A stretch of DNA of 64,000 bases from an uncultured Spirochaetales bacterium (GTDB taxonomy: Bacteria > Spirochaetota > Spirochaetia > Sphaerochaetales > Sphaerochaetaceae), in assembly GCA_949283305.1 (NCBI GenBank), contig CASDRU010000018.1, positions 1 through 64,000 on the forward strand. Reading direction: 5' to 3'. Position 1 is the stretch's first letter. Each line of letters begins with the position of its first letter. Both the position numbers and the translations under genes were made by a program. This document shows positions 1-64,000 of the stretch, piece after piece. Under the pieces are notes generated by a model. That model searched no databases and was not told where the DNA came from. It was given only the letters and a program-made list of their open reading frames with translations.

Positions 1-444
1 ACATATTATCCTTCCGATGACTAGAAGCTTGTAGATCACCTCCATGCCGGACCTTATCCCCCAGCTCTTCCTTTTCCTGGCAAGAAAGTCATCAAGTTCA
101 AGCATATGGTAAAGGCGCAGGAGAGGCATCTGTCCCAGATGGAGATAGTTGTCGTACTTCCCGTCTTCCATGCCTTCATCATTGAAGTCCACATGTGCAT
201 TCAAATCTACTTTTATAGGATCAATAAGCTTCTGCTCATCTTTTCTTGCCTTTTCCTCCTCAGTGCGCCTCTTGGCGACTTCCTTGAAGTATGCAATAGG
301 GTCATCATATATCTTCTCGAGCTCCGAAAGACTTCCGAAGCACTCAATTGCCTTTGTTGTTGTGTACTTGGCACCCGGCTTCTTTATGGTTTTTACAAGA
401 TAAAGCTTCTTGTCGGTCTTTGTTGGTATTACTTTCAGTCTCAT
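1..444 (-). CDS. IS1634-family transposase, N-terminal part (cut by window edge)
   Basis: An open frame on the minus strand starts with ATG at 444, has a GAAGGA ribosome site just upstream, and runs off the left edge without a stop after 148 codons. The protein begins MRLKVIPTKTDKKLYLVKT and continues with a G-L-ELEKIYDDPIAYFKE segment and a charged stretch. This is the usual opening of IS1634-type (IS4-like DDE) transposases, before the catalytic domain. The DDE residues lie outside the window, so activity cannot be judged. The family call rests on the N-terminal pattern only. Confidence 0.72.
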   Translation of the reverse strand, partial: MRLKVIPTKTDKKLYLVKTIKKPGAKYTTTKAIECFGSLSELEKIYDDPIAYFKEVAKRRTEEEKARKDEQKLIDPIKVDLNAHVDFNDEGMEDGKYDNYLHLGQMPLLRLYHMLELDDFLARKRKSWGIRSGMEVIYKLLVIGRIIC

Positions 445-465
445 TTTAAGTTCCTTCTATATAAA

Positions 466-487
466 AGTACGTAATAAGTACGTAATA
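466..487. repeat. Tandem 11-bp direct repeat upstream of transposase
   Basis: The sequence AGTACGTAATA occurs at 466-476 and is followed directly by a near-identical copy at 477-487, each containing the palindrome TACGTA. It lies 22 bp upstream of the transposase start. It could be a transposase or regulator binding site near the end of the element; this is inference. Confidence 0.4.
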
Positions 488-504
488 TATTATAACTTAA
501 TAAA

Positions 505-538
505 TATAAAAAAAACAAGTCCCTATTTCTAGGAACTT
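505..538 (-). terminator. Hairpin with U-tract reading toward the transposase
   Basis: Positions 517-538 form a hairpin with arms AAGTCCCTA and TAGGAACTT (8 of 9 pairs) around TTTC. On the minus strand it is followed by a run of eight T at 508-515. This would stop transcription entering the insertion sequence from outside, a common arrangement at insertion sequence ends. It could also be part of the terminal inverted repeat. Confidence 0.5.
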
Positions 539-594
539 AAAGAATTTATGAAAATTTATGTTATTTACCTAACTTCGGAACCATGGAAATGAAT

Positions 595-659
595 ATTATT
601 AATATTTATTATCAATAACTATATACTCTTATTACATTATTTTGATTTTGTGATAGAAT
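595..659 (+). promoter_or_regulatory. Probable desulfoferrodoxin promoter with AT-rich palindrome
   Basis: An extended -10-like element TGATAGAAT ends at 659, about 17 bp before the start codon, with a weak TTACAT -35 at 632-637. Just upstream, 595-612 is an AT-rich near-palindrome (ATTATTAATATTTATTAT) of the kind used by Fur/PerR regulators. Such control would suit an oxidative-stress gene, but AT-rich DNA gives such matches by chance. Confidence 0.3.
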
Positions 660-676
660 AAAAGAAAGGAGAGAAC

Positions 677-1051
677 ATGAAATTCTATATTTGTAATCAT
701 TGTGGAAACATTATAGGGAAAATCAAGGACTCAGGTGTGCCTGTAGTATGCTGTGGAGAGAAGATGGCAGAAATAGTTCCGAATGTGAAGGAAGCTGCAC
801 ATGAAAAGCATATTCCAGTTGCTGAGGTTGATGGAAATCTTGTAAAAGTCAGAATTGGATCTGCACCTCATCCGATGACAGAAGAGCACCTCATCCAGTG
901 GGTATACCTTGAAACAGAGGAAGGCGGTCAGAGAAAAAGTTTGAAGGCAGGAGATGAGCCAGTTCTGACATTTTCTCTTTCAGAAACAGACAAGGCAAAA
1001 GCAGTTTATGCTTACTGCAACCTTCACGGACTCTGGAAAGCAAATCTCTGA
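677..1051 (+). CDS. dfx: Desulfoferrodoxin (superoxide reductase, two-domain)
   Basis: This 124-residue cytoplasmic protein should reduce superoxide to hydrogen peroxide, taking electrons from rubredoxin-like donors; the family protects anaerobes from oxygen. The N-terminal desulforedoxin domain carries the four iron ligands C6, C9, C25 and C26. The superoxide-reducing centre is marked by the HEKHIP motif (H42, H45), H65 and H71, and the C-terminal YCNLHGLW motif that supplies the Cys and His ligands. Length is normal for the two-iron class. A ribosome site AAAGGAGAG lies just upstream of the ATG. It stands alone, ending at a bidirectional terminator shared with the opposing exporter gene. 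Confidence 0.93.
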   Translation: MKFYICNHCGNIIGKIKDSGVPVVCCGEKMAEIVPNVKEAAHEKHIPVAEVDGNLVKVRIGSAPHPMTEEHLIQWVYLETEEGGQRKSLKAGDEPVLTFSLSETDKAKAVYAYCNLHGLWKANL

Positions 1052-1063
1052 TTAAAAGAAAAC

Positions 1064-1083
1064 GGCACCTTGAAAGGGTGCCA
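1064..1083. terminator. Bidirectional terminator between dfx and the exporter
   Basis: The arms GGCACC (1064-1069) and GGTGCC (1077-1082) enclose a short loop, with an A-rich flank on the left and a T-rich flank on the right. It can therefore terminate both converging genes. Confidence 0.75.
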
Positions 1084-1087
1084 TATT

Positions 1088-1867
1088 TTACAACCCGTAC
1101 TTAAAGCAGTTGTAGATGCTTATTAGCGTGATCAGAACAAGCATCCAGAGGAACATTACATCTATTTTATGTGAATCAAGGCGCTTTGAGATGCTTCTTC
1201 CTGCACTTGCTCCGATTACAGCAAAGACCATCATCATAAGAAGCAGAGGATATGAGAAAGACGGCACATCGCGCATTATCAGGTTTGAAATGAGGCTGAC
1301 TGCCTGAGAGAAGAATATTATGTAAAGGGAAGTCAGCGCACATGTCTTTGTATCCATGCTGAAGAAATAAGAGAGCACCATTATGTTTATCGGTCCGCCT
1401 CCGATTCCGAGAAATGAGCTCATAAGGCCTAAAAACAGTCCTGCAAAACTTGAAAAGACTTTGTTCTTTATATCCTTCTGCTTGATTCTGCTTTTGAAAA
1501 GAACATAGAAGAATACAGCGATGGTGAGTATGACCATTATTATATTCTGTACAAGAGATACATTGTCCTGGGATGGAAAGGCAGAGACCAGATATGAGAA
1601 CATGCTCTTTCCTGCAAGCCCTCCAAGTGCTCCTCCAAGAGCGAGGAATATGCCTCGTTCATCTATTTTCGTATCATCTTTTCTGCTTCTTAAAAGCGAA
1701 ACGACTGTCATTGTCAGCACTGTTGTTCCAGAAAGAAAGCTTATCTGGCTTGCGCTCAAAGTGGAAATCGCATCCATGACCGGCTTTATTATCACACCGC
1801 CGCCGATTCCGCTTATAGATCCTAAAATTGTTGCAAAGAGCACCGTAAGGGCAATGACAAACTGCAT
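1088..1867 (-). CDS. TauE/SafE family sulfite/organic-anion exporter
   Basis: A 259-residue, very hydrophobic protein with about eight membrane segments. The N-terminal GSISGIGGGVIIKP motif and the related SSFLGIGGGPINI motif near the middle are the two internally repeated signatures of TauE/SafE (DUF81) permeases. Family members export sulfite, sulfoacetate or similar anions; the substrate here cannot be read. I place the start at the ATG at 1867 because AGGAGG lies five bases before it; the GTG at 1873 would overlap that site. It converges on dfx and is divergent from the amino-acid transporter. Confidence 0.85.
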   Translation of the reverse strand: MQFVIALTVLFATILGSISGIGGGVIIKPVMDAISTLSASQISFLSGTTVLTMTVVSLLRSRKDDTKIDERGIFLALGGALGGLAGKSMFSYLVSAFPSQDNVSLVQNIIMVILTIAVFFYVLFKSRIKQKDIKNKVFSSFAGLFLGLMSSFLGIGGGPINIMVLSYFFSMDTKTCALTSLYIIFFSQAVSLISNLIMRDVPSFSYPLLLMMMVFAVIGASAGRSISKRLDSHKIDVMFLWMLVLITLISIYNCFKYGL

Positions 1868-2015
1868 ATCCACCTCCTTTTAATAAGTTTATATTGTCTT
1901 TAGAGGAGAAACAAGCTCGTAATATTTGTTAAAATAATAACAAAAAATTATTTTAATAACATATTGACCATTTTTGAACATAGGTTTATCATCACCAGTA
2001 TCTTGGGAGGAAAAT

Positions 2016-2864
2016 ATGAAAATCAGAAGATTCATACTTACAGCTATTCTTATAACAGTTTCTCTTGTATCTGTATTTGCAATGGGAGGAGGAGAGGAGG
2101 CAAGCTCTTCAGGACGTGAGACTCTCCGTGTTGCAATGGAGTGCGGTTATGCACCTTATAACTGGACTCAGACAGATGACTCAAACGGAGCGGTCAGAAT
2201 TTCCGGTTCCAACGACTATGCATACGGCTATGATGTCATGATGGCAAAATATATTGCTGAAAGCCTTGATATGGATCTCGAGATTGTCAAGCTTGACTGG
2301 GATTCTCTTGTTCCCGCTGTCCTTTCTGGAACAGTTGACTGTGTAATTGCAGGCCAGTCCATCACAAGTGAGCGCCTGCAGATGGTTGATTTCACAACTC
2401 CGTATTACTATGCATCAATTGTCTGTCTTGTTAAAAATGACAGCCCGTATGTGAATGCTGATGGAGTAGCGGACCTTGAAGGTGTTTCCTGCACAAGCCA
2501 GCTTGGAACAATCTGGTATGATGTATGTCTTCCTCAGATTCCCGATGCAAATATCCTTCCTGCACAGGAAAGCGCTCCAGCAATGCTCGTTGCACTTGAG
2601 AGCGGAAGAATCGATCTGGTATGTACTGACATGCCGACAGCTCAGGCTGCGCTTGTTGCATATCCTGATATGGTCCTTCTTGATTTTTCAGGCTCTGATG
2701 ACAACTTCGAAGTCAGTGAAGAGGAAATCAACATCGGTATTTCTGTAAACAAGAACAACAGCGAGCTTACTGAGAAGATCAACAGTGTTCTTGCAACACT
2801 CACGACAGATGATTTTGAGAGAATGATGAATGAGGCAATCAGCGTACAGCCTCTCTCAAATTAA
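2016..2864 (+). CDS. Polar amino-acid ABC transporter, solute-binding protein
   Basis: A 282-residue extracytoplasmic solute-binding protein (family 3) for a polar amino acid or related compound. Residues 1-23 are a classic signal peptide ending VSVFA before MGGGEE; there is no lipobox cysteine, as in many spirochaete binding proteins. The mature part has the family pattern, including the GYDVMMAKYIAESL segment and the closing DDFERMMNEA helix. The ATG at 2016 is chosen because GGGAGG lies five bases before it. Permease and ATPase genes follow at once, forming a three-gene operon. The exact ligand is unknown. Confidence 0.9.
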   Translation: MKIRRFILTAILITVSLVSVFAMGGGEEASSSGRETLRVAMECGYAPYNWTQTDDSNGAVRISGSNDYAYGYDVMMAKYIAESLDMDLEIVKLDWDSLVPAVLSGTVDCVIAGQSITSERLQMVDFTTPYYYASIVCLVKNDSPYVNADGVADLEGVSCTSQLGTIWYDVCLPQIPDANILPAQESAPAMLVALESGRIDLVCTDMPTAQAALVAYPDMVLLDFSGSDDNFEVSEEEINIGISVNKNNSELTEKINSVLATLTTDDFERMMNEAISVQPLSN

Positions 2865-2876
2865 TACGGAGAATTT

Positions 2877-3677
2877 ATGACAATTTCAGAAATGAATTTC
2901 TTCCAGAGGATGCTCTATATCGTAGAAGATTATGGAGCATCCCTTCTAAAGGGTGCAGGCACTACAATGGCAATTGCCATAATCTGCACCCTTATCGGCT
3001 GTGTAATCGGTTTTCTTGTAGGTCTTGTACAGACAACGGATGCAAAAAAGAATGCAGGGGCAGTCAAGAGAGCACTCCTTGCATTTGTCAAATTCCTTTT
3101 AAATGCCTATGTTGAGATTTTCCGTGGAACCCCGATGATGCTTCAGGCTGCCTTCATATACTACGGAACCAGTCAGGTGTTCGGAATAAACCTTGGAATG
3201 TGGAGCGCGGCAATAATAATAGTCTCAGTAAACACAGGTGCCTACATGGCTGAGACAGTCAGGGGCGGAATACTCTCAATAGATCCAGGCCAGAGCGAGG
3301 GTGCCCGCTCGATTGGAATGACACATACTCAGACAATGCTTTATGTCATTCTTCCGCAGGCTCTGAGAAACATAATGCCGCAGATTGGAAACAACCTGAT
3401 TATCAACATCAAGGACACCTGCGTTCTTTCAATTATCGGCACTGTAGAGCTCTTCTTCACATTCAAGAGCATATCAGGTGCGCTTTACACATACTTTGAG
3501 GCAGCAACCGTCACCATGATAATCTACTTCATCCTCACCTTCGTAAGCTCAAGGATCCTCAGGGCAATAGAAAACAGGATGGATGGACCTGCAAACTATG
3601 ATCTTGCCTCTCATGACTCGCTTGCATTCACAAGCGGCATGACAAAGTTCGACAAGGCAACAGGAGGAACACATTGA
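2877..3677 (+). CDS. Polar amino-acid ABC transporter, permease (HisM family)
   Basis: A 266-residue inner-membrane permease with five to six hydrophobic segments. It carries the HisMQ-family opening ([20 protein letters not shown]), the [11 protein letters not shown] motif, and the EAA loop ([22 protein letters not shown]) that contacts the ATPase. It starts 12 bases after the binding-protein stop, and its stop overlaps the start of the ATPase gene (TGATG). Because only one permease gene is present, the pore is probably a homodimer. Confidence 0.92.
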
Positions 3678-4414
3678 TGGAAGAAATCTTGAAAATTGAG
3701 CATCTTGTAAAGACATTTGGAAACAATGAAGTCCTCCGTGACATAGATTTTTCTGTATCAAAAGGAGAGGTAATAAGCATAATCGGCTCCTCCGGAAGCG
3801 GGAAAAGCACTCTCTTAAGATGCATAAACATGCTGGAGGATGCTACAAGCGGGAAAATCCTCTTTCATGGCAAGAACATTCTTGATGGTGAGATAAACGA
3901 GGACAAATACAGAACAAAGGTCGGCATGGTTTTCCAGAGCTTCAATCTCTTCAACAACTATACAGTTCTTGAAAACTGCATAATAGGGCAGGTGAAGGTA
4001 TTGAAGAGAAACCGTCAGGAAGCAGAGCAGACAGCTCTTTCGTATCTTGAAAAGGTAGGAATGGCTGAGTATATAAAAGCAAAGCCGCGTCAGCTTTCAG
4101 GTGGGCAGAAGCAGAGGGTGGCAATTGCCCGCTCCCTTGCTATGAATCCTGAGGTGCTTCTGTTTGACGAGCCGACAAGCGCACTGGATCCTGAGATGGT
4201 AGGAGAAGTGCTTGATGTAATGAAGGATCTTGCAAAAAGCGGGATAACCATGCTTGTTGTGACACATGAGATGGCATTTGCCAGAGATGTGTCAACGCGT
4301 GTTGTTTTCATGAATGACGGCAGGATTGAAGAGGATGGAAGCAGTGATGAAGTCTTCAATCATACAAAGAGCGAACGTTGCCGTGAGTTCCTTTCAAGAT
4401 TCAAAAACGCATGA
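3677..4414 (+). CDS. Polar amino-acid ABC transporter, ATP-binding protein (GlnQ family)
   Basis: A 245-residue cytoplasmic ATPase that powers the preceding permease. It has Walker [10 protein letters not shown], a Q-loop (VFQSFNLF), the signature LSGGQKQR, Walker [13 protein letters not shown] and the switch histidine in VVTHEM, all intact. The ATG at 3677 overlaps the permease stop and has AGGAGG nine bases upstream; an in-frame TTG one codon earlier is less likely. It ends just before a hairpin terminator. Confidence 0.94.
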
Positions 4415-4420
4415 AAGCAT

Positions 4421-4438
4421 GCCTCTCAGATGAGAGGC
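4421..4438. terminator. Hairpin between transporter operon and flavodoxin gene
   Basis: Perfect seven-base arms GCCTCTC (4421-4427) and GAGAGGC (4432-4438) stand between two converging genes. The T-run is weak (ACTGTTT), so termination may be partial. Confidence 0.6.
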
Positions 4439-4444
4439 ACTGTT

Positions 4445-4942
4445 TCAAATCCATGAGGAAAAGAGTTTTTCCGAATTCTCCACATCATCTCCGAGAATGG
4501 AAAGAGGAGTCTTCACATCAGCTTTTGGACATAGCTTTCTGATATCCTCTGCGCTCTTTCCGGCCCCGTTTCCCTCATTCGTGCAAAACGGATGAATTGT
4601 CTTTTTCTCAGTGCTCACTGACGAGAGGAATGTAAAGACAGGCATCGGCATTGTTCCGCAGTAGTTCGGATAACCGAGAAAAATGTCTGTGTATTCTGAG
4701 ATATCAGGAATTTCTTTCAGTTCCGGTCTCGCATCCGCCTTGTTGTCCCTTACTGCCTCTTTAACGCATTCCTTATAGTTTTCTGAATATGGAGTCACCA
4801 TTTCAAGAGGAAACAGGGGAGCATCAATTAGCTCAGCCAGCTTTTCTGCCGCAATCTGGGTATTGCCAATGCTTATTCTTCTAATTCCGTCTTTGAAATA
4901 GTTTTCCCCTGCTCTTGAAAAAAATACAATTGCCGCTTTCAC
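4445..4942 (-). CDS. Flavodoxin-like protein
   Basis: A 165-residue FMN-binding electron-transfer protein of the flavodoxin fold. The N-terminal AIVFFSRAGENYF segment is the phosphate-binding loop, and the IFLGYPNYCGTMPMPVFTFL segment is the 90s loop that stacks on the flavin in this family. It begins with GTG directly after the TAA of the nitroreductase gene, so the two are translationally coupled. The pairing suggests a small flavin redox module; the partner enzyme is unknown. Confidence 0.82.
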   Translation of the reverse strand: MKAAIVFFSRAGENYFKDGIRRISIGNTQIAAEKLAELIDAPLFPLEMVTPYSENYKECVKEAVRDNKADARPELKEIPDISEYTDIFLGYPNYCGTMPMPVFTFLSSVSTEKKTIHPFCTNEGNGAGKSAEDIRKLCPKADVKTPLSILGDDVENSEKLFSSWI

Positions 4943-5464
4943 TTATCTTGCCCAGACTATGTAGTCTTTTTTCCTCTCTTTTGCCTCCGGCGCATCCCCT
5001 TCGGGGTATCCGATTGCAAGTGCTCCGACTCCGTCATAGGATGAGGATATGTTCCATTTTTTCAAAAGCTCTTTGCCTTCATCTGTTGAGAACATTTCCC
5101 TCTCTCTGTTAATCCATACTGATCCCAGTCCAAGAGAGTGGGCCGCAAGCATCATGTTCATCAGAACAAGAGATCCATCCTCTCTGCCTGTTGCAGCATT
5201 GCTGTCTGCAAGCACTAGTATTATGCAGGGAGAGCCATAGTATGGATCTTTATCTGAATTCATGACCTTTGCATTCATTTTTCTCAGTATATCCAGATCC
5301 TCTTTGTTTGTAACACATACAATCTTCGCACTCTGACGGTTCATAGCACTCGGTGCCCAAGTTCCTGCTTCCAGAACCTGTTTTAGCAGAGCCTCATCAA
5401 CAGCATCTTTTCTGAAGCTTCTGATGCTTCTTCTTTCCTTTATGGCTTTTATCACTTCGTTCAT
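4943..5464 (-). CDS. Nitroreductase-family oxidoreductase
   Basis: A 173-residue FMN-dependent NAD(P)H oxidoreductase. The opening IKERRSIRSF is the conserved flavin phosphate-binding motif, followed by the EAGTWAPSAMNRQ segment and the LGLGSVWI segment typical of the family. Such enzymes act as homodimers on quinones, nitro compounds or flavins; the natural substrate is not clear. A GGAGG site lies just upstream. It is the first gene of a two-gene operon with the flavodoxin and is divergent from the CRISPR locus. Confidence 0.88.
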   Translation of the reverse strand: MNEVIKAIKERRSIRSFRKDAVDEALLKQVLEAGTWAPSAMNRQSAKIVCVTNKEDLDILRKMNAKVMNSDKDPYYGSPCIILVLADSNAATGREDGSLVLMNMMLAAHSLGLGSVWINREREMFSTDEGKELLKKWNISSSYDGVGALAIGYPEGDAPEAKERKKDYIVWAR

Positions 5465-5557
5465 AGCCGCCTCCTGATTCCAATATAATTCTGAAAAGCC
5501 GGGCTGTCCAATTTTTATGAAAAAAGCACTCTGAAATTAAGCAAAAGTATTAAAACA

Positions 5558-5585
5558 TTGACTTGAAGCGATGATATGCTATCAT
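5558..5585 (+). promoter_or_regulatory. Probable cas9 operon promoter overlapping an inverted repeat
   Basis: TTGACT at 5558-5563 and TATCAT at 5580-5585 are separated by 16 bp, a good sigma-70 arrangement on the plus strand. The -10 forms one arm of a perfect inverted repeat, ATGATA-TGC-TATCAT (5571-5585), which could be an operator. Transcription would start near 5592 and give a leader of about 120 nt that is antisense to the tracrRNA. Confidence 0.5.
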
Positions 5586-5679
5586 GAAAAAGCATCCATA
5601 TTTTGGATGCTGATTCCCAACAAGGGAGACCCTTACGGGCGGTTTGGTCACGATGACTTTACTTTGACATGTCGTGATA
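5586..5679 (-). ncRNA. tracrRNA of the type II-A CRISPR system
   Basis: Read on the minus strand, the RNA begins UAUCACGAC-AUGU-CAAAG (5679-5662). This pairs with repeat bases CUUUG (2-6) and GUCGUGAUA (9-17). The unpaired bases are GA on the crRNA side and AUGU on the tracr side, a 2 x 4 bulge like that of the Streptococcus pyogenes duplex. Downstream come a nexus-like hairpin GUCA-UCG-UGAC (5657-5647), a hairpin CCC-GUAA-GGG (5639-5630), a hairpin UCCC/GGGA (5627-5615), and a terminator hairpin AGCAUCC/GGAUGCU (5611-5591) followed by UUUU. Length is about 94 nt. Its own promoter lies directly upstream, overlapping the cas9 start codon. Confidence 0.88.
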
Positions 5680-5684
5680 GATAA

Positions 5685-5713
5685 ATGCTATGCTTAAGCG
5701 GAGGTTTTGTCAA
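5685..5713 (-). promoter_or_regulatory. tracrRNA promoter overlapping the cas9 start
   Basis: On the minus strand a perfect -35 TTGACA (5713-5708) is followed after exactly 17 bp by TAGCAT (5690-5685). The expected start point, near 5678, coincides with the first base of the anti-repeat. The -35 includes the first A of the cas9 ATG, so tracrRNA transcription initiates across the cas9 ribosome binding site. Confidence 0.75.
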
Positions 5714-8700
5714 TGAAATTCGAAGGAGATTATTATATTGGACTTGACTGTGGTACTGATTCTGTTGGATGGGCTGTTACAGATAGTGAATACAATATTC
5801 TGAAATTCAATGGAAAGGCTATGTGGGGCTCTCACTTGTTTGATTCCGCAAACACCGCTCAGGCAAGAAGACTGTCAAGAGAGGCCAGAAGAAGGTATCA
5901 GAGAGAAAAGCAGAGGATTTTTTGGACTCAGGCAATGTTTGCTGATGAGATTTCAAAAATAGATCCGACTTTTTTTATCCGCCTCAATGACAGCTATTAC
6001 CATGTTGAAGACAGAGTAGAAAAACAGAGAAACAATCTGTTTAATGATGCTAATTTCAAAGACATGGATTTCTTCAAGAGATATCCAACAATCTATCATC
6101 TGAGAAAGAGTCTTATTCATAGTAACGATCCATCTGATTTTGACCCAAGATTTGTGTATCTTGCAGTATCCCATATCATGAAACACCGAGGACATTTCCT
6201 TTTCCCCGGTGAGAATATGAATGCCGTGATGTCCATAAAGGAAATACTTTTATCTCTTGATGGGCTTTTTTATGATGTATTTGAAGATGTTGCTGTATCT
6301 CTTGCAGATAAATGCACGGAAATAGAGAATGCACTGAATTGCGAAAGAAACTCAGAGAAAAAAGAAAAGCTGGATGAGGTGATAACAGCAAGCGACAAAA
6401 AGTTCAAAGCCTCTTTTATCAAGATGGTTTGCGGAAACAAAGTCAAACCATCGGACTTCTTTGATAATGAAAATTACAAGGACCTGCCTGTTATTGAGTT
6501 CTCAAAAGCAACTTTTGAAGATTCTGACCTTCCTATGCTTGAAAGCGAGCTTGAAGATGATGAGTTCCAGATTATCAAGAATATAAAGGCAATATACGAC
6601 TGGAGCCTTCTTTCAAGGATTCTTGATGGAAGTGCAACTATAGCAGAAGCTAAGGTTGCTTTATATGAGCGCAATCATGAGGATTTGCTTGCCTTAAAGA
6701 GAGCAATAAGAAAATACTGCTCGAAAAAAGAATATGATAATTTCTTTCATGGTACTGATGCTGCAAAATCAAACTATGTTCACTACACAGGCAAGGACCA
6801 TGATTTGAAGCTTGAAAGGAAAAACAAATCTCTCAGGGTGGAAAAGTGTTCCTCTGATGAGTTTTATAAGAGAATAAAGGGACTGATTGAAAAACATGCA
6901 AATGAGCCTGATGTTGCAAATATTTTATCCAAAATTGAGGCAAAGACTTTTCTGCCTCTTCTAAATTCATTCAGAAATGGAATAATACCGAATCAGATTA
7001 TAAAAGAAGAGCTTAAGAAAATTCTTGACAATGCATCCTGCTTCCTTCCGTTCCTAAACGAAAAGGATGAAGAAGGATATACGGTTAATGAAAAGCTTCT
7101 TTCTATGATCCGCTTCAGAATTCCTTATTATGTTGGGCCTCTTGGAAAAAACGAGAAAGGCAGCAATACATGGGCTGTCCGCCTTGATAAAGGAACTGTT
7201 TATCCATGGAATTTTGATAAGAAAATAGACAGAGCTGCAAGTCAGGAACTGTTTATCAGAAGAATGACAAACAAATGTACTTATTTGAAAGATCAGGATG
7301 TCATTGCAAAGAATTCAATACTTTACTCAAAGTATATGGTATTGAATGACTTGAATAATACACGCCTCAATGGAGAGCGCTTGAGCGTGGAGCAGAAACA
7401 GATAATTTTTGAAAAGCTGTTTCTTATGAAAAAGAAAGTCACACAGAAGGCTTTGAAAGATTTTGTGGTTAAAGAGGGGTGGTTCAGAAAGGATGAGAAG
7501 CCAGATATTTCAGGAATAGATGGAGATTATAAATCCTCAATGGCATCTTATATCGATTTCAAAGCGTATCTTGATGAAGGAAAGCTAAAGAAAAACGATG
7601 TAGAGGAAATAATCAAATGGATTACTCTTTTTGGTGATGAACCAGCTGTCATAGAGAAGAACATAAAGACAAGAATTTCCAGCTCGCTATCTGATGATGA
7701 TATAAAGAGGATAGCAAAGCTCAGATATTCTGGATGGGGAAGATTCTCCCAGAAGCTTCTTGATGGTATATACACAACAAATAAAGAAACAGGAAGAATG
7801 TGCTCCATCATGGATATGCTTTGGGAAACAGGATTCAATTTCATGGAACTCATGAGCAAGAATTTTGATTTCTTTGAGCAGACAAATGATGACAGCGTGA
7901 TTGACAAGCTCTCGTATTCTGTTGTTGACGAGCTTTATGTTTCCCCGTCAGTAAAAAGGCAGATATGGCAGACTTTAAGGATTGTCGATGAGATTAACAG
8001 AATAATGAAGCGCCCTGCGAAAAAAGTTTTCGTTGAGGTTGCCCGAAGCGAGGAAGAGAAGAAGAGGACAGTCTCCAGAAAGGAAAGCCTGCTCAAAAAC
8101 ATGAAAAGCGGCAAGATAAGCGAAGAGGACAGAAAGATAATCTCATCTCTTGAGTCCACGGACGAATCCCTTATATCAAAAAGGGACAGACTTTATCTTT
8201 ATTATTCTCAGATGGGCAGATGCATGTATTCTGGCAAGATGATAGATATTGATGATCTGGATAACCATAACCTCTATGATATCGATCACATCTATCCATA
8301 TTCCAAGAGCAATGACGATTCTCTTTCAAACAAGGTTCTTGTCTGTTCAGAATTTAACAGAGAAAAGTCTTCCACATATCCTATTCAGGATAATATCAGA
8401 AAGAACATGGCGGGATTCTGGAAGATGCTCAAGGATAAGGAACTTATCAGCGATGAAAAATATCACCGTCTGACAAGAAATACACCATTTACAGACGATG
8501 AGTTCGAACAGTTCATCAACAGACAGCTTGTCGAGACCAGACAGAATACAAAAGCGACTGCCGAGATTCTGAACAGGTTTTATCAGGGGAAGGCCAAAAT
8601 AGTCTATTCAAAGGCCGGACCTGTCTCTGATTTCCGTGACAAGTTCAAGTTTGTAAAATGCAGAAGCATAAACGATCTTCATCATGCAAAGGACGCATAT

Positions 8701-9783
8701 CTCAATATTGTTGTCGGCAATATTCTTGACACAAAGTATTCTCGCCCGAATATGTTCTATAGAAATCCGGAATTTGGAAAGGAGTATTACAATCTTTCAA
8801 AGCCTTTCGACTTCAATGTGCCTGGCGCATGGGAGATTACTAAAGGAGGAAGTCTGAAGACAGTCAGGGATAATATGAACCGAAACAACATACTCCTGAC
8901 CAGACAACCTGTAACAAAAAATGGTCAGCTTTTTGATCTCAATCTCTTAAAAGCAGGAGAAAAGAAGGGAATGTTGCCTGCAAAATCAAGTGATGATAGG
9001 CTGAAAAAGCTTTTAGCTGAAAGCCAGGACAAAGACAAGACCATTTCATCATGGGTAGAAAAGTATGGTGGATATAATAACTTGAGTACAAGTCATTATG
9101 CATTGGTAGAAAATACAGAGAAAAATAAGAAATATATTTCATTCATTCCAATTCGAATAAAGGATAGAGATTTTCTTTTGGATGAGAAGAATTTGTACGA
9201 ATACTGTATAAATTTACTACATCTAGATAATGTAAATATTCTGAGGAAATGCATAATGTTCAATTCTGTCATAGAATATGAGGGCTTTAGGTTCTTCATT
9301 GGAGGAAAGACCAATAATAATATAGCTGTAAGGACGGCTGTACCCCTCTTTGTTTCTTCAGAATGCGAAAAATATGTTAAGAAAATCGAAAACTATAGAA
9401 AAAAGAAGGCAAAAAACATCAAGTATGAACTTTTGCCAGAGTTCGACAAGATTACAAAAGAGGATAATGAAAAACTGTATAAGGAACTTACAGAGAAAGC
9501 ATCTAATTCAATATTCTCTAAACGTCCAGGAAATAAGGCTGGTGTTTTTAACTCCTCTTCAGAAGAGTTTAAAGTGTTGAGCTTAGATAGTCAAATTATT
9601 GTTTTAGAAAGTATGATTAATTATTTTAATCGTGACGGTTTATGCAATCTTGAACTTATTGGGGATGTAAAAATGGCTGGTGTTTTACGAATGCCAGCAA
9701 AAATATTGAAAGGAGGTAAGTCTCTTGCTGTTATAGACCAGAGCATAACAGGACTGTTTGAGTCCAGGATACAGCTGTCATGA
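5713..9783 (+). CDS. cas9: CRISPR-associated endonuclease Cas9 (type II-A)
   Basis: A 1356-residue RNA-guided DNA endonuclease that uses crRNA paired to tracrRNA. RuvC-I has YYIGLDCGTDSVGW with D12. An arginine-rich bridge helix lies at about residues 50-70 (ARRLSREARRRYQRE). RuvC-II has E775 in VEVARSE, the HNH site has D858-H859 in DIDHIYPYS, and RuvC-III has H991 and D994 in HHAKDAY; all catalytic residues are present. The ATG at 5713 is chosen because GGAGG ends eight bases before it; a TTG at 5707 would be too close. The last 230 or so codons are clearly more AT-rich than the middle of the gene. The stop overlaps the cas1 start (ATGA). Confidence 0.97.
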   Translation: MKFEGDYYIGLDCGTDSVGWAVTDSEYNILKFNGKAMWGSHLFDSANTAQARRLSREARRRYQREKQRIFWTQAMFADEISKIDPTFFIRLNDSYYHVEDRVEKQRNNLFNDANFKDMDFFKRYPTIYHLRKSLIHSNDPSDFDPRFVYLAVSHIMKHRGHFLFPGENMNAVMSIKEILLSLDGLFYDVFEDVAVSLADKCTEIENALNCERNSEKKEKLDEVITASDKKFKASFIKMVCGNKVKPSDFFDNENYKDLPVIEFSKATFEDSDLPMLESELEDDEFQIIKNIKAIYDWSLLSRILDGSATIAEAKVALYERNHEDLLALKRAIRKYCSKKEYDNFFHGTDAAKSNYVHYTGKDHDLKLERKNKSLRVEKCSSDEFYKRIKGLIEKHANEPDVANILSKIEAKTFLPLLNSFRNGIIPNQIIKEELKKILDNASCFLPFLNEKDEEGYTVNEKLLSMIRFRIPYYVGPLGKNEKGSNTWAVRLDKGTVYPWNFDKKIDRAASQELFIRRMTNKCTYLKDQDVIAKNSILYSKYMVLNDLNNTRLNGERLSVEQKQIIFEKLFLMKKKVTQKALKDFVVKEGWFRKDEKPDISGIDGDYKSSMASYIDFKAYLDEGKLKKNDVEEIIKWITLFGDEPAVIEKNIKTRISSSLSDDDIKRIAKLRYSGWGRFSQKLLDGIYTTNKETGRMCSIMDMLWETGFNFMELMSKNFDFFEQTNDDSVIDKLSYSVVDELYVSPSVKRQIWQTLRIVDEINRIMKRPAKKVFVEVARSEEEKKRTVSRKESLLKNMKSGKISEEDRKIISSLESTDESLISKRDRLYLYYSQMGRCMYSGKMIDIDDLDNHNLYDIDHIYPYSKSNDDSLSNKVLVCSEFNREKSSTYPIQDNIRKNMAGFWKMLKDKELISDEKYHRLTRNTPFTDDEFEQFINRQLVETRQNTKATAEILNRFYQGKAKIVYSKAGPVSDFRDKFKFVKCRSINDLHHAKDAYLNIVVGNILDTKYSRPNMFYRNPEFGKEYYNLSKPFDFNVPGAWEITKGGSLKTVRDNMNRNNILLTRQPVTKNGQLFDLNLLKAGEKKGMLPAKSSDDRLKKLLAESQDKDKTISSWVEKYGGYNNLSTSHYALVENTEKNKKYISFIPIRIKDRDFLLDEKNLYEYCINLLHLDNVNILRKCIMFNSVIEYEGFRFFIGGKTNNNIAVRTAVPLFVSSECEKYVKKIENYRKKKAKNIKYELLPEFDKITKEDNEKLYKELTEKASNSIFSKRPGNKAGVFNSSSEEFKVLSLDSQIIVLESMINYFNRDGLCNLELIGDVKMAGVLRMPAKILKGGKSLAVIDQSITGLFESRIQLS

Positions 9784-10664
9784 GCGGCTGGCGGGTAGTC
9801 ATGGTCAGCTCGAGGGCAAAACTTGAGCTACACCTGAACTATCTGGTTGTGAAAGCATCAGAGTTTACAAAACGCATTCATATTGATGAAATCAACACAC
9901 TTATATTGGAAAATACAGGAATCTGTTTAAGCTGTGCCCTTTTAGAGAAATTATGCAAAAGCAAAGTGAACATACTTTTCTGTGATCATAAGCATTTGCC
10001 TCTTTCACAGCTTCTCCCTCTTTCTGGAAGTCATGATTCACCATCAAAAATAGAAAGTCAAATCAGATGGACAGATGAAAACAAAGGTGCAGTATGGGCA
10101 TACATTGTGAAAGCAAAAATAAAGAAGCAGGCAGAATGTCTGTTTAAATATGACAGAATACAATACCAGAAACTCTTGGAATATGTTGATGGCGTTAAGA
10201 TTCTGGATTTAACAAATAGGGAAGGACCTGCCGCAAAAATATATTTCAATGCTTTGTTCGGTCATGATTTCTTCCGCACTGTTGACTCAAAGATAAACTC
10301 AGCCCTTGATTATGGATACAGCGTAATCCTTTCAACAGTCGCAAGAGAAATAACAGCAAATGGGTACATCACCCAGTTAGGTATTTTTCATCATAATACT
10401 TTCAACGCATATAATCTTGCCTCTGACTTGATGGAACCGTTCAGGCCTCTTGTTGACATAACAGTCGCAGGATTTTCTCTTGGTGAACTTATAATCTCTA
10501 TCGAAGAGAAACAGGATTTAGTCAACATCCTAAATGATAAAGTCACAATCAACGGGGAAAAGACAACAGTGATTAATGCAATTAAGGTGTATGTTAAAAG
10601 TGTCCTTGATGCTCTTGAAAGTGGTGATACAGAAGCAATAAAAATGTACAGCTATGAGTTTTAG
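9780..10664 (+). CDS. cas1: CRISPR integrase Cas1 (type II)
   Basis: A 294-residue metal-dependent integrase subunit that, with Cas2, inserts new spacers at the leader end of the array. The conserved glutamate lies in NREGPAAKIYF, and the catalytic histidine region is GIFHHNTFNAYNLASDLMEP, followed by FRPLVD; these are the standard active-site blocks. The gene starts inside the cas9 stop codon (ATGA) and overlaps cas2 by 11 bases, so the adaptation genes are translationally coupled to cas9. Confidence 0.96.
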   Translation: MSGWRVVMVSSRAKLELHLNYLVVKASEFTKRIHIDEINTLILENTGICLSCALLEKLCKSKVNILFCDHKHLPLSQLLPLSGSHDSPSKIESQIRWTDENKGAVWAYIVKAKIKKQAECLFKYDRIQYQKLLEYVDGVKILDLTNREGPAAKIYFNALFGHDFFRTVDSKINSALDYGYSVILSTVAREITANGYITQLGIFHHNTFNAYNLASDLMEPFRPLVDITVAGFSLGELIISIEEKQDLVNILNDKVTINGEKTTVINAIKVYVKSVLDALESGDTEAIKMYSYEF

Positions 10665-10974
10665 ATTTATGAGATTGGTTTGCTATTTTGATTTACCTGT
10701 GTTAACAGCTTCTGAAAGAAGATCTTACCGCATTTTTAGAAAATGGCTTATTAGAGAAGGTTTTATCATGATTCAGAACTCTGTGTATGTAAAACTGTGT
10801 TTGAATACTACTGTAGTAAACTCGGTAATTGAGAAGGTTAAGCAGAATCGTCCTTCAAAAGGACTCGTAATGCTGACTGCAGTTACAGAAAGACAGTTTG
10901 CAAATACTGTTTATGTAACTGGTGAAATTGATTCTGAATACATTACTACGACAGACAGGCTGGTGATATTATGA
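10654..10974 (+). CDS. cas2: CRISPR adaptation protein Cas2
   Basis: A 106-residue ferredoxin-fold protein that bridges two Cas1 dimers. It opens MSFRFMRLVCYFDLPV, the form usual for type II-A Cas2, where MRL-FDLP contains the conserved aspartate. The fold continues with RSYRIFRKWLIREGFIMIQ and ends VILxx-like in VIL. An alternative ATG at 10669 exists, but the longer start matches relatives better. It overlaps cas1 by 11 bases and csn2 by four. Confidence 0.95.
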   Translation: MSFRFMRLVCYFDLPVLTASERRSYRIFRKWLIREGFIMIQNSVYVKLCLNTTVVNSVIEKVKQNRPSKGLVMLTAVTERQFANTVYVTGEIDSEYITTTDRLVIL

Positions 10975-11642
10975 AACTTGTTCATCCAGATTACACGTTT
11001 AAAATTAACTGTAATGAGAGCAATATAAATCTTCTTGTAATTGAAAATCCGGAGACTTTCCGTTCTTTTGTTTTCGATTTTCTTCGCCAGAGTAGAGGAG
11101 ATGATGGATTATTTGTTTTGTCAAATAAGGATGGAATTCTGGATATAAAGAATAATATTGATATTCTGTTAAATCCAATTGAGTTTGAAGATGTACCTAA
11201 AAAGGTTTCTTCGAAAGTCTTAACTAAATTCAAAGAATATCTTCTTGATGAAAATAATTATATTAGAACTCAGGAAATCATTTCCTCAATTGAAAAATAC
11301 GCAGATCAAATGACTTCTGAATTCATGTTCCCAGTTACATATGATGACATAACTGTCGAAAGTATCATGAAAGGGATTTCTGTTTCTATTAAGACAGAAT
11401 ATGAGTCTCCCCTTGAACGTATCAGTGAATATATGAATCTGATGCATGATGTTCTTGGAATTGGTATATTTGTTATCACAAATTTATTCTCGTATTTTTC
11501 CAATGATGAAATTTCAATCTTTCTAGAGAATTGTGAACTGCAAAAACATACTCTCATCCTTTGTGAAAGTCACGATATAAAAAATGATTTTCCGAATCTC
11601 AAGAAAATCATTATAGATTGGGAAAATTGTGAGATTTATTAG
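10971..11642 (+). CDS. csn2: CRISPR adaptation protein Csn2 (type II-A marker)
   Basis: A 223-residue protein in the position of csn2, the fourth gene of type II-A operons. Csn2 forms a tetrameric ring that slides on double-stranded DNA ends and works with Cas1-Cas2 and Cas9 in spacer capture. The sequence begins MKLVHPDYTF, has the long central helical stretch rich in E, K and I, and ends with the HTLILCESHDIKNDFPNLKKIIID block that resembles the Csn2 C-terminal strand region. Sequence conservation in this family is low, so gene order adds weight. Hand-counted GC at 11161-11220 is 18 of 60, low for this window. Confidence 0.88.
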   Translation: MKLVHPDYTFKINCNESNINLLVIENPETFRSFVFDFLRQSRGDDGLFVLSNKDGILDIKNNIDILLNPIEFEDVPKKVSSKVLTKFKEYLLDENNYIRTQEIISSIEKYADQMTSEFMFPVTYDDITVESIMKGISVSIKTEYESPLERISEYMNLMHDVLGIGIFVITNLFSYFSNDEISIFLENCELQKHTLILCESHDIKNDFPNLKKIIIDWENCEIY

Positions 11643-11693
11643 CATAAATCAATAAATACATGCCTAAAATGCCGTTTGAAGCATATTGTTAAG
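11643..11693 (+). promoter_or_regulatory. CRISPR leader (51 bp)
   Basis: Only 51 bp separate the csn2 stop from the first repeat. The stretch is AT-rich and ends GTTAAG against the repeat. I do not see a convincing sigma-70 promoter or one of the well-known type II-A leader-end motifs in it. Integration signals must lie here if the array is still growing, since the decayed repeat marks the far end. Confidence 0.55.
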
Positions 11694-11705
11694 GCTTTGG
11701 AGTCG

Positions 11706-11714
11706 TGATAAAAT
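11706..11714 (+). promoter_or_regulatory. Extended -10 motif inside the CRISPR repeat (first copy)
   Basis: Bases 13-21 of every repeat read TGATAAAAT, which fits an extended -10 element (TGnTATAAT with one mismatch). Transcription would start near the repeat's 3' end and run through the next spacer. Some type II-C arrays are known to use promoters inside repeats. The same motif recurs in all 16 repeats; only the first is listed here. Function is inferred. Confidence 0.4.
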
Positions 11715-11993
11715 CGTAAGTACCAAAGCTCAGCGCTCAACCCTTCCTTTTCAGAAAGAGCTTTGGAGTCGTGATAAAATCGTAAGTACCAAAGCGCGGA
11801 TGTCGTTGAGATTGATGGACACATCGCTTTGGAGTCGTGATAAAATCGTAAGTACCAAAGCAATGAGATTCAAGAATGTTCCAGATGAAGAGCTTTGGAG
11901 TCGTGATAAAATCGTAAGTACCAAAGCAAGGGCATTGAATGGGCAGGTGGTCATGCAGCTTTGGAGTCGTGATAAAATCGTAAGTACCAAAGC

Positions 11994-12023
11994 GATAGGA
12001 ATCTCCGCATGGTGTCAATGCGG
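11994..12023 (+). repeat. Duplicated spacer, first copy (spacer 5)
   Basis: The 30-bp spacer starting GATAGGAATCTCCGC is identical to spacer 11 at 12390-12419. The neighbouring spacers (4 and 6 versus 10 and 12) are all different, so this is not a simple block duplication. Confidence 0.97.
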
Positions 12024-12389
12024 GCTTTGGAGTCGTGATAAAATCGTAAGTACCAAAGCAGCATTCCTCAAATCAACAACATCCTGCTTGCTTTGGAGTC
12101 GTGATAAAATCGTAAGTACCAAAGCCCACTTGCCTTGCTGTGGAACATATGTATTGCTTTGGAGTCGTGATAAAATCGTAAGTACCAAAGCTTCTTGAGT
12201 CTTGTGAGCTTGTTTTCTGAAGCTTTGGAGTCGTGATAAAATCGTAAGTACCAAAGCAGAGATTATGATTAAGAACATTTTTATTACGCTTTGGAGTCGT
12301 GATAAAATCGTAAGTACCAAAGCTGAAATTCATATCTAATTCATCATAGATTGGCTTTGGAGTCGTGATAAAATCGTAAGTACCAAAGC

Positions 12390-12419
12390 GATAGGAATCT
12401 CCGCATGGTGTCAATGCGG
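12390..12419 (+). repeat. Duplicated spacer, second copy (spacer 11)
   Basis: This spacer is base-for-base the same as spacer 5 at 11994-12023, six repeat units nearer the leader. Confidence 0.97.
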
Positions 12420-12802
12420 GCTTTGGAGTCGTGATAAAATCGTAAGTACCAAAGCCAGATCTCTAGCTTCTTTTGAAAAACCTACGCTTTGGAGTCGTGA
12501 TAAAATCGTAAGTACCAAAGCTGCCGATTGGAGAAGAAGAATGAACACAGAGCTTTGGAGTCGTGATAAAATCGTAAGTACCAAAGCCTTTTTGAACCAA
12601 GTAATAATACATTTTGCGCTTTGGAGTCGTGATAAAATCGTAAGTACCAAAGCGAAAAAAATATTAATTTAACTCCAAATGGAGCTTTGGAGTCGTGATA
12701 AAATCGTAAGTACCAAAGCCAATCACTACCATATGAAGAGACAGTCTATGCTTTGGAGTCGTGACATTATTTATTCTGGGCTGGTCTGTAGTCGCATGAA
12801 TT

Positions 12803-12836
12803 AGAATATTTTGAAACCTTATTCCAAAAATATTCT
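12803..12836. terminator. Inverted repeat between the array and pyruvate kinase
   Basis: Ten-base arms AGAATATTTT (12803-12812) and AAAATATTCT (12827-12836) flank a 14-base loop and are followed by CACTTTTATA. The hairpin could end CRISPR transcripts. It also overlaps the likely -35 of the next gene, so an operator role is possible. The AT-rich stem makes it a weak terminator. Confidence 0.4.
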
Positions 12837-12850
12837 CACTTTTATATAAT
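12822..12850 (+). promoter_or_regulatory. Probable pyruvate kinase promoter
   Basis: A perfect TATAAT at 12845-12850 follows TTCCAA (12822-12827) with a 17-bp spacer. Transcription would start near 12857, giving a 24-nt leader that keeps the GAGGTG ribosome site at 12868-12873. Confidence 0.55.
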
Positions 12851-12880
12851 GAAACTGCTTTATTTTTGAGGTGTAACTAT

Positions 12881-14296
12881 ATGCGAAAGACGAAAATCAT
12901 ATGCACAATGGGGCCTGCAGTGAACTCTGATGACAAGGTCAGAGCTTTAATTGAAAACGGAATGGATGCTGCCAGGTTCAATTTCTCACATGGCTCACAC
13001 GAAGAACATCAGGAAAGAATTGAAAGAGTAAGAAGAGTATCTGAGGAAATGGGAGTAAACATTCCTCTTATCCTTGATACAAAAGGACCAGAAATCAGGG
13101 TAAAGGATTTTGCCGAGGGCAAGGTCTATCTTGAAAAAGACCAGATTTTCACACTATATGCAGACAGGGAAGAGCCAGGAACAAAGGATGGAGTCACTAT
13201 CACATTCCCGTACCTCGCTGAAGATGTTGAAATTGGTACTAACATCCTTATTGACGACGGTCTTGTTTCTCTTAAGGTTGTAGAGATAAGCGGGAGGGAT
13301 GTAATCTGCCGCGTTGACAATCCCGGAAAGGTGTCAAACAGGAAATCAATCAACATTCCAGGTGTGGAGATTGATCAGAACTACATATCAGAACAGGACA
13401 GATCTGACATTCTGTTTGGTATTGAAATGGGTGTTGATTTCATCGCCGCATCATTCATGAGAAATGAAAATGATGCGAAGAAGCTGAGAAAGCTTCTGAA
13501 TGTGAATGGGGGAGAGTCAATCCAGATCATTGCAAAGATAGAGAACAGGAGCGGAGTTGACAATCTGGACAAGATCATAGAAATCGTTGACGGAGTGATG
13601 GTGGCCCGAGGCGATATGGGAGTTGAGATTCCGTTTGCAGAGCTTCCTTCAATCCAGAAGCACATAATCAAGAAATGCTATGAGAGAGGCAAGATTGTAG
13701 TTACTGCGACACAGATGCTTGAGTCAATGACAGAGCACCCGAGGCCGACAAGGGCAGAGGTGTCGGATGTCGCAAATGCAATCTATGACGGAACTACATG
13801 CATAATGCTCTCAGGCGAAACTGCTGCAGGAAAGTATCCTGTTGAGGCAGTTAAGGCAATGAGCGACATAGCTGAATACACAGAGACACAGATCGACTAT
13901 AAGAAGCGCTTTGTCACAAAGCAGCTCAAGCTCGGTTCTGATATCATGAACACGATTGCCGCAGCCGCGGTTGAAGGCTCTTTCTTCCTTGATGCAAAGG
14001 CAATAATCGTAATGACTGTCACTGGAAGAACAGCTCACTTTGTATCATTCTATCGCCCGGCATGCCCGGTTATCGCATGTGTCACGGACAAGAGGGCTGC
14101 CCGTCAGCTTAGACTGAACTATGGAGTTTATCCGAAGATTGCTCCATATACTGAGGACAGGGAGCAGATGAGAAAGCAGAGCACTAAGCTTGCACTCTCT
14201 ACCGGTCTTATCAACAAGGGTGATCTTGTAGTTTCAATTGCTGGTTCTATGACTGGCAACGGCGGCTCTGATACACTTCAGATTTCAAAAATCTGA
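12881..14296 (+). CDS. pyk: Pyruvate kinase
   Basis: A 471-residue cytoplasmic enzyme converting phosphoenolpyruvate and ADP to pyruvate and ATP, the last step of glycolysis. It opens RKTKIICTMGPAVNSDDKV and has the ARFNFSHGSHEEH motif, the active-site lysine block IIAKIENRSGVDNLDKI, the MVARGDMGVEIPF metal motif and TATQMLESM. Length matches the form without an extra C-terminal domain. The ATG at 12881 has GAGGTG eight bases upstream; an earlier in-frame TTG at 12866 overlaps that site. The MFS gene follows after two bases. Confidence 0.97.
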   Translation: MRKTKIICTMGPAVNSDDKVRALIENGMDAARFNFSHGSHEEHQERIERVRRVSEEMGVNIPLILDTKGPEIRVKDFAEGKVYLEKDQIFTLYADREEPGTKDGVTITFPYLAEDVEIGTNILIDDGLVSLKVVEISGRDVICRVDNPGKVSNRKSINIPGVEIDQNYISEQDRSDILFGIEMGVDFIAASFMRNENDAKKLRKLLNVNGGESIQIIAKIENRSGVDNLDKIIEIVDGVMVARGDMGVEIPFAELPSIQKHIIKKCYERGKIVVTATQMLESMTEHPRPTRAEVSDVANAIYDGTTCIMLSGETAAGKYPVEAVKAMSDIAEYTETQIDYKKRFVTKQLKLGSDIMNTIAAAAVEGSFFLDAKAIIVMTVTGRTAHFVSFYRPACPVIACVTDKRAARQLRLNYGVYPKIAPYTEDREQMRKQSTKLALSTGLINKGDLVVSIAGSMTGNGGSDTLQISKI

Positions 14297-14298
14297 TT

Positions 14299-15462
14299 AT
14301 GACGACACTGCTGCTTCTTGTAATATACTCAGCATTCATATCACTGGGCCTTCCAGATTCCGTACTGGGAACTGCATGGCCCGTGATGCATGGTGAGCTT
14401 TATGCATCAGTTTCATCCCTTGCAGTTGTCAATGTATGCGTGTCTCTCTGCACCGTGTTCTCATCCATCTTCGCACAGAAGGCAATGAGAAGGTTCGGCA
14501 CCTATGCAGTCACGGCATTTTCAATTGTTCTTACATTCACCGCACTCTTTTTCATATCAAGAGTAAACAGCATTTACCTTCTAATCCTGTTTGCTCTTCC
14601 TCTCGGACTTGGAGGGGGAGCAATAGATACAGCGCTGAATGATTATGTTGCAAGAAACTATTCCCCCGCGCAGATGAACTTTCTTCATGCTTTCTGGGGG
14701 CTTGGGACAATAATTGCGCCAATTCTCCTTTCCCGTCTTTTAGCAGGCGGAGGATCCTGGAGGAGTGCATATGTTATTCTTTCAGCAATACAGACTGTCA
14801 TATTCATTATAGTGCTTCTTTCAAAAAAGCTGTGGAAAAAGGATGAGAGCTTGCCTGATGAGAAGAAGGAGAAGGTATACAGCATTGCTGAGCTTCTTCG
14901 TGTTCCGGGAGCGCTTCCATCCTGCCTTGCTTTCACATTCTATGCCTTTGAAGGTGTGACGATTTCCTGGATAGCAAGTTATCTCGTGTTCGGTAAAGAG
15001 ATAAGCGCATCAGATGCAGCATCAATGACAAGCATGGTATATCTGGGAATAACAGCAGGAAGAATCATCACTGGCTTTATCGCAAACAAAGTGAAGGAGA
15101 GCATTATGATCTGCACAAGCCAGGCCTTCATACTTCTTGCTTTGCTTGTCCTGATGATGACAGAAAGCCATGTGGTTTTGTATGCAATTATATTCATATT
15201 GGGATTTTCCTTTGGACCTATATATCCTGCCATGGTGCATCAGAGCGTAACATGCTTTGACATAAAATACAGTGCAGGAATAATCGGGCTCCAGATGAGC
15301 TTTGCATACATCGGAGGCATGATAATAACGCCGCTTTTCGGTCTTCTTTCAGATGTCTTCTCTCTTTCTTTTTTCCCTTATTACATGCTGCTTCTTCTTG
15401 CGCTGAATTTTATTTGCACAACGCTGAAGAACAGGAGAACAAGAAAGACCTCTTTCAGATAA
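14299..15462 (+). CDS. MFS transporter
   Basis: A 387-residue membrane protein with about 12 hydrophobic segments in two halves and a charged central loop (KKLWKKDESLPDEKKEK) near residues 175-190. It resembles FucP/fosmidomycin-type major facilitator carriers, with GLPDSVLGTAWPVMHGEL at the N-terminus and the GLGGGAIDTALNDYVA motif in the fourth segment. It starts two bases after pyk and is probably cotranscribed, which hints at a sugar or glycolysis-linked substrate. The substrate is not identifiable. Confidence 0.85.
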   Translation: MTTLLLLVIYSAFISLGLPDSVLGTAWPVMHGELYASVSSLAVVNVCVSLCTVFSSIFAQKAMRRFGTYAVTAFSIVLTFTALFFISRVNSIYLLILFALPLGLGGGAIDTALNDYVARNYSPAQMNFLHAFWGLGTIIAPILLSRLLAGGGSWRSAYVILSAIQTVIFIIVLLSKKLWKKDESLPDEKKEKVYSIAELLRVPGALPSCLAFTFYAFEGVTISWIASYLVFGKEISASDAASMTSMVYLGITAGRIITGFIANKVKESIMICTSQAFILLALLVLMMTESHVVLYAIIFILGFSFGPIYPAMVHQSVTCFDIKYSAGIIGLQMSFAYIGGMIITPLFGLLSDVFSLSFFPYYMLLLLALNFICTTLKNRRTRKTSFR

Positions 15463-15514
15463 TGCCTCATATTATCCATTGCAATTTTATCACTTGGAAT
15501 CTAAAATTTTTCCT

Positions 15515-16420
15515 ATGAAAGTGAGACTTTGCGGAGCAGGTGCAGTCGGTCTGACTGTTGCCCATAAACTTAAGGATGTATCGGATTTCAGGATAATTGC
15601 AGCAGGAGAGCGCCTTGAGCGCTACAAGAGGGATGGATTTCTCTTTAATGGGAAAAAGGAGGAACTGTCTTTAATTTCCCCAGATGATGCTGATAAGGCA
15701 GATCTTCTTATTGTCGCGGTGAAGAACTTTCACCTTTCCAAGGCCCTTGAGGAGATTGCCCCTTTTGTCTCTGATGACACTATGATACTCTCGCTTTTGA
15801 ACGGGATTGATGCAGAGCGTGTGATATCAGAGCGCTTTGGTGTAGCCAAGGTTCTTTATTCTTTCATAACAGATTTGTCTGCAACCCATGAAAACAATTC
15901 AACAGTATGCTTTTCTGACGGCGGAATAATAATATTTGGAGAGAAGGATAACAGCATTTCCGAACGCGTCAGGAAAATAGCAGGTCTTTTTGATGATGCA
16001 GGTCAGCGCTACAGGATTCCTGCTGACATAATGCATGAGAAATGGTGGAAGTTCACTTTAAACTGCTGTTTCAATACACTTAGTGCAACAATTGGTGCAA
16101 ATTACATGGCCATGAGCGAGAATGCGCATCTTGTGCGTGCAGTAAGAATGATCGCAAATGAGATTCTTTCTGTTGCAAAAGCGGAAGGTGTGAGCCTTTC
16201 TCATGATGATGTCGATTTAGTGATAAAGATGGTCCTCTCCCATCACGACAAGGGAAAGACGAGCATGCTGCAGGATGTTGAGGCAGGAAGGATGACAGAG
16301 AATGATTATTTCCTCGGCACTCTTTCACGCCTTGGAAGGATGCATGGCATTTTAACTCCGTGCTCAGATCTTGCATACAACCTGCTCGAGGCCAGGAGGC
16401 ATGCTCTTGCAGTACATTGA
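15515..16420 (+). CDS. Ketopantoate reductase-like protein (PanE/ApbA family)
   Basis: A 301-residue NADPH-dependent oxidoreductase of the family that reduces 2-dehydropantoate to pantoate for coenzyme A synthesis. The nucleotide-binding loop GAGAVG is at residues 6-11 (VRLCGAGAVGLTVAHKL). The family's LIVAVKNFHLSKALEEI and SLLNGIDAERVI segments and the C-terminal EKWWKFTLNCCFNTLSA helix are present. The ATG at 15515 matches relatives; an upstream TTG at 15479 would add an unsupported N-terminus. There are several PanE paralogues in bacteria, so the exact substrate is not certain. Confidence 0.83.
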   Translation: MKVRLCGAGAVGLTVAHKLKDVSDFRIIAAGERLERYKRDGFLFNGKKEELSLISPDDADKADLLIVAVKNFHLSKALEEIAPFVSDDTMILSLLNGIDAERVISERFGVAKVLYSFITDLSATHENNSTVCFSDGGIIIFGEKDNSISERVRKIAGLFDDAGQRYRIPADIMHEKWWKFTLNCCFNTLSATIGANYMAMSENAHLVRAVRMIANEILSVAKAEGVSLSHDDVDLVIKMVLSHHDKGKTSMLQDVEAGRMTENDYFLGTLSRLGRMHGILTPCSDLAYNLLEARRHALAVH

Positions 16421-17336
16421 AGAGAGTATCACATACGATGTGCTTCTCTCGTTTTTCAGCGGAGATTACAAGAAAGCATTTCAATTTTTTTCCCTGGCAG
16501 GAAGCAGATTTGATTTGAGCATGAGCTTCCCATCTTTTTCTTCCCAGCTTGCTCCATTAATCGGTGCAAGGAGCGAGCACCTTGACGAGATATACAGAAA
16601 TGTCAGGGATGCATATGGGCATTTCAGGGCAGATTTCATTATAATACCGTCAACTTCTGCACTCTTTGACAGAGCGCTCTGCGAGACTGAATATCCTGTT
16701 CCTTTTCTCTATGCTGTCGGCAACATAGCCCTCCTTGCCGAAGATCATGTGACAATATGCGGAGGCCTTGCTCCATCAGAGGAAGCAAGGGAAATTGCAG
16801 AAAAATGTGCAGCTGTGATTGCAAGAAGCAAAAGATGCATGATGACTCCTCTGATGCTCGGACTTTCAAGCTGGGCCATCAGCGCATTCCTGAAGGAATC
16901 TTCAAAGCTGATAGCTGTATCATCATCCTTTGTTTTGAAGTGCCCGAATGAGAAGATCAAGGATCAGATGGTTGATATCCTCCGTCATGGAGGTCTGATA
17001 ATTTCTCCTGTTTCTCCATTATCTGCTGACATAAAATACCACCAGGTGGTGCGTAACAGAGCAATTTCCGCATTAAGTGACAGGATCCTTCTTGTAGAAG
17101 AAAAAGACGGTGGTCCTGCATGGCATATATTTGATGAGGTGAAAGGAGAGGATAAAGTGCGCATGATAAGCGCACATATGCTCACTCTTCCTTCTTTCTC
17201 TTTTGCATATGCAAGAAAGCAAAGCAGCCTGATACTTTCAAAGGCAGAAGATGTGAAAAAGCTTTTCAGACCAATGAGAAGGAGTAGAAAAAAGACGGAG
17301 AGTGATGAAAATCCATCTCTCTTTCAGTTGCAATAA
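16407..17336 (+). CDS. Divergent DprA/Smf-like Rossmann protein
   Basis: A protein of about 309 residues whose layout follows DprA, the loader of RecA on incoming single-stranded DNA. VPFLYAVGNIALL then VTICGGLAPSEEAREIAEKC correspond to the DprA start (PxxLYxxGN, then VGSRxxSxYG). HGGLIISPVSPL and the RNRAISALSDRILLVEE block correspond to the G-LISE-P and RNRIIxGLSxxxVVVEA motifs. The usual SGLAxGID-AH segment is missing, so this looks like a degenerate paralogue. The AGGAGG at 16394-16399 sits one base from ATG 16401 but seven bases from TTG 16407, favouring TTG. It overlaps panE by 14 bases. Confidence 0.6.
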   Translation: MQYIEESITYDVLLSFFSGDYKKAFQFFSLAGSRFDLSMSFPSFSSQLAPLIGARSEHLDEIYRNVRDAYGHFRADFIIIPSTSALFDRALCETEYPVPFLYAVGNIALLAEDHVTICGGLAPSEEAREIAEKCAAVIARSKRCMMTPLMLGLSSWAISAFLKESSKLIAVSSSFVLKCPNEKIKDQMVDILRHGGLIISPVSPLSADIKYHQVVRNRAISALSDRILLVEEKDGGPAWHIFDEVKGEDKVRMISAHMLTLPSFSFAYARKQSSLILSKAEDVKKLFRPMRRSRKKTESDENPSLFQLQ

Positions 17337-17365
17337 AACCTTACAAGGAGTAAAATTTTCGCATT

Positions 17366-19159
17366 ATGAAAAAACTCACAGCAAACGAACTCAGAAAGCT
17401 TTATATCGACTTCTTTGTATCAAAGGGGCATAAACAGATAAGAGGTGCAAGCCTCATCCCGGAAAATGATCCGACAGTTCTTTTCACCACTGCCGGCATG
17501 CATCCTCTTGTTCCATATATCCTGGGCGCAGAGCACCCGGAAGGAAAGAGGCTCACAGATTATCAGAAGTGCATAAGAACAGGGGATATCGACAGTGTCG
17601 GCGATCCACATCATCTGACATTCTTCGAGATGCTCGGAAACTGGTCTCTTGGAGACTATTTCAAGCAGGAGGCGATAAGCTACTCATATGAGTTTCTGAC
17701 AAAGGTCCTTGAAATTGACCCGGCCCGTCTTTCAGTAACAGTGTTCGCAGGCGATGATACTGTCCCTCGCGATGAGGTTGCAGCAGAGCGCTGGAAGGCT
17801 CTGGGAATCCCTGAGGAGAGAATCTTCTACAAGGGAAGGGAAGACAACTGGTGGGGACCGGCTGGAGAGACAGGGCCATGCGGACCTGACAGCGAGATGT
17901 TCATTGACACGGGAAGACCTGCTTGCTCTCCTGACTGCCAGCCAGGATGCTCATGCGGAAAATACTTTGAAATCTGGAATGATGTGTTCATGGGCTATAA
18001 GAAGGAAGCTGACGGGACATATCGCGAGATGGAAAGAAAGTGCGTTGACACCGGTATGGGAATCGAGCGCACTGTTGCCATCCTTCAGGGAAAGAAAAGT
18101 GTCTATGAGACAGAAGTCTTTGCTCCTATAATCAGCGGAATTGAAGAGCTTTCCGGAATAAAGTACGGAGAAGATGAGGAAAAGGATGTTTCTGTGAGAA
18201 TCATTGCAGATCATATCAGGACAAGCGTGTTCATCCTCGGCGACCAGAAGGGCGTTGCTCCAAGCAATGTCGGACAGGGCTATATCCTGCGCCGTCTGAT
18301 CAGAAGGGCAATAAGGCATGCACGCAAGCTCAATATTCCTCAGGGCTTTTTGTCCAAGCTTGCAAAGATAGTGCTTTCGCTCTACGCTGAGCCGTATCCG
18401 GAGCTTGCTGAGAACAAAGACTTCATATTCAATGAGCTTGAGAAGGAGGAGGAGAAATTCTATGACACCCTGATCAAGGGAGAAAGAGAATTTGACAAGA
18501 TGCTTCCAAACCTCCTTAAGGGAAATGCCCGCGTCATCTCAGGGCGAACGGCTTTCAAGCTCTATGACACATATGGATTCCCGATCGAGCTTACAGAGGA
18601 GCTTGCAAAAGAAAACGGGTTTACTGTTGACAGAAAGGGCTTTGAAGAGGCTTTCAAGAAGCATCAGGAGCTTTCAAGAAGCGGTGCTGAGCAGCAGTTC
18701 AAGGGAGGTCTTGCAGATCACAGTGAGCTGACAACAGCTCTGCATACAGCGACACACCTCCTTCACGCAGCACTGAGAAAGGTGCTTGGAACACATGTCG
18801 GGCAGAAGGGAAGCAACATCACAGCAGAGCGTCTGAGATTTGATTTCACTCATCCTGAGGCAATGACCAAGGAGCAGATAAAGGAAGTTGAGGATCTTGT
18901 CAACGAGCAGATAAAGAGAGATCTTCCTGTCACTGTAAAGACCATGACTCTTGATGAGGCAAGAAATGAAGGTGCAATTGCGTTCTTCGATTCAAAGTAT
19001 GGAGAGCTTGTCACTGTTTATACAATCGGAGATTTCTCAAAGGAAGTCTGCGGAGGTCCGCATGTGACACATACAGGAGACATGGGGCACTTTAAAATCC
19101 TCAAGGAGCAGTCAAGCAGCGCGGGAGTCAGAAGAATCAAGGCGGTGCTTGAAAAATGA
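17366..19159 (+). CDS. alaS: Alanyl-tRNA synthetase, short form without C-Ala domain
   Basis: A 597-residue enzyme that charges tRNA-Ala. The class II aminoacylation domain is at the N-terminus (LRKLYIDFFVSKGH, FTTAGMHPLVPYILG, DTGMGIERTVAILQG). The editing domain follows, with its zinc-site histidines in HTATHLLHAAL and CGGPHVTHTGDMGHF. The protein stops right after the editing domain, whereas most bacterial forms run to about 875 residues with a C-terminal dimerisation domain. Short AlaRS of just under 600 residues is known from spirochaetes, which supports the taxonomic guess. The ribosome site AAGGAG lies 15 bases from the ATG, rather far. Confidence 0.96.
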   Translation: MKKLTANELRKLYIDFFVSKGHKQIRGASLIPENDPTVLFTTAGMHPLVPYILGAEHPEGKRLTDYQKCIRTGDIDSVGDPHHLTFFEMLGNWSLGDYFKQEAISYSYEFLTKVLEIDPARLSVTVFAGDDTVPRDEVAAERWKALGIPEERIFYKGREDNWWGPAGETGPCGPDSEMFIDTGRPACSPDCQPGCSCGKYFEIWNDVFMGYKKEADGTYREMERKCVDTGMGIERTVAILQGKKSVYETEVFAPIISGIEELSGIKYGEDEEKDVSVRIIADHIRTSVFILGDQKGVAPSNVGQGYILRRLIRRAIRHARKLNIPQGFLSKLAKIVLSLYAEPYPELAENKDFIFNELEKEEEKFYDTLIKGEREFDKMLPNLLKGNARVISGRTAFKLYDTYGFPIELTEELAKENGFTVDRKGFEEAFKKHQELSRSGAEQQFKGGLADHSELTTALHTATHLLHAALRKVLGTHVGQKGSNITAERLRFDFTHPEAMTKEQIKEVEDLVNEQIKRDLPVTVKTMTLDEARNEGAIAFFDSKYGELVTVYTIGDFSKEVCGGPHVTHTGDMGHFKILKEQSSSAGVRRIKAVLEK

Positions 19160-19863
19160 CTAAGGGGCTGGTCATAGTTTTCGGTGATTCAACAGCAGCT
19201 AAGAAAGAGGATTCAGTCCGGCCTGAAACAGGCTGGGCCGAGTGCTTTGAAAAGTATCTTGCTCCGGGCTGGAAGCTTCTCAATTACGCTGAAAACGGCA
19301 TGAGCTCAAGGAGCTTTGTAAAATCTGGAAAGGTTGAAGAGGCTCTGTTTAGAGCAGAGTATGAGCTGAGGAAGGCTGAAGAGGATGAAGAGTGCGATAC
19401 ATTCTGTGCTTATTTCATCATACAGTTCGGGCATAATGAGACAAAGACAAGCGAAGACAGATTCTCTCTTGCTGAGGATTTCAGAGCAAACATTGCAAGC
19501 AAGATGATTTATCCAATCATGAAAGCAGGCTGGCAGAGCGTTCTGCTAACTCCGATTCCGCGTTTCATCTTCACCAAAGAAGGAAAGGTTGTGAATTCTT
19601 TTGGAGAATACCTTTATACCATTCATGATTTTGCAAGTGATGCAGATTACTTTATAGATATTCATTCATTGCTTTCTGATTTATTTGAGAAAGCCGGAAA
19701 GAGCAAGGCGAGAAAATGCTACATGAACCTTGAAAAAGGGCAGTATGAGAACTACATGAATGGCAGGATTGACAATACTCATCTGACAGAAGACGGTGCT
19801 GAATTTGTTGCATACGCTATTGCTAAGACTATGAAAGAGGAAGGTCTTGATTGCATAAGATAA
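19156..19863 (+). CDS. SGNH/GDSL hydrolase, rhamnogalacturonan acetylesterase-like
   Basis: A 235-residue esterase of the SGNH fold. The nucleophile serine lies in IVFGDSTAA, the oxyanion asparagine in the FGHNET block, and the Asp-His pair in the C-terminal DNTHLTEDGAEF. This layout matches carbohydrate esterase family 12 enzymes that remove acetyl groups from pectin-derived sugars. No signal peptide is visible, so it would act on imported oligosaccharides. It overlaps alaS by four bases (ATGA) and the next gene by 13. Confidence 0.8.
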   Translation: MTKGLVIVFGDSTAAKKEDSVRPETGWAECFEKYLAPGWKLLNYAENGMSSRSFVKSGKVEEALFRAEYELRKAEEDEECDTFCAYFIIQFGHNETKTSEDRFSLAEDFRANIASKMIYPIMKAGWQSVLLTPIPRFIFTKEGKVVNSFGEYLYTIHDFASDADYFIDIHSLLSDLFEKAGKSKARKCYMNLEKGQYENYMNGRIDNTHLTEDGAEFVAYAIAKTMKEEGLDCIR

Positions 19864-20279
19864 GAATTCTCATACTTGATGCGCAGGGCGGCGGCATGGG
19901 TGCGATGGTTGCAAAGAAAATAAGAACTAGGCTCCCTGATGCAGAATTGATGGCGGTGGGTACAAACTGCACTGCCACAGAGAACATGAAGAATGCGGGA
20001 GTAAAAGCAGTTGCAAGCGGAGAGAACTCCGTTGTTGTGTGCTCATCCCGTGCAGATATAATAATAGCTCCTCTTGGAATGGTGGTAGCCAATTCAATGA
20101 TGGGCGAGGTCACAGCTAGAATGGCTGAAGCTGTTTCTTCTTCTCAGGCAAAGAGGATTCTTATTCCTTTCTTTTCCTGCGATAACATAATTGTCGGAGT
20201 AAAGGACATAGGTCTTTCATCCCTTGTGGATGATGCTGTTGAGAAAGCTGTGGAGATAAGCCGCGCTTTGTGCGGCTGA
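19851..20279 (+). CDS. DUF3842 family protein
   Basis: A 142-residue small Rossmann-like protein beginning IRILILDAQGGGMGAMVAKKI, with a glycine-rich loop, then VGTNCTATENMKNAGV and a C-terminal CDNIIVGVKDIGLSSLVDDAV segment. This matches the DUF3842 family, whose function is not known. The start is taken as TTG at 19851 because GAGGAAGG ends six bases before it and no other start codon precedes the conserved strand. It lies just upstream of an ECF transporter. Confidence 0.68.
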   Translation: MHKIRILILDAQGGGMGAMVAKKIRTRLPDAELMAVGTNCTATENMKNAGVKAVASGENSVVVCSSRADIIIAPLGMVVANSMMGEVTARMAEAVSSSQAKRILIPFFSCDNIIVGVKDIGLSSLVDDAVEKAVEISRALCG

Positions 20280-20316
20280 GCCTTATTTTTTCCTCAGAAG
20301 AGGATTTTGTGCTGTT

Positions 20317-21105
20317 TTGCTTTTAGAACTTGATGGTATCTCTTTTTCATATGGAGAAAAGAGAGTACTGAGCAATATATCATTTACCTTGGATCATTCT
20401 CAGATTCTTCTGATCGCAGGAGAAAACGGGTCAGGAAAGAGCACTCTGCTGAAGCTGATCTCAACCCTCCTTGTTCCTTCAAATGGAATGCTCAGATTAT
20501 CTGGAATTCCTTATAATGAAGATAATTATAAGGAAATCAGAAAGAGGATTTCATATATTTTCCAGAAAAGCGATGATAATTTCTGCACAGCTACCGTGCG
20601 CGATGAGATAGCATTCAAGATGCAGAACGCTTCTCTTTGCGAGAAGAGAGTTCAGGAAAAGACTGATCAAATACTGAGAATGTCAGGGCTGTATGATAAG
20701 AGATATGAGAATCCCCTTTATCTTTCTTCTGGAGAAAAAGAGCGCCTGATGCTCTACTCATCATGCACAATGGATGAGGATCTCCTTGTCTTTGACGAGT
20801 CTTTTTCAAACATGGATGAAAGAGGAAGAAAAGAGGCTTTCTCATTTATCAAGGAGATGAAAGACAGGGGCAAGGGGATAATCTATGTTTCGCACAGCAT
20901 TGCCGAGATGGATGCATCTGACAGAATCCTCATTCTCAAAGATGGAAATCTTCTTTCACTCAATGAGAGCAGAAATGTCCTTTCAAATCATGAGGAGCTT
21001 TACAAATCAGGGCTTGATATAAGAGTCAGGGACAGATCTGAGTATCTTATGAGAATGGAAGGCTTTGACTTTTATGAGATAAAAAAGATCATGGAGGGCA
21101 TATGA
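20317..21105 (+). CDS. ecfA1: ECF transporter ATPase subunit A1
   Basis: A 262-residue ATP-binding subunit of an energy-coupling factor vitamin/metal importer. It has Walker A AGENGSGKST, a Q-loop in YIFQKSDDNF, the signature LSSGEKERL, Walker B LLVFDESFSNMD and a switch histidine in YVSHSIAEM. The first visible start is TTG at 20317. It overlaps the second ATPase gene by four bases. Together with the next three genes it forms a complete ECF set: two ATPases, the T protein and an S component. Confidence 0.88.
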   Translation: MLLELDGISFSYGEKRVLSNISFTLDHSQILLIAGENGSGKSTLLKLISTLLVPSNGMLRLSGIPYNEDNYKEIRKRISYIFQKSDDNFCTATVRDEIAFKMQNASLCEKRVQEKTDQILRMSGLYDKRYENPLYLSSGEKERLMLYSSCTMDEDLLVFDESFSNMDERGRKEAFSFIKEMKDRGKGIIYVSHSIAEMDASDRILILKDGNLLSLNESRNVLSNHEELYKSGLDIRVRDRSEYLMRMEGFDFYEIKKIMEGI

Positions 21106-21863
21106 TAAGGCTTTCCTCCGTAACAGCAAAAAAAGGACATTTCTCGCTCGGTCCTGTCAATCTTGAGATAAATGGCGGCGAGATTATTGCATTCATGGGG
21201 GACAATGGTTCAGGAAAGAGCACTCTGCTTAATATCATTGCAGGAATCGAGAAGCCTGAGAGCGGAAAGATTGAAAGGACCTCTTCTGTTGCGATAAACG
21301 GAGATTTCTCTCAATACCAGGTGTTCATGTCCACAGTGGAAAAGGACATAGCATTCTCGCTTTCAAAAAAAGAAAGGAGCACTGAGCGCATAAAGAACGC
21401 GATGGAGAGTGTCTGTCTTGATTATGAGAGCATGAGGAAGAAGTCTCCATTTGAGCTTTCAGAAGGAAACTTCAGAAAGGTCTCCCTTGCTGGTGCAATA
21501 ATAAGAAGAGAGGATGTGCTGATAATGGATGAGAGCCTCTCATCCTTTGATGCAGAGAGCAGAAGGAAAATATTTTCATGGATGCTTTCTTACAAGGAAA
21601 ACGGGAAAAGCCTTTTATTTTCAACTCATGATGCTGAGCGTGCTGTATATGCAGACAGGATTGTGTTTCTGAAGAACGGGAAAATTGCATTTGACGGTCC
21701 TTCCTCATCTTTTTTCAAGGAAGAGGTGCTTTCTTCTTTTTCCCTTGATATGGTGACGGCGATGAAGATGAGCGCTAATGCAAGGAAGATGGGTGTTGAT
21801 GTCGATGAGTACAGGATAGAGGATTTCATTGCATCCTTTAAGAGGAAGCGCTATGGATTATAG
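21102..21863 (+). CDS. ecfA2: ECF transporter ATPase subunit A2
   Basis: A 253-residue ATPase pairing with the preceding one to drive the T and S membrane subunits. Walker A is GDNGSGKST, Walker B is VLIMDESLSSFD and the switch histidine is in FSTHDAERA. The ABC signature is altered to LSEGNFRKV, which suggests an asymmetric pair in which one site is weaker. It overlaps the preceding gene (ATGA) and the next by 11 bases. Confidence 0.88.
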   Translation: MIRLSSVTAKKGHFSLGPVNLEINGGEIIAFMGDNGSGKSTLLNIIAGIEKPESGKIERTSSVAINGDFSQYQVFMSTVEKDIAFSLSKKERSTERIKNAMESVCLDYESMRKKSPFELSEGNFRKVSLAGAIIRREDVLIMDESLSSFDAESRRKIFSWMLSYKENGKSLLFSTHDAERAVYADRIVFLKNGKIAFDGPSSSFFKEEVLSSFSLDMVTAMKMSANARKMGVDVDEYRIEDFIASFKRKRYGL

Positions 21864-22530
21864 AGCATCGCTTCTTTTCATTATTTTCAGCATTCTCCAG
21901 ACAGCATTTTCATCCTCTTTTTGTTTTCTCATACTTCCATTCATTCTTTTTGCTTTATACGCATTTTTTTCCCGCATCAGCATCCTGGCAATTTTAAAAC
22001 GTCTTATGCTCTTCATTCCGTTTTTCCTGATAATCGTACTGATAAATGAGCTTGCATCAGAAAGTGCAATCTATTTTTCTGTTTTCCTGATCCTCCGATT
22101 GATTCTGATTCTCCTTTTTGCAATAAGCTATGCTCAAATAAGCTGTGAAGATGAGATTCAGAGGGCGATGGAGCATTATCTTGCACCTCTTGAGAAGGCT
22201 GGGATAAGAGTCCGTGGCCTTTTGTCTGTCATTTCTCTTTCTTTCTTCTTCATCCCCAGGATAAAGAGAGAGGCAGAGTGCACATATCTTGCACAGAAGG
22301 GAAGGGGAAGGAAAGAGAAAAACAAAGTCGCTGTGATTATGTCTCTCATAATTCCTGTTACTGTCTCCTCATTCAAGAGAGCAGAGATTCTTTCCCAGGC
22401 CCTGCTGCTGAAGGGCTATGAGGGAAGGAAGGCTGCAAGGGATAAAGCAAGAATGGATGTAAAATCAAGGATCATTGTAATGATCAGCTTTATAAATCTT
22501 CTTATCACGGTTTTCTGGAGGTTTTTATGA
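21853..22530 (+). CDS. ecfT: ECF transporter transmembrane subunit T
   Basis: A 225-residue membrane scaffold linking the ATPases to the S component. It has about five hydrophobic segments, then the cytoplasmic coupling helices with the two short Ala/Arg-Gly motifs usual in EcfT (YLAQKGRGRKEK and LLLKGYEGRKAARDK). The ATG at 21853 has AGAGGAAG just upstream and overlaps the A2 stop; an earlier in-frame ATG would lie deep inside A2. Confidence 0.85.
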   Translation: MDYRASLLFIIFSILQTAFSSSFCFLILPFILFALYAFFSRISILAILKRLMLFIPFFLIIVLINELASESAIYFSVFLILRLILILLFAISYAQISCEDEIQRAMEHYLAPLEKAGIRVRGLLSVISLSFFFIPRIKREAECTYLAQKGRGRKEKNKVAVIMSLIIPVTVSSFKRAEILSQALLLKGYEGRKAARDKARMDVKSRIIVMISFINLLITVFWRFL

Positions 22531-23051
22531 AAAACATAAAAAGCATTGTGTTTTCTGCCCTTATAGTGGCACTCATGCTGACTTTGCCTTTAATATTTCA
22601 TGCAATTCCGGATGGGGGAAAACTGTTTTCACCTCTTCATCTTCCTGCCTTCCTTTCTGGATTCATACTAAGCCCTGCATTTGCTCTGCTTTCAACAATC
22701 CTGGGGCTCTTTCTTTCTGCACTTCTTACAGGAATGCCCGCACCTTTCATGCTTCCGCAGATGACTGCCGAGCTTATGTGCTATGCGCTCTTCACATGCA
22801 TCCTTTTCCGCTTTGTCCGCACGCGTCATGTTCTTGCAGATATCTACATAGCGCTCTTTGCAGCGATGTTAGCAGGAAGAGCAGTAGCAGGAATTCTCAA
22901 TGCCCTTATATTCTCAAGGGGAGAGTATTCTCTTCTAATCTGGTTTACTTCCTATTTTGTATCCACCCTTCCTGCCATGATATTGCAGCTTGCTGTGATT
23001 CCCCCTCTGGTCATTGCGCTGATCAAGAGATCTGTGATCGAGAGGAAGTAG
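22527..23051 (+). CDS. ECF transporter substrate-binding (S) component
   Basis: A 174-residue hydrophobic protein with about six membrane segments, in the S-component position of the ECF operon. The GKLFSPLHLPAFLSGFIL segment and the LLSALLTGMPAPF loop recall a family of vitamin-type S components whose ligand I cannot name from sequence. It overlaps ecfT by four bases. Its 3' end overlaps the convergent rlmN gene by 29 bases. Confidence 0.78.
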   Translation: MKNIKSIVFSALIVALMLTLPLIFHAIPDGGKLFSPLHLPAFLSGFILSPAFALLSTILGLFLSALLTGMPAPFMLPQMTAELMCYALFTCILFRFVRTRHVLADIYIALFAAMLAGRAVAGILNALIFSRGEYSLLIWFTSYFVSTLPAMILQLAVIPPLVIALIKRSVIERK

Positions 23052-24039
23052 CAAGCATCCCGCATGCTGATGAGCTGTCACGGCCCTTGCTCCTTCTGAT
23101 TGTGTAGTTGATTTTGAGCCTTTTCAGCTCATCGGTAAAAGAAGAGACCTCATCGCGAGAGGGGGTTCTGTAATCAAGGGTATCTATCTCATTCCATTCA
23201 ATAAGGTTTACAAGAGCATCCATGCCGCTTATGAATTTCCTGAGCTCTGCGGCACTCTCTTTGTCCGTGTTGACACCGCTGAGCATGCAGTATTCAAGAG
23301 TTATCCTCTTGTTTCCTCTTTTCTGGAAGGAAATCAGGGCTTTCTTCAGCTCTGAAAGTCCATATGCACGGTTTACCTTCATTATCCTGCTTCTGATGCT
23401 GTCATTTGCAGAGACCAGACTGACAGCAAGCTTTATCGGAAGGTTCACCTCGCTCAGTTCCCTGATTCCGGGAACAATTCCGCATGTGGATATTGTTATC
23501 CTCCTCAGCGATATATTGTAGTTTTCTTCTTTGTGTATGTATTCTATCGCCTGGAGGACAGCAGAGAGGTTGTTTAGCGGTTCTCCCATGCCCATGAACA
23601 CTATGTGCGATATCCTTTCCCCAAGCATTTCGAGCTGTGCAAACTGCTCGACAATCTCATCTTCCCTCAGATTTCTCCTAAGCCCCATTGTTCCTGTCTT
23701 GCAGAATGAACATCCCATTGCACAGCCGACCTGGCTGGAAAGGCATGCAGTGTATCTGTCCTTTCCATCTGAAAGACGTACGCATTCTATCATCTCACCA
23801 TCGCTAAGGCGCAGCAGGAGCTTTACAGCACTCTCGCTTTCCATCTTCTGTTGAACAGATGTAGAGAGTGCAGAGCCTTTAAGGCGCTCTCTGACAGCTT
23901 TTGGAAGGCTTGTCATCTTTTCAAAATCCGTAATTCCCTTTATGAGGTTTTCCTTTACTATCCTTGCATAAAAAGGCTTTTCCAGGTCGAGAATTCTGCT
24001 TATCTCATCAATGCTTTTGCAGAAAAGTGAAGTTTTCAT
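23023..24039 (-). CDS. rlmN: 23S rRNA (adenine-2503-C2)-methyltransferase RlmN family
   Basis: A 338-residue radical-SAM enzyme that methylates C2 of A2503 in 23S rRNA and often A37 in some tRNAs. The iron-sulfur motif is CAMGCSFCKTGTMG (C-x3-C-x2-C), and FMGMGEPLNN binds SAM. The closing SSACGML holds the second catalytic cysteine that forms the protein-RNA adduct. It lacks the extra features of Cfr that I would recognise, but RlmN and Cfr are hard to separate by eye. AGGAGG lies 12 bases before ATG 24039; a GTG at 24060 would precede it. Confidence 0.9.
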   Translation of the reverse strand: MKTSLFCKSIDEISRILDLEKPFYARIVKENLIKGITDFEKMTSLPKAVRERLKGSALSTSVQQKMESESAVKLLLRLSDGEMIECVRLSDGKDRYTACLSSQVGCAMGCSFCKTGTMGLRRNLREDEIVEQFAQLEMLGERISHIVFMGMGEPLNNLSAVLQAIEYIHKEENYNISLRRITISTCGIVPGIRELSEVNLPIKLAVSLVSANDSIRSRIMKVNRAYGLSELKKALISFQKRGNKRITLEYCMLSGVNTDKESAAELRKFISGMDALVNLIEWNEIDTLDYRTPSRDEVSSFTDELKRLKINYTIRRSKGRDSSSACGMLATSSRSQIS

Positions 24040-24214
24040 GAAGATGTGTAACCTCCTCACATGCTGTTTGTTTTGCAGATATTTTCTTTTATAGCAAAAG
24101 GTTATATAAAACTTATATAATAATATTTTTATTCAATCCGCTTTACTATTTTCATTCTATGTTTTAAACTCACTTTAGTTAAGATAGTTTTATCTAAGTA
24201 TTTTAGGAGAAAGT

Positions 24215-24727
24215 ATGAAAAAGTTTTTAATGATTCTTCTTGTAGCAGCTCTTCTGATTGCTCCAGCAACAGCTGCTTCATTCCGCGGAACAAGCGACAA
24301 CACAATGGCTGTTGCTCTTAACCTCGGAACAAACACAGGTGTGGGCATGAAGTTCGGCCTTGGCGATTTTGATATTCTTGCCAACGTCGGTTTTGATTTC
24401 CTCAACGTATCAAGCAACCAGTTCTCAATCGGTGCTGATGTAGGTCTTGCATACCAGGTTGCAGATTTTGATTTCGGCGGCGGTCATCACATGCCTCTTG
24501 TTGCAGGTGTAATTGCTCCGATGAGCTTTATCCTTGCAGAAAAAACATTTGTATTCGGAATCTCTCCGCAGGCACTTGTCGGTGTTGAGTACATGATTCC
24601 AGACACAGGATGGCTCTTCTATGCTCGTCTCGGTCTTGGTATTGCTCTTAACTTCGGTACACAGTTTGACTTGGGATTTGGAGCATCCGGTGCAATCGGA
24701 GCTGGTTATCAGTTCGATCTCAACTAA
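24215..24727 (+). CDS. Small secreted beta-barrel-like outer membrane protein
   Basis: A 170-residue protein with a clear signal peptide (MKKFLMILLVAALLIAPATAA, cleaved near residue 21). The mature part alternates polar and hydrophobic residues in Gly/Phe-rich strands (FGLGDFDILANVGFDFLNV, LYARLGLGIALNFGTQFDLGF). This pattern suggests a small six- to eight-stranded barrel or a periplasmic cousin. I cannot name a family. AGGAGA precedes the ATG, and a strong terminator follows at once, so it is a single-gene unit. Confidence 0.72.
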   Translation: MKKFLMILLVAALLIAPATAASFRGTSDNTMAVALNLGTNTGVGMKFGLGDFDILANVGFDFLNVSSNQFSIGADVGLAYQVADFDFGGGHHMPLVAGVIAPMSFILAEKTFVFGISPQALVGVEYMIPDTGWLFYARLGLGIALNFGTQFDLGFGASGAIGAGYQFDLN

Positions 24728-24744
24728 GGGTCTGATTTTGATGA

Positions 24745-24770
24745 GGCGGGATTTACCTCCCGCTTTTTTT
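24745..24770 (+). terminator. Rho-independent terminator after the barrel protein
   Basis: GCGGGA and TCCCGC arms around TTTACC are followed by seven T. The stop of the convergent hflX gene falls within the T-run. Confidence 0.88.
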
Positions 24771-26022
24771 ATGCCTTCAGCTCTTCAATTATCTTCTTTA
24801 CCGGCCCTTCAAGAGTCTTCTTCACTCTGATAAGAGCCTTTACATATTCGCCTTCATATTCTGCTTTGACAATCGCGGCAGAAGGAAGGGATGAATAGAG
24901 CCTTCCGTCATTTTTTACAGAGATTTCAAAGCTTGCATATTCTCTTTCTGCTATCTCTGAAAGAGCAGCCATAACGCAATCAAGCCCTTTCATTTCCTTT
25001 ACAGAGCATTCAACTGTCTTTATTCCTGTATTCTTGAGGCGGTAGTATGCAAGGTCATCATAAACTGCATCTGTCTTGTTCAGAATATGGAGAGCTATCT
25101 TGTCCTCCGCACCAAGCTCTGAGAGGGTTCTTTTTGTAGTCTCGAAGCATTCAAGTGCATCGGGGTGGGAGAGGTCTGAGACTATTATGATTGCAGATGC
25201 TGACAAAGCCTCTTCAAGAGTTGAAGAAAAGGCATCAATCAGGCGGTGGGGCAGATTTGTTATAAACCCGACAGTGTCTGAGATAAGCACATCAATTCCA
25301 TTTTTAAGCCTCATTTTCCTTGTTGTGGTATCCAGAGTTGCAAAGAGCTTGTCCTCAACAAGCACAGGTGATCCTGTAAGAGCTCTCAATAGGCTACTTT
25401 TCCCTGCATTCGTATAACCTGTTAATGCAAATGAGAAAATTTCCTCCTCTCTTTTTTTTCTCTGGGTCCTGCGTATTTTCTTTATTTTCTCAATTTCCTT
25501 GTCAAGAGAGTATATGCGGCTTGATAGAAGGCGCCGTGAAAGCTCAATCTGCCTTTCTCCTTCTCCTTTGGCACCCCTGACTCCGCCACGCTGCTGAGAA
25601 AAGTTTGCTTCCCTGTTCTTCAGCCTCGGCAAAAGGTACTCCCTCTCTGCTTTCTCTATCTGAAGCTTTGCCTCTTTTGAATGTGCGTTCTGAAAGAATA
25701 TCGACAATATGACGCCTTCCCTGTCATTTACAGGAACGCCGAAGATTCTCTCCAGATTGTTTTCCTGCCTCGCAGACAGGAATGCATCGATCACAACCTC
25801 ATCAGCCTCATAGTATTTTATTACAGGAGAAAGGCTCTCAGCCTGTCCCTTGCCGATATATGTGTTTGCATTGATTTCCCTGAGCGGAAAACTCTGATGA
25901 AAGACCACATTGACAGAAAGAGTGTTCAAAAGGCTTCTGATTTCCCTTTCCTTCAAAAAGAGTCTTTTATCGCTTTCATCTGCACATCTGGTGGTAATCA
26001 AAAGGACACGGTTTTTTTCCAT
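24769..26022 (-). CDS. hflX: Ribosome-associated GTPase HflX
   Basis: A 417-residue GTPase that binds and splits stalled 70S ribosomes under stress. The N-terminal HflX domain includes NANTYIGKGQ and the glycine-rich NFSQQRGGVRGAKGEGERQIE linker. The G domain has GYTNAGKSSLLRALTG (P-loop), DTVGFI (G3) and NKTD (G4). All the expected motifs are intact, and the length is normal. It is divergent from ychF across 52 bp. Confidence 0.94.
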   Translation of the reverse strand: MEKNRVLLITTRCADESDKRLFLKEREIRSLLNTLSVNVVFHQSFPLREINANTYIGKGQAESLSPVIKYYEADEVVIDAFLSARQENNLERIFGVPVNDREGVILSIFFQNAHSKEAKLQIEKAEREYLLPRLKNREANFSQQRGGVRGAKGEGERQIELSRRLLSSRIYSLDKEIEKIKKIRRTQRKKREEEIFSFALTGYTNAGKSSLLRALTGSPVLVEDKLFATLDTTTRKMRLKNGIDVLISDTVGFITNLPHRLIDAFSSTLEEALSASAIIIVSDLSHPDALECFETTKRTLSELGAEDKIALHILNKTDAVYDDLAYYRLKNTGIKTVECSVKEMKGLDCVMAALSEIAEREYASFEISVKNDGRLYSSLPSAAIVKAEYEGEYVKALIRVKKTLEGPVKKIIEELKA

Positions 26023-26074
26023 ACAGCTGGAGAATAATTCATTTTTGTGCTAGAGTCACTAGTTGAGGAAAACT

Positions 26075-27181
26075 ATGGGTTTAAATTGTGGTATCGTAGG
26101 ACTGCCCAATGTAGGCAAGTCAACTATTTTTTCAGCTGTCACATCAGCACCTGCTGAAGCGGCAAATTACCCTTTCTGTACAATAGATCCTAATGTGGGA
26201 ATAGTAAGTGTGCCCGATGAAAGGCTGGCTCGGATTGCTGAGATCATTCCTCCTGAGCGCGTTGTTCCTGCAACTGTTGAGTTTGTAGATATTGCAGGAC
26301 TCGTAAAGGGCGCAAGCAAGGGAGAGGGACTTGGAAACAGATTCCTCGCATCAATAAGGGAAGTGGGAGTAATTGCCCATGTAGTCAGATGCTTTGACAA
26401 TCCTGATATCGTGCATGTCAACAATAAGATAGATCCGAAAGGGGATATAGAGACAATCAACATCGAACTTGCGCTTGCAGACTGGGAGACTGTTGACAAG
26501 CGCTATCAGAAGCAGAGCAAGCTTTCGCGCGTGAGCAAGGAGATGCAGAAGGAAAACGAGTTCGTGCTTCCCGTTTATGAGAAACTTCTTGCTGCCCTTT
26601 CTGAAGGGATTCCTGCCCGCAGCGTGATTACTGATGAGGATGAGAAGAAAGCGGTCTATGATTTGCATCTTATGACACTCAAGCCTGTGATTTATGTATG
26701 CAATGTCGATGAGGATGCAATTTGTGAAGACAATGATTATGTTTCTCAAGTCCGTGAGATTGCAAAGCAGGAGAATGCTGAAGTCATAAAGATATGCGGC
26801 AAGATAGAAAGCGAGATAGCAAGTCTTGAGAGTGCAGAGGAGAGAAAGGAGTTCCTTGAATCTGTAGGACTTTCAGAAAGCGGACTCAATCCTCTTATCC
26901 GAGCAGCCTACAGGACGCTTGGACTGAGGACCTTCTTCACAGCAGGTAAGGATGAGGACAGGGCATGGACATTCCGCGAGGGAGCAAAGGCTCCTGAGTG
27001 TGCCGGAGTCATCCACACTGATTTCGAGAAAGGATTCATCAAGGCTGAAGTATATAATGTGGAAGATCTTTTCAAATACGGCAGCGAGCAGAAGGTCAAA
27101 GAGGCAGGCAAGCTCCGTCTGGAGGGCAGGGACTATGTCGTCAAGGACGGGGATGTGATGTTCTTCAAGTTCAACATTTAA
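26075..27181 (+). CDS. ychF: Redox-regulated ATPase YchF (Obg-like)
   Basis: A 368-residue P-loop ATPase of the universally conserved YchF/OLA1 family, which binds ribosomes and influences stress responses. It opens GLNCGIVGLPNVGKSTIF (P-loop), with the FVDIAGLVKGASKGEGLGN switch region. The C-terminal TGS-like domain ends with KDGDVMFFKFNI, the standard C-terminus. The ATG at 26075 has GAGGA five bases upstream; an earlier in-frame codon at 26063 is less likely. The 3' end overlaps the convergent GH2 gene by 11 bases. Confidence 0.95.
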   Translation: MGLNCGIVGLPNVGKSTIFSAVTSAPAEAANYPFCTIDPNVGIVSVPDERLARIAEIIPPERVVPATVEFVDIAGLVKGASKGEGLGNRFLASIREVGVIAHVVRCFDNPDIVHVNNKIDPKGDIETINIELALADWETVDKRYQKQSKLSRVSKEMQKENEFVLPVYEKLLAALSEGIPARSVITDEDEKKAVYDLHLMTLKPVIYVCNVDEDAICEDNDYVSQVREIAKQENAEVIKICGKIESEIASLESAEERKEFLESVGLSESGLNPLIRAAYRTLGLRTFFTAGKDEDRAWTFREGAKAPECAGVIHTDFEKGFIKAEVYNVEDLFKYGSEQKVKEAGKLRLEGRDYVVKDGDVMFFKFNI

Positions 27182-28823
27182 TCAGCTCTTCTGCCGATTT
27201 TCTGAGGGCCTCCGGATTGACTTTCATCTCATGATTTTCATCCAGGAGGCCGTTTTTTTCGCCCTCCACATCGCATAGCTGCGTATATACTGATGCGACA
27301 AGGCCATTTTTAATGTTTGCCTTGACGCTCTCTCTGACACCTTTTATAAATTCTCTTTCAAGGCTTTTGCTGTCCTTTATCTTCTTGTAGGAGAATGTCA
27401 TTTTCCTTCCAGAGAGATCCAGTCCGTATCCTCCGTATTCAGTCAGGGCAAGGGCTCTGCTCCTTTTTCTGGGTTTTGCTTTGAATCTTCTGAAATACAC
27501 ATGGTGCGATTTAAAATCTCCAAAGCCCTGGTCAAACCATCCGGAGGCTGAGTCTATGAGTCTCTTTGAGTCTGTCCTTTTAATAATCTCTGTAATCTTA
27601 CTGCTGTCAAACTGCCCCCATCCCTCGTTGAAAATTGTCCATTCGATTATTGATGGATGATTATAAAGATGAAGCACTGTGTTCTGGCAGAAAGTGATGA
27701 ATGCATTTCTCTCATTCTCATCCATCCTTGAAAGAAGACGGTAATGATTATCCTTTATTCTCAGGGGAACAAACACCGGAAGTGTTATAAGAGCGCTGTT
27801 GTACTTCCCGCCTCCGTTTACAAAGTCCTGCCATATGAGCATGCCTTCTCTGTCCGCATGATAGTAGAAAAGAGGATTCTCAATCTTTATGTGGATGCGC
27901 ATCATATTAAAGCCCATGCTCTTTGCTTTTCTTATGTCCAAGATGAAATCCTCTTCACATCCAGTCAGGAGTGCATCAGGATAATAGCCCTGATTTAAAA
28001 TCCCGTGGCAGAAGCAGTTGTTTCCGTTGAGAAAAAGCCTTTTCATTCCTTTCTCATCTTCCTTTATTTCAATCTTCCTCAGGGCAAAATATGAGTCAAA
28101 CTCATCTTCTCCTGCCTTTATCCTCAAAAAGTAGAGATAAGGATCATCCGGACTCCAGAGCCTGATTTCATCAGGACGGATAACAGATGCTGAGTTTGTT
28201 TTTATCTCGTAGTTCTTTCCTCCGACAGTGACCCTGGCTTTCTTTATCTCTCCATCATTTGTCACAGCAAGCACTCTTACTCCGCTTAAATCCTCAAGCG
28301 GGGTATAGAATATGGAGCTGACATAGCTTTTTCCTACTTCTTCAAGGAAGACTGACATGTATATTCCGCTTGTACGCTCATACCAGATCCTGTGCGGCTT
28401 GATACTCTGTTTTCCCCTGGGTTTCTCGTTTTCAAGAAGCTCATCCTTTACAACAAGCTTTATTTCAAAGCTGTTGCCTTCAAAAAAGGATGTTATGTCA
28501 GAAGTAAACGGCAGATAGCCGCAATCATGCTCGCTGACTGCCTTTCCGTTTATAAAAAGGCATGAAGAGCTGTCAGAAGCAAGGAATGTGAGAATATAGC
28601 GCTTGTCCTTCTTCCTGTCTATCCTGACACTTTTCGTGTATTCCATCCTCTCAAAGCTTTCTGTTCTTCTTTTCACACCGCTTTTCACGCTTTCAGGACA
28701 GAATGGAACCATGATTGTGTTCTCATATACTTTCTCGCCGTTTTTCCCGTAAACAGAGTAAAGCCAGGCTCCGTCAAGACAGATTGTATTTTCTCTTCTG
28801 ATAAATGGATTTGGACACTTCAT
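27171..28823 (-). CDS. Glycoside hydrolase family 2 (beta-galactosidase/glucuronidase type)
   Basis: A retaining glycosidase of about 550 residues. An N-terminal jelly-roll sugar-binding domain (with CLDGAWLYSV) is followed by an immunoglobulin-like domain and a TIM barrel. The acid/base glutamate is in WTIFNEGWG (about residue 399), and the nucleophile is probably the Glu in LTEYGGYG (about residue 461). No signal peptide is visible, so it would act on imported sugars. The ATG at 28823 stands six bases after a TATAAT (28835-28830 on the minus strand) and lacks a ribosome site, suggesting a leaderless message; a GTG at 28859 is the alternative start. The specific sugar is uncertain. Confidence 0.85.
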   Translation of the reverse strand: MKCPNPFIRRENTICLDGAWLYSVYGKNGEKVYENTIMVPFCPESVKSGVKRRTESFERMEYTKSVRIDRKKDKRYILTFLASDSSSCLFINGKAVSEHDCGYLPFTSDITSFFEGNSFEIKLVVKDELLENEKPRGKQSIKPHRIWYERTSGIYMSVFLEEVGKSYVSSIFYTPLEDLSGVRVLAVTNDGEIKKARVTVGGKNYEIKTNSASVIRPDEIRLWSPDDPYLYFLRIKAGEDEFDSYFALRKIEIKEDEKGMKRLFLNGNNCFCHGILNQGYYPDALLTGCEEDFILDIRKAKSMGFNMMRIHIKIENPLFYYHADREGMLIWQDFVNGGGKYNSALITLPVFVPLRIKDNHYRLLSRMDENERNAFITFCQNTVLHLYNHPSIIEWTIFNEGWGQFDSSKITEIIKRTDSKRLIDSASGWFDQGFGDFKSHHVYFRRFKAKPRKRSRALALTEYGGYGLDLSGRKMTFSYKKIKDSKSLEREFIKGVRESVKANIKNGLVASVYTQLCDVEGEKNGLLDENHEMKVNPEALRKSAEELIKC

Positions 28824-28829
28824 GAGACT

Positions 28830-28835
28830 ATTATA
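28830..28835 (-). promoter_or_regulatory. -10 box six bases from the GH2 start codon
   Basis: On the minus strand TATAAT is followed by six bases and then ATG at 28823, so the transcript should begin at or beside the start codon. The -35 match is weak (GTGAAA at 18 bp). Confidence 0.45.
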
Positions 28836-28899
28836 ATATTTTTCCTTTCCTTTTTTCACTTTTGCTCTTATCTTTAAGAAAAATTCAAAGGAGATTGAT

Positions 28900-29208
28900 A
28901 TGGCAGCAGAACATATTAAAGAGAATCAGTTTGAAGAAAAGGTCATCAAGAGCACAAAGCCGGTGCTTGTTGATTTCTTTGCCACATGGTGCGGCCCTTG
29001 TAAGATGATGAGTCCCATTCTCGATAAGATAAGCGAGGAGAGAAGCGATGTTGCTATCTATAAAGTTGATGTTGATGAGAATCCTGATCTTGCAGCAGAA
29101 TACGGTGTGATGAGCATTCCGACTCTCGTTTATTTCAAAGCAGGCAAGGTCGAGTCAGTCAATGTCGGAGGCAGAAGCAAGGCTCAGGTTGAAGCAATTC
29201 TCGTATAA
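28900..29208 (+). CDS. trxA: Thioredoxin
   Basis: A 102-residue redox protein with the active site WCGPCK in DFFATWCGPCKMMSP and the cis-proline motif MSIPTLVYF. It reduces disulfides in cytoplasmic proteins. Length and motifs are those of a normal thioredoxin. A GGAGA ribosome site precedes the ATG. The stop lies within a 9-1-9 palindrome (ATAAGAATT/AATTCTTAT at 29205-29223), which may serve as a weak terminator. Confidence 0.95.
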   Translation: MAAEHIKENQFEEKVIKSTKPVLVDFFATWCGPCKMMSPILDKISEERSDVAIYKVDVDENPDLAAEYGVMSIPTLVYFKAGKVESVNVGGRSKAQVEAILV

Positions 29209-29224
29209 GAATTAAATTCTTATA

Positions 29225-29254
29225 TTGACAGAAAATCCTCGAATGGAGTAAATT
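29225..29254 (+). promoter_or_regulatory. rpsD promoter
   Basis: A perfect TTGACA at 29225-29230 is followed after 18 bp by TAAATT (29249-29254). This gives a leader of about 43 nt with a GGAGG site before the rpsD ATG. Confidence 0.6.
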
Positions 29255-29303
29255 AGCAGAGTTGGTATCAACATATTAATTGTAACTGGAGGGTTTTAAA
29301 TCT

Positions 29304-29897
29304 ATGGCAAGAAACATGAGTCCTAGATTCAAACAGTGCAGAAGACTCGGGGTAAATTATTGTGGACACCCGAAGGCAATGAACAGGGCATCCAGCCCGG
29401 CATTCGCAAAGAGAAAGAAGCCGACTGACTATTCAAGACAGCTTACTGAGAAGCAGAAGCTCAAGGCTTACTACGGCATTCTTGAGAAGCAGCTCCGCCA
29501 CTATTATGAGAAGGCTCTTAAGTCTCAGCTCATGACTGGTGATGCTCTTGTCATCTCTCTCGAGAGAAGACTTGACAATGCTGTTTACAGAATCGGTTTT
29601 GCAAACTCAATCAGACTTGCTCGTCAGCTTGTTTCTCACGGTCACATCCTTGTAAACGGAAAGAAAGTGAACATTCCTTCATACCAGCTCCAGGTTGGTG
29701 ATGTTGTTTCCCTTAAGGAGAAGAGTAGAAAGAATGAGCACTTCAGGGATAACTTCCTCGGACATCCGGCATTCAATCTTCCTTATTTTGAGAAGAATGA
29801 AGAGGAGTTTTCTGGTAAGCTCACAAGACTTCCAGAGAGAAACGAGATTCCTGTACAGGTTAACGACCAGCTCGTAGTCGAGTACTACTCAAAGTAA
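29304..29897 (+). CDS. rpsD: 30S ribosomal protein S4
   Basis: A 197-residue primary 16S rRNA-binding protein that nucleates assembly of the small subunit body. It begins [16 protein letters not shown] and contains the S4 RNA-binding domain ([34 protein letters not shown]). It lacks the zinc-cluster cysteines of the C+ form. It stands alone with its own promoter rather than in an alpha operon, and ends at a strong terminator. Confidence 0.97.
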
Positions 29898-30013
29898 TTA
29901 ACGCCAGTTCCGGTCCACAGGAAAACGAAGGAGATGACCACCTCATTCCAATTTGTGGCTCTTCTTCTAGAAATACTTACGGCTGCCCTCAAAAAGTATT
30001 TCAAATGGCTATA

Positions 30014-30044
30014 AAGGTGGTGTTCACGCACCGCCTTGTTTTTT
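30014..30044 (+). terminator. rpsD terminator
   Basis: Nine-base arms AAGGTGGTG (30014-30022) and CACCGCCTT (30029-30037), with one G-T pair, enclose TTCACG and are followed by GTTTTTT. The hairpin falls inside the apparent N-terminus of the following reading frame, which argues for a later start of that gene. Confidence 0.85.
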
Positions 30045-30055
30045 ATACTGATGCA

Positions 30056-30625
30056 GTGGAAAATTTCAAACAGCGACATCCGGATCTGACCAAGGAAATA
30101 AGAAGGCTTCTCTTTTTCTGTCTTTTCAGCTTCTTTTCAAGCATAGTGCAGTATTCAGTTTTCTCATTTCTTCCCCATATTCTTGGAATGAAATATGCAG
30201 CCATCCCTTTTTTATGGCCGGAGAAGACAATAACATTATTTGGTTATACATTCACCTGGAGCATGATAGGCTTTGATGTGCTTTATGACAGTGCAGGAAG
30301 CGTCATGATAGGTGGCGGGCTCGGGTATTTCATAAGCTATATGGCCGGAACCCTTGCTGCCCAGCTCTTCAATTTCCCGTTCCAGAGGAACATAACATTT
30401 AAGAGCAAGGGAAATGTATATTACCAGCTTATGTGGTATCTGATTGCATGGCTGATAATCTCATTCCTCTCAAACGGATTTAATAATCTCTGGATGCCGG
30501 TTGTAGCAAGGCTTGTTTCCCCATATATTTACAACATCATCGTAACTGCGATTGCTGGCACATTTGCCATGATTGTCTATTACTTTGTGTATAAAATCAT
30601 ATTCCCTGAGGGAAAGAAGAATTAA
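30056..30625 (+). CDS. GtrA-like multi-span membrane protein
   Basis: A hydrophobic protein of about 189 residues with four or more membrane segments, resembling the GtrA/DPMS family (flippase-like proteins for lipid-linked sugars). Its NFPFQRNITFKSK loop matches the conserved N-F-x-x-R/K-x-x-x-F motif of that family. The frame is open from ATG 30005, but codons 30014-30044 encode the rpsD terminator. The first start after it is GTG 30056, giving VENFKQRHPDLTKEIRRLL, a sensible amphipathic N-terminus. No clear ribosome site is seen for either start, so the exact start is uncertain. Confidence 0.7.
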   Translation: MENFKQRHPDLTKEIRRLLFFCLFSFFSSIVQYSVFSFLPHILGMKYAAIPFLWPEKTITLFGYTFTWSMIGFDVLYDSAGSVMIGGGLGYFISYMAGTLAAQLFNFPFQRNITFKSKGNVYYQLMWYLIAWLIISFLSNGFNNLWMPVVARLVSPYIYNIIVTAIAGTFAMIVYYFVYKIIFPEGKKN

Positions 30626-30687
30626 TCTGTATTTTTCATGAACTTGCTCATTTTCTCTTTGCCTATGAGCCTCAGGAGATTATCATT

Positions 30688-31389
30688 TTGGATATGAAGA
30701 GAATTTACGTGGTTGAAGATCATGATGTTATACGTAACGGAGTTGTTCAGTATCTTGAGATTTCAGGATACGAGGCAAAGGGCTTTGAGACACTCAAGGA
30801 TGCCCGTGAGGCAATCAATGCTGCGCTCCCTGACATGTTGATTCAGGACGTCATGCTTCCTGACGGGGATGGCTTCATGTTCGTCAAAGAGATAAGAGCA
30901 CATTATAAGAGCCTGCCTATAATCTTTCTCACAGCACGTGTTGAGGAATCTGACAGAATCCTTGGATTCGAGCTTGGCTGTGATGATTATATTACTAAGC
31001 CCTTCAGTCCCAAAGAGCTTGTGCTACGCGTAGATGCTCTTTTCCGCCGCGTGGACGGAAAGAGCGATGAGAAGGAAAATGAGCTTATATACACACTTGG
31101 AGAGAGCTCTCTTATAATCGATGAGGATGAGCATAAGATATTCTTGGACAACAGCGAGATCATACTCACTGCTGCTGAGTGGAGAATAATATCATACCTG
31201 GCAAAGAACTCGCCGAATCTCATTTCAAGGGCACAGATCCTTGAAGAATGCTTTGACTACAGCTTTGAAAGCTATGAGCGTGTTGTGGACACACATATAA
31301 AGAATATCAGGGCAAAGCTTGCCCAGGATGGATGGATTGAGACTGTGCGAGGCTACGGATACCGCTTTGCAGGAAAAAGAAATAACTGA
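30688..31389 (+). CDS. OmpR-family response regulator
   Basis: A 233-residue DNA-binding response regulator. The receiver domain has the acidic pocket VVEDHD, the phosphoacceptor aspartate in IQDVMLPDGDGF and the lysine in DDYITKPFSP. The C-terminal winged helix ends IKNIRAKLAQDGWIETVRGYGYRF, the standard PhoB/OmpR signature. TTG 30688 is nine bases from AGGAG, whereas ATG 30694 is 15 away, so I prefer TTG. The stop overlaps the histidine kinase start (TGATG), and the two form a two-component system with unknown signal. Confidence 0.93.
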   Translation: MDMKRIYVVEDHDVIRNGVVQYLEISGYEAKGFETLKDAREAINAALPDMLIQDVMLPDGDGFMFVKEIRAHYKSLPIIFLTARVEESDRILGFELGCDDYITKPFSPKELVLRVDALFRRVDGKSDEKENELIYTLGESSLIIDEDEHKIFLDNSEIILTAAEWRIISYLAKNSPNLISRAQILEECFDYSFESYERVVDTHIKNIRAKLAQDGWIETVRGYGYRFAGKRNN

Positions 31390-32924
31390 TGATCAGAAAT
31401 ATATATTTAAGGCTACTGCTTCCGATAATGCTTATTTTCATCCTGCTTTTTTTCGGGCAGCTGGCCTTTTTGGTATATGCCACATTCAATATCCAGAGAG
31501 ACTGGAAAATGAATGTGTTCACATCTTTCGGAGAGGAAGTGAGGATGAACTTCGATGCTAAGAGCTATCCGATTTCTTCATCTGAATTCCTTTCCCTGAT
31601 TTTTGACAGCATCCCATCTGAAGTTTCCGGAATCCTAATAAGGGATGAAAGCGGAAATGTGTCCGTCTCAATTGGAAGCAACACAAGAGGGGACGGCATT
31701 CCCCAGGTGGTGATCGGATACAGAAACAGCGTGAGAAGCATCAGTACATTCAGTGCCCCTTCATCCCTTCCTGTTTCGATAAACACCACAAGTGACGTCC
31801 ATGATGAGACAATCAGGGTTCCTGTATATAAAATTGAGATAAACACCCACAATGAATTTTCCGGCTCCGTTGTTGACTCTGTCAGCGTAAGTGATGCCGG
31901 GCTTATCAGCATGAGCGTCTCTCTTCCTTCCGTTGTCAGCGAGTCAGATATATCAGGAAGCTTTGCAATCTATTCAAACGGTTTCTTTGTCGCATACATG
32001 GATATAATCGCATATGATTTTGATGTTTATGGTCCAACGGAAATCCTTATAAACGGCATTGTAAAGAACCTGCTGCTTTTCTTCCCGTTTGCAATCCTTC
32101 TGACGCTTGTACTCGGTTATCTGATTTCAAAGAGGAATGCAAAGAGCATAAGGTATATCCAGAGCCAGCTTAACAGTCTTGCTGAAGGAAACTATGAGAT
32201 AAAGCTCGATAAGAGAAAGCTCACTACAGAGGAGTATGAGAAGATACATGAATACATTCTTCAGCTTGCCGGTGACTTAAAGCGTCATCAGCTTTCAAGA
32301 AAGGAATGGCTGAAAAACATCTCTCATGATTTGAATACTCCGCTTACAAGCCTCAATATGCTGATCTCCGGTGCCCAGGACGGGCTTTTCAAGGTGGATG
32401 ATGCTCTGGTTGAGAAGATGAAAGAAGAATGCAACACTCTCTCTGAGAGGATAAAGAGCGTCAATTTCTATGCAAATATATCAGAAGCAAATTATCCTGT
32501 TGAGAAGAAGATGGTCAATATATTTGACCTTGTTGACAATGTCCTTCAAAAGCGCGCCAATGTTAGTTTCTCATCCACATCAGATTTCAATGTCTTATGT
32601 GATTTCTCCCTCACTGTAAGAGCTCTTGATGAGGTGCTTGACAACGCATACGAATATGGGGATGGAAATGTGTCTGTCTTTGCTCAGAAGCATGATGGGC
32701 ACTGTGAGATAAGAGTCACAAACAAGGGTCTGCTTCCTTCTCCTCGTCCCCAGTTCTTTGAGCCGTGGGCAAGAGGTGATGAGTCAAGACACTCAGGAGG
32801 AAGCGGAATGGGCCTTCCTATTGCCTATCAGATAATGCTCTTGAACGGAGGAAGCATCCAGATAGATGAGAAAGGCGGTTTTGTAACAGTCACACTGTCA
32901 TTTGAGACAGCAGAGTGCCAGTAA
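31389..32924 (+). CDS. Sensor histidine kinase
   Basis: A 511-residue membrane kinase partnered with the preceding regulator. One membrane helix lies near residues 8-32 and another near 215-238, enclosing a periplasmic sensor of about 180 residues with no family I recognise. A HAMP-like linker (GYLISKRNAKSIRYIQ) follows. The phospho-histidine lies in the KNISHDLNTPLTSL H-box, and the ATPase domain has DNAYEYG (N-box) and GGSGMGLPIA (G-box). The 3' end overlaps the convergent phosphodiesterase gene by 35 bases. Confidence 0.92.
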   Translation: MIRNIYLRLLLPIMLIFILLFFGQLAFLVYATFNIQRDWKMNVFTSFGEEVRMNFDAKSYPISSSEFLSLIFDSIPSEVSGILIRDESGNVSVSIGSNTRGDGIPQVVIGYRNSVRSISTFSAPSSLPVSINTTSDVHDETIRVPVYKIEINTHNEFSGSVVDSVSVSDAGLISMSVSLPSVVSESDISGSFAIYSNGFFVAYMDIIAYDFDVYGPTEILINGIVKNLLLFFPFAILLTLVLGYLISKRNAKSIRYIQSQLNSLAEGNYEIKLDKRKLTTEEYEKIHEYILQLAGDLKRHQLSRKEWLKNISHDLNTPLTSLNMLISGAQDGLFKVDDALVEKMKEECNTLSERIKSVNFYANISEANYPVEKKMVNIFDLVDNVLQKRANVSFSSTSDFNVLCDFSLTVRALDEVLDNAYEYGDGNVSVFAQKHDGHCEIRVTNKGLLPSPRPQFFEPWARGDESRHSGGSGMGLPIAYQIMLLNGGSIQIDEKGGFVTVTLSFETAECQ

Positions 32925-33429
32925 TTGAATAGATTGAAATCTGGTTCTCCTCATATAATGCCCAGCTTCTTACTTTATCTCCTTTGGGAATCGAGATGGA
33001 GCCGGGATTGACAAAAACAATACCATCTTCTTTCTCAAGAACTCTTAAATGGGTATGCCCGGAAAGGAATATCTCATAGCCTGAGCTGATTCTGTTCTCC
33101 TTATTGTACACATGGCCGTGAGTAAGGAAGAACCTTTTTTTATCTGCGGCAAAGAGCGCATATGTCTCCAGACACGGAAAGCTAAGCATCATCTGGTCAA
33201 CTTCTGCCTCGCAGTTTCCTCTGACAGCTATGATCCTGTCTGAGAGGCTGTTCAACACCTCTGCAACCTTCTTCGGATCATAGCCCTCTGGAACATCATT
33301 TCTCGGCCCGTGATATAGATTGTCCCCAAGAAGGAATATGTAATCTGCATTCAGCTCTTCTGCTTTCTGCTTTAAAAACAGCGCACTGTCGCTTTTTCCA
33401 TGTATGTCCGAAAAAATTAGAATCTTCAT
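32890..33429 (-). CDS. YfcE/MJ0936-family metallophosphodiesterase
   Basis: A 179-residue calcineurin-like phosphoesterase. The metal-binding motifs are present in order: IFSDIHGKSD (DxH), FLLGDNLYHG (GD), AVRGNCE (GNC), THGHVY (GH) and SGHTHLRVL (GHxH). Family members hydrolyse phosphodiesters with manganese or nickel, but their natural substrates are poorly known. The ATG is seven bases after a TATAAT and has no ribosome site, suggesting a leaderless message. Confidence 0.9.
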   Translation of the reverse strand: MKILIFSDIHGKSDSALFLKQKAEELNADYIFLLGDNLYHGPRNDVPEGYDPKKVAEVLNSLSDRIIAVRGNCEAEVDQMMLSFPCLETYALFAADKKRFFLTHGHVYNKENRISSGYEIFLSGHTHLRVLEKEDGIVFVNPGSISIPKGDKVRSWALYEENQISIYSITGTLLSQMTV

Positions 33430-33451
33430 AAAAAAGATTATATGAAAAAGA

Positions 33452-33480
33452 TTTTAAAAAATCTCCGGTTTCCCGGAGAT
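33452..33480 (-). terminator. Terminator of the FAD oxidoreductase gene
   Basis: Eight-base arms ATCTCCGG (33461-33468) and CCGGAGAT (33473-33480) enclose four bases. On the minus strand the hairpin is followed by a T-rich run, just beyond the oxidoreductase stop. Confidence 0.85.
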
Positions 33481-33485
33481 GCTTG

Positions 33486-34769
33486 CTAAAGATATTCAAT
33501 CATGCCTTCGCTTGCTCTTATTCCGCTGGCCCAGGCTCCTGTTATACCACGGCTTGTTCCAGCCCCGTCGCCTGCAAAGAACACTCCTTCTGCGACCTGG
33601 AAGTGCTCATCCTTATACTCTGGCTTGTTCGCATAGAGCTTGATCTCAGGATAGTACATTATAGTGGAAGGATGAAGGATACCCGGAACAATTGTATCCA
33701 GGTTCTTCATTGCAGACCAGATGTACCTTAAGATCTTGCTCGGCATTGCAAGAGATATGTCAGAAGGACAGCAGTCTATGAGGCTTGGCTTGAAGTCATA
33801 GAGATCCTCGTTGAATGTGCTGATTTTGCTTCTTCTGCCAAGACGGAAATCACCGACTCTCTGCATAAGGGGCTTTCCACCTCCCATGAGGGCTGCAAGA
33901 AGTCCAAGGTGCTCTGCAAATTCCTGCCCGGATGCAAGGGGCTCTGTGAGCTTGACTGTCTTCAGAATTGCAAAATTGACAAGACCGTTGTTCTTGTTCT
34001 CATCTGCTTTGAATGCATGGCCGTTAACGCTGTACCAGACATCACCGCGTGCGGTGGCATATTTTTCTTTTACAACATGTGCATTGCCGCTGTTTGTGCA
34101 GAATGTCCTTACTTTTTCCTTGAAGTAGAATTTCGGATCATAATAGTCCTTGACAATAGGATAGTGCTCAAGTCTCGTCTCAACTCTTATTCCCACATCG
34201 ATGATGTTGTCCATATATGGAATGGAGAGCATGTTCATCACATCCTGAAGGAAATGGAAGCCCTGACGGCCTGGAGCAATGAGAATGCTCTTATAGCCAA
34301 GAGTCCTCTTGTTTGTCCTGATTGTCTTCTCTTTATTGTCGATGCTGATCATCTCCTCATTGAGAGCAAGAGTGACTCCCTGAGCCTCGAGTTCCTTCTG
34401 GAGCTTTTTGATAAGCTCTAGTCCTCCATCTGTTCCCAGATGTGTCTGCTTGATCTCAAGAAGCTTGCAATTGAGCCTTTCAGCCCTTGCCTGATATGTG
34501 CTGATGTTGCTCTTTGGAAGAATTTCAGGCTTAAGAAACTGCGTCACTTTATCTAGATAATGATTCGCAATATCTTCCTGCCAGTATTCCAGAGGAAAAC
34601 CTATTGGGAATGTGAAATTCATCTTGCAGTCGTTTCTCATTCCGCCTGTGCTGAACGGCTTTTTGTCCAGCATTATGATTTTCAGGTCCTTTCTCTTTTC
34701 AAGCAGAGAAAAAGCCGCACCCATTCCAGCAGGTCCGGTTCCGACAATTATGACATCATATTTTTCCAC
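33486..34769 (-). CDS. FAD-dependent oxidoreductase (COG2509-like)
   Basis: A flavoprotein of about 427 residues with an N-terminal FAD-binding fold (YDVIIVGTGPAGMGAAFSLL) and a C-terminal FAD motif (GVFFAGDGAGTSRGITGAWASG). The central region includes SILIAPGRQGFHFL and FKEKVRTFCTNSGNAHVV. The pattern fits the uncharacterised FAD-dependent dehydrogenase group, with electron partners unknown. GTG 34769 is preferred because AAGGA lies eight bases before it; another GTG at 34787 lacks a site. Confidence 0.83.
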   Translation of the reverse strand: MEKYDVIIVGTGPAGMGAAFSLLEKRKDLKIIMLDKKPFSTGGMRNDCKMNFTFPIGFPLEYWQEDIANHYLDKVTQFLKPEILPKSNISTYQARAERLNCKLLEIKQTHLGTDGGLELIKKLQKELEAQGVTLALNEEMISIDNKEKTIRTNKRTLGYKSILIAPGRQGFHFLQDVMNMLSIPYMDNIIDVGIRVETRLEHYPIVKDYYDPKFYFKEKVRTFCTNSGNAHVVKEKYATARGDVWYSVNGHAFKADENKNNGLVNFAILKTVKLTEPLASGQEFAEHLGLLAALMGGGKPLMQRVGDFRLGRRSKISTFNEDLYDFKPSLIDCCPSDISLAMPSKILRYIWSAMKNLDTIVPGILHPSTIMYYPEIKLYANKPEYKDEHFQVAEGVFFAGDGAGTSRGITGAWASGIRASEGMIEYL

Positions 34770-34868
34770 AGTAAAATTCCTTAACACTCTATATTACAGT
34801 AATTGCAATCTTTGATAAAGATTGATTGCTTTTTAGGTCTCAGGGAAAAGAGGATAAATTTATTTTTG

Positions 34869-34897
34869 TTGTAAATATTCCGAATATGGAATATAAT
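34869..34897 (+). promoter_or_regulatory. Promoter giving a near-leaderless message
   Basis: TTGTAA (34869-34874) and a perfect TATAAT (34892-34897) are separated by 17 bp. The expected start point is about 34904, the first base of the ATG of the next gene. Confidence 0.65.
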
Positions 34898-34903
34898 AGA
34901 GGT

Positions 34904-35782
34904 ATGAGTTATATGGATATAAAGCAAGCAAGCCTTCGCTGGGGGATATCTGACAGACGCATCAGGGTCCTTTGCAACGAAGGAAGAATTGACGGAGCCA
35001 TAAAGACTGGCTGGTCGTGGATGATTCCCCTTGATGCCGAGAAGCCCCGTGATGGAAGGACTCTGCGCCATTTCAAGAACCTTGAGATAAGAGCAGGAAG
35101 CGTCGATGTCGACAACATCCTCCACAAAAGCATTCTCTTTCCTGTAAAGGACGAGCTGAAGAGTGACAAGAGATATCACGCAATCATACTCAGCAGTTTA
35201 CTCTTCCTTTTGGAAAAAGAAAACATAATTCTTGATGAGAAGGACGTAAAAAGCATCCTTAAAAAGAAAGTGGTGCCTTCTCTTTCTCTTGAAATACATC
35301 TTGTTGTCTCAAATTTTGCTTCAATAATGATCTCTCTTGTCTCTGACAAGGAAGAACTCAGTGAGAAGAAGATCAAGGCAATCAACAAGGCACTTTTGCA
35401 GGGAATTGATGATATAACATCTTCTTTCTACCGCAATGGATTTTCTGAGTATGAGGTAAGGGGAAAGGAAAAGCTCAAAGTCGATGCTCAGATGGAGACT
35501 CTCTTTTACCAGGCAGAAAGCTGGAAGGCACTCAACGCACTCTCACGCTCTGTCATGATATACGGAGAGCTTGAGAGAATAAGGCCATTTGATCGTTATT
35601 CTTCTCTGCTGTCATTTCTGGTTCTCTCTTCTGAGCTTTTGAAAAACAACATCCTTCCTCCCACTTTCCTTCCGGGGGATGAGGAGGAGATGAGGAATGC
35701 ATACTTCATTGCGCTCAAGAGGGGAAACTACAGGGATTTCACATCATTCATAGAAAAAAGAGTCAATCTTTCTTACAGGTGA
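34904..35782 (+). CDS. MerR-like HTH protein fused to a catalytically decayed Fic-like domain
   Basis: A 292-residue protein. Residues 1-55 form an excisionase/MerR-type winged helix (MDIKQASLRWGISDRRIRVLC, then NEGRIDGAIKTGWSWMIP). The C-terminal part looks like a Fic domain: ELERIRPFDRYSSLLSFLVL aligns with the AMP-transfer motif HPFxxGNGRxxRLL, with R for the catalytic histidine and the GNGR loop lost. The closing GNYRDFTSFIEKRV resembles Fic C-termini. I infer a DNA-binding regulator without AMP-transferase activity. ATG 34904 sits at the predicted transcript start; ATG 34913 has AGAGG ten bases upstream and is an alternative. Confidence 0.62.
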   Translation: MSYMDIKQASLRWGISDRRIRVLCNEGRIDGAIKTGWSWMIPLDAEKPRDGRTLRHFKNLEIRAGSVDVDNILHKSILFPVKDELKSDKRYHAIILSSLLFLLEKENIILDEKDVKSILKKKVVPSLSLEIHLVVSNFASIMISLVSDKEELSEKKIKAINKALLQGIDDITSSFYRNGFSEYEVRGKEKLKVDAQMETLFYQAESWKALNALSRSVMIYGELERIRPFDRYSSLLSFLVLSSELLKNNILPPTFLPGDEEEMRNAYFIALKRGNYRDFTSFIEKRVNLSYR

Positions 35783-35786
35783 TAGC

Positions 35787-37325
35787 ATGTATGATTTTCT
35801 TTTCAGAAATGCAGTTGTAATTGACGGAAGCGGCAAGCAGGGCTTTATTGCAGATGTCGCCGTCGCAGAAAAAAGGATATGCCTGATTGATGAGGATCTG
35901 TCATATGTGCGTGCATCGCGCACATTTGATGCATCGTCATTTTTTCTTGTACCAGGCTTTATAGACATACATTCCCATACAGACTCTCTTTGTTTTCTTT
36001 CCCCTCAGATGGATGAAAAGGCGAATCAGGGAATAACACTCGATGTTGCGGGAAACTGCGGGGCAGGATTTTTCCCCAACACAGAAGAAAGCCTTCCTGT
36101 GCTGAAAGAATATGTAAAAGACATAATACGTTCTGACTGGGAAATCCCGTTTGATGATTATTCTTCACTGAAAGCTGAGCTGAAGAGAAGGGGATGCGGC
36201 ATAAACATGTCATTCTTATGCTCCCATACAGCAATCCGTACAGCAGTGATGGGCAAGGATTCAAAAAGAGAGGCTGGCAAAAAAGAGATTGAAAAGATGT
36301 GCATGCTTTTGGAGAAGGAGCTTGACAGCGGCGCATGCGGATTTTCTACAGGACTGTATTATTCTCCTCTTGTTTTTTCCTCCAGAGATGAGCTTAAGGC
36401 GCTTTTGAACATAGTAGGAAGAAAAGGAAAGCTGTTTTCTGTTCATCACCGTTCTGAGGGCAATGATTTTCTTTCGTCCCTCGATGAAATACTCTCGCTT
36501 GCACTTGAGACTTCAGTCAAAACGGAAATCTCTCATTTCAAGGTCATCGGAGAGAAAAACCAGAATAAGCTTTGCTCTGCGCTGAGCCTAATTGAAAAGT
36601 ACAGGGAAAAAGGATTATGTGTCTCCTTTGACCAGTATCCGTACACATATGGCTCCACAAGTCTTTTTTCACTTCTTCCTCCATCCGTTTTGAGGCTTTC
36701 TCCTCTAGAGATCCGCATCGCGCTTTCTCTTGATATCCAGAGAAGGGATATAAAGGAGGAAATGCTTGCAGGCACAACGTATGAGAGCATATATTCCCTT
36801 GTAGGCCCTGACAGGATAAAGATAAAGCTACTTGAAAACAACCCTCAGTATGAGAACATGAGTTTAACTGAGATTGCCTCAGAAAGGAATGAGGATGCAC
36901 TTGATGCGCTGCTGGACATACTTGCAGAGGAAACTGGTTGTGCGATAATGGAGGATGAGACTGAGAGCGAGGAGAATCTTACAGCGATAATGAAGCATCC
37001 CCTCATGAGCTTTGGCTCAGACAGTCTTTTTTCTGTAAATGAGAAAGCAGATCATGAGAGAAGCCGCAGTGCTGTTCCCCATTTTCTTTCCCTTTATGTC
37101 AAAGAAAAGAAAATTCTCTCTCTTGCTGAGGCTGTAGCAAGGCTTTCAGGACGCAATGCTGATAAACTCTCTCTTTCAGAAAGAGGCTATGTGAGAGAAG
37201 GCTATTATGCGGACCTGGTGCTTTTAAGCCGTGATACGCTTTCTCCAGATACTGTCCTTGTAAACGGAACGCTGAGAAAGGATAAGGGAGTATTGCAGAA
37301 TACACTGCCAGGGATGGTCATATAA
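35787..37325 (+). CDS. N-acyl-D-amino-acid deacylase family amidohydrolase
   Basis: A 512-residue metal-dependent amidohydrolase resembling D-aminoacylase, which releases D-amino acids from N-acyl forms. It has YDFLFRNAVVIDGSG, the first metal motif PGFIDIHSHTD, a likely metal cysteine or lysine region in CGFSTGLYYSP, HHRSEG with the second histidine pair, and the C-terminal FGSDSLFSVN block. The end of the protein carries the usual GYVREGYYADLVLLS segment. It follows the HTH-Fic gene after four bases and precedes a DtxR regulator after nine. The true substrate may differ from D-amino acids. Confidence 0.83.
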   Translation: MYDFLFRNAVVIDGSGKQGFIADVAVAEKRICLIDEDLSYVRASRTFDASSFFLVPGFIDIHSHTDSLCFLSPQMDEKANQGITLDVAGNCGAGFFPNTEESLPVLKEYVKDIIRSDWEIPFDDYSSLKAELKRRGCGINMSFLCSHTAIRTAVMGKDSKREAGKKEIEKMCMLLEKELDSGACGFSTGLYYSPLVFSSRDELKALLNIVGRKGKLFSVHHRSEGNDFLSSLDEILSLALETSVKTEISHFKVIGEKNQNKLCSALSLIEKYREKGLCVSFDQYPYTYGSTSLFSLLPPSVLRLSPLEIRIALSLDIQRRDIKEEMLAGTTYESIYSLVGPDRIKIKLLENNPQYENMSLTEIASERNEDALDALLDILAEETGCAIMEDETESEENLTAIMKHPLMSFGSDSLFSVNEKADHERSRSAVPHFLSLYVKEKKILSLAEAVARLSGRNADKLSLSERGYVREGYYADLVLLSRDTLSPDTVLVNGTLRKDKGVLQNTLPGMVI

Positions 37326-37334
37326 GGAGGACTT

Positions 37335-37712
37335 ATGAAGAGAGCAGGTGAGGATTATCTTGAGGCTGTGCTCAGAATAGAAACAGAGCAGAAAAGGGAA
37401 GGTGTGAGAATCACAGACATTGCAAAGCTTCTTTCTGTGACGAAGCCCAGTGTTATAAGTGCCATAAAAACACTCTCAAAAGATGGATATATTAGTCAGG
37501 AAAGCTACTCGGAAATCTATCTTACAGAAAAGGGGAGAATAAAGGCTGAGCAGGTGTACAGAAGACACAAAACGCTTAAAGAGTTCTTTTTCAATGTGCT
37601 TGGAGTCGATGAGGAGATTGCTGAAAAGGATGCATGCAAGATTGAGCACGACATCTCATCAGACAGCATGGAGAAGATAGCATCTTTTGTTGAGGCATAC
37701 CTGAAAAAATGA
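37335..37712 (+). CDS. DtxR/MntR-family metal-dependent regulator
   Basis: A 125-residue transcription factor. It opens EDYLEAVLRIE, followed by the winged helix (VRITDIAKLLSVTKPSVISAIKTLSKDGYIS) and a dimerisation/metal domain with YRRHKTLKEFF and ACKIEHDIS; the H and E residues match manganese or iron ligands of the family. The SH3-like third domain of DtxR is absent, as in MntR. It overlaps the HAD gene by four bases. Its target is not evident locally. Confidence 0.9.
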   Translation: MKRAGEDYLEAVLRIETEQKREGVRITDIAKLLSVTKPSVISAIKTLSKDGYISQESYSEIYLTEKGRIKAEQVYRRHKTLKEFFFNVLGVDEEIAEKDACKIEHDISSDSMEKIASFVEAYLKK

Positions 37713-38299
37713 GCAAGGTTTTTCTTTTTGATTGCGGAAATGTCGTTGTGAGGAATATCGATACAGTTTGCATGATGGCAAGTAAGCTTTCTCTTCCTTC
37801 TTCATCAATGCTTGAGCTTTATCTTGAATATGAGGCAAGACTTTTTACAGGGGATGTGAAGGAAGAAGACTATTACAGAACAATAGAAGAGCGCTTTGAT
37901 GTGCGCGTTGATGAGAATCTTTTTTTCACATGCTTCAATCCTGTTCTGAATGATCCAGTTGTCTCTGTTGCGTCCGCCCTTAAAAAGAACGGCCAGATTG
38001 TAGTAATGGCTACAAACTCAATTGACACTCATTTTGAGAAAATCCGCTCTCTCTGGCCCTTCCTTGATGACATATTCATGTATTATCCATCCCATATTAT
38101 TGGGAAAAAGAAGCCCGATGAAGATTATTTTGATTACATCAGGGCTTCTCTTGAATCAGAGTATTCTCAGATGCTGCTTGTTGACGATCTGGAAGAAAAC
38201 ATAAACGCTGCTCTTTCTCTTGGAATGCGGGCTTTCCGTTACAGCTTCAACGACAGAGAGCTAGAGCGCTTTCTTTCTGCCTTTGCAGATATAGAATAG
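37709..38299 (+). CDS. HAD-superfamily hydrolase (YihX-like)
   Basis: A 196-residue phosphatase-fold protein. The nucleophile aspartate is in VFLFDCGNVVV, where DxGNV is typical of the YihX sugar-phosphate phosphatase group rather than DxD. Motif II is in VVMATNS, the lysine in GKKKPDEDYF and the acidic motif IV in LLVDDLEENI. The substrate is unknown. The 3' end overlaps the convergent MATE gene by 39 bases. Confidence 0.85.
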   Translation: MSKVFLFDCGNVVVRNIDTVCMMASKLSLPSSSMLELYLEYEARLFTGDVKEEDYYRTIEERFDVRVDENLFFTCFNPVLNDPVVSVASALKKNGQIVVMATNSIDTHFEKIRSLWPFLDDIFMYYPSHIIGKKKPDEDYFDYIRASLESEYSQMLLVDDLEENINAALSLGMRAFRYSFNDRELERFLSAFADIE

Positions 38300-39589
38300 A
38301 ATTCCTGCCGCATCAGCAATTGCCCATCCAAGGGGGATGCTAATCCATATCCCGTCAGAGAGCAGAGCGGTTTTTGACAGCATGTATGCAAGAATGACCC
38401 TCAGTCCAAGAGAGATGATTGTCAGGACAAGGCTTACTGAAGGCATCTTTAAAGAGCGGAAAATGGCGTAGAACATGAAGAGGAATCCGATGAGGATATA
38501 GAATGAGCCTTCAAGATGAAGGTATCTTGAGCATATTTCTGTCACGCTCGGGTTTGATGAGATGAAAAAGGATGCAAAAAGCTGAGAATTTCTGACAATC
38601 ACGATGGAAGAAAGAAGTGAGAAAACGCTGATTAGAACTGCAGCAGAAAGTATTCCCTTCCTTACCCTGTCTTTCTTTCCTGCACCCATATTCTGAGAGA
38701 TGAAGAATGAAAGAGCGTTGGAAAATTCCTGAAGCAGAAGGTAGGCAAAGCTGTCAATCTTGACTCCGGCAGAGAACGCGGCCATCGTAACAGTACCGAA
38801 TGAGTTGACAAGCCCCTGCACAAGGAGAATGCCGAAATTCATGACGCTCTGCTGAGCTGATGTGATTATGCTTATCCGGCTTATCTCGGCTAAAAGTGCT
38901 CTGTCAAATGACAGATTCTTAACTCCGAATCTTGCTTCTTTTTTCTTTATCAGAGTGTATGAAAGAAGAAAAACTGCAGATGCATACTGGCTGATTACAG
39001 TTGCAAAGGCCGCTCCCCATATTCCCCATCCAAGAGAGGCTACAAAATAAAGATCAAGTGCTACATTCATCACAGCGCTTATTGCCATGGCCGCAAGGGG
39101 GACGGTGCTCTCTGAAAGACTGCGCAAAACAGTGGAATAAAAGTTAAATATGAATGTTGCGATGATTCCTGAAAATATTACAAGAAGGTATTCTTTCATC
39201 ATTTCCCTTATCTCAAAAGGAACTTGCTGGAAGGTGAGAATCTGGTCAATGAACGCATAGCAAGTTGCCATGATTAAAAGCGAGAGGATGAATATGAAAG
39301 AAAATGAAAGTGCAATGGCTCTTTTATATTTCTCCTTTTCTTCCGATCCATAGAGATAGGAAAATACAATCCCGCTTCCAAGTGTGAGCCCGATGAGAAT
39401 TGAGGAAATGAAAGTCATCAGCGAATAGGCAGAGCCGACTGCAGCAAGCGCTTCCTGTCCTAAAAAGCGTCCGACGATTATGCTGTCTGCAGTGTTGTAA
39501 AGCGTCTGCAACAGATTCCCAAGGATGAGTGGAATGGAGAAAAGCACAAGGTTTTTTGTGATTTTACCTTCTGTAAGGCTGACAATCAT
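38261..39589 (-). CDS. MATE-family efflux transporter
   Basis: A 442-residue inner-membrane protein with about 12 hydrophobic segments. The N-terminal LVLFSIPLILGNLLQTLYNTAD and the GRFLGQEALAAVGSA motif are characteristic of MATE drug/sodium antiporters, and the second half repeats the pattern. It may export drugs or cationic metabolites. Ten bases separate it from the upstream Lgt-like gene on the same strand. Confidence 0.92.
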   Translation of the reverse strand: MIVSLTEGKITKNLVLFSIPLILGNLLQTLYNTADSIIVGRFLGQEALAAVGSAYSLMTFISSILIGLTLGSGIVFSYLYGSEEKEKYKRAIALSFSFIFILSLLIMATCYAFIDQILTFQQVPFEIREMMKEYLLVIFSGIIATFIFNFYSTVLRSLSESTVPLAAMAISAVMNVALDLYFVASLGWGIWGAAFATVISQYASAVFLLSYTLIKKKEARFGVKNLSFDRALLAEISRISIITSAQQSVMNFGILLVQGLVNSFGTVTMAAFSAGVKIDSFAYLLLQEFSNALSFFISQNMGAGKKDRVRKGILSAAVLISVFSLLSSIVIVRNSQLFASFFISSNPSVTEICSRYLHLEGSFYILIGFLFMFYAIFRSLKMPSVSLVLTIISLGLRVILAYMLSKTALLSDGIWISIPLGWAIADAAGILFYICKGRKKAL

Positions 39590-39598
39590 ATCTTCTTA

Positions 39599-40378
39599 TT
39601 ATTTATTTTTCTGTTTCTTTGCAAGCTTCTTTTTCATAAAAACAAAAAGAAGAAAAGCAAGGACTGCAATGCTTGCTACCTGGCTTGTCGAGAAAAAGAG
39701 AAGGCTTTTTCTCTCCTCATCCCCTCGCATGAACTCAAGAAAGAAGCGGCTTAAAGCATAAAGGAGCAGAAAAAGAGAAAAAGCACCATCTGATCCTCTC
39801 TTTTTTTCTCTCAGAAGCAGGATTGCTGTAATCAAGAGGCATATGAGTGACTCTGCAATGGGGGAGGGAAAAAGAGGTATCCCACCCGGCACAGAGCTTA
39901 TTGCATCCTCAGGATATACAATTGCAAAAGGTCCGTCATATGCCCTGCCGTAACAGCATCCTGCAAGAAGGCATCCCATTCTTCCTGAAGCTATTGCAAG
40001 CGAAAGGGATGGAGCAAGCGTGTTCAAAAGAAGATTAAAGTCAACTTTGTTTGTCTTTGAGACAAAATACAAAGAGGGGATTGAGAAGAGTATTCCCCCA
40101 TAGAGGACAAAGCCTCCTGAAAGCGTCATCTCCAGTGCCGTCTTCAGCGGATAATCCCTGAAAAAACTTATAATCGTTCCTGCATTCTGCAGAATATAGA
40201 AAAGCTTTCCGCCAAATGATGCTCCTACTGCCGCGATTATCACAGCATAGGATGAATCATAGAATGGAATTTCATTTGTCTTTCTTTTTAATATAATTAT
40301 TGCAAGCAGGATGCCAATAAAAATGAGCAGGCTGTAAGAAGATATTACAACCGGCTCAGTGATTATGTATGGATGCAT
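39599..40378 (-). CDS. lgt: Prolipoprotein diacylglyceryl transferase-like protein
   Basis: A 259-residue polytopic membrane protein with about seven segments. The MHPYIITEPVVISSYSLLIF start, SGGFVLYGGI, and the GRMGCLLAGCCYGR block correspond to Lgt motifs. The canonical GRxGNFxNGE is replaced by a GRxGC-AGCCYG form seen in a divergent Lgt-like branch. Lgt attaches diacylglycerol to prolipoprotein cysteines. Whether this is the main Lgt or a paralogue cannot be told from the window. Confidence 0.75.
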   Translation of the reverse strand: MHPYIITEPVVISSYSLLIFIGILLAIIILKRKTNEIPFYDSSYAVIIAAVGASFGGKLFYILQNAGTIISFFRDYPLKTALEMTLSGGFVLYGGILFSIPSLYFVSKTNKVDFNLLLNTLAPSLSLAIASGRMGCLLAGCCYGRAYDGPFAIVYPEDAISSVPGGIPLFPSPIAESLICLLITAILLLREKKRGSDGAFSLFLLLYALSRFFLEFMRGDEERKSLLFFSTSQVASIAVLAFLLFVFMKKKLAKKQKNK

Positions 40379-40384
40379 GTGCTC

Positions 40385-40666
40385 TTACATCATTGACAGA
40401 GCGCCCACACAGAGCACACATGCAATGAAGCCGAGGCTGTTGAGCACAAGTCCGATGATAGAGAGCACGAATCCTGCCTGGCAGTTTGTATCCCCCTTCT
40501 TCTTTCCGCTGTTTGCAAGAACAAGGCCGATCAAGGAAAGAATGAATCCTACAAGTGCAGAATATCCGAACCATACAAGGCAAAGTGAGATGATTCCAAG
40601 CACAAGGCTTGCAGTCCCATTTGATCCGTTCTGATGTACAGGCATCTGAGTGTTATTCTCGTCCAT
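40385..40666 (-). CDS. Small two-span membrane protein (DUF4190-like)
   Basis: A 93-residue protein with a polar N-terminus (MDENNTQMPVHQNGSNGTAS) and two membrane helices (LVLGIISLCLVWFGYSALVG and the pair starting AGFVLSIIGLVLNSLG) linked by a basic loop. The pattern fits DUF4190-type proteins, whose function is unknown. It sits six bases upstream of the Lgt-like gene in the same direction. Confidence 0.7.
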   Translation of the reverse strand: MDENNTQMPVHQNGSNGTASLVLGIISLCLVWFGYSALVGFILSLIGLVLANSGKKKGDTNCQAGFVLSIIGLVLNSLGFIACVLCVGALSMM

Positions 40667-40766
40667 TTTTTTCTCCTCTTTTTCCTTGATTATAAGTGCA
40701 CTGAATTCAGATAATCAACAGAAAGTTCTGCACATGGTACAAAAACATTGCTGGAAAGGCATGAAA

Positions 40767-41972
40767 TCATACTAGATCATCAAGGGATGAGATGGATGGG
40801 CTTATGTGGATGAAATCATCAAATGAAGCCATATCCTTGAATCCTGTTCCCGTAATGAGGATGAGAGAAAGCGCATTTTCACCGCTTTCCTTTCTTACTT
40901 TTTCACTGTCCTTCAAATAGCATGCATAAGATGCTGCTGCCGCAGGTTCAGCAAGAATGCCGGAGGATGCAAGAAGAATCTGCGCATTCTTTATCTCATC
41001 CTCGCTTGCAAGCGTTGCCCAGCTTGCTGTCTCCTTTATGTAGCTGACAGCAAGCCGTCCGCATGCAGGAAGGTTCACGCTTATGCTGTCTGCCCTCGTG
41101 CTTGCGCTGAATGCCTTCATCTCATCAGTAGCAAATGCATCGCTTATTGCTCTTGATTTCTCAGCCTGACAGCATATGAAGCGCGGCATTTTCCTTATCT
41201 TTCCAGCCCTCATTAGATCTTTAAATCCCTTTACAACACCGGAGTATATGCATCCGTCCCCGACAGGAATGAAGATATAGTCAATATCTCTTCCCCCTGT
41301 CTGATTATAAAGATCGAATGCGACGCTCTTCTTTCCCTCAATCGTCATGGGATTGTATGCAGTGTTCCTGTTTATGCCGCCATGGCGCTTTGTATACTCG
41401 ATGGAAAGAGAAATTGCATCATCATAGCTTCCTTTGACCGGTATCACATTGGCCCCATACAAAATTGACTGTTTGAGCTTATTCACAGGTGCACTTTCCG
41501 GCACAAAGAGATTTATCTCAAGGCCGAGGGCCGCGCCTGCTGCGCTCATTGCCGCTCCTGCATTTCCAGTTGAGGCAAGCGTGATCTTTTTCTCTCCTCG
41601 GCTCAGAGCCTGAAGCGCGACCATGAAGCTTGCCCTGTCTTTAAAAGATCCACTGAGAAGGAGCGAGTCAAGCTTGAAGAAGGTGTTTTCAAGCCCAGGT
41701 GCTGACAGCTTCCTGTTTTTCAATAGCGGGGTAGAGGGAAGAGGAAAGGCATCTTCTGCCCACTTGGGAATCTGGTATGGAGAATAGTCAGAAAAACACA
41801 CTTCATCCTTTTTCTTGCATTCCTCTATCACAGCAGGTGAAAGCACGACCTCAAGTATTCCATAGTTGAAAGTCCTGCCGTCATTCTTCTTCTCGCATTG
41901 AGGGCAGAGGTACATGATGTCTTCTGTCTCATACTCTCTGCCGCATGATGTACATTTATATGAAAATCTCAT
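40767..41972 (-). CDS. Threonine synthase-like PLP enzyme
   Basis: A 401-residue fold-type II PLP enzyme. An N-terminal zinc ribbon (C7, C10, C23, C26) precedes the catalytic domain. The PLP lysine lies in LLLSGSFKDRAS, and the phosphate cup is ASTGNAGAAMSAAG. Threonine synthase converts phosphohomoserine to threonine, but the neighbours are purine-degradation genes, and similar proteins occur in such clusters. It could be a diaminopropionate- or serine-type lyase. It is encoded one base after the next PLP gene, so the two are coupled. Confidence 0.82.
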   Translation of the reverse strand: MRFSYKCTSCGREYETEDIMYLCPQCEKKNDGRTFNYGILEVVLSPAVIEECKKKDEVCFSDYSPYQIPKWAEDAFPLPSTPLLKNRKLSAPGLENTFFKLDSLLLSGSFKDRASFMVALQALSRGEKKITLASTGNAGAAMSAAGAALGLEINLFVPESAPVNKLKQSILYGANVIPVKGSYDDAISLSIEYTKRHGGINRNTAYNPMTIEGKKSVAFDLYNQTGGRDIDYIFIPVGDGCIYSGVVKGFKDLMRAGKIRKMPRFICCQAEKSRAISDAFATDEMKAFSASTRADSISVNLPACGRLAVSYIKETASWATLASEDEIKNAQILLASSGILAEPAAAASYACYLKDSEKVRKESGENALSLILITGTGFKDMASFDDFIHISPSISSLDDLV

Positions 41973-41973
41973 A

Positions 41974-43437
41974 TCACTGCCTTACAAGATCATTGAACTG
42001 CCTGATAAGCTCATCAATTCTCTTTGTCATCTTAGGTAGCCTTGCCCAGTAGGAAGGATCATACCACTGTCTGTTGAGCTCCTCATATGTCTTGCCCTGC
42101 TGCTCGACCCATGTGTAGTATTTGAGGTTATGGATTCTCAGGCGGTCATAATATGTGAGCTCCAGCGCATTGTCGATGCCCTGATGCATGAGAGCTGATG
42201 CATGGACCTTTGCCGCTTCTACAGGCGTGAATGCTCCTTTCTGCTCTTCAAGCTCAGCCAGGCGGGATGTGTACATCACAGAGCTGTCTGTCAGGATTGT
42301 GAATACCACATCATCTTCATCCATCTCGTAGTACTTTGCCATCTTAATTGATGCAAGGAGGTTTCCGATTCCAGAGATTCCGAAAAGTGAGAGGTCGCTG
42401 ATGCTTTCCTCGCTCACGCCGCAGCTTCTCAGATAATCCAGTCCATCCTTTTCATTGAAGAGTCGATATACATTCATGCAGTCTTCATCATCGATTGAGA
42501 GCACCATGTCCGTGTTCCTGACATTGTGGATCCAGGGAACATGCTTGTCCCCGATTCCCTCGATTCTGTGGCCTCCAAATCCGTTTCTCAGGAGTGTAGG
42601 ACACTGCAGAGCTTCTCCGCTTCCGATCTTGATATTCGGATATACCTTCTTCAGATGATCTCCGGCAGCAAGGGTTCCGCCGCTTCCTGTGCTGGATACA
42701 TAGCCCTTTACATTGTTCTTCTTGATTCCGAGGTTTTTGAGCACTTCAATTATAGCCGCTCCTGTCACCTCATAGTGCCACAGATAGTTCTCAAACTGCT
42801 CGAACTGGTTGAAGATTACAATGTGCTTTCCTCTTTCTCTGTCAAGCTCGTGGCACTTGTCAAAGATTTCCTTGACATTTGATTCGCATCCAGGTGTTGC
42901 TATGACCTCTCCTGCAATGCTTTTAAGCCAGTCAAAGCGTTCCTTTGACATGTCTTCAGGAAGGATTGCGATGCTTGAGCATCCAAGCAGGGCAGAGTTG
43001 TAAGCGCCTCCTCGGCAGTAGTTTCCTGTGCTTGGCCATACAGCCATCTGATTGACCGCATCGAAGTTTCCAGAAACCAGTGCCGGAGCTAAACATGCAT
43101 AGGTTGCTCCGACCTTATGCACTCCGCACGGGAAGAACTTTCCGCATAGGGCTATTATCCTGGCCCTGGTGCCCGTGATCTCCCTTGGAATTTCTATATA
43201 GTTGACAGCTGAAAACAGTCCTCCGCTTTCCTTTCTCTCGTTGTGCCAGTTGATCCTGTAAAGATTGAGAGGATTCACATCCCAGAGTCCGACTGATTTA
43301 AGCTTCTCCTTTATCTCATTGTCTATTGTCTCTGGATGAATCATCTCCTGGAAAGTCGGAAGCAGGATTCCTTTTTCCCTGCATCGTGATGCATTTGACT
43401 TGATGATCTTTTCATGTCTTCTCAGGTTTATAAGCAT
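41974..43437 (-). CDS. PLP-dependent lyase/beta-subunit-like enzyme of purine cluster
   Basis: A 487-residue fold-type II PLP enzyme. The probable PLP lysine is in FPCGVHKVGATYACLAPAL, with the ligand loop WPSTGNYCRGGAYNSALLG and the GSGGTLAAGDHLKKVYPN motif that binds PLP phosphate. It resembles cysteine-synthase-like proteins annotated as PLP-dependent subunit beta in Clostridia, which occur in purine-degradation islands. It may do the job of YgeX (2,3-diaminopropionate to pyruvate and ammonia), for which no obvious gene is seen here; this is inference. Confidence 0.75.
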   Translation of the reverse strand: MLINLRRHEKIIKSNASRCREKGILLPTFQEMIHPETIDNEIKEKLKSVGLWDVNPLNLYRINWHNERKESGGLFSAVNYIEIPREITGTRARIIALCGKFFPCGVHKVGATYACLAPALVSGNFDAVNQMAVWPSTGNYCRGGAYNSALLGCSSIAILPEDMSKERFDWLKSIAGEVIATPGCESNVKEIFDKCHELDRERGKHIVIFNQFEQFENYLWHYEVTGAAIIEVLKNLGIKKNNVKGYVSSTGSGGTLAAGDHLKKVYPNIKIGSGEALQCPTLLRNGFGGHRIEGIGDKHVPWIHNVRNTDMVLSIDDEDCMNVYRLFNEKDGLDYLRSCGVSEESISDLSLFGISGIGNLLASIKMAKYYEMDEDDVVFTILTDSSVMYTSRLAELEEQKGAFTPVEAAKVHASALMHQGIDNALELTYYDRLRIHNLKYYTWVEQQGKTYEELNRQWYDPSYWARLPKMTKRIDELIRQFNDLVRQ

Positions 43438-43494
43438 TGCTTTTCCTCCTAAACCAATTATATTTTCAATATTTGCAAAGTTGTAAAGAAATAT

Positions 43495-44043
43495 TTAAGA
43501 CAGAGAGAAACCAGATGAGCGTGAGATGATTCTCCCGTCTTTCCTGAGTTTCACAAATGCCTTTTCAAAAAGAGATCGCACTTCGCTTCCCTTTCTCTGG
43601 TAACCCATGAGAGAGGAAAAGGAGACAAGGACATCCTTTTTCTTCATGCATTTGTTCCCGTTGTTCTCATAGATGTAGATTATTGCATTCTCTGCCTCAA
43701 CAGGCGGAATCTGATACGAGTAGCGGAAATTGTTCTCATCCTCGTTTGATGGACGGAAGAAAGATATGTCGCGTCCTGAGTAAAACACTTCATCCTCTTC
43801 ATCTAAATCCATCTGGCTCAGCAGTGCATCGATATGCTCTGCGATGATTGCGCCGGCCTTATAGAGGCTGAGGCTGTTGATCAGGCGCTTTACAAGAATC
43901 TCCTTCATAACCGGAGCCTCCTGAGCAATTATCTCTTCAATCCGTCTTTTTATCTCTTCATCAGCACTGCCGGAACTGAAGGTTTCGGCTGTTAAGCTGA
44001 TCTGATCAAGACTGGCTTTCAAATACTTCCTTTTTTCTACCAT
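43495..44043 (-). CDS. DUF3320-like tandem winged-helix protein
   Basis: A 182-residue protein of unknown role. Two similar segments, residues about 35-75 (APVMKEILVKRLINSLSLYK) and about 120-175 (NGNKCMKKKDVLVSFSSLMG, then YQRKGSEVRSLFEKAFVKL), each look like the DUF3320 winged helix (GPIxxxELxRRVAxxxGxxRxGxRI). That domain normally ends large DUF4011-type helicases, so a free-standing gene is unusual. It is divergent from ygfK across 121 bp, which makes a regulatory role possible. Confidence 0.58.
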   Translation of the reverse strand: MVEKRKYLKASLDQISLTAETFSSGSADEEIKRRIEEIIAQEAPVMKEILVKRLINSLSLYKAGAIIAEHIDALLSQMDLDEEDEVFYSGRDISFFRPSNEDENNFRYSYQIPPVEAENAIIYIYENNGNKCMKKKDVLVSFSSLMGYQRKGSEVRSLFEKAFVKLRKDGRIISRSSGFSLS

Positions 44044-44093
44044 ATTCTGATTTTAAAGCCATAAAGTGAATTCAACAAGAAAAATTAAGGTGA

Positions 44094-44110
44094 TGTTGCA
44101 ATCTGTTGCA
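44094..44110. promoter_or_regulatory. Paired TGTTGCA motifs upstream of ygfK
   Basis: TGTTGCA occurs at 44094-44100 and 44104-44110, spaced ten bases or one helical turn, ending eight bases before the -35. A third copy stands upstream of ygeW at 62207-62213. This position suits an activator site for the purine genes. Confidence 0.4.
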
Positions 44111-44117
44111 CTTTTGT

Positions 44118-44145
44118 TTGACTTAATTGACTTATCATTTAAAAT
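44118..44145 (+). promoter_or_regulatory. ygfK operon promoter
   Basis: TTGACT (44118-44123) and TAAAAT (44140-44145) are 16 bp apart. The transcript would start near 44152, right before the AGGAGAG ribosome site (44152-44158). Confidence 0.5.
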
Positions 44146-44164
44146 AGGAATAGGAGAGATTATT

Positions 44165-47100
44165 ATGTCAGATATAATGCGCCCCGTGGCTTTTTCAGAG
44201 CTTCTAGAAAGAGCATTCAAAGAGTTGAGAAACCAGAAGAGCATTTTCGCTCTAAATCAGGAACAGTTTTTTAAATGTGAGAAGGATCTGAGCGTCGATG
44301 TGTTTTCCCAGAAGGCCGCAAATCCTGTCGGCCCTGCAGCTGGGCCTCATACTCAGCTTGCACAGAACATAATCACAGCATATCTAGCTGGCTCACGCTT
44401 TATAGAGCTCAAGACCGTTCAGATCATGGACACGCTTGAGATTGAAAAGCCATGCATTGACATGAGGGATGAGGGCTATAATGTAGAATGGTCTACAGAG
44501 TACACGCTCAAGAAGGCATATGATGAATATCTGAAGGCATATGTTTTCCTCCATATCCTGGACATGGCCTTTACTGAGAAATGGAACGCACCTTCATTCA
44601 TATTCAATATGTCTGTCGGCTATGACCTGAAAGGAATAAAGAATGAAAGGATGCAGGAGTACATCAATGCCATGATGGATTCATCTGAAAATCCGCTTTT
44701 CAGGGAATATATCGAGATTGCGAAGGCAGAGCTTGAAGACGGTCTTTTTGAAGCAACGGTGCTGGAAGGAAGGGAAAAGGATGTCCTGAAGAACATTGAC
44801 AGGATAAGCGCCCGCATTTCCCCGTCAGTGACTATCTCCACAATGCATGGATGCCCGCCTGATGAGATAGAGAGAATCTGCTCATACATGCTTGAAGAAA
44901 AGCATCTGGATGTGTTTGTAAAGCTCAATCCAACCCTTCTCGGCTATGAGAGGGTCAGAAAGATCCTGGATGATCTTGGTTATACATATGTCACTTTGAA
45001 AAGAGAGACGTTCTCTCATGATCTGCAGTATCAGGATGCGCTTGCTATGCTTACCCGTCTTGTCGCGCTTGCAGAAAGAGAGAAGAGGGGATTTGGGGTA
45101 AAGCTTACCAATACTCTCGGTGCAGTAAATGATCAGGGAGTGCTCCCCGGCGCTGAAATGTACATGTCAGGTAGAGCTCTCTTTCCTATTAGCATAACTC
45201 TTGCATCCGTTCTTGAAAGGGAATTTGACGGCAATCTTCCGATTTCCTACTCAGGTGGTGCAAGTGCGCTGAACATCAGAAGGATAATAGAGACAGGAAT
45301 AGCTCCAGTGACGATTGCAAGCGATATTCTCAAACCTGGAGGCTATCAGAAGATAGCACAGATTGCTCAGATAGCAGAAAGCTGCTACAGGAAAAAGGAA
45401 AGAATTGACGTGGATGCTCTTGAGGCTCTCAGCAAGGATGCAAGGGATCCGAATTGGATATTCAACAAGAATGTTCATGGAACTGACAGCGTCAAGGTCG
45501 GCATACCGCTAGAGATGTTTGACTGCTATGTAGCTCCATGCGTCTCTGCCTGTCCGATCCACCAGATGATTCCGGACTACATACAGCTTGCAGGAGAGGG
45601 AAGGCTCTCTGAGGCACTAGCTGTAATCTATCTTGATAACGCTCTGCCTAACATCACCGGATGGATATGCGACCATAACTGCCAGAACCACTGCACAAGA
45701 AATGATTATGAGGGTCCTGTCAGGATAAGGGATGTCAAGAAAAAGCTGGCAAGCATCGCCACAGAAGATTACAAGAAGGAAATCTGGGAGAAGAGCGAGA
45801 AGAGTGATGATTATAGGGCCGCTGTCATCGGTGCAGGTCCTGCAGGTCTTGCTTGCGCATACTTCCTTGCCCGTGCTGGATTCATAACAGAAGTCTTTGA
45901 AAAGGGAGAGAAAAGCGGAGGCGTGGTCTCATCAACAATACCTTCCTTCAGGATTCCTCAGGATGTAATTGACAAGGATGTGAGCTTCATAGAGGAAAAC
46001 GGAGTTGTAATCAACTATAAGAGCACAGAAACAGTAAGGAGCCTGAAAGAAAAGGGCTACAACTACATCTTTGTCGCAATAGGAGCAGAGAAATCACGCG
46101 AAAGCGGAATAAAGGGAAATGGAATGATGCTCTCTGCAATAGATTTCCTGAAAAGGATGAAAGAAGGAGAGAATCCTGCACTTGGAGATAGCGTTGTTGT
46201 CATAGGAGGGGGAAACACTGCAATGGATGCATCCCGTATGGCAAAGCGCATTTCCAGCAGCGTCAGGATATGCTACAGAAGAACTGAGCGTGAGATGCCT
46301 GCAGACAGGGAAGAAATTGCTCTGGCAAAAGAAGAGAATGTTGAATTTTCCTTCCTCCTTTCACCTGTAAGCTTCATTGACGGCATCATGACGCTTGATA
46401 AGATGGTGCTTTCTGAAAAGGATGAAAGCGGAAGAAGAAAGCCTGTAAGAAGCGGAGAGACAGTTGAAATCAGGGCAAGTGCGGTAATTTCCGCAATAGG
46501 AGAGACTGCGGACGAGGATGAGCTTTCACGCCTTGGATATTCAGCTGATGATGAAAGAGTGTTCTTAATCGGCGATGCTCTCACAGGTCCATCCTCCGTT
46601 GTCCGTGCTGTAAAGAGCGCAAGGGATGCAGTGGAAAGCGCAATAAGCGCTGTGTATGAGGAGATTGAAAACTCAGAGGATGATGAATGCACTTCAGGTC
46701 ATGAGGATCATGAATGCACATGCTCAGGAAAGCATTCAGACCATGAGTGCTCTTCTGGCTGTGATCACGAGGAGGATGATCTGGATGAAGAGATGAGCGA
46801 TGAGGAGATTGCAGAGCTTGAGAAGGCTGAGAACATATACTTCTCCAGACTCAGGAAAAAGAAGAGCCAGATGAGAAACAGCCTTGAGTACAAGGATATG
46901 GATTTCTTCAAAAGAGAAGCAGAACGCTGCCTTGAATGCTCTTACTTCTGCAACAAATGCGTTGACGTCTGTCCAAACCGTGCAAATGTAGCAATCGACA
47001 TGCGTTCCTGGCAGATTTTCGATGATCCGTTCCAGATTGTGCACATCGATGCATATTGCAACGAGTGCGGAAACTGTGCGACATTCTGTCCACACTCCGG

Positions 47101-47341
47101 AGCTCCGTACAGGGATAAATTCACAATATTCTCCTCATATGAGGATATGGAAAAAAGCACCAACAACGGCTTCTGCCAGGACGAGAATGGCATACTGGTG
47201 AGGATTGACGGAGTTCTTCATAAAGGAGGATTCGATAAAGAAGGGCTTGTGAAGATTGAAGGCGTTGATGCGGCTGTGGAGATGCTCATTGATGAGATCT
47301 ACACAAGTTATTATTACCTTTTGGGTCCCGTGGAGGATTGA
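44165..47341 (+). CDS. ygfK: YgfK, iron-sulfur flavoprotein of anaerobic purine catabolism
   Basis: A 1058-residue cytoplasmic protein related to dihydropyrimidine dehydrogenase/GltD and often called putative selenate reductase. The N-terminal half is a TIM-barrel-like region (MHGCPPDEIERIC). It is followed by cysteine-rich CVSACPIHQMIPDYI, an FAD fold (GAGPAGLACAYFLARAGF), an NAD(P) fold (VVIGGGNTAMDASRMAKR), and two C-terminal [4Fe-4S] sets (CLECSYFCNKCVDVCPNRA and CNECGNCATFCP). Residues 837-871 are an unusual Cys/His/acid-rich insert. The ATG at 44165 has AGGAGAG six bases upstream. It heads an operon with ssnA and ygeY, genes shown by others to be required for bacterial purine degradation. 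Confidence 0.9.
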   Translation: MSDIMRPVAFSELLERAFKELRNQKSIFALNQEQFFKCEKDLSVDVFSQKAANPVGPAAGPHTQLAQNIITAYLAGSRFIELKTVQIMDTLEIEKPCIDMRDEGYNVEWSTEYTLKKAYDEYLKAYVFLHILDMAFTEKWNAPSFIFNMSVGYDLKGIKNERMQEYINAMMDSSENPLFREYIEIAKAELEDGLFEATVLEGREKDVLKNIDRISARISPSVTISTMHGCPPDEIERICSYMLEEKHLDVFVKLNPTLLGYERVRKILDDLGYTYVTLKRETFSHDLQYQDALAMLTRLVALAEREKRGFGVKLTNTLGAVNDQGVLPGAEMYMSGRALFPISITLASVLEREFDGNLPISYSGGASALNIRRIIETGIAPVTIASDILKPGGYQKIAQIAQIAESCYRKKERIDVDALEALSKDARDPNWIFNKNVHGTDSVKVGIPLEMFDCYVAPCVSACPIHQMIPDYIQLAGEGRLSEALAVIYLDNALPNITGWICDHNCQNHCTRNDYEGPVRIRDVKKKLASIATEDYKKEIWEKSEKSDDYRAAVIGAGPAGLACAYFLARAGFITEVFEKGEKSGGVVSSTIPSFRIPQDVIDKDVSFIEENGVVINYKSTETVRSLKEKGYNYIFVAIGAEKSRESGIKGNGMMLSAIDFLKRMKEGENPALGDSVVVIGGGNTAMDASRMAKRISSSVRICYRRTEREMPADREEIALAKEENVEFSFLLSPVSFIDGIMTLDKMVLSEKDESGRRKPVRSGETVEIRASAVISAIGETADEDELSRLGYSADDERVFLIGDALTGPSSVVRAVKSARDAVESAISAVYEEIENSEDDECTSGHEDHECTCSGKHSDHECSSGCDHEEDDLDEEMSDEEIAELEKAENIYFSRLRKKKSQMRNSLEYKDMDFFKREAERCLECSYFCNKCVDVCPNRANVAIDMRSWQIFDDPFQIVHIDAYCNECGNCATFCPHSGAPYRDKFTIFSSYEDMEKSTNNGFCQDENGILVRIDGVLHKGGFDKEGLVKIEGVDAAVEMLIDEIYTSYYYLLGPVED

Positions 47342-47342
47342 T

Positions 47343-48662
47343 ATGAGAATACTCATAAAGAATGTAACACTTCTGGATCTCATGCCATCTTTTTCTGTGC
47401 GTCCGGAAATGGATGTGCTGATTGAGAATGGACAGATAAGTAAAGTTGGAATAGGCCTTTGTGAGCAGGCAGAAAAGATAATTGATGCAAAAGATAAATA
47501 TCTCATTGCCGGAAATGTATGCTCGCATCATCACTATTACTCAGGTCTCTCGCGCGGCATGCTTATATCAAGCGGCCCGCAGACGGATTTAATCCAGATA
47601 CTGAAAGAGTGGTGGTGGCGTCTTGACAGGGCTCTTGATGAGGAGGCTGTATATTATTCTTCTTTAATCTGTTCAATTGATGCTGTAAAATCCGGATGCA
47701 CTTCGGTCGTGGATCATCACGCATCCCCGTCATTTATAAAGGGAAGCCTTGATATAATCAAAAAAGGCATGAAGGAAGTCGGAATAAGAGGCGTAACATG
47801 CTATGAGGTAACTGACAGGAATGAAGGGGAAAAGGAAGTGCGTGAGGGCATTGATGAGAATGTCAGGTTCTTTTTTAGCACAAAGGATGATCCCCTTGTC
47901 CGCGGCATGATAGGTGCACATGCTCCATTTACTCTTCCTGAGTATGCCATGGAGGGCCTTGAAGATGCTGTAAATGAGACAAAGGCCGGAATACACATAC
48001 ATGTTGCGGAAGACAGATATGACCAGGTCTACAGCCATCATTTCTATAACAAGGACATAATAAAGAGACTGGATGATCATAACCTGCTGAGGGACAACAG
48101 CCTCCTTGTGCACGGACTTTATCTTTCTGATGAGGAGATAGACCTGCTCAATGAAAGAGGGTGCTTCTTTGCCCATAACCCGAGAAGCAATATGAACAAC
48201 ATGGCTGGCTACAATACAAAGCTTGACAGGATAAAGAAGCTTGTAATCGGTACTGACGGATGCGGCGCAGACATGTTTGAGGAGCTCAAGATCGGCTTCT
48301 TCAAGCATCGTGATGCAAAGGGTCCGTTCTGGCCAGCAGATTTCGTAAGTGCGCTTGAAAGGGGAAATGAACTCGTGTCATCAGCTTTCAGCGGCGAGAT
48401 ACAAACCGGTCAGATCAAAGAGGGTTATAAGGCGGACCTCGTGATTCTTGACTATAATGCTCCGACCCCGGTGAAGAATGAAAATCTTGCCACGCATTTT
48501 GTATGGGGAATGAGCTCTCAGAATGTCGAGTCAGTCATAATTGATGGAAAGCTTGTGATGGAAGACAGAAAGATGTGCTTCCTTGATGAGAAGGAAATAT
48601 ACAGAAAAGCACGTGAGGTGGCAGAGAAGGTCTGGAAGCGTGCTGATAAAATAAGGAGTTAA
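47343..48662 (+). CDS. ssnA: SsnA-type aminohydrolase
   Basis: A 439-residue metal-dependent amidohydrolase of the cytosine/guanine deaminase superfamily. The metal motif is NVCSHHHYYS, with IHIHVAED, LVHGLYLSDEE and VIGTDGCGADM supplying further ligands. SsnA is a constant member of anaerobic purine clusters and probably opens or deaminates a purine-derived ring. The ATG at 47343 has GGAGG six bases upstream, two bases after the ygfK stop. A much earlier in-frame start would lie inside ygfK. Confidence 0.92.
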   Translation: MRILIKNVTLLDLMPSFSVRPEMDVLIENGQISKVGIGLCEQAEKIIDAKDKYLIAGNVCSHHHYYSGLSRGMLISSGPQTDLIQILKEWWWRLDRALDEEAVYYSSLICSIDAVKSGCTSVVDHHASPSFIKGSLDIIKKGMKEVGIRGVTCYEVTDRNEGEKEVREGIDENVRFFFSTKDDPLVRGMIGAHAPFTLPEYAMEGLEDAVNETKAGIHIHVAEDRYDQVYSHHFYNKDIIKRLDDHNLLRDNSLLVHGLYLSDEEIDLLNERGCFFAHNPRSNMNNMAGYNTKLDRIKKLVIGTDGCGADMFEELKIGFFKHRDAKGPFWPADFVSALERGNELVSSAFSGEIQTGQIKEGYKADLVILDYNAPTPVKNENLATHFVWGMSSQNVESVIIDGKLVMEDRKMCFLDEKEIYRKAREVAEKVWKRADKIRS

Positions 48663-48663
48663 C

Positions 48664-49878
48664 ATGGACAGGACAGAAGAAATCAAGAAGCTTGGTGCTA
48701 AGTACAGAAATTTTGCGGCAGAGACCCTCAGCCAGCTGGTGAAGACAAAAAGCTATTCCAGCAAGGAAGAGGATGTTTGCCGTCTGATTAAGAAGATGTG
48801 TGAGGATGCGGGATTTGACGAAGTCAGGATTGACGGGCTTGGAAGTGTCATTGCGAGAATCGGAAAAGGAAAGAAGTCCATCGCATTCGATGCCCATATT
48901 GATACAGTTGAAGTCGGAAACATGAAGAACTGGACATTTGACCCGTTCTCAGGCGAGATCACGGACACTCTTGTCAAAGGAAGGGGAGCTTCGGACCAGA
49001 AGGGCGGAGCTGCCAGCATGATCACTGCAGGAAAGATGCTCAAGGAGATGGGCTATGATGGCAATCTGAGCGTTTACTTTACCTTCACAGTCATGGAAGA
49101 GGACTGCGATGGCATGTGCTGGAAATACCTGATTGAAGAAGAGGGCTTCAAGCCTGATCTGATTGTCTCTACAGAACCTACAAGCTGCAGAATCTACAGA
49201 GGGCACAGAGGCAGAATGGAAATCAGGGTCATCCTCAGAGGAATTTCCTGTCATGGATCTGCTCCTGAAAGAGGGGTCTCGGCAGCATATAAGGCCGCTC
49301 GGGCTGCTCTTGCTATCGAGAAGCTGAACAATGACCTTCAGCCGGATGATGAGAACTTCCTCAAAAAGGGAACATGCACAGTCAGTCAGATTGATGTTCA
49401 CGGACCATCCCAGTGCGCTGTCCCAGATTATGCGATGCTCTATATCGACCGCCGTCTGACATGGGGCGAGGATGCAGATCTTGCAATAAGCCAGGTCAGA
49501 AAATATGTTGCAGAGGCAACAGGGGACAAGCCAGAGGACATTATTGTTGAGATGCCTGATTACGAGAAGGTGGGCTGGACCGAAAAGCCTTATTCTCAGG
49601 AGCTTTATTTCCCGACATGGAAGCTGGATAAGGATCATCCTCTTGTCGTTGCCGCTGTGGAAAGCTATGAAGATCTGTTTGATAAGGAGCCTGTTGTCGA
49701 CAAGTGGACATTCAGCACCAACCTGGTTGCAACTACAGGCAGGCACAAGATTCCTGCAATCGGATTCGGACCGGGAGATGAGGCCCAGGCACATGCACCG
49801 AACGAGATTAATAGGATAGACGATTTGCAGATCTGTGCAGAGTTCTATACACGCCTTGTATACGAGCTTGATAAATAA
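48664..49878 (+). CDS. ygeY: YgeY-type M20 peptidase/deacylase
   Basis: A 404-residue zinc hydrolase of the ArgE/DapE family. The metal ligands are in IAFDAHIDTVEVGN and GRGASDQKGG, and the catalytic Glu region is TVMEEDCDG. TEPTSCRIYRGHRG follows, then the dimerisation domain from about residue 180. It starts one base after ssnA and ends before a strong terminator. In purine degradation YgeY is thought to hydrolyse a ureido or amide intermediate derived from the opened ring. Confidence 0.9.
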   Translation: MDRTEEIKKLGAKYRNFAAETLSQLVKTKSYSSKEEDVCRLIKKMCEDAGFDEVRIDGLGSVIARIGKGKKSIAFDAHIDTVEVGNMKNWTFDPFSGEITDTLVKGRGASDQKGGAASMITAGKMLKEMGYDGNLSVYFTFTVMEEDCDGMCWKYLIEEEGFKPDLIVSTEPTSCRIYRGHRGRMEIRVILRGISCHGSAPERGVSAAYKAARAALAIEKLNNDLQPDDENFLKKGTCTVSQIDVHGPSQCAVPDYAMLYIDRRLTWGEDADLAISQVRKYVAEATGDKPEDIIVEMPDYEKVGWTEKPYSQELYFPTWKLDKDHPLVVAAVESYEDLFDKEPVVDKWTFSTNLVATTGRHKIPAIGFGPGDEAQAHAPNEINRIDDLQICAEFYTRLVYELDK

Positions 49879-49901
49879 GATGGCATAGCATGCACACTCG
49901 G

Positions 49902-49928
49902 GGTCAGGATGCAATCCTGGCCTTTTTT
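49902..49928 (+). terminator. Terminator of ygfK-ssnA-ygeY
   Basis: Arms GGTCAGGAT and ATCCTGGCC (nine pairs with one G-T) enclose GCA and are followed by TTTTTT. Confidence 0.9.
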
Positions 49929-49942
49929 GTTTTAACTATTAA

Positions 49943-49973
49943 TTGCCCACAATCTGCCCAAATAGTGTATAAT
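49943..49973 (+). promoter_or_regulatory. Promoter of the molybdenum hydroxylase operon
   Basis: A perfect TATAAT (49968-49973) follows TTGCCC (49943-49948) with a 19-bp spacer. The motif CAATCTG between them also occurs between the paired TGTTGCA motifs upstream of ygfK. Confidence 0.5.
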
Positions 49974-50029
49974 GAAAGCAGAAGGATAGTAACTTCTCAT
50001 TATATAAAGAAAAAACTAATGGAGCAGTT

Positions 50030-52162
50030 ATGCACAGAACATGTATTGATGAGAAAGTTGAGAGAGTCGATTCTTACGTAAAAGCCAGAGGAGAGGCAAA
50101 GTATGTCGCAGACATAAATCTGCCCGGAATGCTTTATGCAAGAATGCTCAGGTCAACTGTTGCAAGAGCTAGAATCAAGGAAGTCAGGATGCCAGCACTT
50201 CCTGACGGCTATTACTATATAGATGCATCCTGCATCCCTGAGGGCGGAGAGAACGCGCTCTGGATGATTGCAAAGGACTGGAGATGCTTTGCCTCAGGGG
50301 ATGTACGCTATGTCGGAGAGACCATAGGACTTTTTGTGGGGCCCTCAAGAGAAGTGCTTTACTTTCTTGAGAAGAACACTACTGTCATCTATGAGGAAGA
50401 AGAGAGCATCATAACAATAGATGAGGCGATTGAGAACAAGAAAAAGCCGATTTTAGAGAAAGACAATGTAATCTGCTCCCTCTCCTGTCAGAAAGGTGAG
50501 GATATGGATGGCCTTTTCCGTTCTGCCGACATGGTGCTCACAGAGACAATCGAGACAGGATTCCAGGAACATGTGCACCTTGAGACAAACAGCGCGATAA
50601 TAACGATGGAGGGAGATAAGTACGTATTCTATATTTCCTGTCAGTGTCCTTTCTATGTCAGAAAATCAGTTGCAGGAATACTCTCTATCCCGGTTGAGGA
50701 TGTTATCGTACGTCAGTGCACAACAGGAGGTGCATTTGGGGGCAAGGAGCATTTTCCGGATGTTCTTGCAGGCCCTCTTCTTGTTGCTGAGTACAAGATA
50801 AGAAAGCCTATAAAACTTGTGTTCTCCAGAGAGGAGGATATGCTTTATTCAGTAAAGAGGCATCCTGCGAAGATGATTTATTCCTCTGCAATAAAGGATG
50901 GAAAGCTTATTGCTACAGACGCGAAGGTTTATTACAACGCCGGTCCTTATCTTTCTGGAAGCTATGTAGTGCTCCAGCGCGGGGTATTCCATGCAAACGG
51001 TGTGTACAATATCCCGAACAGCCATGTAGAGGGTTACGGGATGTGCACAAACACATTCCCCTCTGATGCATTCAGGGGATTCGGTGCTCCTCAGACTCTC
51101 TTTGCAGTAGAGATGCACATGAATCATATTGCGCACAGGCTCAAAGTGGATCCTGTTGAATTCAAGAAAAGCATGTTCCTGAAAAAGAATGACCTTACAA
51201 TCACGAACGGGCATATTGTTGAGGAAGTGATGCTCTCAGAGATGCTTGATAAAGTCGCAGCTGCATCCGACTACTGGAGAAAGAGCAAGCAGTATGGATG
51301 GGGAAAGGGAAAGGCTATCGGAATGAGCTTCTACAACCATGGAGGAGCCTTCACCGGAAACGGAGAGCAGGCAATCATCAAGGCCCATGCGAGACTTGTA
51401 AAGACAGGTGACAGGGTTAAAATCGAGGTCGGCTCTACAGAAATGGGTCAGGGGCTTAACACAATACTCAGAAAGATTGCCGCATCTGTTCTTGAAATAC
51501 CGATGGAGAATGTGGATTATCCGAATCCTGATACAAATGTAGTTCCAGATTCAGGTCCGACAGCTGCAAGCAGATCCACAATGATTGTAGGACGCCTGAT
51601 TGAGCGCTGTGCTCTTGAGATGAAAGAACGCTGGAATGAAGGCAACTTCTCAGTTGAGAAGGAGTATGAACATCCAGAGGGGCATCCATGGGATCAGGAG
51701 ACATTCCAGGGAGATGCATACCTTGGCTACGGCTGGGGATGCTGTGCAGTGGAGCTTGAGGTAGACAGGATCACAAATGAGGTAAGAGTTCTGGGGATAT
51801 GGTCAAGCCATGAAATCGGAAAGGCAATAGATGAGCTTATTGTCCACGGCCAGATAAACGGAGGAATAGTACAGTCCCTCGGCTATGCTTCAATGGAGAA
51901 GATGGAAAACAAGGATGGTCATTTCAGTGCATCCAGCATGTCTGACTATGTGATTCCTACAAGCATGGAATTCCCGCATCAGGAATACTTCATACAGGAA
52001 AACCCATACCCGTGGGGACCATTTGGAGCTAAGGGAATGGGAGAGCTTGTGTTCAATGGAGCTGATGCTGCTTATATTGATGCTCTTGAGAGAGCTCTTG
52101 GTAAGGAGATTACAAGGATTCCGATGCCGGCTGAGGATATAGAGGGAGTTATAAATGCTTGA
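50030..52162 (+). CDS. xdhA: Molybdenum hydroxylase, molybdopterin subunit (xanthine dehydrogenase type)
   Basis: A 710-residue catalytic subunit of a xanthine dehydrogenase-type enzyme, which would hydroxylate purines using water. It contains the Mo-cofactor motifs QCTTGGAFGGKEHF and DAFRGFGAPQTLFAVE, the GQGLNTILRKIAA block and the catalytic-glutamate motif FGAKGMGELVFNGADAAY. It overlaps the [2Fe-2S] subunit gene by eight bases. With the next two genes it forms a complete three-subunit enzyme; linked selenium genes suggest a labile-selenium cofactor. The specific purine cannot be read. Confidence 0.9.
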   Translation: MHRTCIDEKVERVDSYVKARGEAKYVADINLPGMLYARMLRSTVARARIKEVRMPALPDGYYYIDASCIPEGGENALWMIAKDWRCFASGDVRYVGETIGLFVGPSREVLYFLEKNTTVIYEEEESIITIDEAIENKKKPILEKDNVICSLSCQKGEDMDGLFRSADMVLTETIETGFQEHVHLETNSAIITMEGDKYVFYISCQCPFYVRKSVAGILSIPVEDVIVRQCTTGGAFGGKEHFPDVLAGPLLVAEYKIRKPIKLVFSREEDMLYSVKRHPAKMIYSSAIKDGKLIATDAKVYYNAGPYLSGSYVVLQRGVFHANGVYNIPNSHVEGYGMCTNTFPSDAFRGFGAPQTLFAVEMHMNHIAHRLKVDPVEFKKSMFLKKNDLTITNGHIVEEVMLSEMLDKVAAASDYWRKSKQYGWGKGKAIGMSFYNHGGAFTGNGEQAIIKAHARLVKTGDRVKIEVGSTEMGQGLNTILRKIAASVLEIPMENVDYPNPDTNVVPDSGPTAASRSTMIVGRLIERCALEMKERWNEGNFSVEKEYEHPEGHPWDQETFQGDAYLGYGWGCCAVELEVDRITNEVRVLGIWSSHEIGKAIDELIVHGQINGGIVQSLGYASMEKMENKDGHFSASSMSDYVIPTSMEFPHQEYFIQENPYPWGPFGAKGMGELVFNGADAAYIDALERALGKEITRIPMPAEDIEGVINA

Positions 52163-52637
52163 CAGAATAACATTTACCGTAAACGGAGAAAAGAAGATAT
52201 TTGAAGGAAATCCCATAAGAAGGCTTATCGATGTCCTTCGTGAGGATATGGGCTTGACAGGTGTCAAAGAGGGATGTAGCGAGGGAGAGTGCGGAGCATG
52301 TTCTGTTATAAAAGACGGAAAGCTTGTAACAAGCTGCATCACGGCAATAGGAAGCTGTGAAGGCTCTGATATCCTGACAATCGAAGGAATCAGGGATACG
52401 GAGAAGGGCAAGGTGATCATCTCATCATTCAGCGAAGGCGGTGCGGTCCAGTGCGGATTCTGCATTCCAGGCATGGTGCTAGCCGCCTATGTCCTCTTAA
52501 ATGAGAATCCGAATCCAGGAGAGGAGGAAATACGTCAGGCGTTAAGTGGCAACATATGCAGGTGCACCGGCTATGATCTTATTGTTGACAGCATAAAGCT
52601 TGCTGCCGAGAAAGGAGCTGATTTATGGAGAAAATGA
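52155..52637 (+). CDS. xdhC: Molybdenum hydroxylase, [2Fe-2S] subunit
   Basis: A 160-residue electron-transfer subunit. The plant-type [2Fe-2S] cluster uses CSEGECGACSV plus a later Cys in LVTSCITAIG. The second cluster uses CGFCIPGM and CRCTGYD. All eight cysteines are present. It overlaps both neighbours and links the Mo centre to the FAD subunit. Confidence 0.95.
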   Translation: MLDRITFTVNGEKKIFEGNPIRRLIDVLREDMGLTGVKEGCSEGECGACSVIKDGKLVTSCITAIGSCEGSDILTIEGIRDTEKGKVIISSFSEGGAVQCGFCIPGMVLAAYVLLNENPNPGEEEIRQALSGNICRCTGYDLIVDSIKLAAEKGADLWRK

Positions 52638-53488
52638 ATGTATATGTCGCAGAAAGCCTTTCTGAGGCTTTGAAGATAAAAGCCGAAACTGGTGCCAGGG
52701 TCCTTGCTGGAGGAACTGATCTGATGGTTCAGTACCGTACAGCTCCCTGTATGAGTCCGGAAATGCCTTTTGCTGTCCTGATTATCTCGAACCTGGATGA
52801 GATGAAGGGAATAAAGAGAGAAGATGACGGGGTGGTCGTAATCGGGGCACTGTCAACACCGGCAGAAATCGCCTCATCTCCTCTTGTTCCCTATCATGTC
52901 AGAATGGCAGCTTCCAGGATGGGTGCTCCTGCGCTCAGGAACAGCGCGACAATCGGAGGAAACATTGCAAACGCATCTCCAAAAGGAGATCTTCCTCAGC
53001 CTTTGATCCTTCTTGATGCATCTCTTGTGCTTGTCAGCCAGGATGGAGAGCGTCAGATGCCTGTTGATGAATTCATCACAGGAAGCAAGAAAACAAAGCT
53101 GAAAGAAAACGAAATCATAAAAGAGATAAGGATTCCTGAGGTAAAGGCCAATTACCTGATGTACAGGAAAATAGGAACAAGGAGAGCAAATGCGATATCA
53201 AAGCTTTCGCTTTCTGCTCTGGCCTTTGTCGAGGACGGTGTGATCAAGGATTTCCGTGCCTCCAGCGGGGCTGCAGGACCGAAAGTCAGGAGAAATAGGG
53301 AAGTTGAGAGCCTTCTGATTGGAAAGAAAAGGGATGAGCTTGATTCAGTCCTTGCTCAGTTCCTTACAAAGTATGACAGCATAATAAGTCCGCATGCAAT
53401 GCCTGAGTACAGAAGAAACACCACCAGGCGCATGCTGATTTATTTCATCGAGAAGATAAAACAATCTGATGAGTGTGGAGTAGTATGA
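52625..53488 (+). CDS. xdhB: Molybdenum hydroxylase, FAD-binding subunit
   Basis: A 287-residue flavin subunit with the FAD loop VLAGGTDLMVQYR and the second loop RNSATIGGNIANASPKGDL. A normal C-terminal domain (MYRKIGTRRANAISKLSLSA) is present. It passes electrons from the iron-sulfur clusters to NAD or another acceptor. Its stop overlaps the start of a second, shorter flavin subunit (ATGA). Confidence 0.93.
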   Translation: MEKMNVYVAESLSEALKIKAETGARVLAGGTDLMVQYRTAPCMSPEMPFAVLIISNLDEMKGIKREDDGVVVIGALSTPAEIASSPLVPYHVRMAASRMGAPALRNSATIGGNIANASPKGDLPQPLILLDASLVLVSQDGERQMPVDEFITGSKKTKLKENEIIKEIRIPEVKANYLMYRKIGTRRANAISKLSLSALAFVEDGVIKDFRASSGAAGPKVRRNREVESLLIGKKRDELDSVLAQFLTKYDSIISPHAMPEYRRNTTRRMLIYFIEKIKQSDECGVV

Positions 53489-54147
53489 GGATAGTTATAC
53501 CTTCCAGCATAGCTGATGCATCAAAAGAGAAAGTATTCCTCGCAGGAGGAACCCAGATCATGAGGAACAAGGGAGAATCTGATGTCCTTCCTGATGTTGT
53601 CGCTGATATCTCAACTGTTGTTCCTTCAGAAATTTCGAAAGAAGGGGAGGACATAATAATCGGAGCAATGGCGACTTTCAATGATCTGATTGAAAGCTCA
53701 CTTGTTCCCTCCTACTTGAAGGAAAGTGCTGCCTGCATGGCGTCCTGGGAGCTCAGGAACAGTGCGACAATCGGAGGAAACATTGCAAGCGAGCTTGATT
53801 CTTCCTATCTGCTTCCGTCCTTGATAGCAAGTGACGCAGAACTTCTTGTCTGGGATAAAGGAGAAAAGAGAATAAAGCTTGTCGATTATCTTGCATCTGA
53901 TGACGAGTTTCTCATCATTTCTGTAATAGTGAGGAATATGGAAGTTCAGCAGAAGTGCTACCGCCGTGCAAGCCATATGCACAGCGTTATAAACTATGCA
54001 AGAGCAGTCAATGAGGCTGTTGCTGTGAAGAACGAAGGTATATTCATAAATGAGGATGATATAGCATTCTCGGATGATGAGTATGGATCTGCTGAGTATA
54101 AGAGATATCTTGTGAATCTCGAAAGACAGAAAGGAGGTGAAGAGTGA
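53485..54147 (+). CDS. ygfM: YgfM-like short FAD-binding subunit
   Basis: A 220-residue relative of the preceding FAD subunit, with FLAGGTQIMRNKG and ELRNSATIGGNIASELDSS. It is about 65 residues shorter and has a reduced C-terminal domain (CYRRASHMHSVINYARAVN). In E. coli ygfM lies directly before xdhD, as here, so I assign it by gene order and similarity. It probably serves as the flavin partner of XdhD. AAGGAGGTGA at its 3' end is the ribosome site of xdhD. Confidence 0.8.
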   Translation: MRIVIPSSIADASKEKVFLAGGTQIMRNKGESDVLPDVVADISTVVPSEISKEGEDIIIGAMATFNDLIESSLVPSYLKESAACMASWELRNSATIGGNIASELDSSYLLPSLIASDAELLVWDKGEKRIKLVDYLASDDEFLIISVIVRNMEVQQKCYRRASHMHSVINYARAVNEAVAVKNEGIFINEDDIAFSDDEYGSAEYKRYLVNLERQKGGEE

Positions 54148-57020
54148 ATCTCATCTTCAGACTTAACGGCGAGAACATGAATGTGGAGGCAAGGGAGGAT
54201 GAAAGACTCAGAGATCTCCTTTACCGCCTTGGCTGTGCGTCAGTAAGGGATAGCGATGATGCTGAAGGCTTTACAGGATCAGATACTGTAATAGTTGACG
54301 GAAAGTGCGTGTATTCAAACCTCATTGCCGCATCCCGCGTGATGAATAAGGAAGTATTTACTGCAGAGAGCCTTTCTCCGGACGGGAAAATGAATGATGT
54401 TCAGGAGGCCATGATAGCATCCGGAGTAGTCCAGAGCGCATACAACTCACCAGCTGTTGCCCTTGTGCTCACCAATCTTCTTGAGAGAAAACCGGATGCT
54501 TCAAAAGATGATGTCAAAGAGGCTCTTTCAGGGCTCTTCATCAGAGATGCAGGATATGAGCATTTCTTCCTTGCAGTGCGCCTTGTGCAGGAAAAGAGGA
54601 AGTGGGGAGAATATAAGAGCAAGGTCTCTCCGTCTTTCAGAGATGAAATGCGCTTTGTCGGTAAGGCAAAGAAAAAGATAGATGCAGCTGCACTTGTGAA
54701 AGGTGAAAAAGTATTTACTGAGGACAAAGTGCTTCCGTCATCCTATGTGCTCAAGATTTTAAGAAGCCCTTATGCACATGCATATATCAAGAGCATAGAT
54801 ACAGAAGAGGCTGAAAAGCTTGATGGAGTTGCCAAGATACTCACGTGCTTCAATGTCCCGGATGTGTATTACATGCAGGCCGGGCAGGGAAATCCTGAGC
54901 CAAGTCCGTATGACAGGAAGCTTATAAACCGCAAGGTGCGCCATGTCGGTGACAGAGTTGCCGCTGTTGTTGCTCGCAATGAGGAAATTGCCGCTCACGC
55001 CTTGAGCCTTATAAAGGTAACTTATGAGCCTCTTGATGCTGTTTTTACAGTCGAAGAGGCAATGGCAGAGGGCGCTCCATTGGTTCATAACGGAAAGGTT
55101 GAGTATGTTTCAGGTGCCCCGGATAATCTTGAAGAGTACAACAGGGGATATGATGAGAGGGATGGAAAGGTTGTTTATCAGTTCCCCCTTCATGCAGATA
55201 TCCGCCACAATATTGCAGCAGGAGCTCATGGGGGAATCGGGGATGTGGAGAAGGCATTTGATGAAAGCGATGCCATTGTGGATCAGACATACCAGACAAG
55301 CCAGGTGCAGTGCACACCGCTTGAACCTCATGTATGCTTTTCCAGAATGGAGAACGGACGCCTTATCATCCATGCATCCACTCAGGTTCCATACCATGTA
55401 AGACGAATAGTTGCGTGGGTGTGCTCGATTGATGAGCACAAGGTGCATGTGATAAAGGAGCGTGTAGGCGGAGGTTATGGCTCAAAACAGGATATTCTTG
55501 TAGAGGATCTTTGCGGTTATCTTACATGGATTACCGGCAAGAGCATTTACTACCGTAATACAAGAGCAGAGGAATTTCATGCGAACTCCACTCGTCATCC
55601 GATGAGGATAAGGGTAAAGATGGGTGCCACCAGGGATGGAAAGATCAATGCGATTTACATGGATGTGAGAGCAAATACCGGACCGTATGGAAACCATTGT
55701 CTGACAGTGCCGATGAATGCATCGAGCAAGACCCTTCCTCTTTTTGCCGTTGAGAACATGTACTATGATCTCACGACATATTATTCAAATATTCCTCCCA
55801 CAGGAGCATATCAGGGCTATGGAGCTCCAAAAGGATATTTTGCAATAATTTCTGCCCTCGGAGAGCTGGCTGAGAAGATAGGCATGGATCCGCTTGAACT
55901 GGCAAAGAAGAATCTTGTAAAGCGCGGCTATATGCTTGAGATTCTCAAGGGTCTGGGAGAGGGAAGAGAAGGTGTTGTCGTTCCTGTAGGCTCATGTGGA
56001 TTGCTTGATGCACTTGACAAGGGTGCCGCTCTGATAGGATGGGGCAGGAAAAAGAATGATGAGAATTCTGAGTGGAAGAGAGGCCAGGGCTTTGCTCCGA
56101 TTCAGCAGGGTTCAGGACTGCCTGGTCTGGATCACTCCAATGCCGAGATGAAGATTCTCACAGACGGTTCTGTGCTTGTTCTTTCAGGAGGTGCAGATAT
56201 TGGAACAGGACTGGATACAATCAGTGCAAAATGTGCTTCAGAAATACTGATGATGCCTCTTGAGAGAGTCTCTGTTGTCTCCGGTGATACCGATGCATGC
56301 CTTTTTGATACAGGAGCTTATGCTTCTAGCGGAACATATTTCTCAGGAAACGCAAGCCTTCTTGCGGCAAAGAATCTGAAGGAGAACCTTTTATCTGAGG
56401 CTGCCTTGCAGATGGGTGAGAGCAAAGAGGATCTGGAGCTTGAATGGCCGGAGAAAGTCGTAAGCAGGAAAAGCGGGAAGATGCTTACATTCCGTGAAAT
56501 CGCGCATGAGGCATACTCAGGAGCAGGACGCGGGGCAATAACCGGAAAGGGATGCTTCACTACACCGAATTTTGCTGTTCCTTACGGTGCTCATTTTGCC
56601 GAGGTCCTTGTAAACGTGAATACAGGCGAAGTGAAGGTTGAGAAGTTTGTTGCAATCCAGGACTGCGGAACCCCTATAAACCCGGAGCTTGCACTCTGCC
56701 AGATGTATGGTGCAGCCTTGAAGAGCATCGGTCACACGCTTTATGAGGATCTCGTCATAGACAAAAACGGAAAATGTCTTACAGATGACTTTACATCCTA
56801 CGGTGTTCCGATGGTTGATGAGGTTCCTCCTCTTTTCATCTCGGACTTTGTCGATGTCTCTGATGATTACGGACCATTTGGAGCAAAGAGCATCAGCGAG
56901 ATAGCGACAAATGGAGCAGCCCCTGCAATTGCAATGGCTATAGCAGATGCATGCGGTGCTCATGTAAGGAGCTGGCCTATAACGCCTGAGAAGATACTCA
57001 GAGCACTTGGAAAGATATAA
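54144..57020 (+). CDS. xdhD: XdhD-like molybdenum hydroxylase with cysteine-free iron-sulfur domain
   Basis: A 958-residue fusion protein. Residues 1-165 have the fold order of the [2Fe-2S] subunit, but every cluster cysteine is gone: the second motif reads SGVVQSAYN instead of CGFC, and FIRDAGYEHF instead of CRCTGY. The rest is a molybdopterin subunit with KERVGGGYGSKQDI, TGAYQGYGAPKGYFA, GADIGTGLDTISAKCASEI and a final FGAKSISEIATNGAAP block. E. coli XdhD has the same features. Starts at GTG 54144 with AAGGAGGTGA upstream. It presumably relies on other subunits for electron flow. Confidence 0.88.
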   Translation: MNLIFRLNGENMNVEAREDERLRDLLYRLGCASVRDSDDAEGFTGSDTVIVDGKCVYSNLIAASRVMNKEVFTAESLSPDGKMNDVQEAMIASGVVQSAYNSPAVALVLTNLLERKPDASKDDVKEALSGLFIRDAGYEHFFLAVRLVQEKRKWGEYKSKVSPSFRDEMRFVGKAKKKIDAAALVKGEKVFTEDKVLPSSYVLKILRSPYAHAYIKSIDTEEAEKLDGVAKILTCFNVPDVYYMQAGQGNPEPSPYDRKLINRKVRHVGDRVAAVVARNEEIAAHALSLIKVTYEPLDAVFTVEEAMAEGAPLVHNGKVEYVSGAPDNLEEYNRGYDERDGKVVYQFPLHADIRHNIAAGAHGGIGDVEKAFDESDAIVDQTYQTSQVQCTPLEPHVCFSRMENGRLIIHASTQVPYHVRRIVAWVCSIDEHKVHVIKERVGGGYGSKQDILVEDLCGYLTWITGKSIYYRNTRAEEFHANSTRHPMRIRVKMGATRDGKINAIYMDVRANTGPYGNHCLTVPMNASSKTLPLFAVENMYYDLTTYYSNIPPTGAYQGYGAPKGYFAIISALGELAEKIGMDPLELAKKNLVKRGYMLEILKGLGEGREGVVVPVGSCGLLDALDKGAALIGWGRKKNDENSEWKRGQGFAPIQQGSGLPGLDHSNAEMKILTDGSVLVLSGGADIGTGLDTISAKCASEILMMPLERVSVVSGDTDACLFDTGAYASSGTYFSGNASLLAAKNLKENLLSEAALQMGESKEDLELEWPEKVVSRKSGKMLTFREIAHEAYSGAGRGAITGKGCFTTPNFAVPYGAHFAEVLVNVNTGEVKVEKFVAIQDCGTPINPELALCQMYGAALKSIGHTLYEDLVIDKNGKCLTDDFTSYGVPMVDEVPPLFISDFVDVSDDYGPFGAKSISEIATNGAAPAIAMAIADACGAHVRSWPITPEKILRALGKI

Positions 57021-57034
57021 TAGCGAAAAAAAAG

Positions 57035-57064
57035 CGGAGAGATTTGCCTGTCTCTCCGTTTTTT
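57035..57064. terminator. Bidirectional terminator after xdhD
   Basis: Arms CGGAGAGA (57035-57042) and TCTCTCCG (57051-57058) have a run of A before and a run of T after. They therefore end both xdhD and the opposing regulator gene. Confidence 0.9.
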
Positions 57065-57067
57065 GGA

Positions 57068-57562
57068 TCAGGAGAGAAAATCTCTGAGAAGGGAGAAATC
57101 AACATCAATGGAGTAGAACAGATATGCATAGAAGGTCGAGAACACTATGCTGGCTTTCGTGTATATCATCTGGCTGCCTGCTTTATCATCAGCAGTAAAA
57201 TGCAGCGCAATTGATGATATGAGGTCCTCGCGGTATGCAGGATAATCTAAAACTGCCCTGATTTCCTTCTCGTTTTCCCTGAAGAAGGAAAAGAGGCGCG
57301 CATAATAGCTTTCATCCTCAGCTGATGCAAGATCATTCATTCTCGCAACCGTGTCTTCCTCGATTCTTTCAATAAAAGAAAGAGTGCTGTCATAGCAATT
57401 GTAGAAATCATTTCTCTCAATTTCTGCCCTGTCAGTAAGAAGGCGTACAGAAATTTCTCTTTCTCCCTCTTCTTTCAAAGCACAGTATGCATCAAGCAGT
57501 GCATAGTCAAAAGAGGAAAGCTCATTTTTCTTGAATTCTTTAACATAGCTCGGGTCATACAT
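57068..57562 (-). CDS. TetR-like putative regulator
   Basis: A 164-residue protein. Residues 18-60 resemble a TetR helix-turn-helix (LLDAYCALKEEG, then SVRLLTDRAEIERNDFYNCYDSTLSFIE), where DFYNCYDS replaces the usual TFYxYFxSK. The rest is helical and lacks known ligand motifs. It is the last gene of the cysteine desulfurase-xdhC operon, overlapping it by eight bases, and may regulate the Mo/Se genes. Similarity is weak. Confidence 0.55.
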   Translation of the reverse strand: MYDPSYVKEFKKNELSSFDYALLDAYCALKEEGEREISVRLLTDRAEIERNDFYNCYDSTLSFIERIEEDTVARMNDLASAEDESYYARLFSFFRENEKEIRAVLDYPAYREDLISSIALHFTADDKAGSQMIYTKASIVFSTFYAYLFYSIDVDFSLLRDFLS

Positions 57563-58499
57563 CTTTTCTTATCAGGCGGAACATGATTTCCTCTTTTCCT
57601 CCGCAGGCCATATCCAGTCCGCCTTTCTCCTCCATGTCATAATATTTAAGCATGCTGTCTTTCCTGTTTTCAAGAATACTGCGTGCATCGCCAATCACCT
57701 GATTCTCAAGGGATCCTCCTCCGATTGTGAAGAAGAAGGATGATCGTGTTATTATCATGAATGATCCAGCCCCGCGCGGAGCAGAGCCTTCTTTCGAGAC
57801 AATCTCTGCAAGAACAGCATCTTCATCAATTTCAATGATTTTCTTTATTAGATCTGAAGAAATAAATACTGTCTTCTTGTTCTTTCTGTATGTTGCAATG
57901 ATTTCTGCCGCAATGGATATAGCAATCTCTTCAGGTGTCTCTGCGTTTATCTTAAGTCCGACAGGAGAGTGCACAAAATCAAGTGTCTCACGGGAAAATC
58001 CTTTCTTTTCCATGTTTGAATAGGTTAGTGCTATCTTGCGTTCTGATCCTATCATGCCATAGTACTGGCTTTTGAATTTCAGCACATATGAGAGAGCCTC
58101 CTCATCATGAAGATGAGCATGCGTGAAAACAAGGAAATACGGGTTCGTGACTTTGCAAAAGTCATAATCAAGGGATGAAAAAGATGAGCAGATGAGGCTT
58201 GCAGAAGGGAATCTGTTTTCACTGATCATCTCTTTCCTGTCATCTATTATTATGAACTTGAATCCAAGAGGTGAAAGAGTGTCAAATACTGCTTTTGCGA
58301 CATGCCCAGCTCCAAGCATGCATATTGTCGGCATATAGCTTGTGATGAATGAGTATGTCTTCTCATTATCAGTAAAGGATTCTGTTGAAGCTAAGATATG
58401 GCCATCAAGAGAGAAAAGAGCTTCTCCTGATGTGTTTACTTTTCTTATTGCACTGTACTTTCTGAGTATGTCATCAAGCTTTTTATAATACTCTCTCAT
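57555..58499 (-). CDS. XdhC/CoxI-family maturation factor with swapped domains
   Basis: A 314-residue protein for molybdenum hydroxylase maturation; XdhC proteins bind the Mo cofactor, promote its sulfuration and insert it. Residues about 55-200 hold the Rossmann part (ICMLGAGHVAKAVFDTL, IIIDDRKEM, HSPVGLKINAETPEEIAISI). Residues about 225-310 hold the XdhC_CoxI part (VLAEIVSKEGSAPRGAG, FTIGGGSLENQVI, MACGGKEEIMF). In XdhC the order is normally the reverse. It overlaps the cysteine desulfurase gene (ATGA), a likely sulfur or selenium source. Confidence 0.82.
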   Translation of the reverse strand: MREYYKKLDDILRKYSAIRKVNTSGEALFSLDGHILASTESFTDNEKTYSFITSYMPTICMLGAGHVAKAVFDTLSPLGFKFIIIDDRKEMISENRFPSASLICSSFSSLDYDFCKVTNPYFLVFTHAHLHDEEALSYVLKFKSQYYGMIGSERKIALTYSNMEKKGFSRETLDFVHSPVGLKINAETPEEIAISIAAEIIATYRKNKKTVFISSDLIKKIIEIDEDAVLAEIVSKEGSAPRGAGSFMIITRSSFFFTIGGGSLENQVIGDARSILENRKDSMLKYYDMEEKGGLDMACGGKEEIMFRLIRKDV

Positions 58500-59629
58500 T
58501 CTGCTGTCTCCTTTAATGCGTTTATTACAGCATCAAGCTCTTCCTTTGCCGTGAAGCATGATGGCGAAAAGCGCAGCGTTCCCACCGGGTATGTGCCAAG
58601 TGCCTTATGCGCAAGGGGTGAGCAGTGGATTCCCACTCTCACTTCCGCTCCGCATTTTTCAGAAAGAGAGAGTGCGATTAAGGATAAATCCTTTTCAGAT
58701 GTTACTGAAATGATGGGAATAATATCTTCTTCATTTCCGCTTTCAACAACTTTTATTCCTTTTATTCTCATCAGGGCCTGCTTCAGATACTCAGTATTCT
58801 CCTTGCTCTTTTTTCTTATCTCGTCAAGATGGGATAATACATAATCAAATGAGTAAGAGAATGAATAGAGAGAAGGGGTTGAGAATGTTCCTGCCTCGAA
58901 TTTATCGGGAAGCATTTCAGGCATGTAAGGATTGCCGCTGTCGCTTCCGCTTCCTCCGGCAATGAGCACTCTGATGTTCTTCTCCTCTCCTTTCTGGATT
59001 ATGAATCCGCCGCTTCCCTCAATTGAGAGAAATCCCTTGTGTGCTGTATAGGCCAGTGCCGTTATATTGTCCCTCTTCATGTCTATATCTACATATGGAC
59101 TTGCCTGAGCAGTATCAACGATGAATTTAAGGCCATGTTTTAAAGCTGTTTCTCCAAGCGGTCTTAAATCAATGATGCTTCCATTCACATTTGATGCAGC
59201 CGTGCATATTATTCCCTTTGTGTTTCTCCTTATCAGGCTTTCTGCAGCTGCTGTTTCAACTCTGTTGTTCTCACATAGAGGCAAAAATGAGTATTCAATT
59301 TCATGCAGTGCAAGAGATCTTAATATTGCATTGTGCTCATACGGGGAGATTATGACATGATCGCCTTTTGTAAAGTAGCCGTTTACAAGCGTATTGAGGG
59401 CTTCTGTTATGGTATGGGTGAATATTGTGCATTCATCAGACGGTCCGTTATAAAAACGGCACAGCTTTGCTCTCAGCTCTGCAATCATCTCAAGATTCTT
59501 TATGGAGGCTTCAGAATATGTTCTGTTAACTGCTCCATCATCATTTAAAACATAGTCTCTGAGCTTTTCTGCAAGGTGGGGAGCTTTTGGAAAACTTGTA
59601 GCGCTGTTGTCCAGATAGATGCGTTTCAT
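58496..59629 (-). CDS. Cysteine desulfurase family protein (EF2568 type)
   Basis: A 377-residue class V PLP enzyme that would release sulfur or selenium from cysteine or selenocysteine. It opens MKRIYLDNSATSFPKAP. The PLP lysine is in AYTAHKGFLS, and the catalytic cysteine is in VRVGIHCSPLAHKALG. This short form, with YLDNSATSFPKP, is the group linked to selenium-dependent molybdenum hydroxylases (EF2568 family). It is divergent from yedE and heads an operon with the xdhC-like and tetR-like genes. Confidence 0.87.
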   Translation of the reverse strand: MKRIYLDNSATSFPKAPHLAEKLRDYVLNDDGAVNRTYSEASIKNLEMIAELRAKLCRFYNGPSDECTIFTHTITEALNTLVNGYFTKGDHVIISPYEHNAILRSLALHEIEYSFLPLCENNRVETAAAESLIRRNTKGIICTAASNVNGSIIDLRPLGETALKHGLKFIVDTAQASPYVDIDMKRDNITALAYTAHKGFLSIEGSGGFIIQKGEEKNIRVLIAGGSGSDSGNPYMPEMLPDKFEAGTFSTPSLYSFSYSFDYVLSHLDEIRKKSKENTEYLKQALMRIKGIKVVESGNEEDIIPIISVTSEKDLSLIALSLSEKCGAEVRVGIHCSPLAHKALGTYPVGTLRFSPSCFTAKEELDAVINALKETAE

Positions 59630-59667
59630 AGGATGATTATATCACATTTCCATTGTTAAATGAGTTT

Positions 59668-59673
59668 TATAAT
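59668..59673 (+). promoter_or_regulatory. -10 box of the yedE-selD operon
   Basis: TATAAT lies 14 bases before the yedE ATG at 59688, so the leader would be about eight bases and carries no ribosome site. I see no convincing -35. Confidence 0.4.
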
Positions 59674-59687
59674 GGTAAAATCATGAC

Positions 59688-60785
59688 ATGTGCCTGAAAA
59701 AAGATAAAATACTTTTAATTCTTACCGGTCTTGTTGTGGCTTTGTTCTCAACACTTCTCGTTTATTTTGGCAACCCAGGAAACATGGGGTTCTGTATCGC
59801 ATGCTTCATCAGAGATATCGCAGGATCTGTGAAGCTTCACAGCACCCAGACTGTCCAGTACATGCGTCCTGAGATAATCGGGCTTGTGCTCGGATCCTTT
59901 GCAGTTTCTCTTATTACAGGCGAGTTCAGGCCTCGTGGGGGCAGTTCTCCTTTCCTCCGCTTTGCAATAGGCTTTATTGTAGCTGTGGGTGCCCTGGTGT
60001 TCCTCGGCTGCCCGCTGCGCATGGTTCTGCGTCTTTCTGCAGGAGATTTAAACGCCTTTGTAGGGCTTGTCGGATTCATCCTTGGAATCTTCACAGGATG
60101 CATATTCCTCAATGCCGGGTTCTCTCTTGGGAGAGCAGAAAAGCAGAGTGCGCTTGAAGGAAGTGCAATCAGCCTCATAAACATCATATTCTTTGTAATT
60201 CTCATAGCTTTTCCCTCCCTTCTGGCATTCAGCACCTCCGGTCCGGGTTCGATGAGAGCTCCGGTTTTCCTTTCGCTTCTTGCAGGCCTTGCTGTCGGAG
60301 CAGCTGCACAGAAATCAAGAATGTGTTTTGCTGGAGGAATAAGGGATACATTCCTTATAAAGGACTTCACACTTCTTTTTGCACTGCTTTCTGTTTTCAT
60401 TTTCAATCTTGTCTTCTCTCTTTTGACAGGCACCTTCAAGCTCAGCTTTTCCTCTCAGAGCGTTGCCCATCAGGCACAGCTGTGGAATCTTCTCGGCTTA
60501 TATGCTGTCGGGTTCGGTTCTGTTCTCATAGGCGGCTGTCCGCTCAGACAGCTCATTCTTGCAGGGGAGGGAAACTCTGACAGTGCGATATCGACACTTG
60601 GATTTTTCATAGGAGCAGCATTTGCCCATAATTTCTCGCTTGCATCATCAGCTGCAAGCGCTGAAACCATAGGAGGCCCGTCATTGAGAGGAAAGGTTGT
60701 TCTTATCATTCTCATCGCGTTTCTTTTCCTTATTGCCGCAACTGTAACCATAAAGAACAGGAGGAAAGAAGATGAAGGAATATAA
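59688..60785 (+). CDS. yedE: YedE-type selenium transporter
   Basis: A 365-residue membrane protein with about ten segments, built as two YeeE/YedE repeats. Its conserved cysteine motifs are GNMGFCIACFIRD, VFLGCPLRM, KSRMCFAGGIRD and IGGCPLRQLILAGEGNSDS. This pattern is that of YedE, proposed as a selenium (or thio-anion) importer encoded with selD genes. It overlaps the TusA-like gene by 14 bases. The four-gene operon yedE-tusA-DUF3343-selD is co-located with selenium-type Mo hydroxylases. Confidence 0.9.
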   Translation: MCLKKDKILLILTGLVVALFSTLLVYFGNPGNMGFCIACFIRDIAGSVKLHSTQTVQYMRPEIIGLVLGSFAVSLITGEFRPRGGSSPFLRFAIGFIVAVGALVFLGCPLRMVLRLSAGDLNAFVGLVGFILGIFTGCIFLNAGFSLGRAEKQSALEGSAISLINIIFFVILIAFPSLLAFSTSGPGSMRAPVFLSLLAGLAVGAAAQKSRMCFAGGIRDTFLIKDFTLLFALLSVFIFNLVFSLLTGTFKLSFSSQSVAHQAQLWNLLGLYAVGFGSVLIGGCPLRQLILAGEGNSDSAISTLGFFIGAAFAHNFSLASSAASAETIGGPSLRGKVVLIILIAFLFLIAATVTIKNRRKEDEGI

Positions 60786-60984
60786 TGCAAAAGGCTTAAG
60801 CTGTCCGGAGCCGGTGATAATGGCAAAAAAGGCATTAAAGGAAAACAAGGATGGCATTGATATTCTTGTTGACAATGTCGCAAGTAAGGAGAATGTCAGG
60901 CGCTATGCTGAGGCGACAGGATATACTGTAAAAATAAAAGAAGAAGGAATGCTATGGCGTCTTATGATCAGAGCACGGTCCTAA
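60772..60984 (+). CDS. yedF: TusA/YedF-like sulfur (selenium) carrier
   Basis: A 70-residue protein with the SirA/TusA signature KGLSCPEPV, where C11 would carry a persulfide or perselenide. YedF proteins in selenium clusters are usually about 200 residues, with this domain at the N-terminus and a DsrE-like domain behind; here only the first domain is present. It overlaps yedE by 14 bases and DUF3343 by 31. It likely delivers selenium within the pathway. Confidence 0.85.
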   Translation: MKEYNAKGLSCPEPVIMAKKALKENKDGIDILVDNVASKENVRRYAEATGYTVKIKEEGMLWRLMIRARS

Positions 60985-61199
60985 CATTCACTTCGCATTA
61001 TCAGACGCTCAAGGCAGAGATGAAGGCAAAAGAGCTCTCCCTTCCGGCCAGGATCATTCCGACACCAAGAGAAATCTCTTCATCCTGCCAGAGCGCTCTT
61101 TTAATTTCCTCATCCGATTATCAGAGGATGAAGGACAGCATAAAAGCAGAAGGGGTTTTCTCCTTCAGGGACGGAAAATGGTACGGCTTACAAAACTAG
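60954..61199 (+). CDS. DUF3343 putative selenium/sulfur carrier
   Basis: An 81-residue protein. TVLTFTSHYQTLKAEMKAKE then ARIIPTPREISSSCQSALLI matches DUF3343, with the single conserved cysteine in the SSCQ motif. Members occur beside yedF and selD and are thought to carry a sulfur or selenium species, though this is not proven. It overlaps both neighbours, by 31 and 22 bases. Confidence 0.82.
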   Translation: MASYDQSTVLTFTSHYQTLKAEMKAKELSLPARIIPTPREISSSCQSALLISSSDYQRMKDSIKAEGVFSFRDGKWYGLQN

Positions 61200-62194
61200 T
61201 AAAGACTTCAGGATGCGCAGCAAAGCTTCCGGTGGGAAAGCTTGAAGAGGTCCTCTCTTCAATAAATATGGAGAGAAAAGAGAATCTGCTTGTGGGCTTT
61301 GAGACAAGCGATGATGCTCTTGTCTATGACCTTGAAGACGGGAGGGTTCTGATAGAGACTGTAGATTTCTTTCCCCCAGTTGCCGATGATCCTTATACAT
61401 TCGGAGCAATCAGTGCGGCAAATTCCATTTCCGATATATATGCCATGGGCGGAGAGCCATCTGTTGCTATGAATATAACCCTTTTCCCTTCCTGCATGGA
61501 CCTTGGCATCCTTAAAAGCATAATACTTGGCGCAAGGGATAAGGCAATGGAGGCCGGGGTCGTGATTGCGGGGGGACATACGATAAGCGACGAGAGCATA
61601 AAATTCGGCCTTGCTGTCACAGGATTTGCCCAAAAAGACAGGTTCTGGAGAAACTGTGGGGCACATGATGGAGATGTCCTGGTGCTTACAAAAAAGATTG
61701 GAATAGGAATCATAAATATGGCAGCTAAGGCAGATGAGTGCTCCTCATCTTCAAAAGAGGAAGCTCTTTCAAGCATGCTTACTCTTAATAAAAGAGCCAG
61801 GGATATTGCTATTAAGTACGATGTGCATGCTGCAACCGACATCACGGGCTTCTCTCTTTTGGGTCATATTTATGAAATGGCAAGCTCTTCATCCCTTTCC
61901 TTTGATCTCGACTTCTCTTCAGTTCCTCATATCAAAGAGGCAATTGATGTGGCAAGACTCGGCTTTATTCCCTCAGGTGCATATTCAAACCGTGAGTATC
62001 TTGAGAGCAAGGTGGAAAACAGAAGCGGACTTAAAAGAGAAGAAGAGGATCTTCTCTTTGATCCTCAGACTTCAGGAGGCCTTGCCCTTGCCATGAAAAA
62101 AGAGGATGCTCTTTCTTTCATATCTGAGTTCGGAAGTCCGGCTGGAATCATCGGAACATTCAGCAGAAAAAGAGATAAAACAATCTATTTCTGA
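61178..62194 (+). CDS. selD: Selenide, water dikinase (selenophosphate synthase)
   Basis: A 338-residue enzyme making selenophosphate from selenide and ATP. The catalytic Cys/Lys pair is in TSGCAAKLP (C13 and K16), with the same spacing as C17-K20 of the E. coli enzyme. The protein thus has cysteine, not selenocysteine, at the active site. VETVDFFPP-type aspartates (VLIETVDFFPPVADDPY), FGAISAANSISDIYAMGG and VIAGGHTISDESIKFGL are intact. With no selA or selB in view, the selenophosphate may feed the labile selenium cofactor of the Mo enzymes. Confidence 0.94.
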   Translation: MVRLTKLVKTSGCAAKLPVGKLEEVLSSINMERKENLLVGFETSDDALVYDLEDGRVLIETVDFFPPVADDPYTFGAISAANSISDIYAMGGEPSVAMNITLFPSCMDLGILKSIILGARDKAMEAGVVIAGGHTISDESIKFGLAVTGFAQKDRFWRNCGAHDGDVLVLTKKIGIGIINMAAKADECSSSSKEEALSSMLTLNKRARDIAIKYDVHAATDITGFSLLGHIYEMASSSSLSFDLDFSSVPHIKEAIDVARLGFIPSGAYSNREYLESKVENRSGLKREEEDLLFDPQTSGGLALAMKKEDALSFISEFGSPAGIIGTFSRKRDKTIYF

Positions 62195-62206
62195 TTATGT
62201 AAAAAG

Positions 62207-62213
62207 TGTTGCA
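62207..62213. promoter_or_regulatory. TGTTGCA motif upstream of ygeW
   Basis: The same heptamer that is paired upstream of ygfK occurs here once, 59 bases before the ygeW start. A common regulator of the purine genes is possible. Confidence 0.3.
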
Positions 62214-62271
62214 TTTTGTTTTTTCCTTGTAATAAGGCATCTCTCATGCTATGCTGAATCTGGAGGACAGA

Positions 62272-63474
62272 ATGTCAAAAAGCATTGAAGAAATCAAGAA
62301 ATTAATTGAAGAACTGAGCAGTCTCGATACAAAGAACATGTACCTCAATGATTTCTTCCACACATGGAAGGAAACAGATGATGAGCTTGCAGCTGTGTTC
62401 AAAGTTGCAGAGATTCTCAGAGGCATGAGAGAGAACAATATCTCCAGCAAGGTTTTTGATTCAGGACTCGGAATCAGCATTTTCCGCGACAACTCGACAA
62501 GAACAAGATTCTCATTTGCAAGTGCATGCAATCTGCTTGGTCTTGAGGTTCAGGACCTGGATGAGAAGCTTTCTCAGATTGCTCATGGAGAGACAGTCAG
62601 AGAGACAGCGAACATGGTTTCATTCATGGCTGATGTGATTGGTATCAGGGACGATATGTATATCGGCAAGGGTTACACCTATATGAAGACTGTAAGTGAG
62701 GCTGTTCAGGAAGGATACCGCGACGGTGTTCTTGAGCAGAGGCCGACTCTTGTTAATCTTCAGTGTGACATCGATCATCCCACACAATGCATGGCAGACC
62801 TCCTTCATGTGATTAATCATTTTGGCGGGGTAGAGAATCTTAAGGGCAAGAAAGTTGCCATGACATGGGCTTACAGCCCTTCATATGGCAAGCCGCTTTC
62901 TGTTCCTCAGGGAGTAATCGGACTCTTTACAAGATTTGGAATGGATGTTGTCCTTGCTCATCCGGAAGGCTATAACGTGATGGGAGAGGTTGAGGAAATT
63001 GCCAAGAAGAATGCTGAGGCAAGCGGCGGATCATACAAGAGAGTCAACAGCATGGAAGAAGCATTCAAGGATGCAGATATCGTATATCCGAAGTCCTGGG
63101 CTCCGTTTGCTGTTATGGAAGAAAGAACCAATCTCGTAGGTGAGGGAAGGTTTGATGAGCTTAAAGATCTTGAGAAGAGATGTCTTGAGAACAATGCCAA
63201 GTTCAAGAACTGGACATGTACTGAAGAGCTTATGAAGACCACTAAAGACGGAAAGGCTCTTTACATGCACTGCCTGCCTGCAGACATAACCGGTGTTTCC
63301 TGCAAGGAAGGAGAGGTAGAGGCATCCGTATTCGACCGCTATCTTGTTCCTCTTTATAAGGAAGCAAGCTACAAGCCATATGTCATTGCTGCGATGATTT
63401 TCCTCTCGAAATTCAAGAGCCCGAGTGCAAAGCTTCAGGAGCTTCTTTTAAAGGAAAAGAAAAGAATAATGTGA
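62272..63474 (+). CDS. ygeW: YgeW-type knotted carbamoyltransferase
   Basis: A 400-residue enzyme of the aspartate/ornithine carbamoyltransferase superfamily. The carbamoyl phosphate motif is FRDNSTRTRFSF, and the second substrate region includes HPTQCMADLLHV and the C-terminal MHCLPADITGVSC block. YgeW is a standard member of purine-degradation clusters. It probably works in reverse, releasing carbamoyl phosphate for ATP synthesis; 2,3-diaminopropionate has been proposed as partner. GGAGGA at 62262-62267 sets the ATG at 62272. No carbamate kinase is in the window. Confidence 0.92.
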   Translation: MSKSIEEIKKLIEELSSLDTKNMYLNDFFHTWKETDDELAAVFKVAEILRGMRENNISSKVFDSGLGISIFRDNSTRTRFSFASACNLLGLEVQDLDEKLSQIAHGETVRETANMVSFMADVIGIRDDMYIGKGYTYMKTVSEAVQEGYRDGVLEQRPTLVNLQCDIDHPTQCMADLLHVINHFGGVENLKGKKVAMTWAYSPSYGKPLSVPQGVIGLFTRFGMDVVLAHPEGYNVMGEVEEIAKKNAEASGGSYKRVNSMEEAFKDADIVYPKSWAPFAVMEERTNLVGEGRFDELKDLEKRCLENNAKFKNWTCTEELMKTTKDGKALYMHCLPADITGVSCKEGEVEASVFDRYLVPLYKEASYKPYVIAAMIFLSKFKSPSAKLQELLLKEKKRIM

Positions 63475-63482
63475 TTAATATT

Positions 63483-63508
63483 GCCCTCCAGCCGGAGGGC
63501 ATTTTATT
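63483..63508. terminator. Bidirectional terminator after ygeW
   Basis: Perfect arms GCCCTCC (63483-63489) and GGAGGGC (63494-63500) enclose AGCC and are followed by ATTTTATTT. Confidence 0.85.
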
Positions 63509-63520
63509 TCATTTGTAAGA

Positions 63521-64000
63521 TTACGGCTGCGAATCAAGAAGCATATCAATCTCATCATCACTGAGGCTGTAGCCATAAAAGAGATCATAGAATGTCCTGA
63601 CTTCTTCCTCTAAGTCTATTTCGCTGTATAAATCAGGATAAAGAACAGAGCCCAGCCAGTAGATTCCGATAATCCTGTTGATTGCTGGAGGATTGTCAAT
63701 AAATGAATATGGGCTTTGCGGAATGAGATAAACCCTGTTGTTCTTCACTGCATCAAGACTTGCCCATGAAGAATCTGTTGTCACTGTTCTGTATGCATTC
63801 TCATCTACAAGCAGAATCACATCGGGATTCCAGATAAGTATCTGCTCAAGCGATACGATGTTTGAACCGCTTGAGAAATTGGCAGGTATCACATTTTCCC
63901 CTCCTACCAGCTCTATTACTTCTGCGTGGAAATTCCCTGTAGGAATTCCGTTCAATCCGTCAGGTGATGAGGAATAATATACGCTTACAGGATTTTCTAT
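63521..64000 (-). CDS. Periplasmic binding protein, BtuF/FecB type (cut by window edge)
   Basis: The C-terminal 159 codons of a metal-chelate binding protein are open through the right edge. The visible part has VYYSSSPDGLNGIPTGNFHA, then EVIELVGGENVIPANF, SLEQILIWNPDVILL and SLDAVKNNRVYLIP, a pattern shared by cobalamin, siderophore and other TroA-like binding proteins. The frame continues upstream of 63955, so the apparent TTG there is not the start. The substrate cannot be named; molybdate/tungstate-type uptake would suit the neighbours but is speculation. Confidence 0.82.
   Translation of the reverse strand: MENPVSVYYSSSPDGLNGIPTGNFHAEVIELVGGENVIPANFSSGSNIVSLEQILIWNPDVILLVDENAYRTVTTDSSWASLDAVKNNRVYLIPQSPYSFIDNPPAINRIIGIYWLGSVLYPDLYSEIDLEEEVRTFYDLFYGYSLSDDEIDMLLDSQP

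Follow-up and report, generated by a model that had tools for sequence, protein, structure and literature searches.

In S. pyogenes, the anti-repeat of the tracrRNA pairs with the 5′ part of the CRISPR repeat around a 2 × 4 internal loop (GA facing NNGU) and is followed by the nexus, further hairpins, and a U-tailed terminator. The upper arm of this pairing is roughly 25 nt. S. pyogenes makes a short tracr-S, which starts near the anti-repeat, beside a longer tracr-L (PMC11417352), and the cas promoter is targeted by Cas9 with tracr-L as its guide (PMC8616872, PMC11417352). The repeat duplex of Cas9 is usually 25–40 bp (PMC11246509). In Faecalibaculum rodentium, the II-A tracrRNA lies upstream of cas9 on the opposite strand, the mature crRNAs carry 20 nt of the repeat, and small-RNA sequencing in E. 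coli gave a tracrRNA of 71 nt for FrCas9 (PMC8931148). The Treponema denticola-type tracrRNAs make up the Tde group, one of seven groups (PMC7606464). How does the tracrRNA of another spirochaete lineage compare with these? I analyzed a stretch of 64,000 nucleotides (hereafter the window) from an uncultured Spirochaetales bacterium of the Sphaerochaetaceae family, together with the corresponding loci of its relatives.

The type II-A locus and its tracrRNA gene

The window carries a type II-A locus in which cas9, cas1, cas2, csn2, and a CRISPR array are all present. On the plus strand lie cas9 (5713..9783, 1356 aa; TIGR01865, 888 bits, with RuvC, HNH, REC, and PI domains), the type II cas1 (9780..10664; TIGR03639, 297 bits), cas2 (10654..10974; TIGR01573), and csn2, the marker of subtype II-A (10971..11642; TIGR01866, 147 bits). 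The array (11694..12765) has the orientation of cas9 and consists of 16 identical 36-nt repeats (GCTTTGGAGTCGTGATAAAATCGTAAGTACCAAAGC) with 30-nt spacers. The RuvC and HNH motifs of the Cas9 are intact. Pfam/NCBIfam and PDB served only for the typing of the Cas9, whose best PDB match is 9jwk (1372 aa, 803 bits), which I take to be FrCas9 of Faecalibaculum rodentium. No Cas9 relatives were found in viral contigs, and no credible protospacer, hence no PAM, was obtained with four spacers against viral contigs or with the array against phages. Spacers 5 (11994–12023) and 11 (12390–12419) of the array have one and the same 30-nt sequence (GATAGGAATCTCCGCATGGTGTCAATGCGG), and a 17th repeat at the end distal to the cas genes (12750–12765) is truncated after 15–16 bases (GCTTTGGAGTCGTGAC).

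The first-pass annotation had placed a minus-strand tracrRNA near cas9 at 5586–5679. All of the elements that it named are present at the coordinates it gave, while position 5586 is one base beyond the T-run, and the gene of about 92 nt is better given as 5587..5679. Its anti-repeat begins with the upper arm UAUCACGAC (5671..5679), which pairs with repeat positions 9–17. Then come the bulge AUGU (5667..5670), which faces GA of the repeat and is kept as NNGU in most relatives, and the lower stem CAAAG(U) (5661..5666), which pairs with repeat positions 2–6 and, as a G-U pair, with position 1. Co-folding of the tracrRNA with the repeat, which had been proposed as a check, gave the claimed pairing of 14 anti-repeat bases around the 2 × 4 loop. 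Downstream, the nexus-like hairpin GUCA-UCG-UGAC (5647..5657), the two small hairpins GCCC-GUAA-GGGU (5629..5640) and UCCC-UUGUU-GGGA (5615..5627, from folding), and an intrinsic terminator found by a scan (5587..5611; an 8-bp stem at 5611–5591, then UUUU at 5590–5587) were each located on the minus strand. This is an S. pyogenes-like guide architecture, with a 2 × 4 loop of GA against NNGU and then a nexus, hairpins, and poly-U.

The duplex energy alone is weak-to-modest evidence for a tracrRNA. Paired with the repeat, this site reaches −19.7 to −20.2 kcal/mol. More than 12 other segments of the 64-kb window, with the array masked, outscore it, and within the 250-nt intergenic region an equally good score is obtained by 9 of 400 shuffled repeats; the initial observation was therefore only modest evidence when taken by itself. 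The exact pairing geometry occurs once in the 64-kb window. A search of window positions 1–12000 against Rfam yielded no tracrRNA at E values up to 1, which means no more than that this tracrRNA is outside the reach of the curated models.

Covariation in related genomes

Is the pairing maintained in relatives? The sample of the window's family comprised 139 genomes of 22 genera, and the window Cas9 was matched in 35 of them. I read the loci in 25 of these 35 genomes, with one Clostridia genome added. Every locus in which the region was present has a tracrRNA upstream of cas9 and on the other strand. For the 22 loci with a known repeat, the duplex with the locus's own repeat has a mean of −21.0 kcal/mol, against −10.0 kcal/mol with the repeats of other loci, and the own repeat ranks first for 19 of the 22 tracrRNAs. 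The summed own-repeat energy is −462, while the best of 100,000 permutations reached −325. This permutation test is alignment-free. In a repeat–tracrRNA alignment of 15 loci, 99.1% of the cells are paired, 56 cells are double changes, and 13 of the 22 pairs change on both sides; none of 500 shuffles reached these values, and a register shift by one column reduces the pairing to below 39%. Both-side changes are seen in five of the nine pairs of the upper arm. The three counted pairs of the nexus stem all change on both sides with pairing retained, and the GCCC-GUAA-GGGU hairpin has compensatory changes in two of its four pairs. The window has a private compensatory change, in which U at repeat position 15 became A and is matched in the anti-repeat.

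A covariance search with related tracrRNAs, which the first-pass annotation had also suggested, recovered the site. The model was built from 15 relatives with the window sequence left out. Its sole match in the window is 5587–5679 on the minus strand (63.1 bits, E 5.6e-10), and this is the sole match in the whole genome as well (E 1.3e-8). Over the family, the model gave one match per genome in 22 of the 139 genomes, and 21 of these 22 bear cas9. The comparison with relatives thus provides the decisive evidence, and it argues both for the tracrRNA identity and for the S. pyogenes-like bulge that had been proposed. Complementarity to the locus's own repeat is accompanied by a conserved structured body downstream of the anti-repeat, and by a promoter and a terminator that are consensus matches conserved in relatives. 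I put the probability at about 95% that minus-strand 5679–5587 encodes a type II-A tracrRNA with a promoter over the cas9 start, a transcription start at the anti-repeat, and its own terminator, judging from sequence comparison.

Some relatives deviate. Three loci (L046, L051, and L044) have repeat-duplex loops of about 2 × 5, 3 × 2, and 3 × 5, respectively, instead of 2 × 4, and their upper arms are longer. In L025 (genome G081), the cas9 homologue has an in-frame TGA and may be broken. An orphan tracrRNA with a conserved body was found in genome G011 of the window's family (L158, about 8241–8340), with neither cas9 nor an array in the 16 kb read. Here, a 16-nt piece resembling the 5′ part of a repeat (GCTTTGGAGTCGTGTT) is fused directly to the anti-repeat at the place expected for the tracrRNA promoter and cas9, and this looks like a deletion scar between the anti-repeat and an array repeat.

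The 5′ end and the cas9 leader

A sigma-70-type tracrRNA promoter, TTGACA-17-TAGCAT (5713..5685, minus strand), was found as a consensus match with the same placement in most relatives. The A of the cas9 ATG lies within its −35 box, and in most relatives this box is close to the cas9 start. The predicted +1 is at about 5678, the second base of the anti-repeat, and lies at most 1 nt from the pairing end in the window and most relatives; these promoters come from a search favouring good matches near the site, and spirochaete promoters could deviate from the consensus. As a prediction, then, the earlier claim that the tracrRNA is made without an extra 5′ extension is supported, with the +1 about 1 nt or less from where the pairing ends. 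The predicted lack of an extension appears to be a family trait rather than one specific to the window locus, and it is not unique because S. pyogenes also makes the short tracr-S.

The unusual feature of the window tracrRNA is its short pairing arm, with a duplex of about 15 bp. For the arm lengths, I enlarged the sample with about 30 loci of the order to which the Clostridia genome belongs and with three from other families of the phylum. Arms were measured outward from the bulge because duplexes with the full 36-nt repeat gave spurious distal pairs in the short-arm family. The predicted RNA length 5′ of the bulge, which was computed without the repeat sequence, correlates with the repeat-paired length (Spearman 0.63, p 5e-7, 53 loci, relatedness uncorrected). 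The arm of 8–9 nt in the window is among the shortest seen; median arms are 10 nt in the window's family, 17 nt among the Clostridia-side loci, and 34 nt for the three loci of the Treponema type. The analysis suggests that, in the window's family, how long the repeat duplex is depends on the transcription start and not on subsequent cleavage. The tracrRNA would be transcribed away from cas9, with a start no more than 1–2 nt from where the anti-repeat begins and an end at its own terminator. Because transcription would start at the anti-repeat, the RNA would be born near the size of processed tracrRNAs and would offer only this short duplex. Its 14 anti-repeat bases would then pair with the first 17 bases of the repeats in the array transcript, leaving the 2 × 4 internal loop, and the nexus and hairpins would dock the dual RNA in Cas9. 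An RNase III gene is present in the genome, and the window duplex, short and interrupted by an internal loop, contrasts with the usual size. Should transcription already yield a trimmed RNA, what RNase III contributes to the production of these guides becomes a testable question.

With the tracrRNA −35 box at the cas9 start, a cas9 promoter would hardly fit between the two genes. A plus-strand cas9 promoter, TTGACT-16-TATCAT with a TG, was predicted at 5558..5585 with its +1 at about 5592; the cas9 leader would therefore probably be antisense to nearly all of the tracrRNA. Over 54 loci, plus-strand promoter-like sequences are enriched where they would start no more than 50 nt before or 10 nt after the tracrRNA 3′ end; the mean z is 2.02 ± 0.24 there, and it is 0.80 and then 0.02 in the two intervals that follow outward. 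Two relatives (L044 and L018, from genomes G005 and G007) have the tracrRNA about 217–219 nt from the cas9 start, compared with the usual distance of about 30–60 nt, and this spacing leaves room for a separate cas9 promoter. I infer that the overlap of the tracrRNA gene with the cas9 leader may have an effect; it suggests a simple way to tie the Cas9 level to its RNA partner without tracr-L.

Could the minus-strand sequence be a mere antisense of a structured cas9 5′ leader, with an anti-repeat that arose by chance? A leader from the predicted upstream cas9 promoter would cross the region, and the duplex energy is modest. However, the repeat and the anti-repeat covary across loci, also in the alignment-free test, and both the U-run of the terminator and the promoter suit the minus strand, which makes such a coincidence hardly credible. 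It is a little easier to imagine, but still very improbable, that the tracrRNA is a decayed or silent one of an inactive locus. The family does contain a relic, since genome G011 keeps a tracrRNA body without cas9 or an array nearby, and the searches of four spacers against viral contigs and of the array against phages found no protospacers. In the window, on the other hand, cas9 with its RuvC and HNH motifs, cas1, cas2, and csn2 are intact, the 16 repeats are identical, the promoter and terminator are retained, and the anti-repeat has followed the lineage's own change at repeat position 15.

A 5′ end elsewhere is to be given the same small chance as decay. A longer tracrRNA from inside cas9 would be a natural single guide repressing cas9, like tracr-L of S. 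pyogenes, and tracr-L is known in some II-A systems (PMC8616872, PMC11417352). In the 180 nt upstream, however, the best pairing of any segment with the anti-repeat was equaled in 89 of 100 shuffles, and thus a tracr-L extension was not found. A single 11-nt match links the upstream sequence to the cas9 5′ region, but it does not adjoin a repeat-like segment. Regulation of the S. pyogenes tracr-L kind was rejected, as neither a repeat-like upstream segment nor an adjoining seed was found. The short tracrRNA that starts at the anti-repeat is the preferred reading.

How the free form of this short tracrRNA folds was also considered. The predicted fold pairs UCACGA of the anti-repeat with UCGUGA of the nexus, with a gain of about 4.7 kcal/mol over a free anti-repeat. 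Several relatives have an equivalent anti-repeat:nexus fold in the same register with different bases, and arm swaps between loci lower this pairing. Permutations gave 2/20,000 and 3/20,000 before the merging of related loci and p 0.014 after close relatives were merged into 9 groups. That the free tracrRNA hides its anti-repeat in the nexus is only suggestive, and I regard it as a lead. A fuller model can be sketched, in which the tracrRNA is born trimmed and forms a sense–antisense pair with the cas9 leader that restrains cas9 through free tracrRNA or through transcription, while the anti-repeat is hidden by the nexus until the crRNA binds, using the lower stem as its toehold, and so releases the nexus to Cas9. 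As a whole, this model is speculative and rather unlikely.

Comparison with known systems

The tracr-S of S. pyogenes has the same 2 × 4 loop, nexus, hairpins, and terminator as the window tracrRNA. The window tracrRNA differs from it in an upper arm of about 9 nt, compared with roughly 25 nt in S. pyogenes, and in having one hairpin more. The two systems also differ in that the tracrRNA promoter of the window overlaps the cas9 start and tracr-L was not found there. FrCas9 of F. rodentium and the window Cas9 are alike, by description, in being II-A proteins with a short divergent tracrRNA upstream of cas9, and FrCas9 may be a precedent for the short tracrRNA duplex. Two of the sampled loci (L063 and L064) are presumably of the T. 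denticola type, judging from their repeat. They share with the window the phylum, the class, the layout, and the lower-stem placement, and have a 2 × 4 loop of GA against GAGU. Their repeat and their class make it likely that the window, too, comes from a spirochaete. In contrast, about 26 nt are paired above the bulge in these loci and the predicted arm is 34–35 nt, while the corresponding lengths in the window are 9 and 8 nt. The locus contributes, from a probable spirochaete lineage, a Cas9 together with its cognate guide RNA, which has the loop of S. pyogenes and a much shorter arm than that of the T. denticola type.
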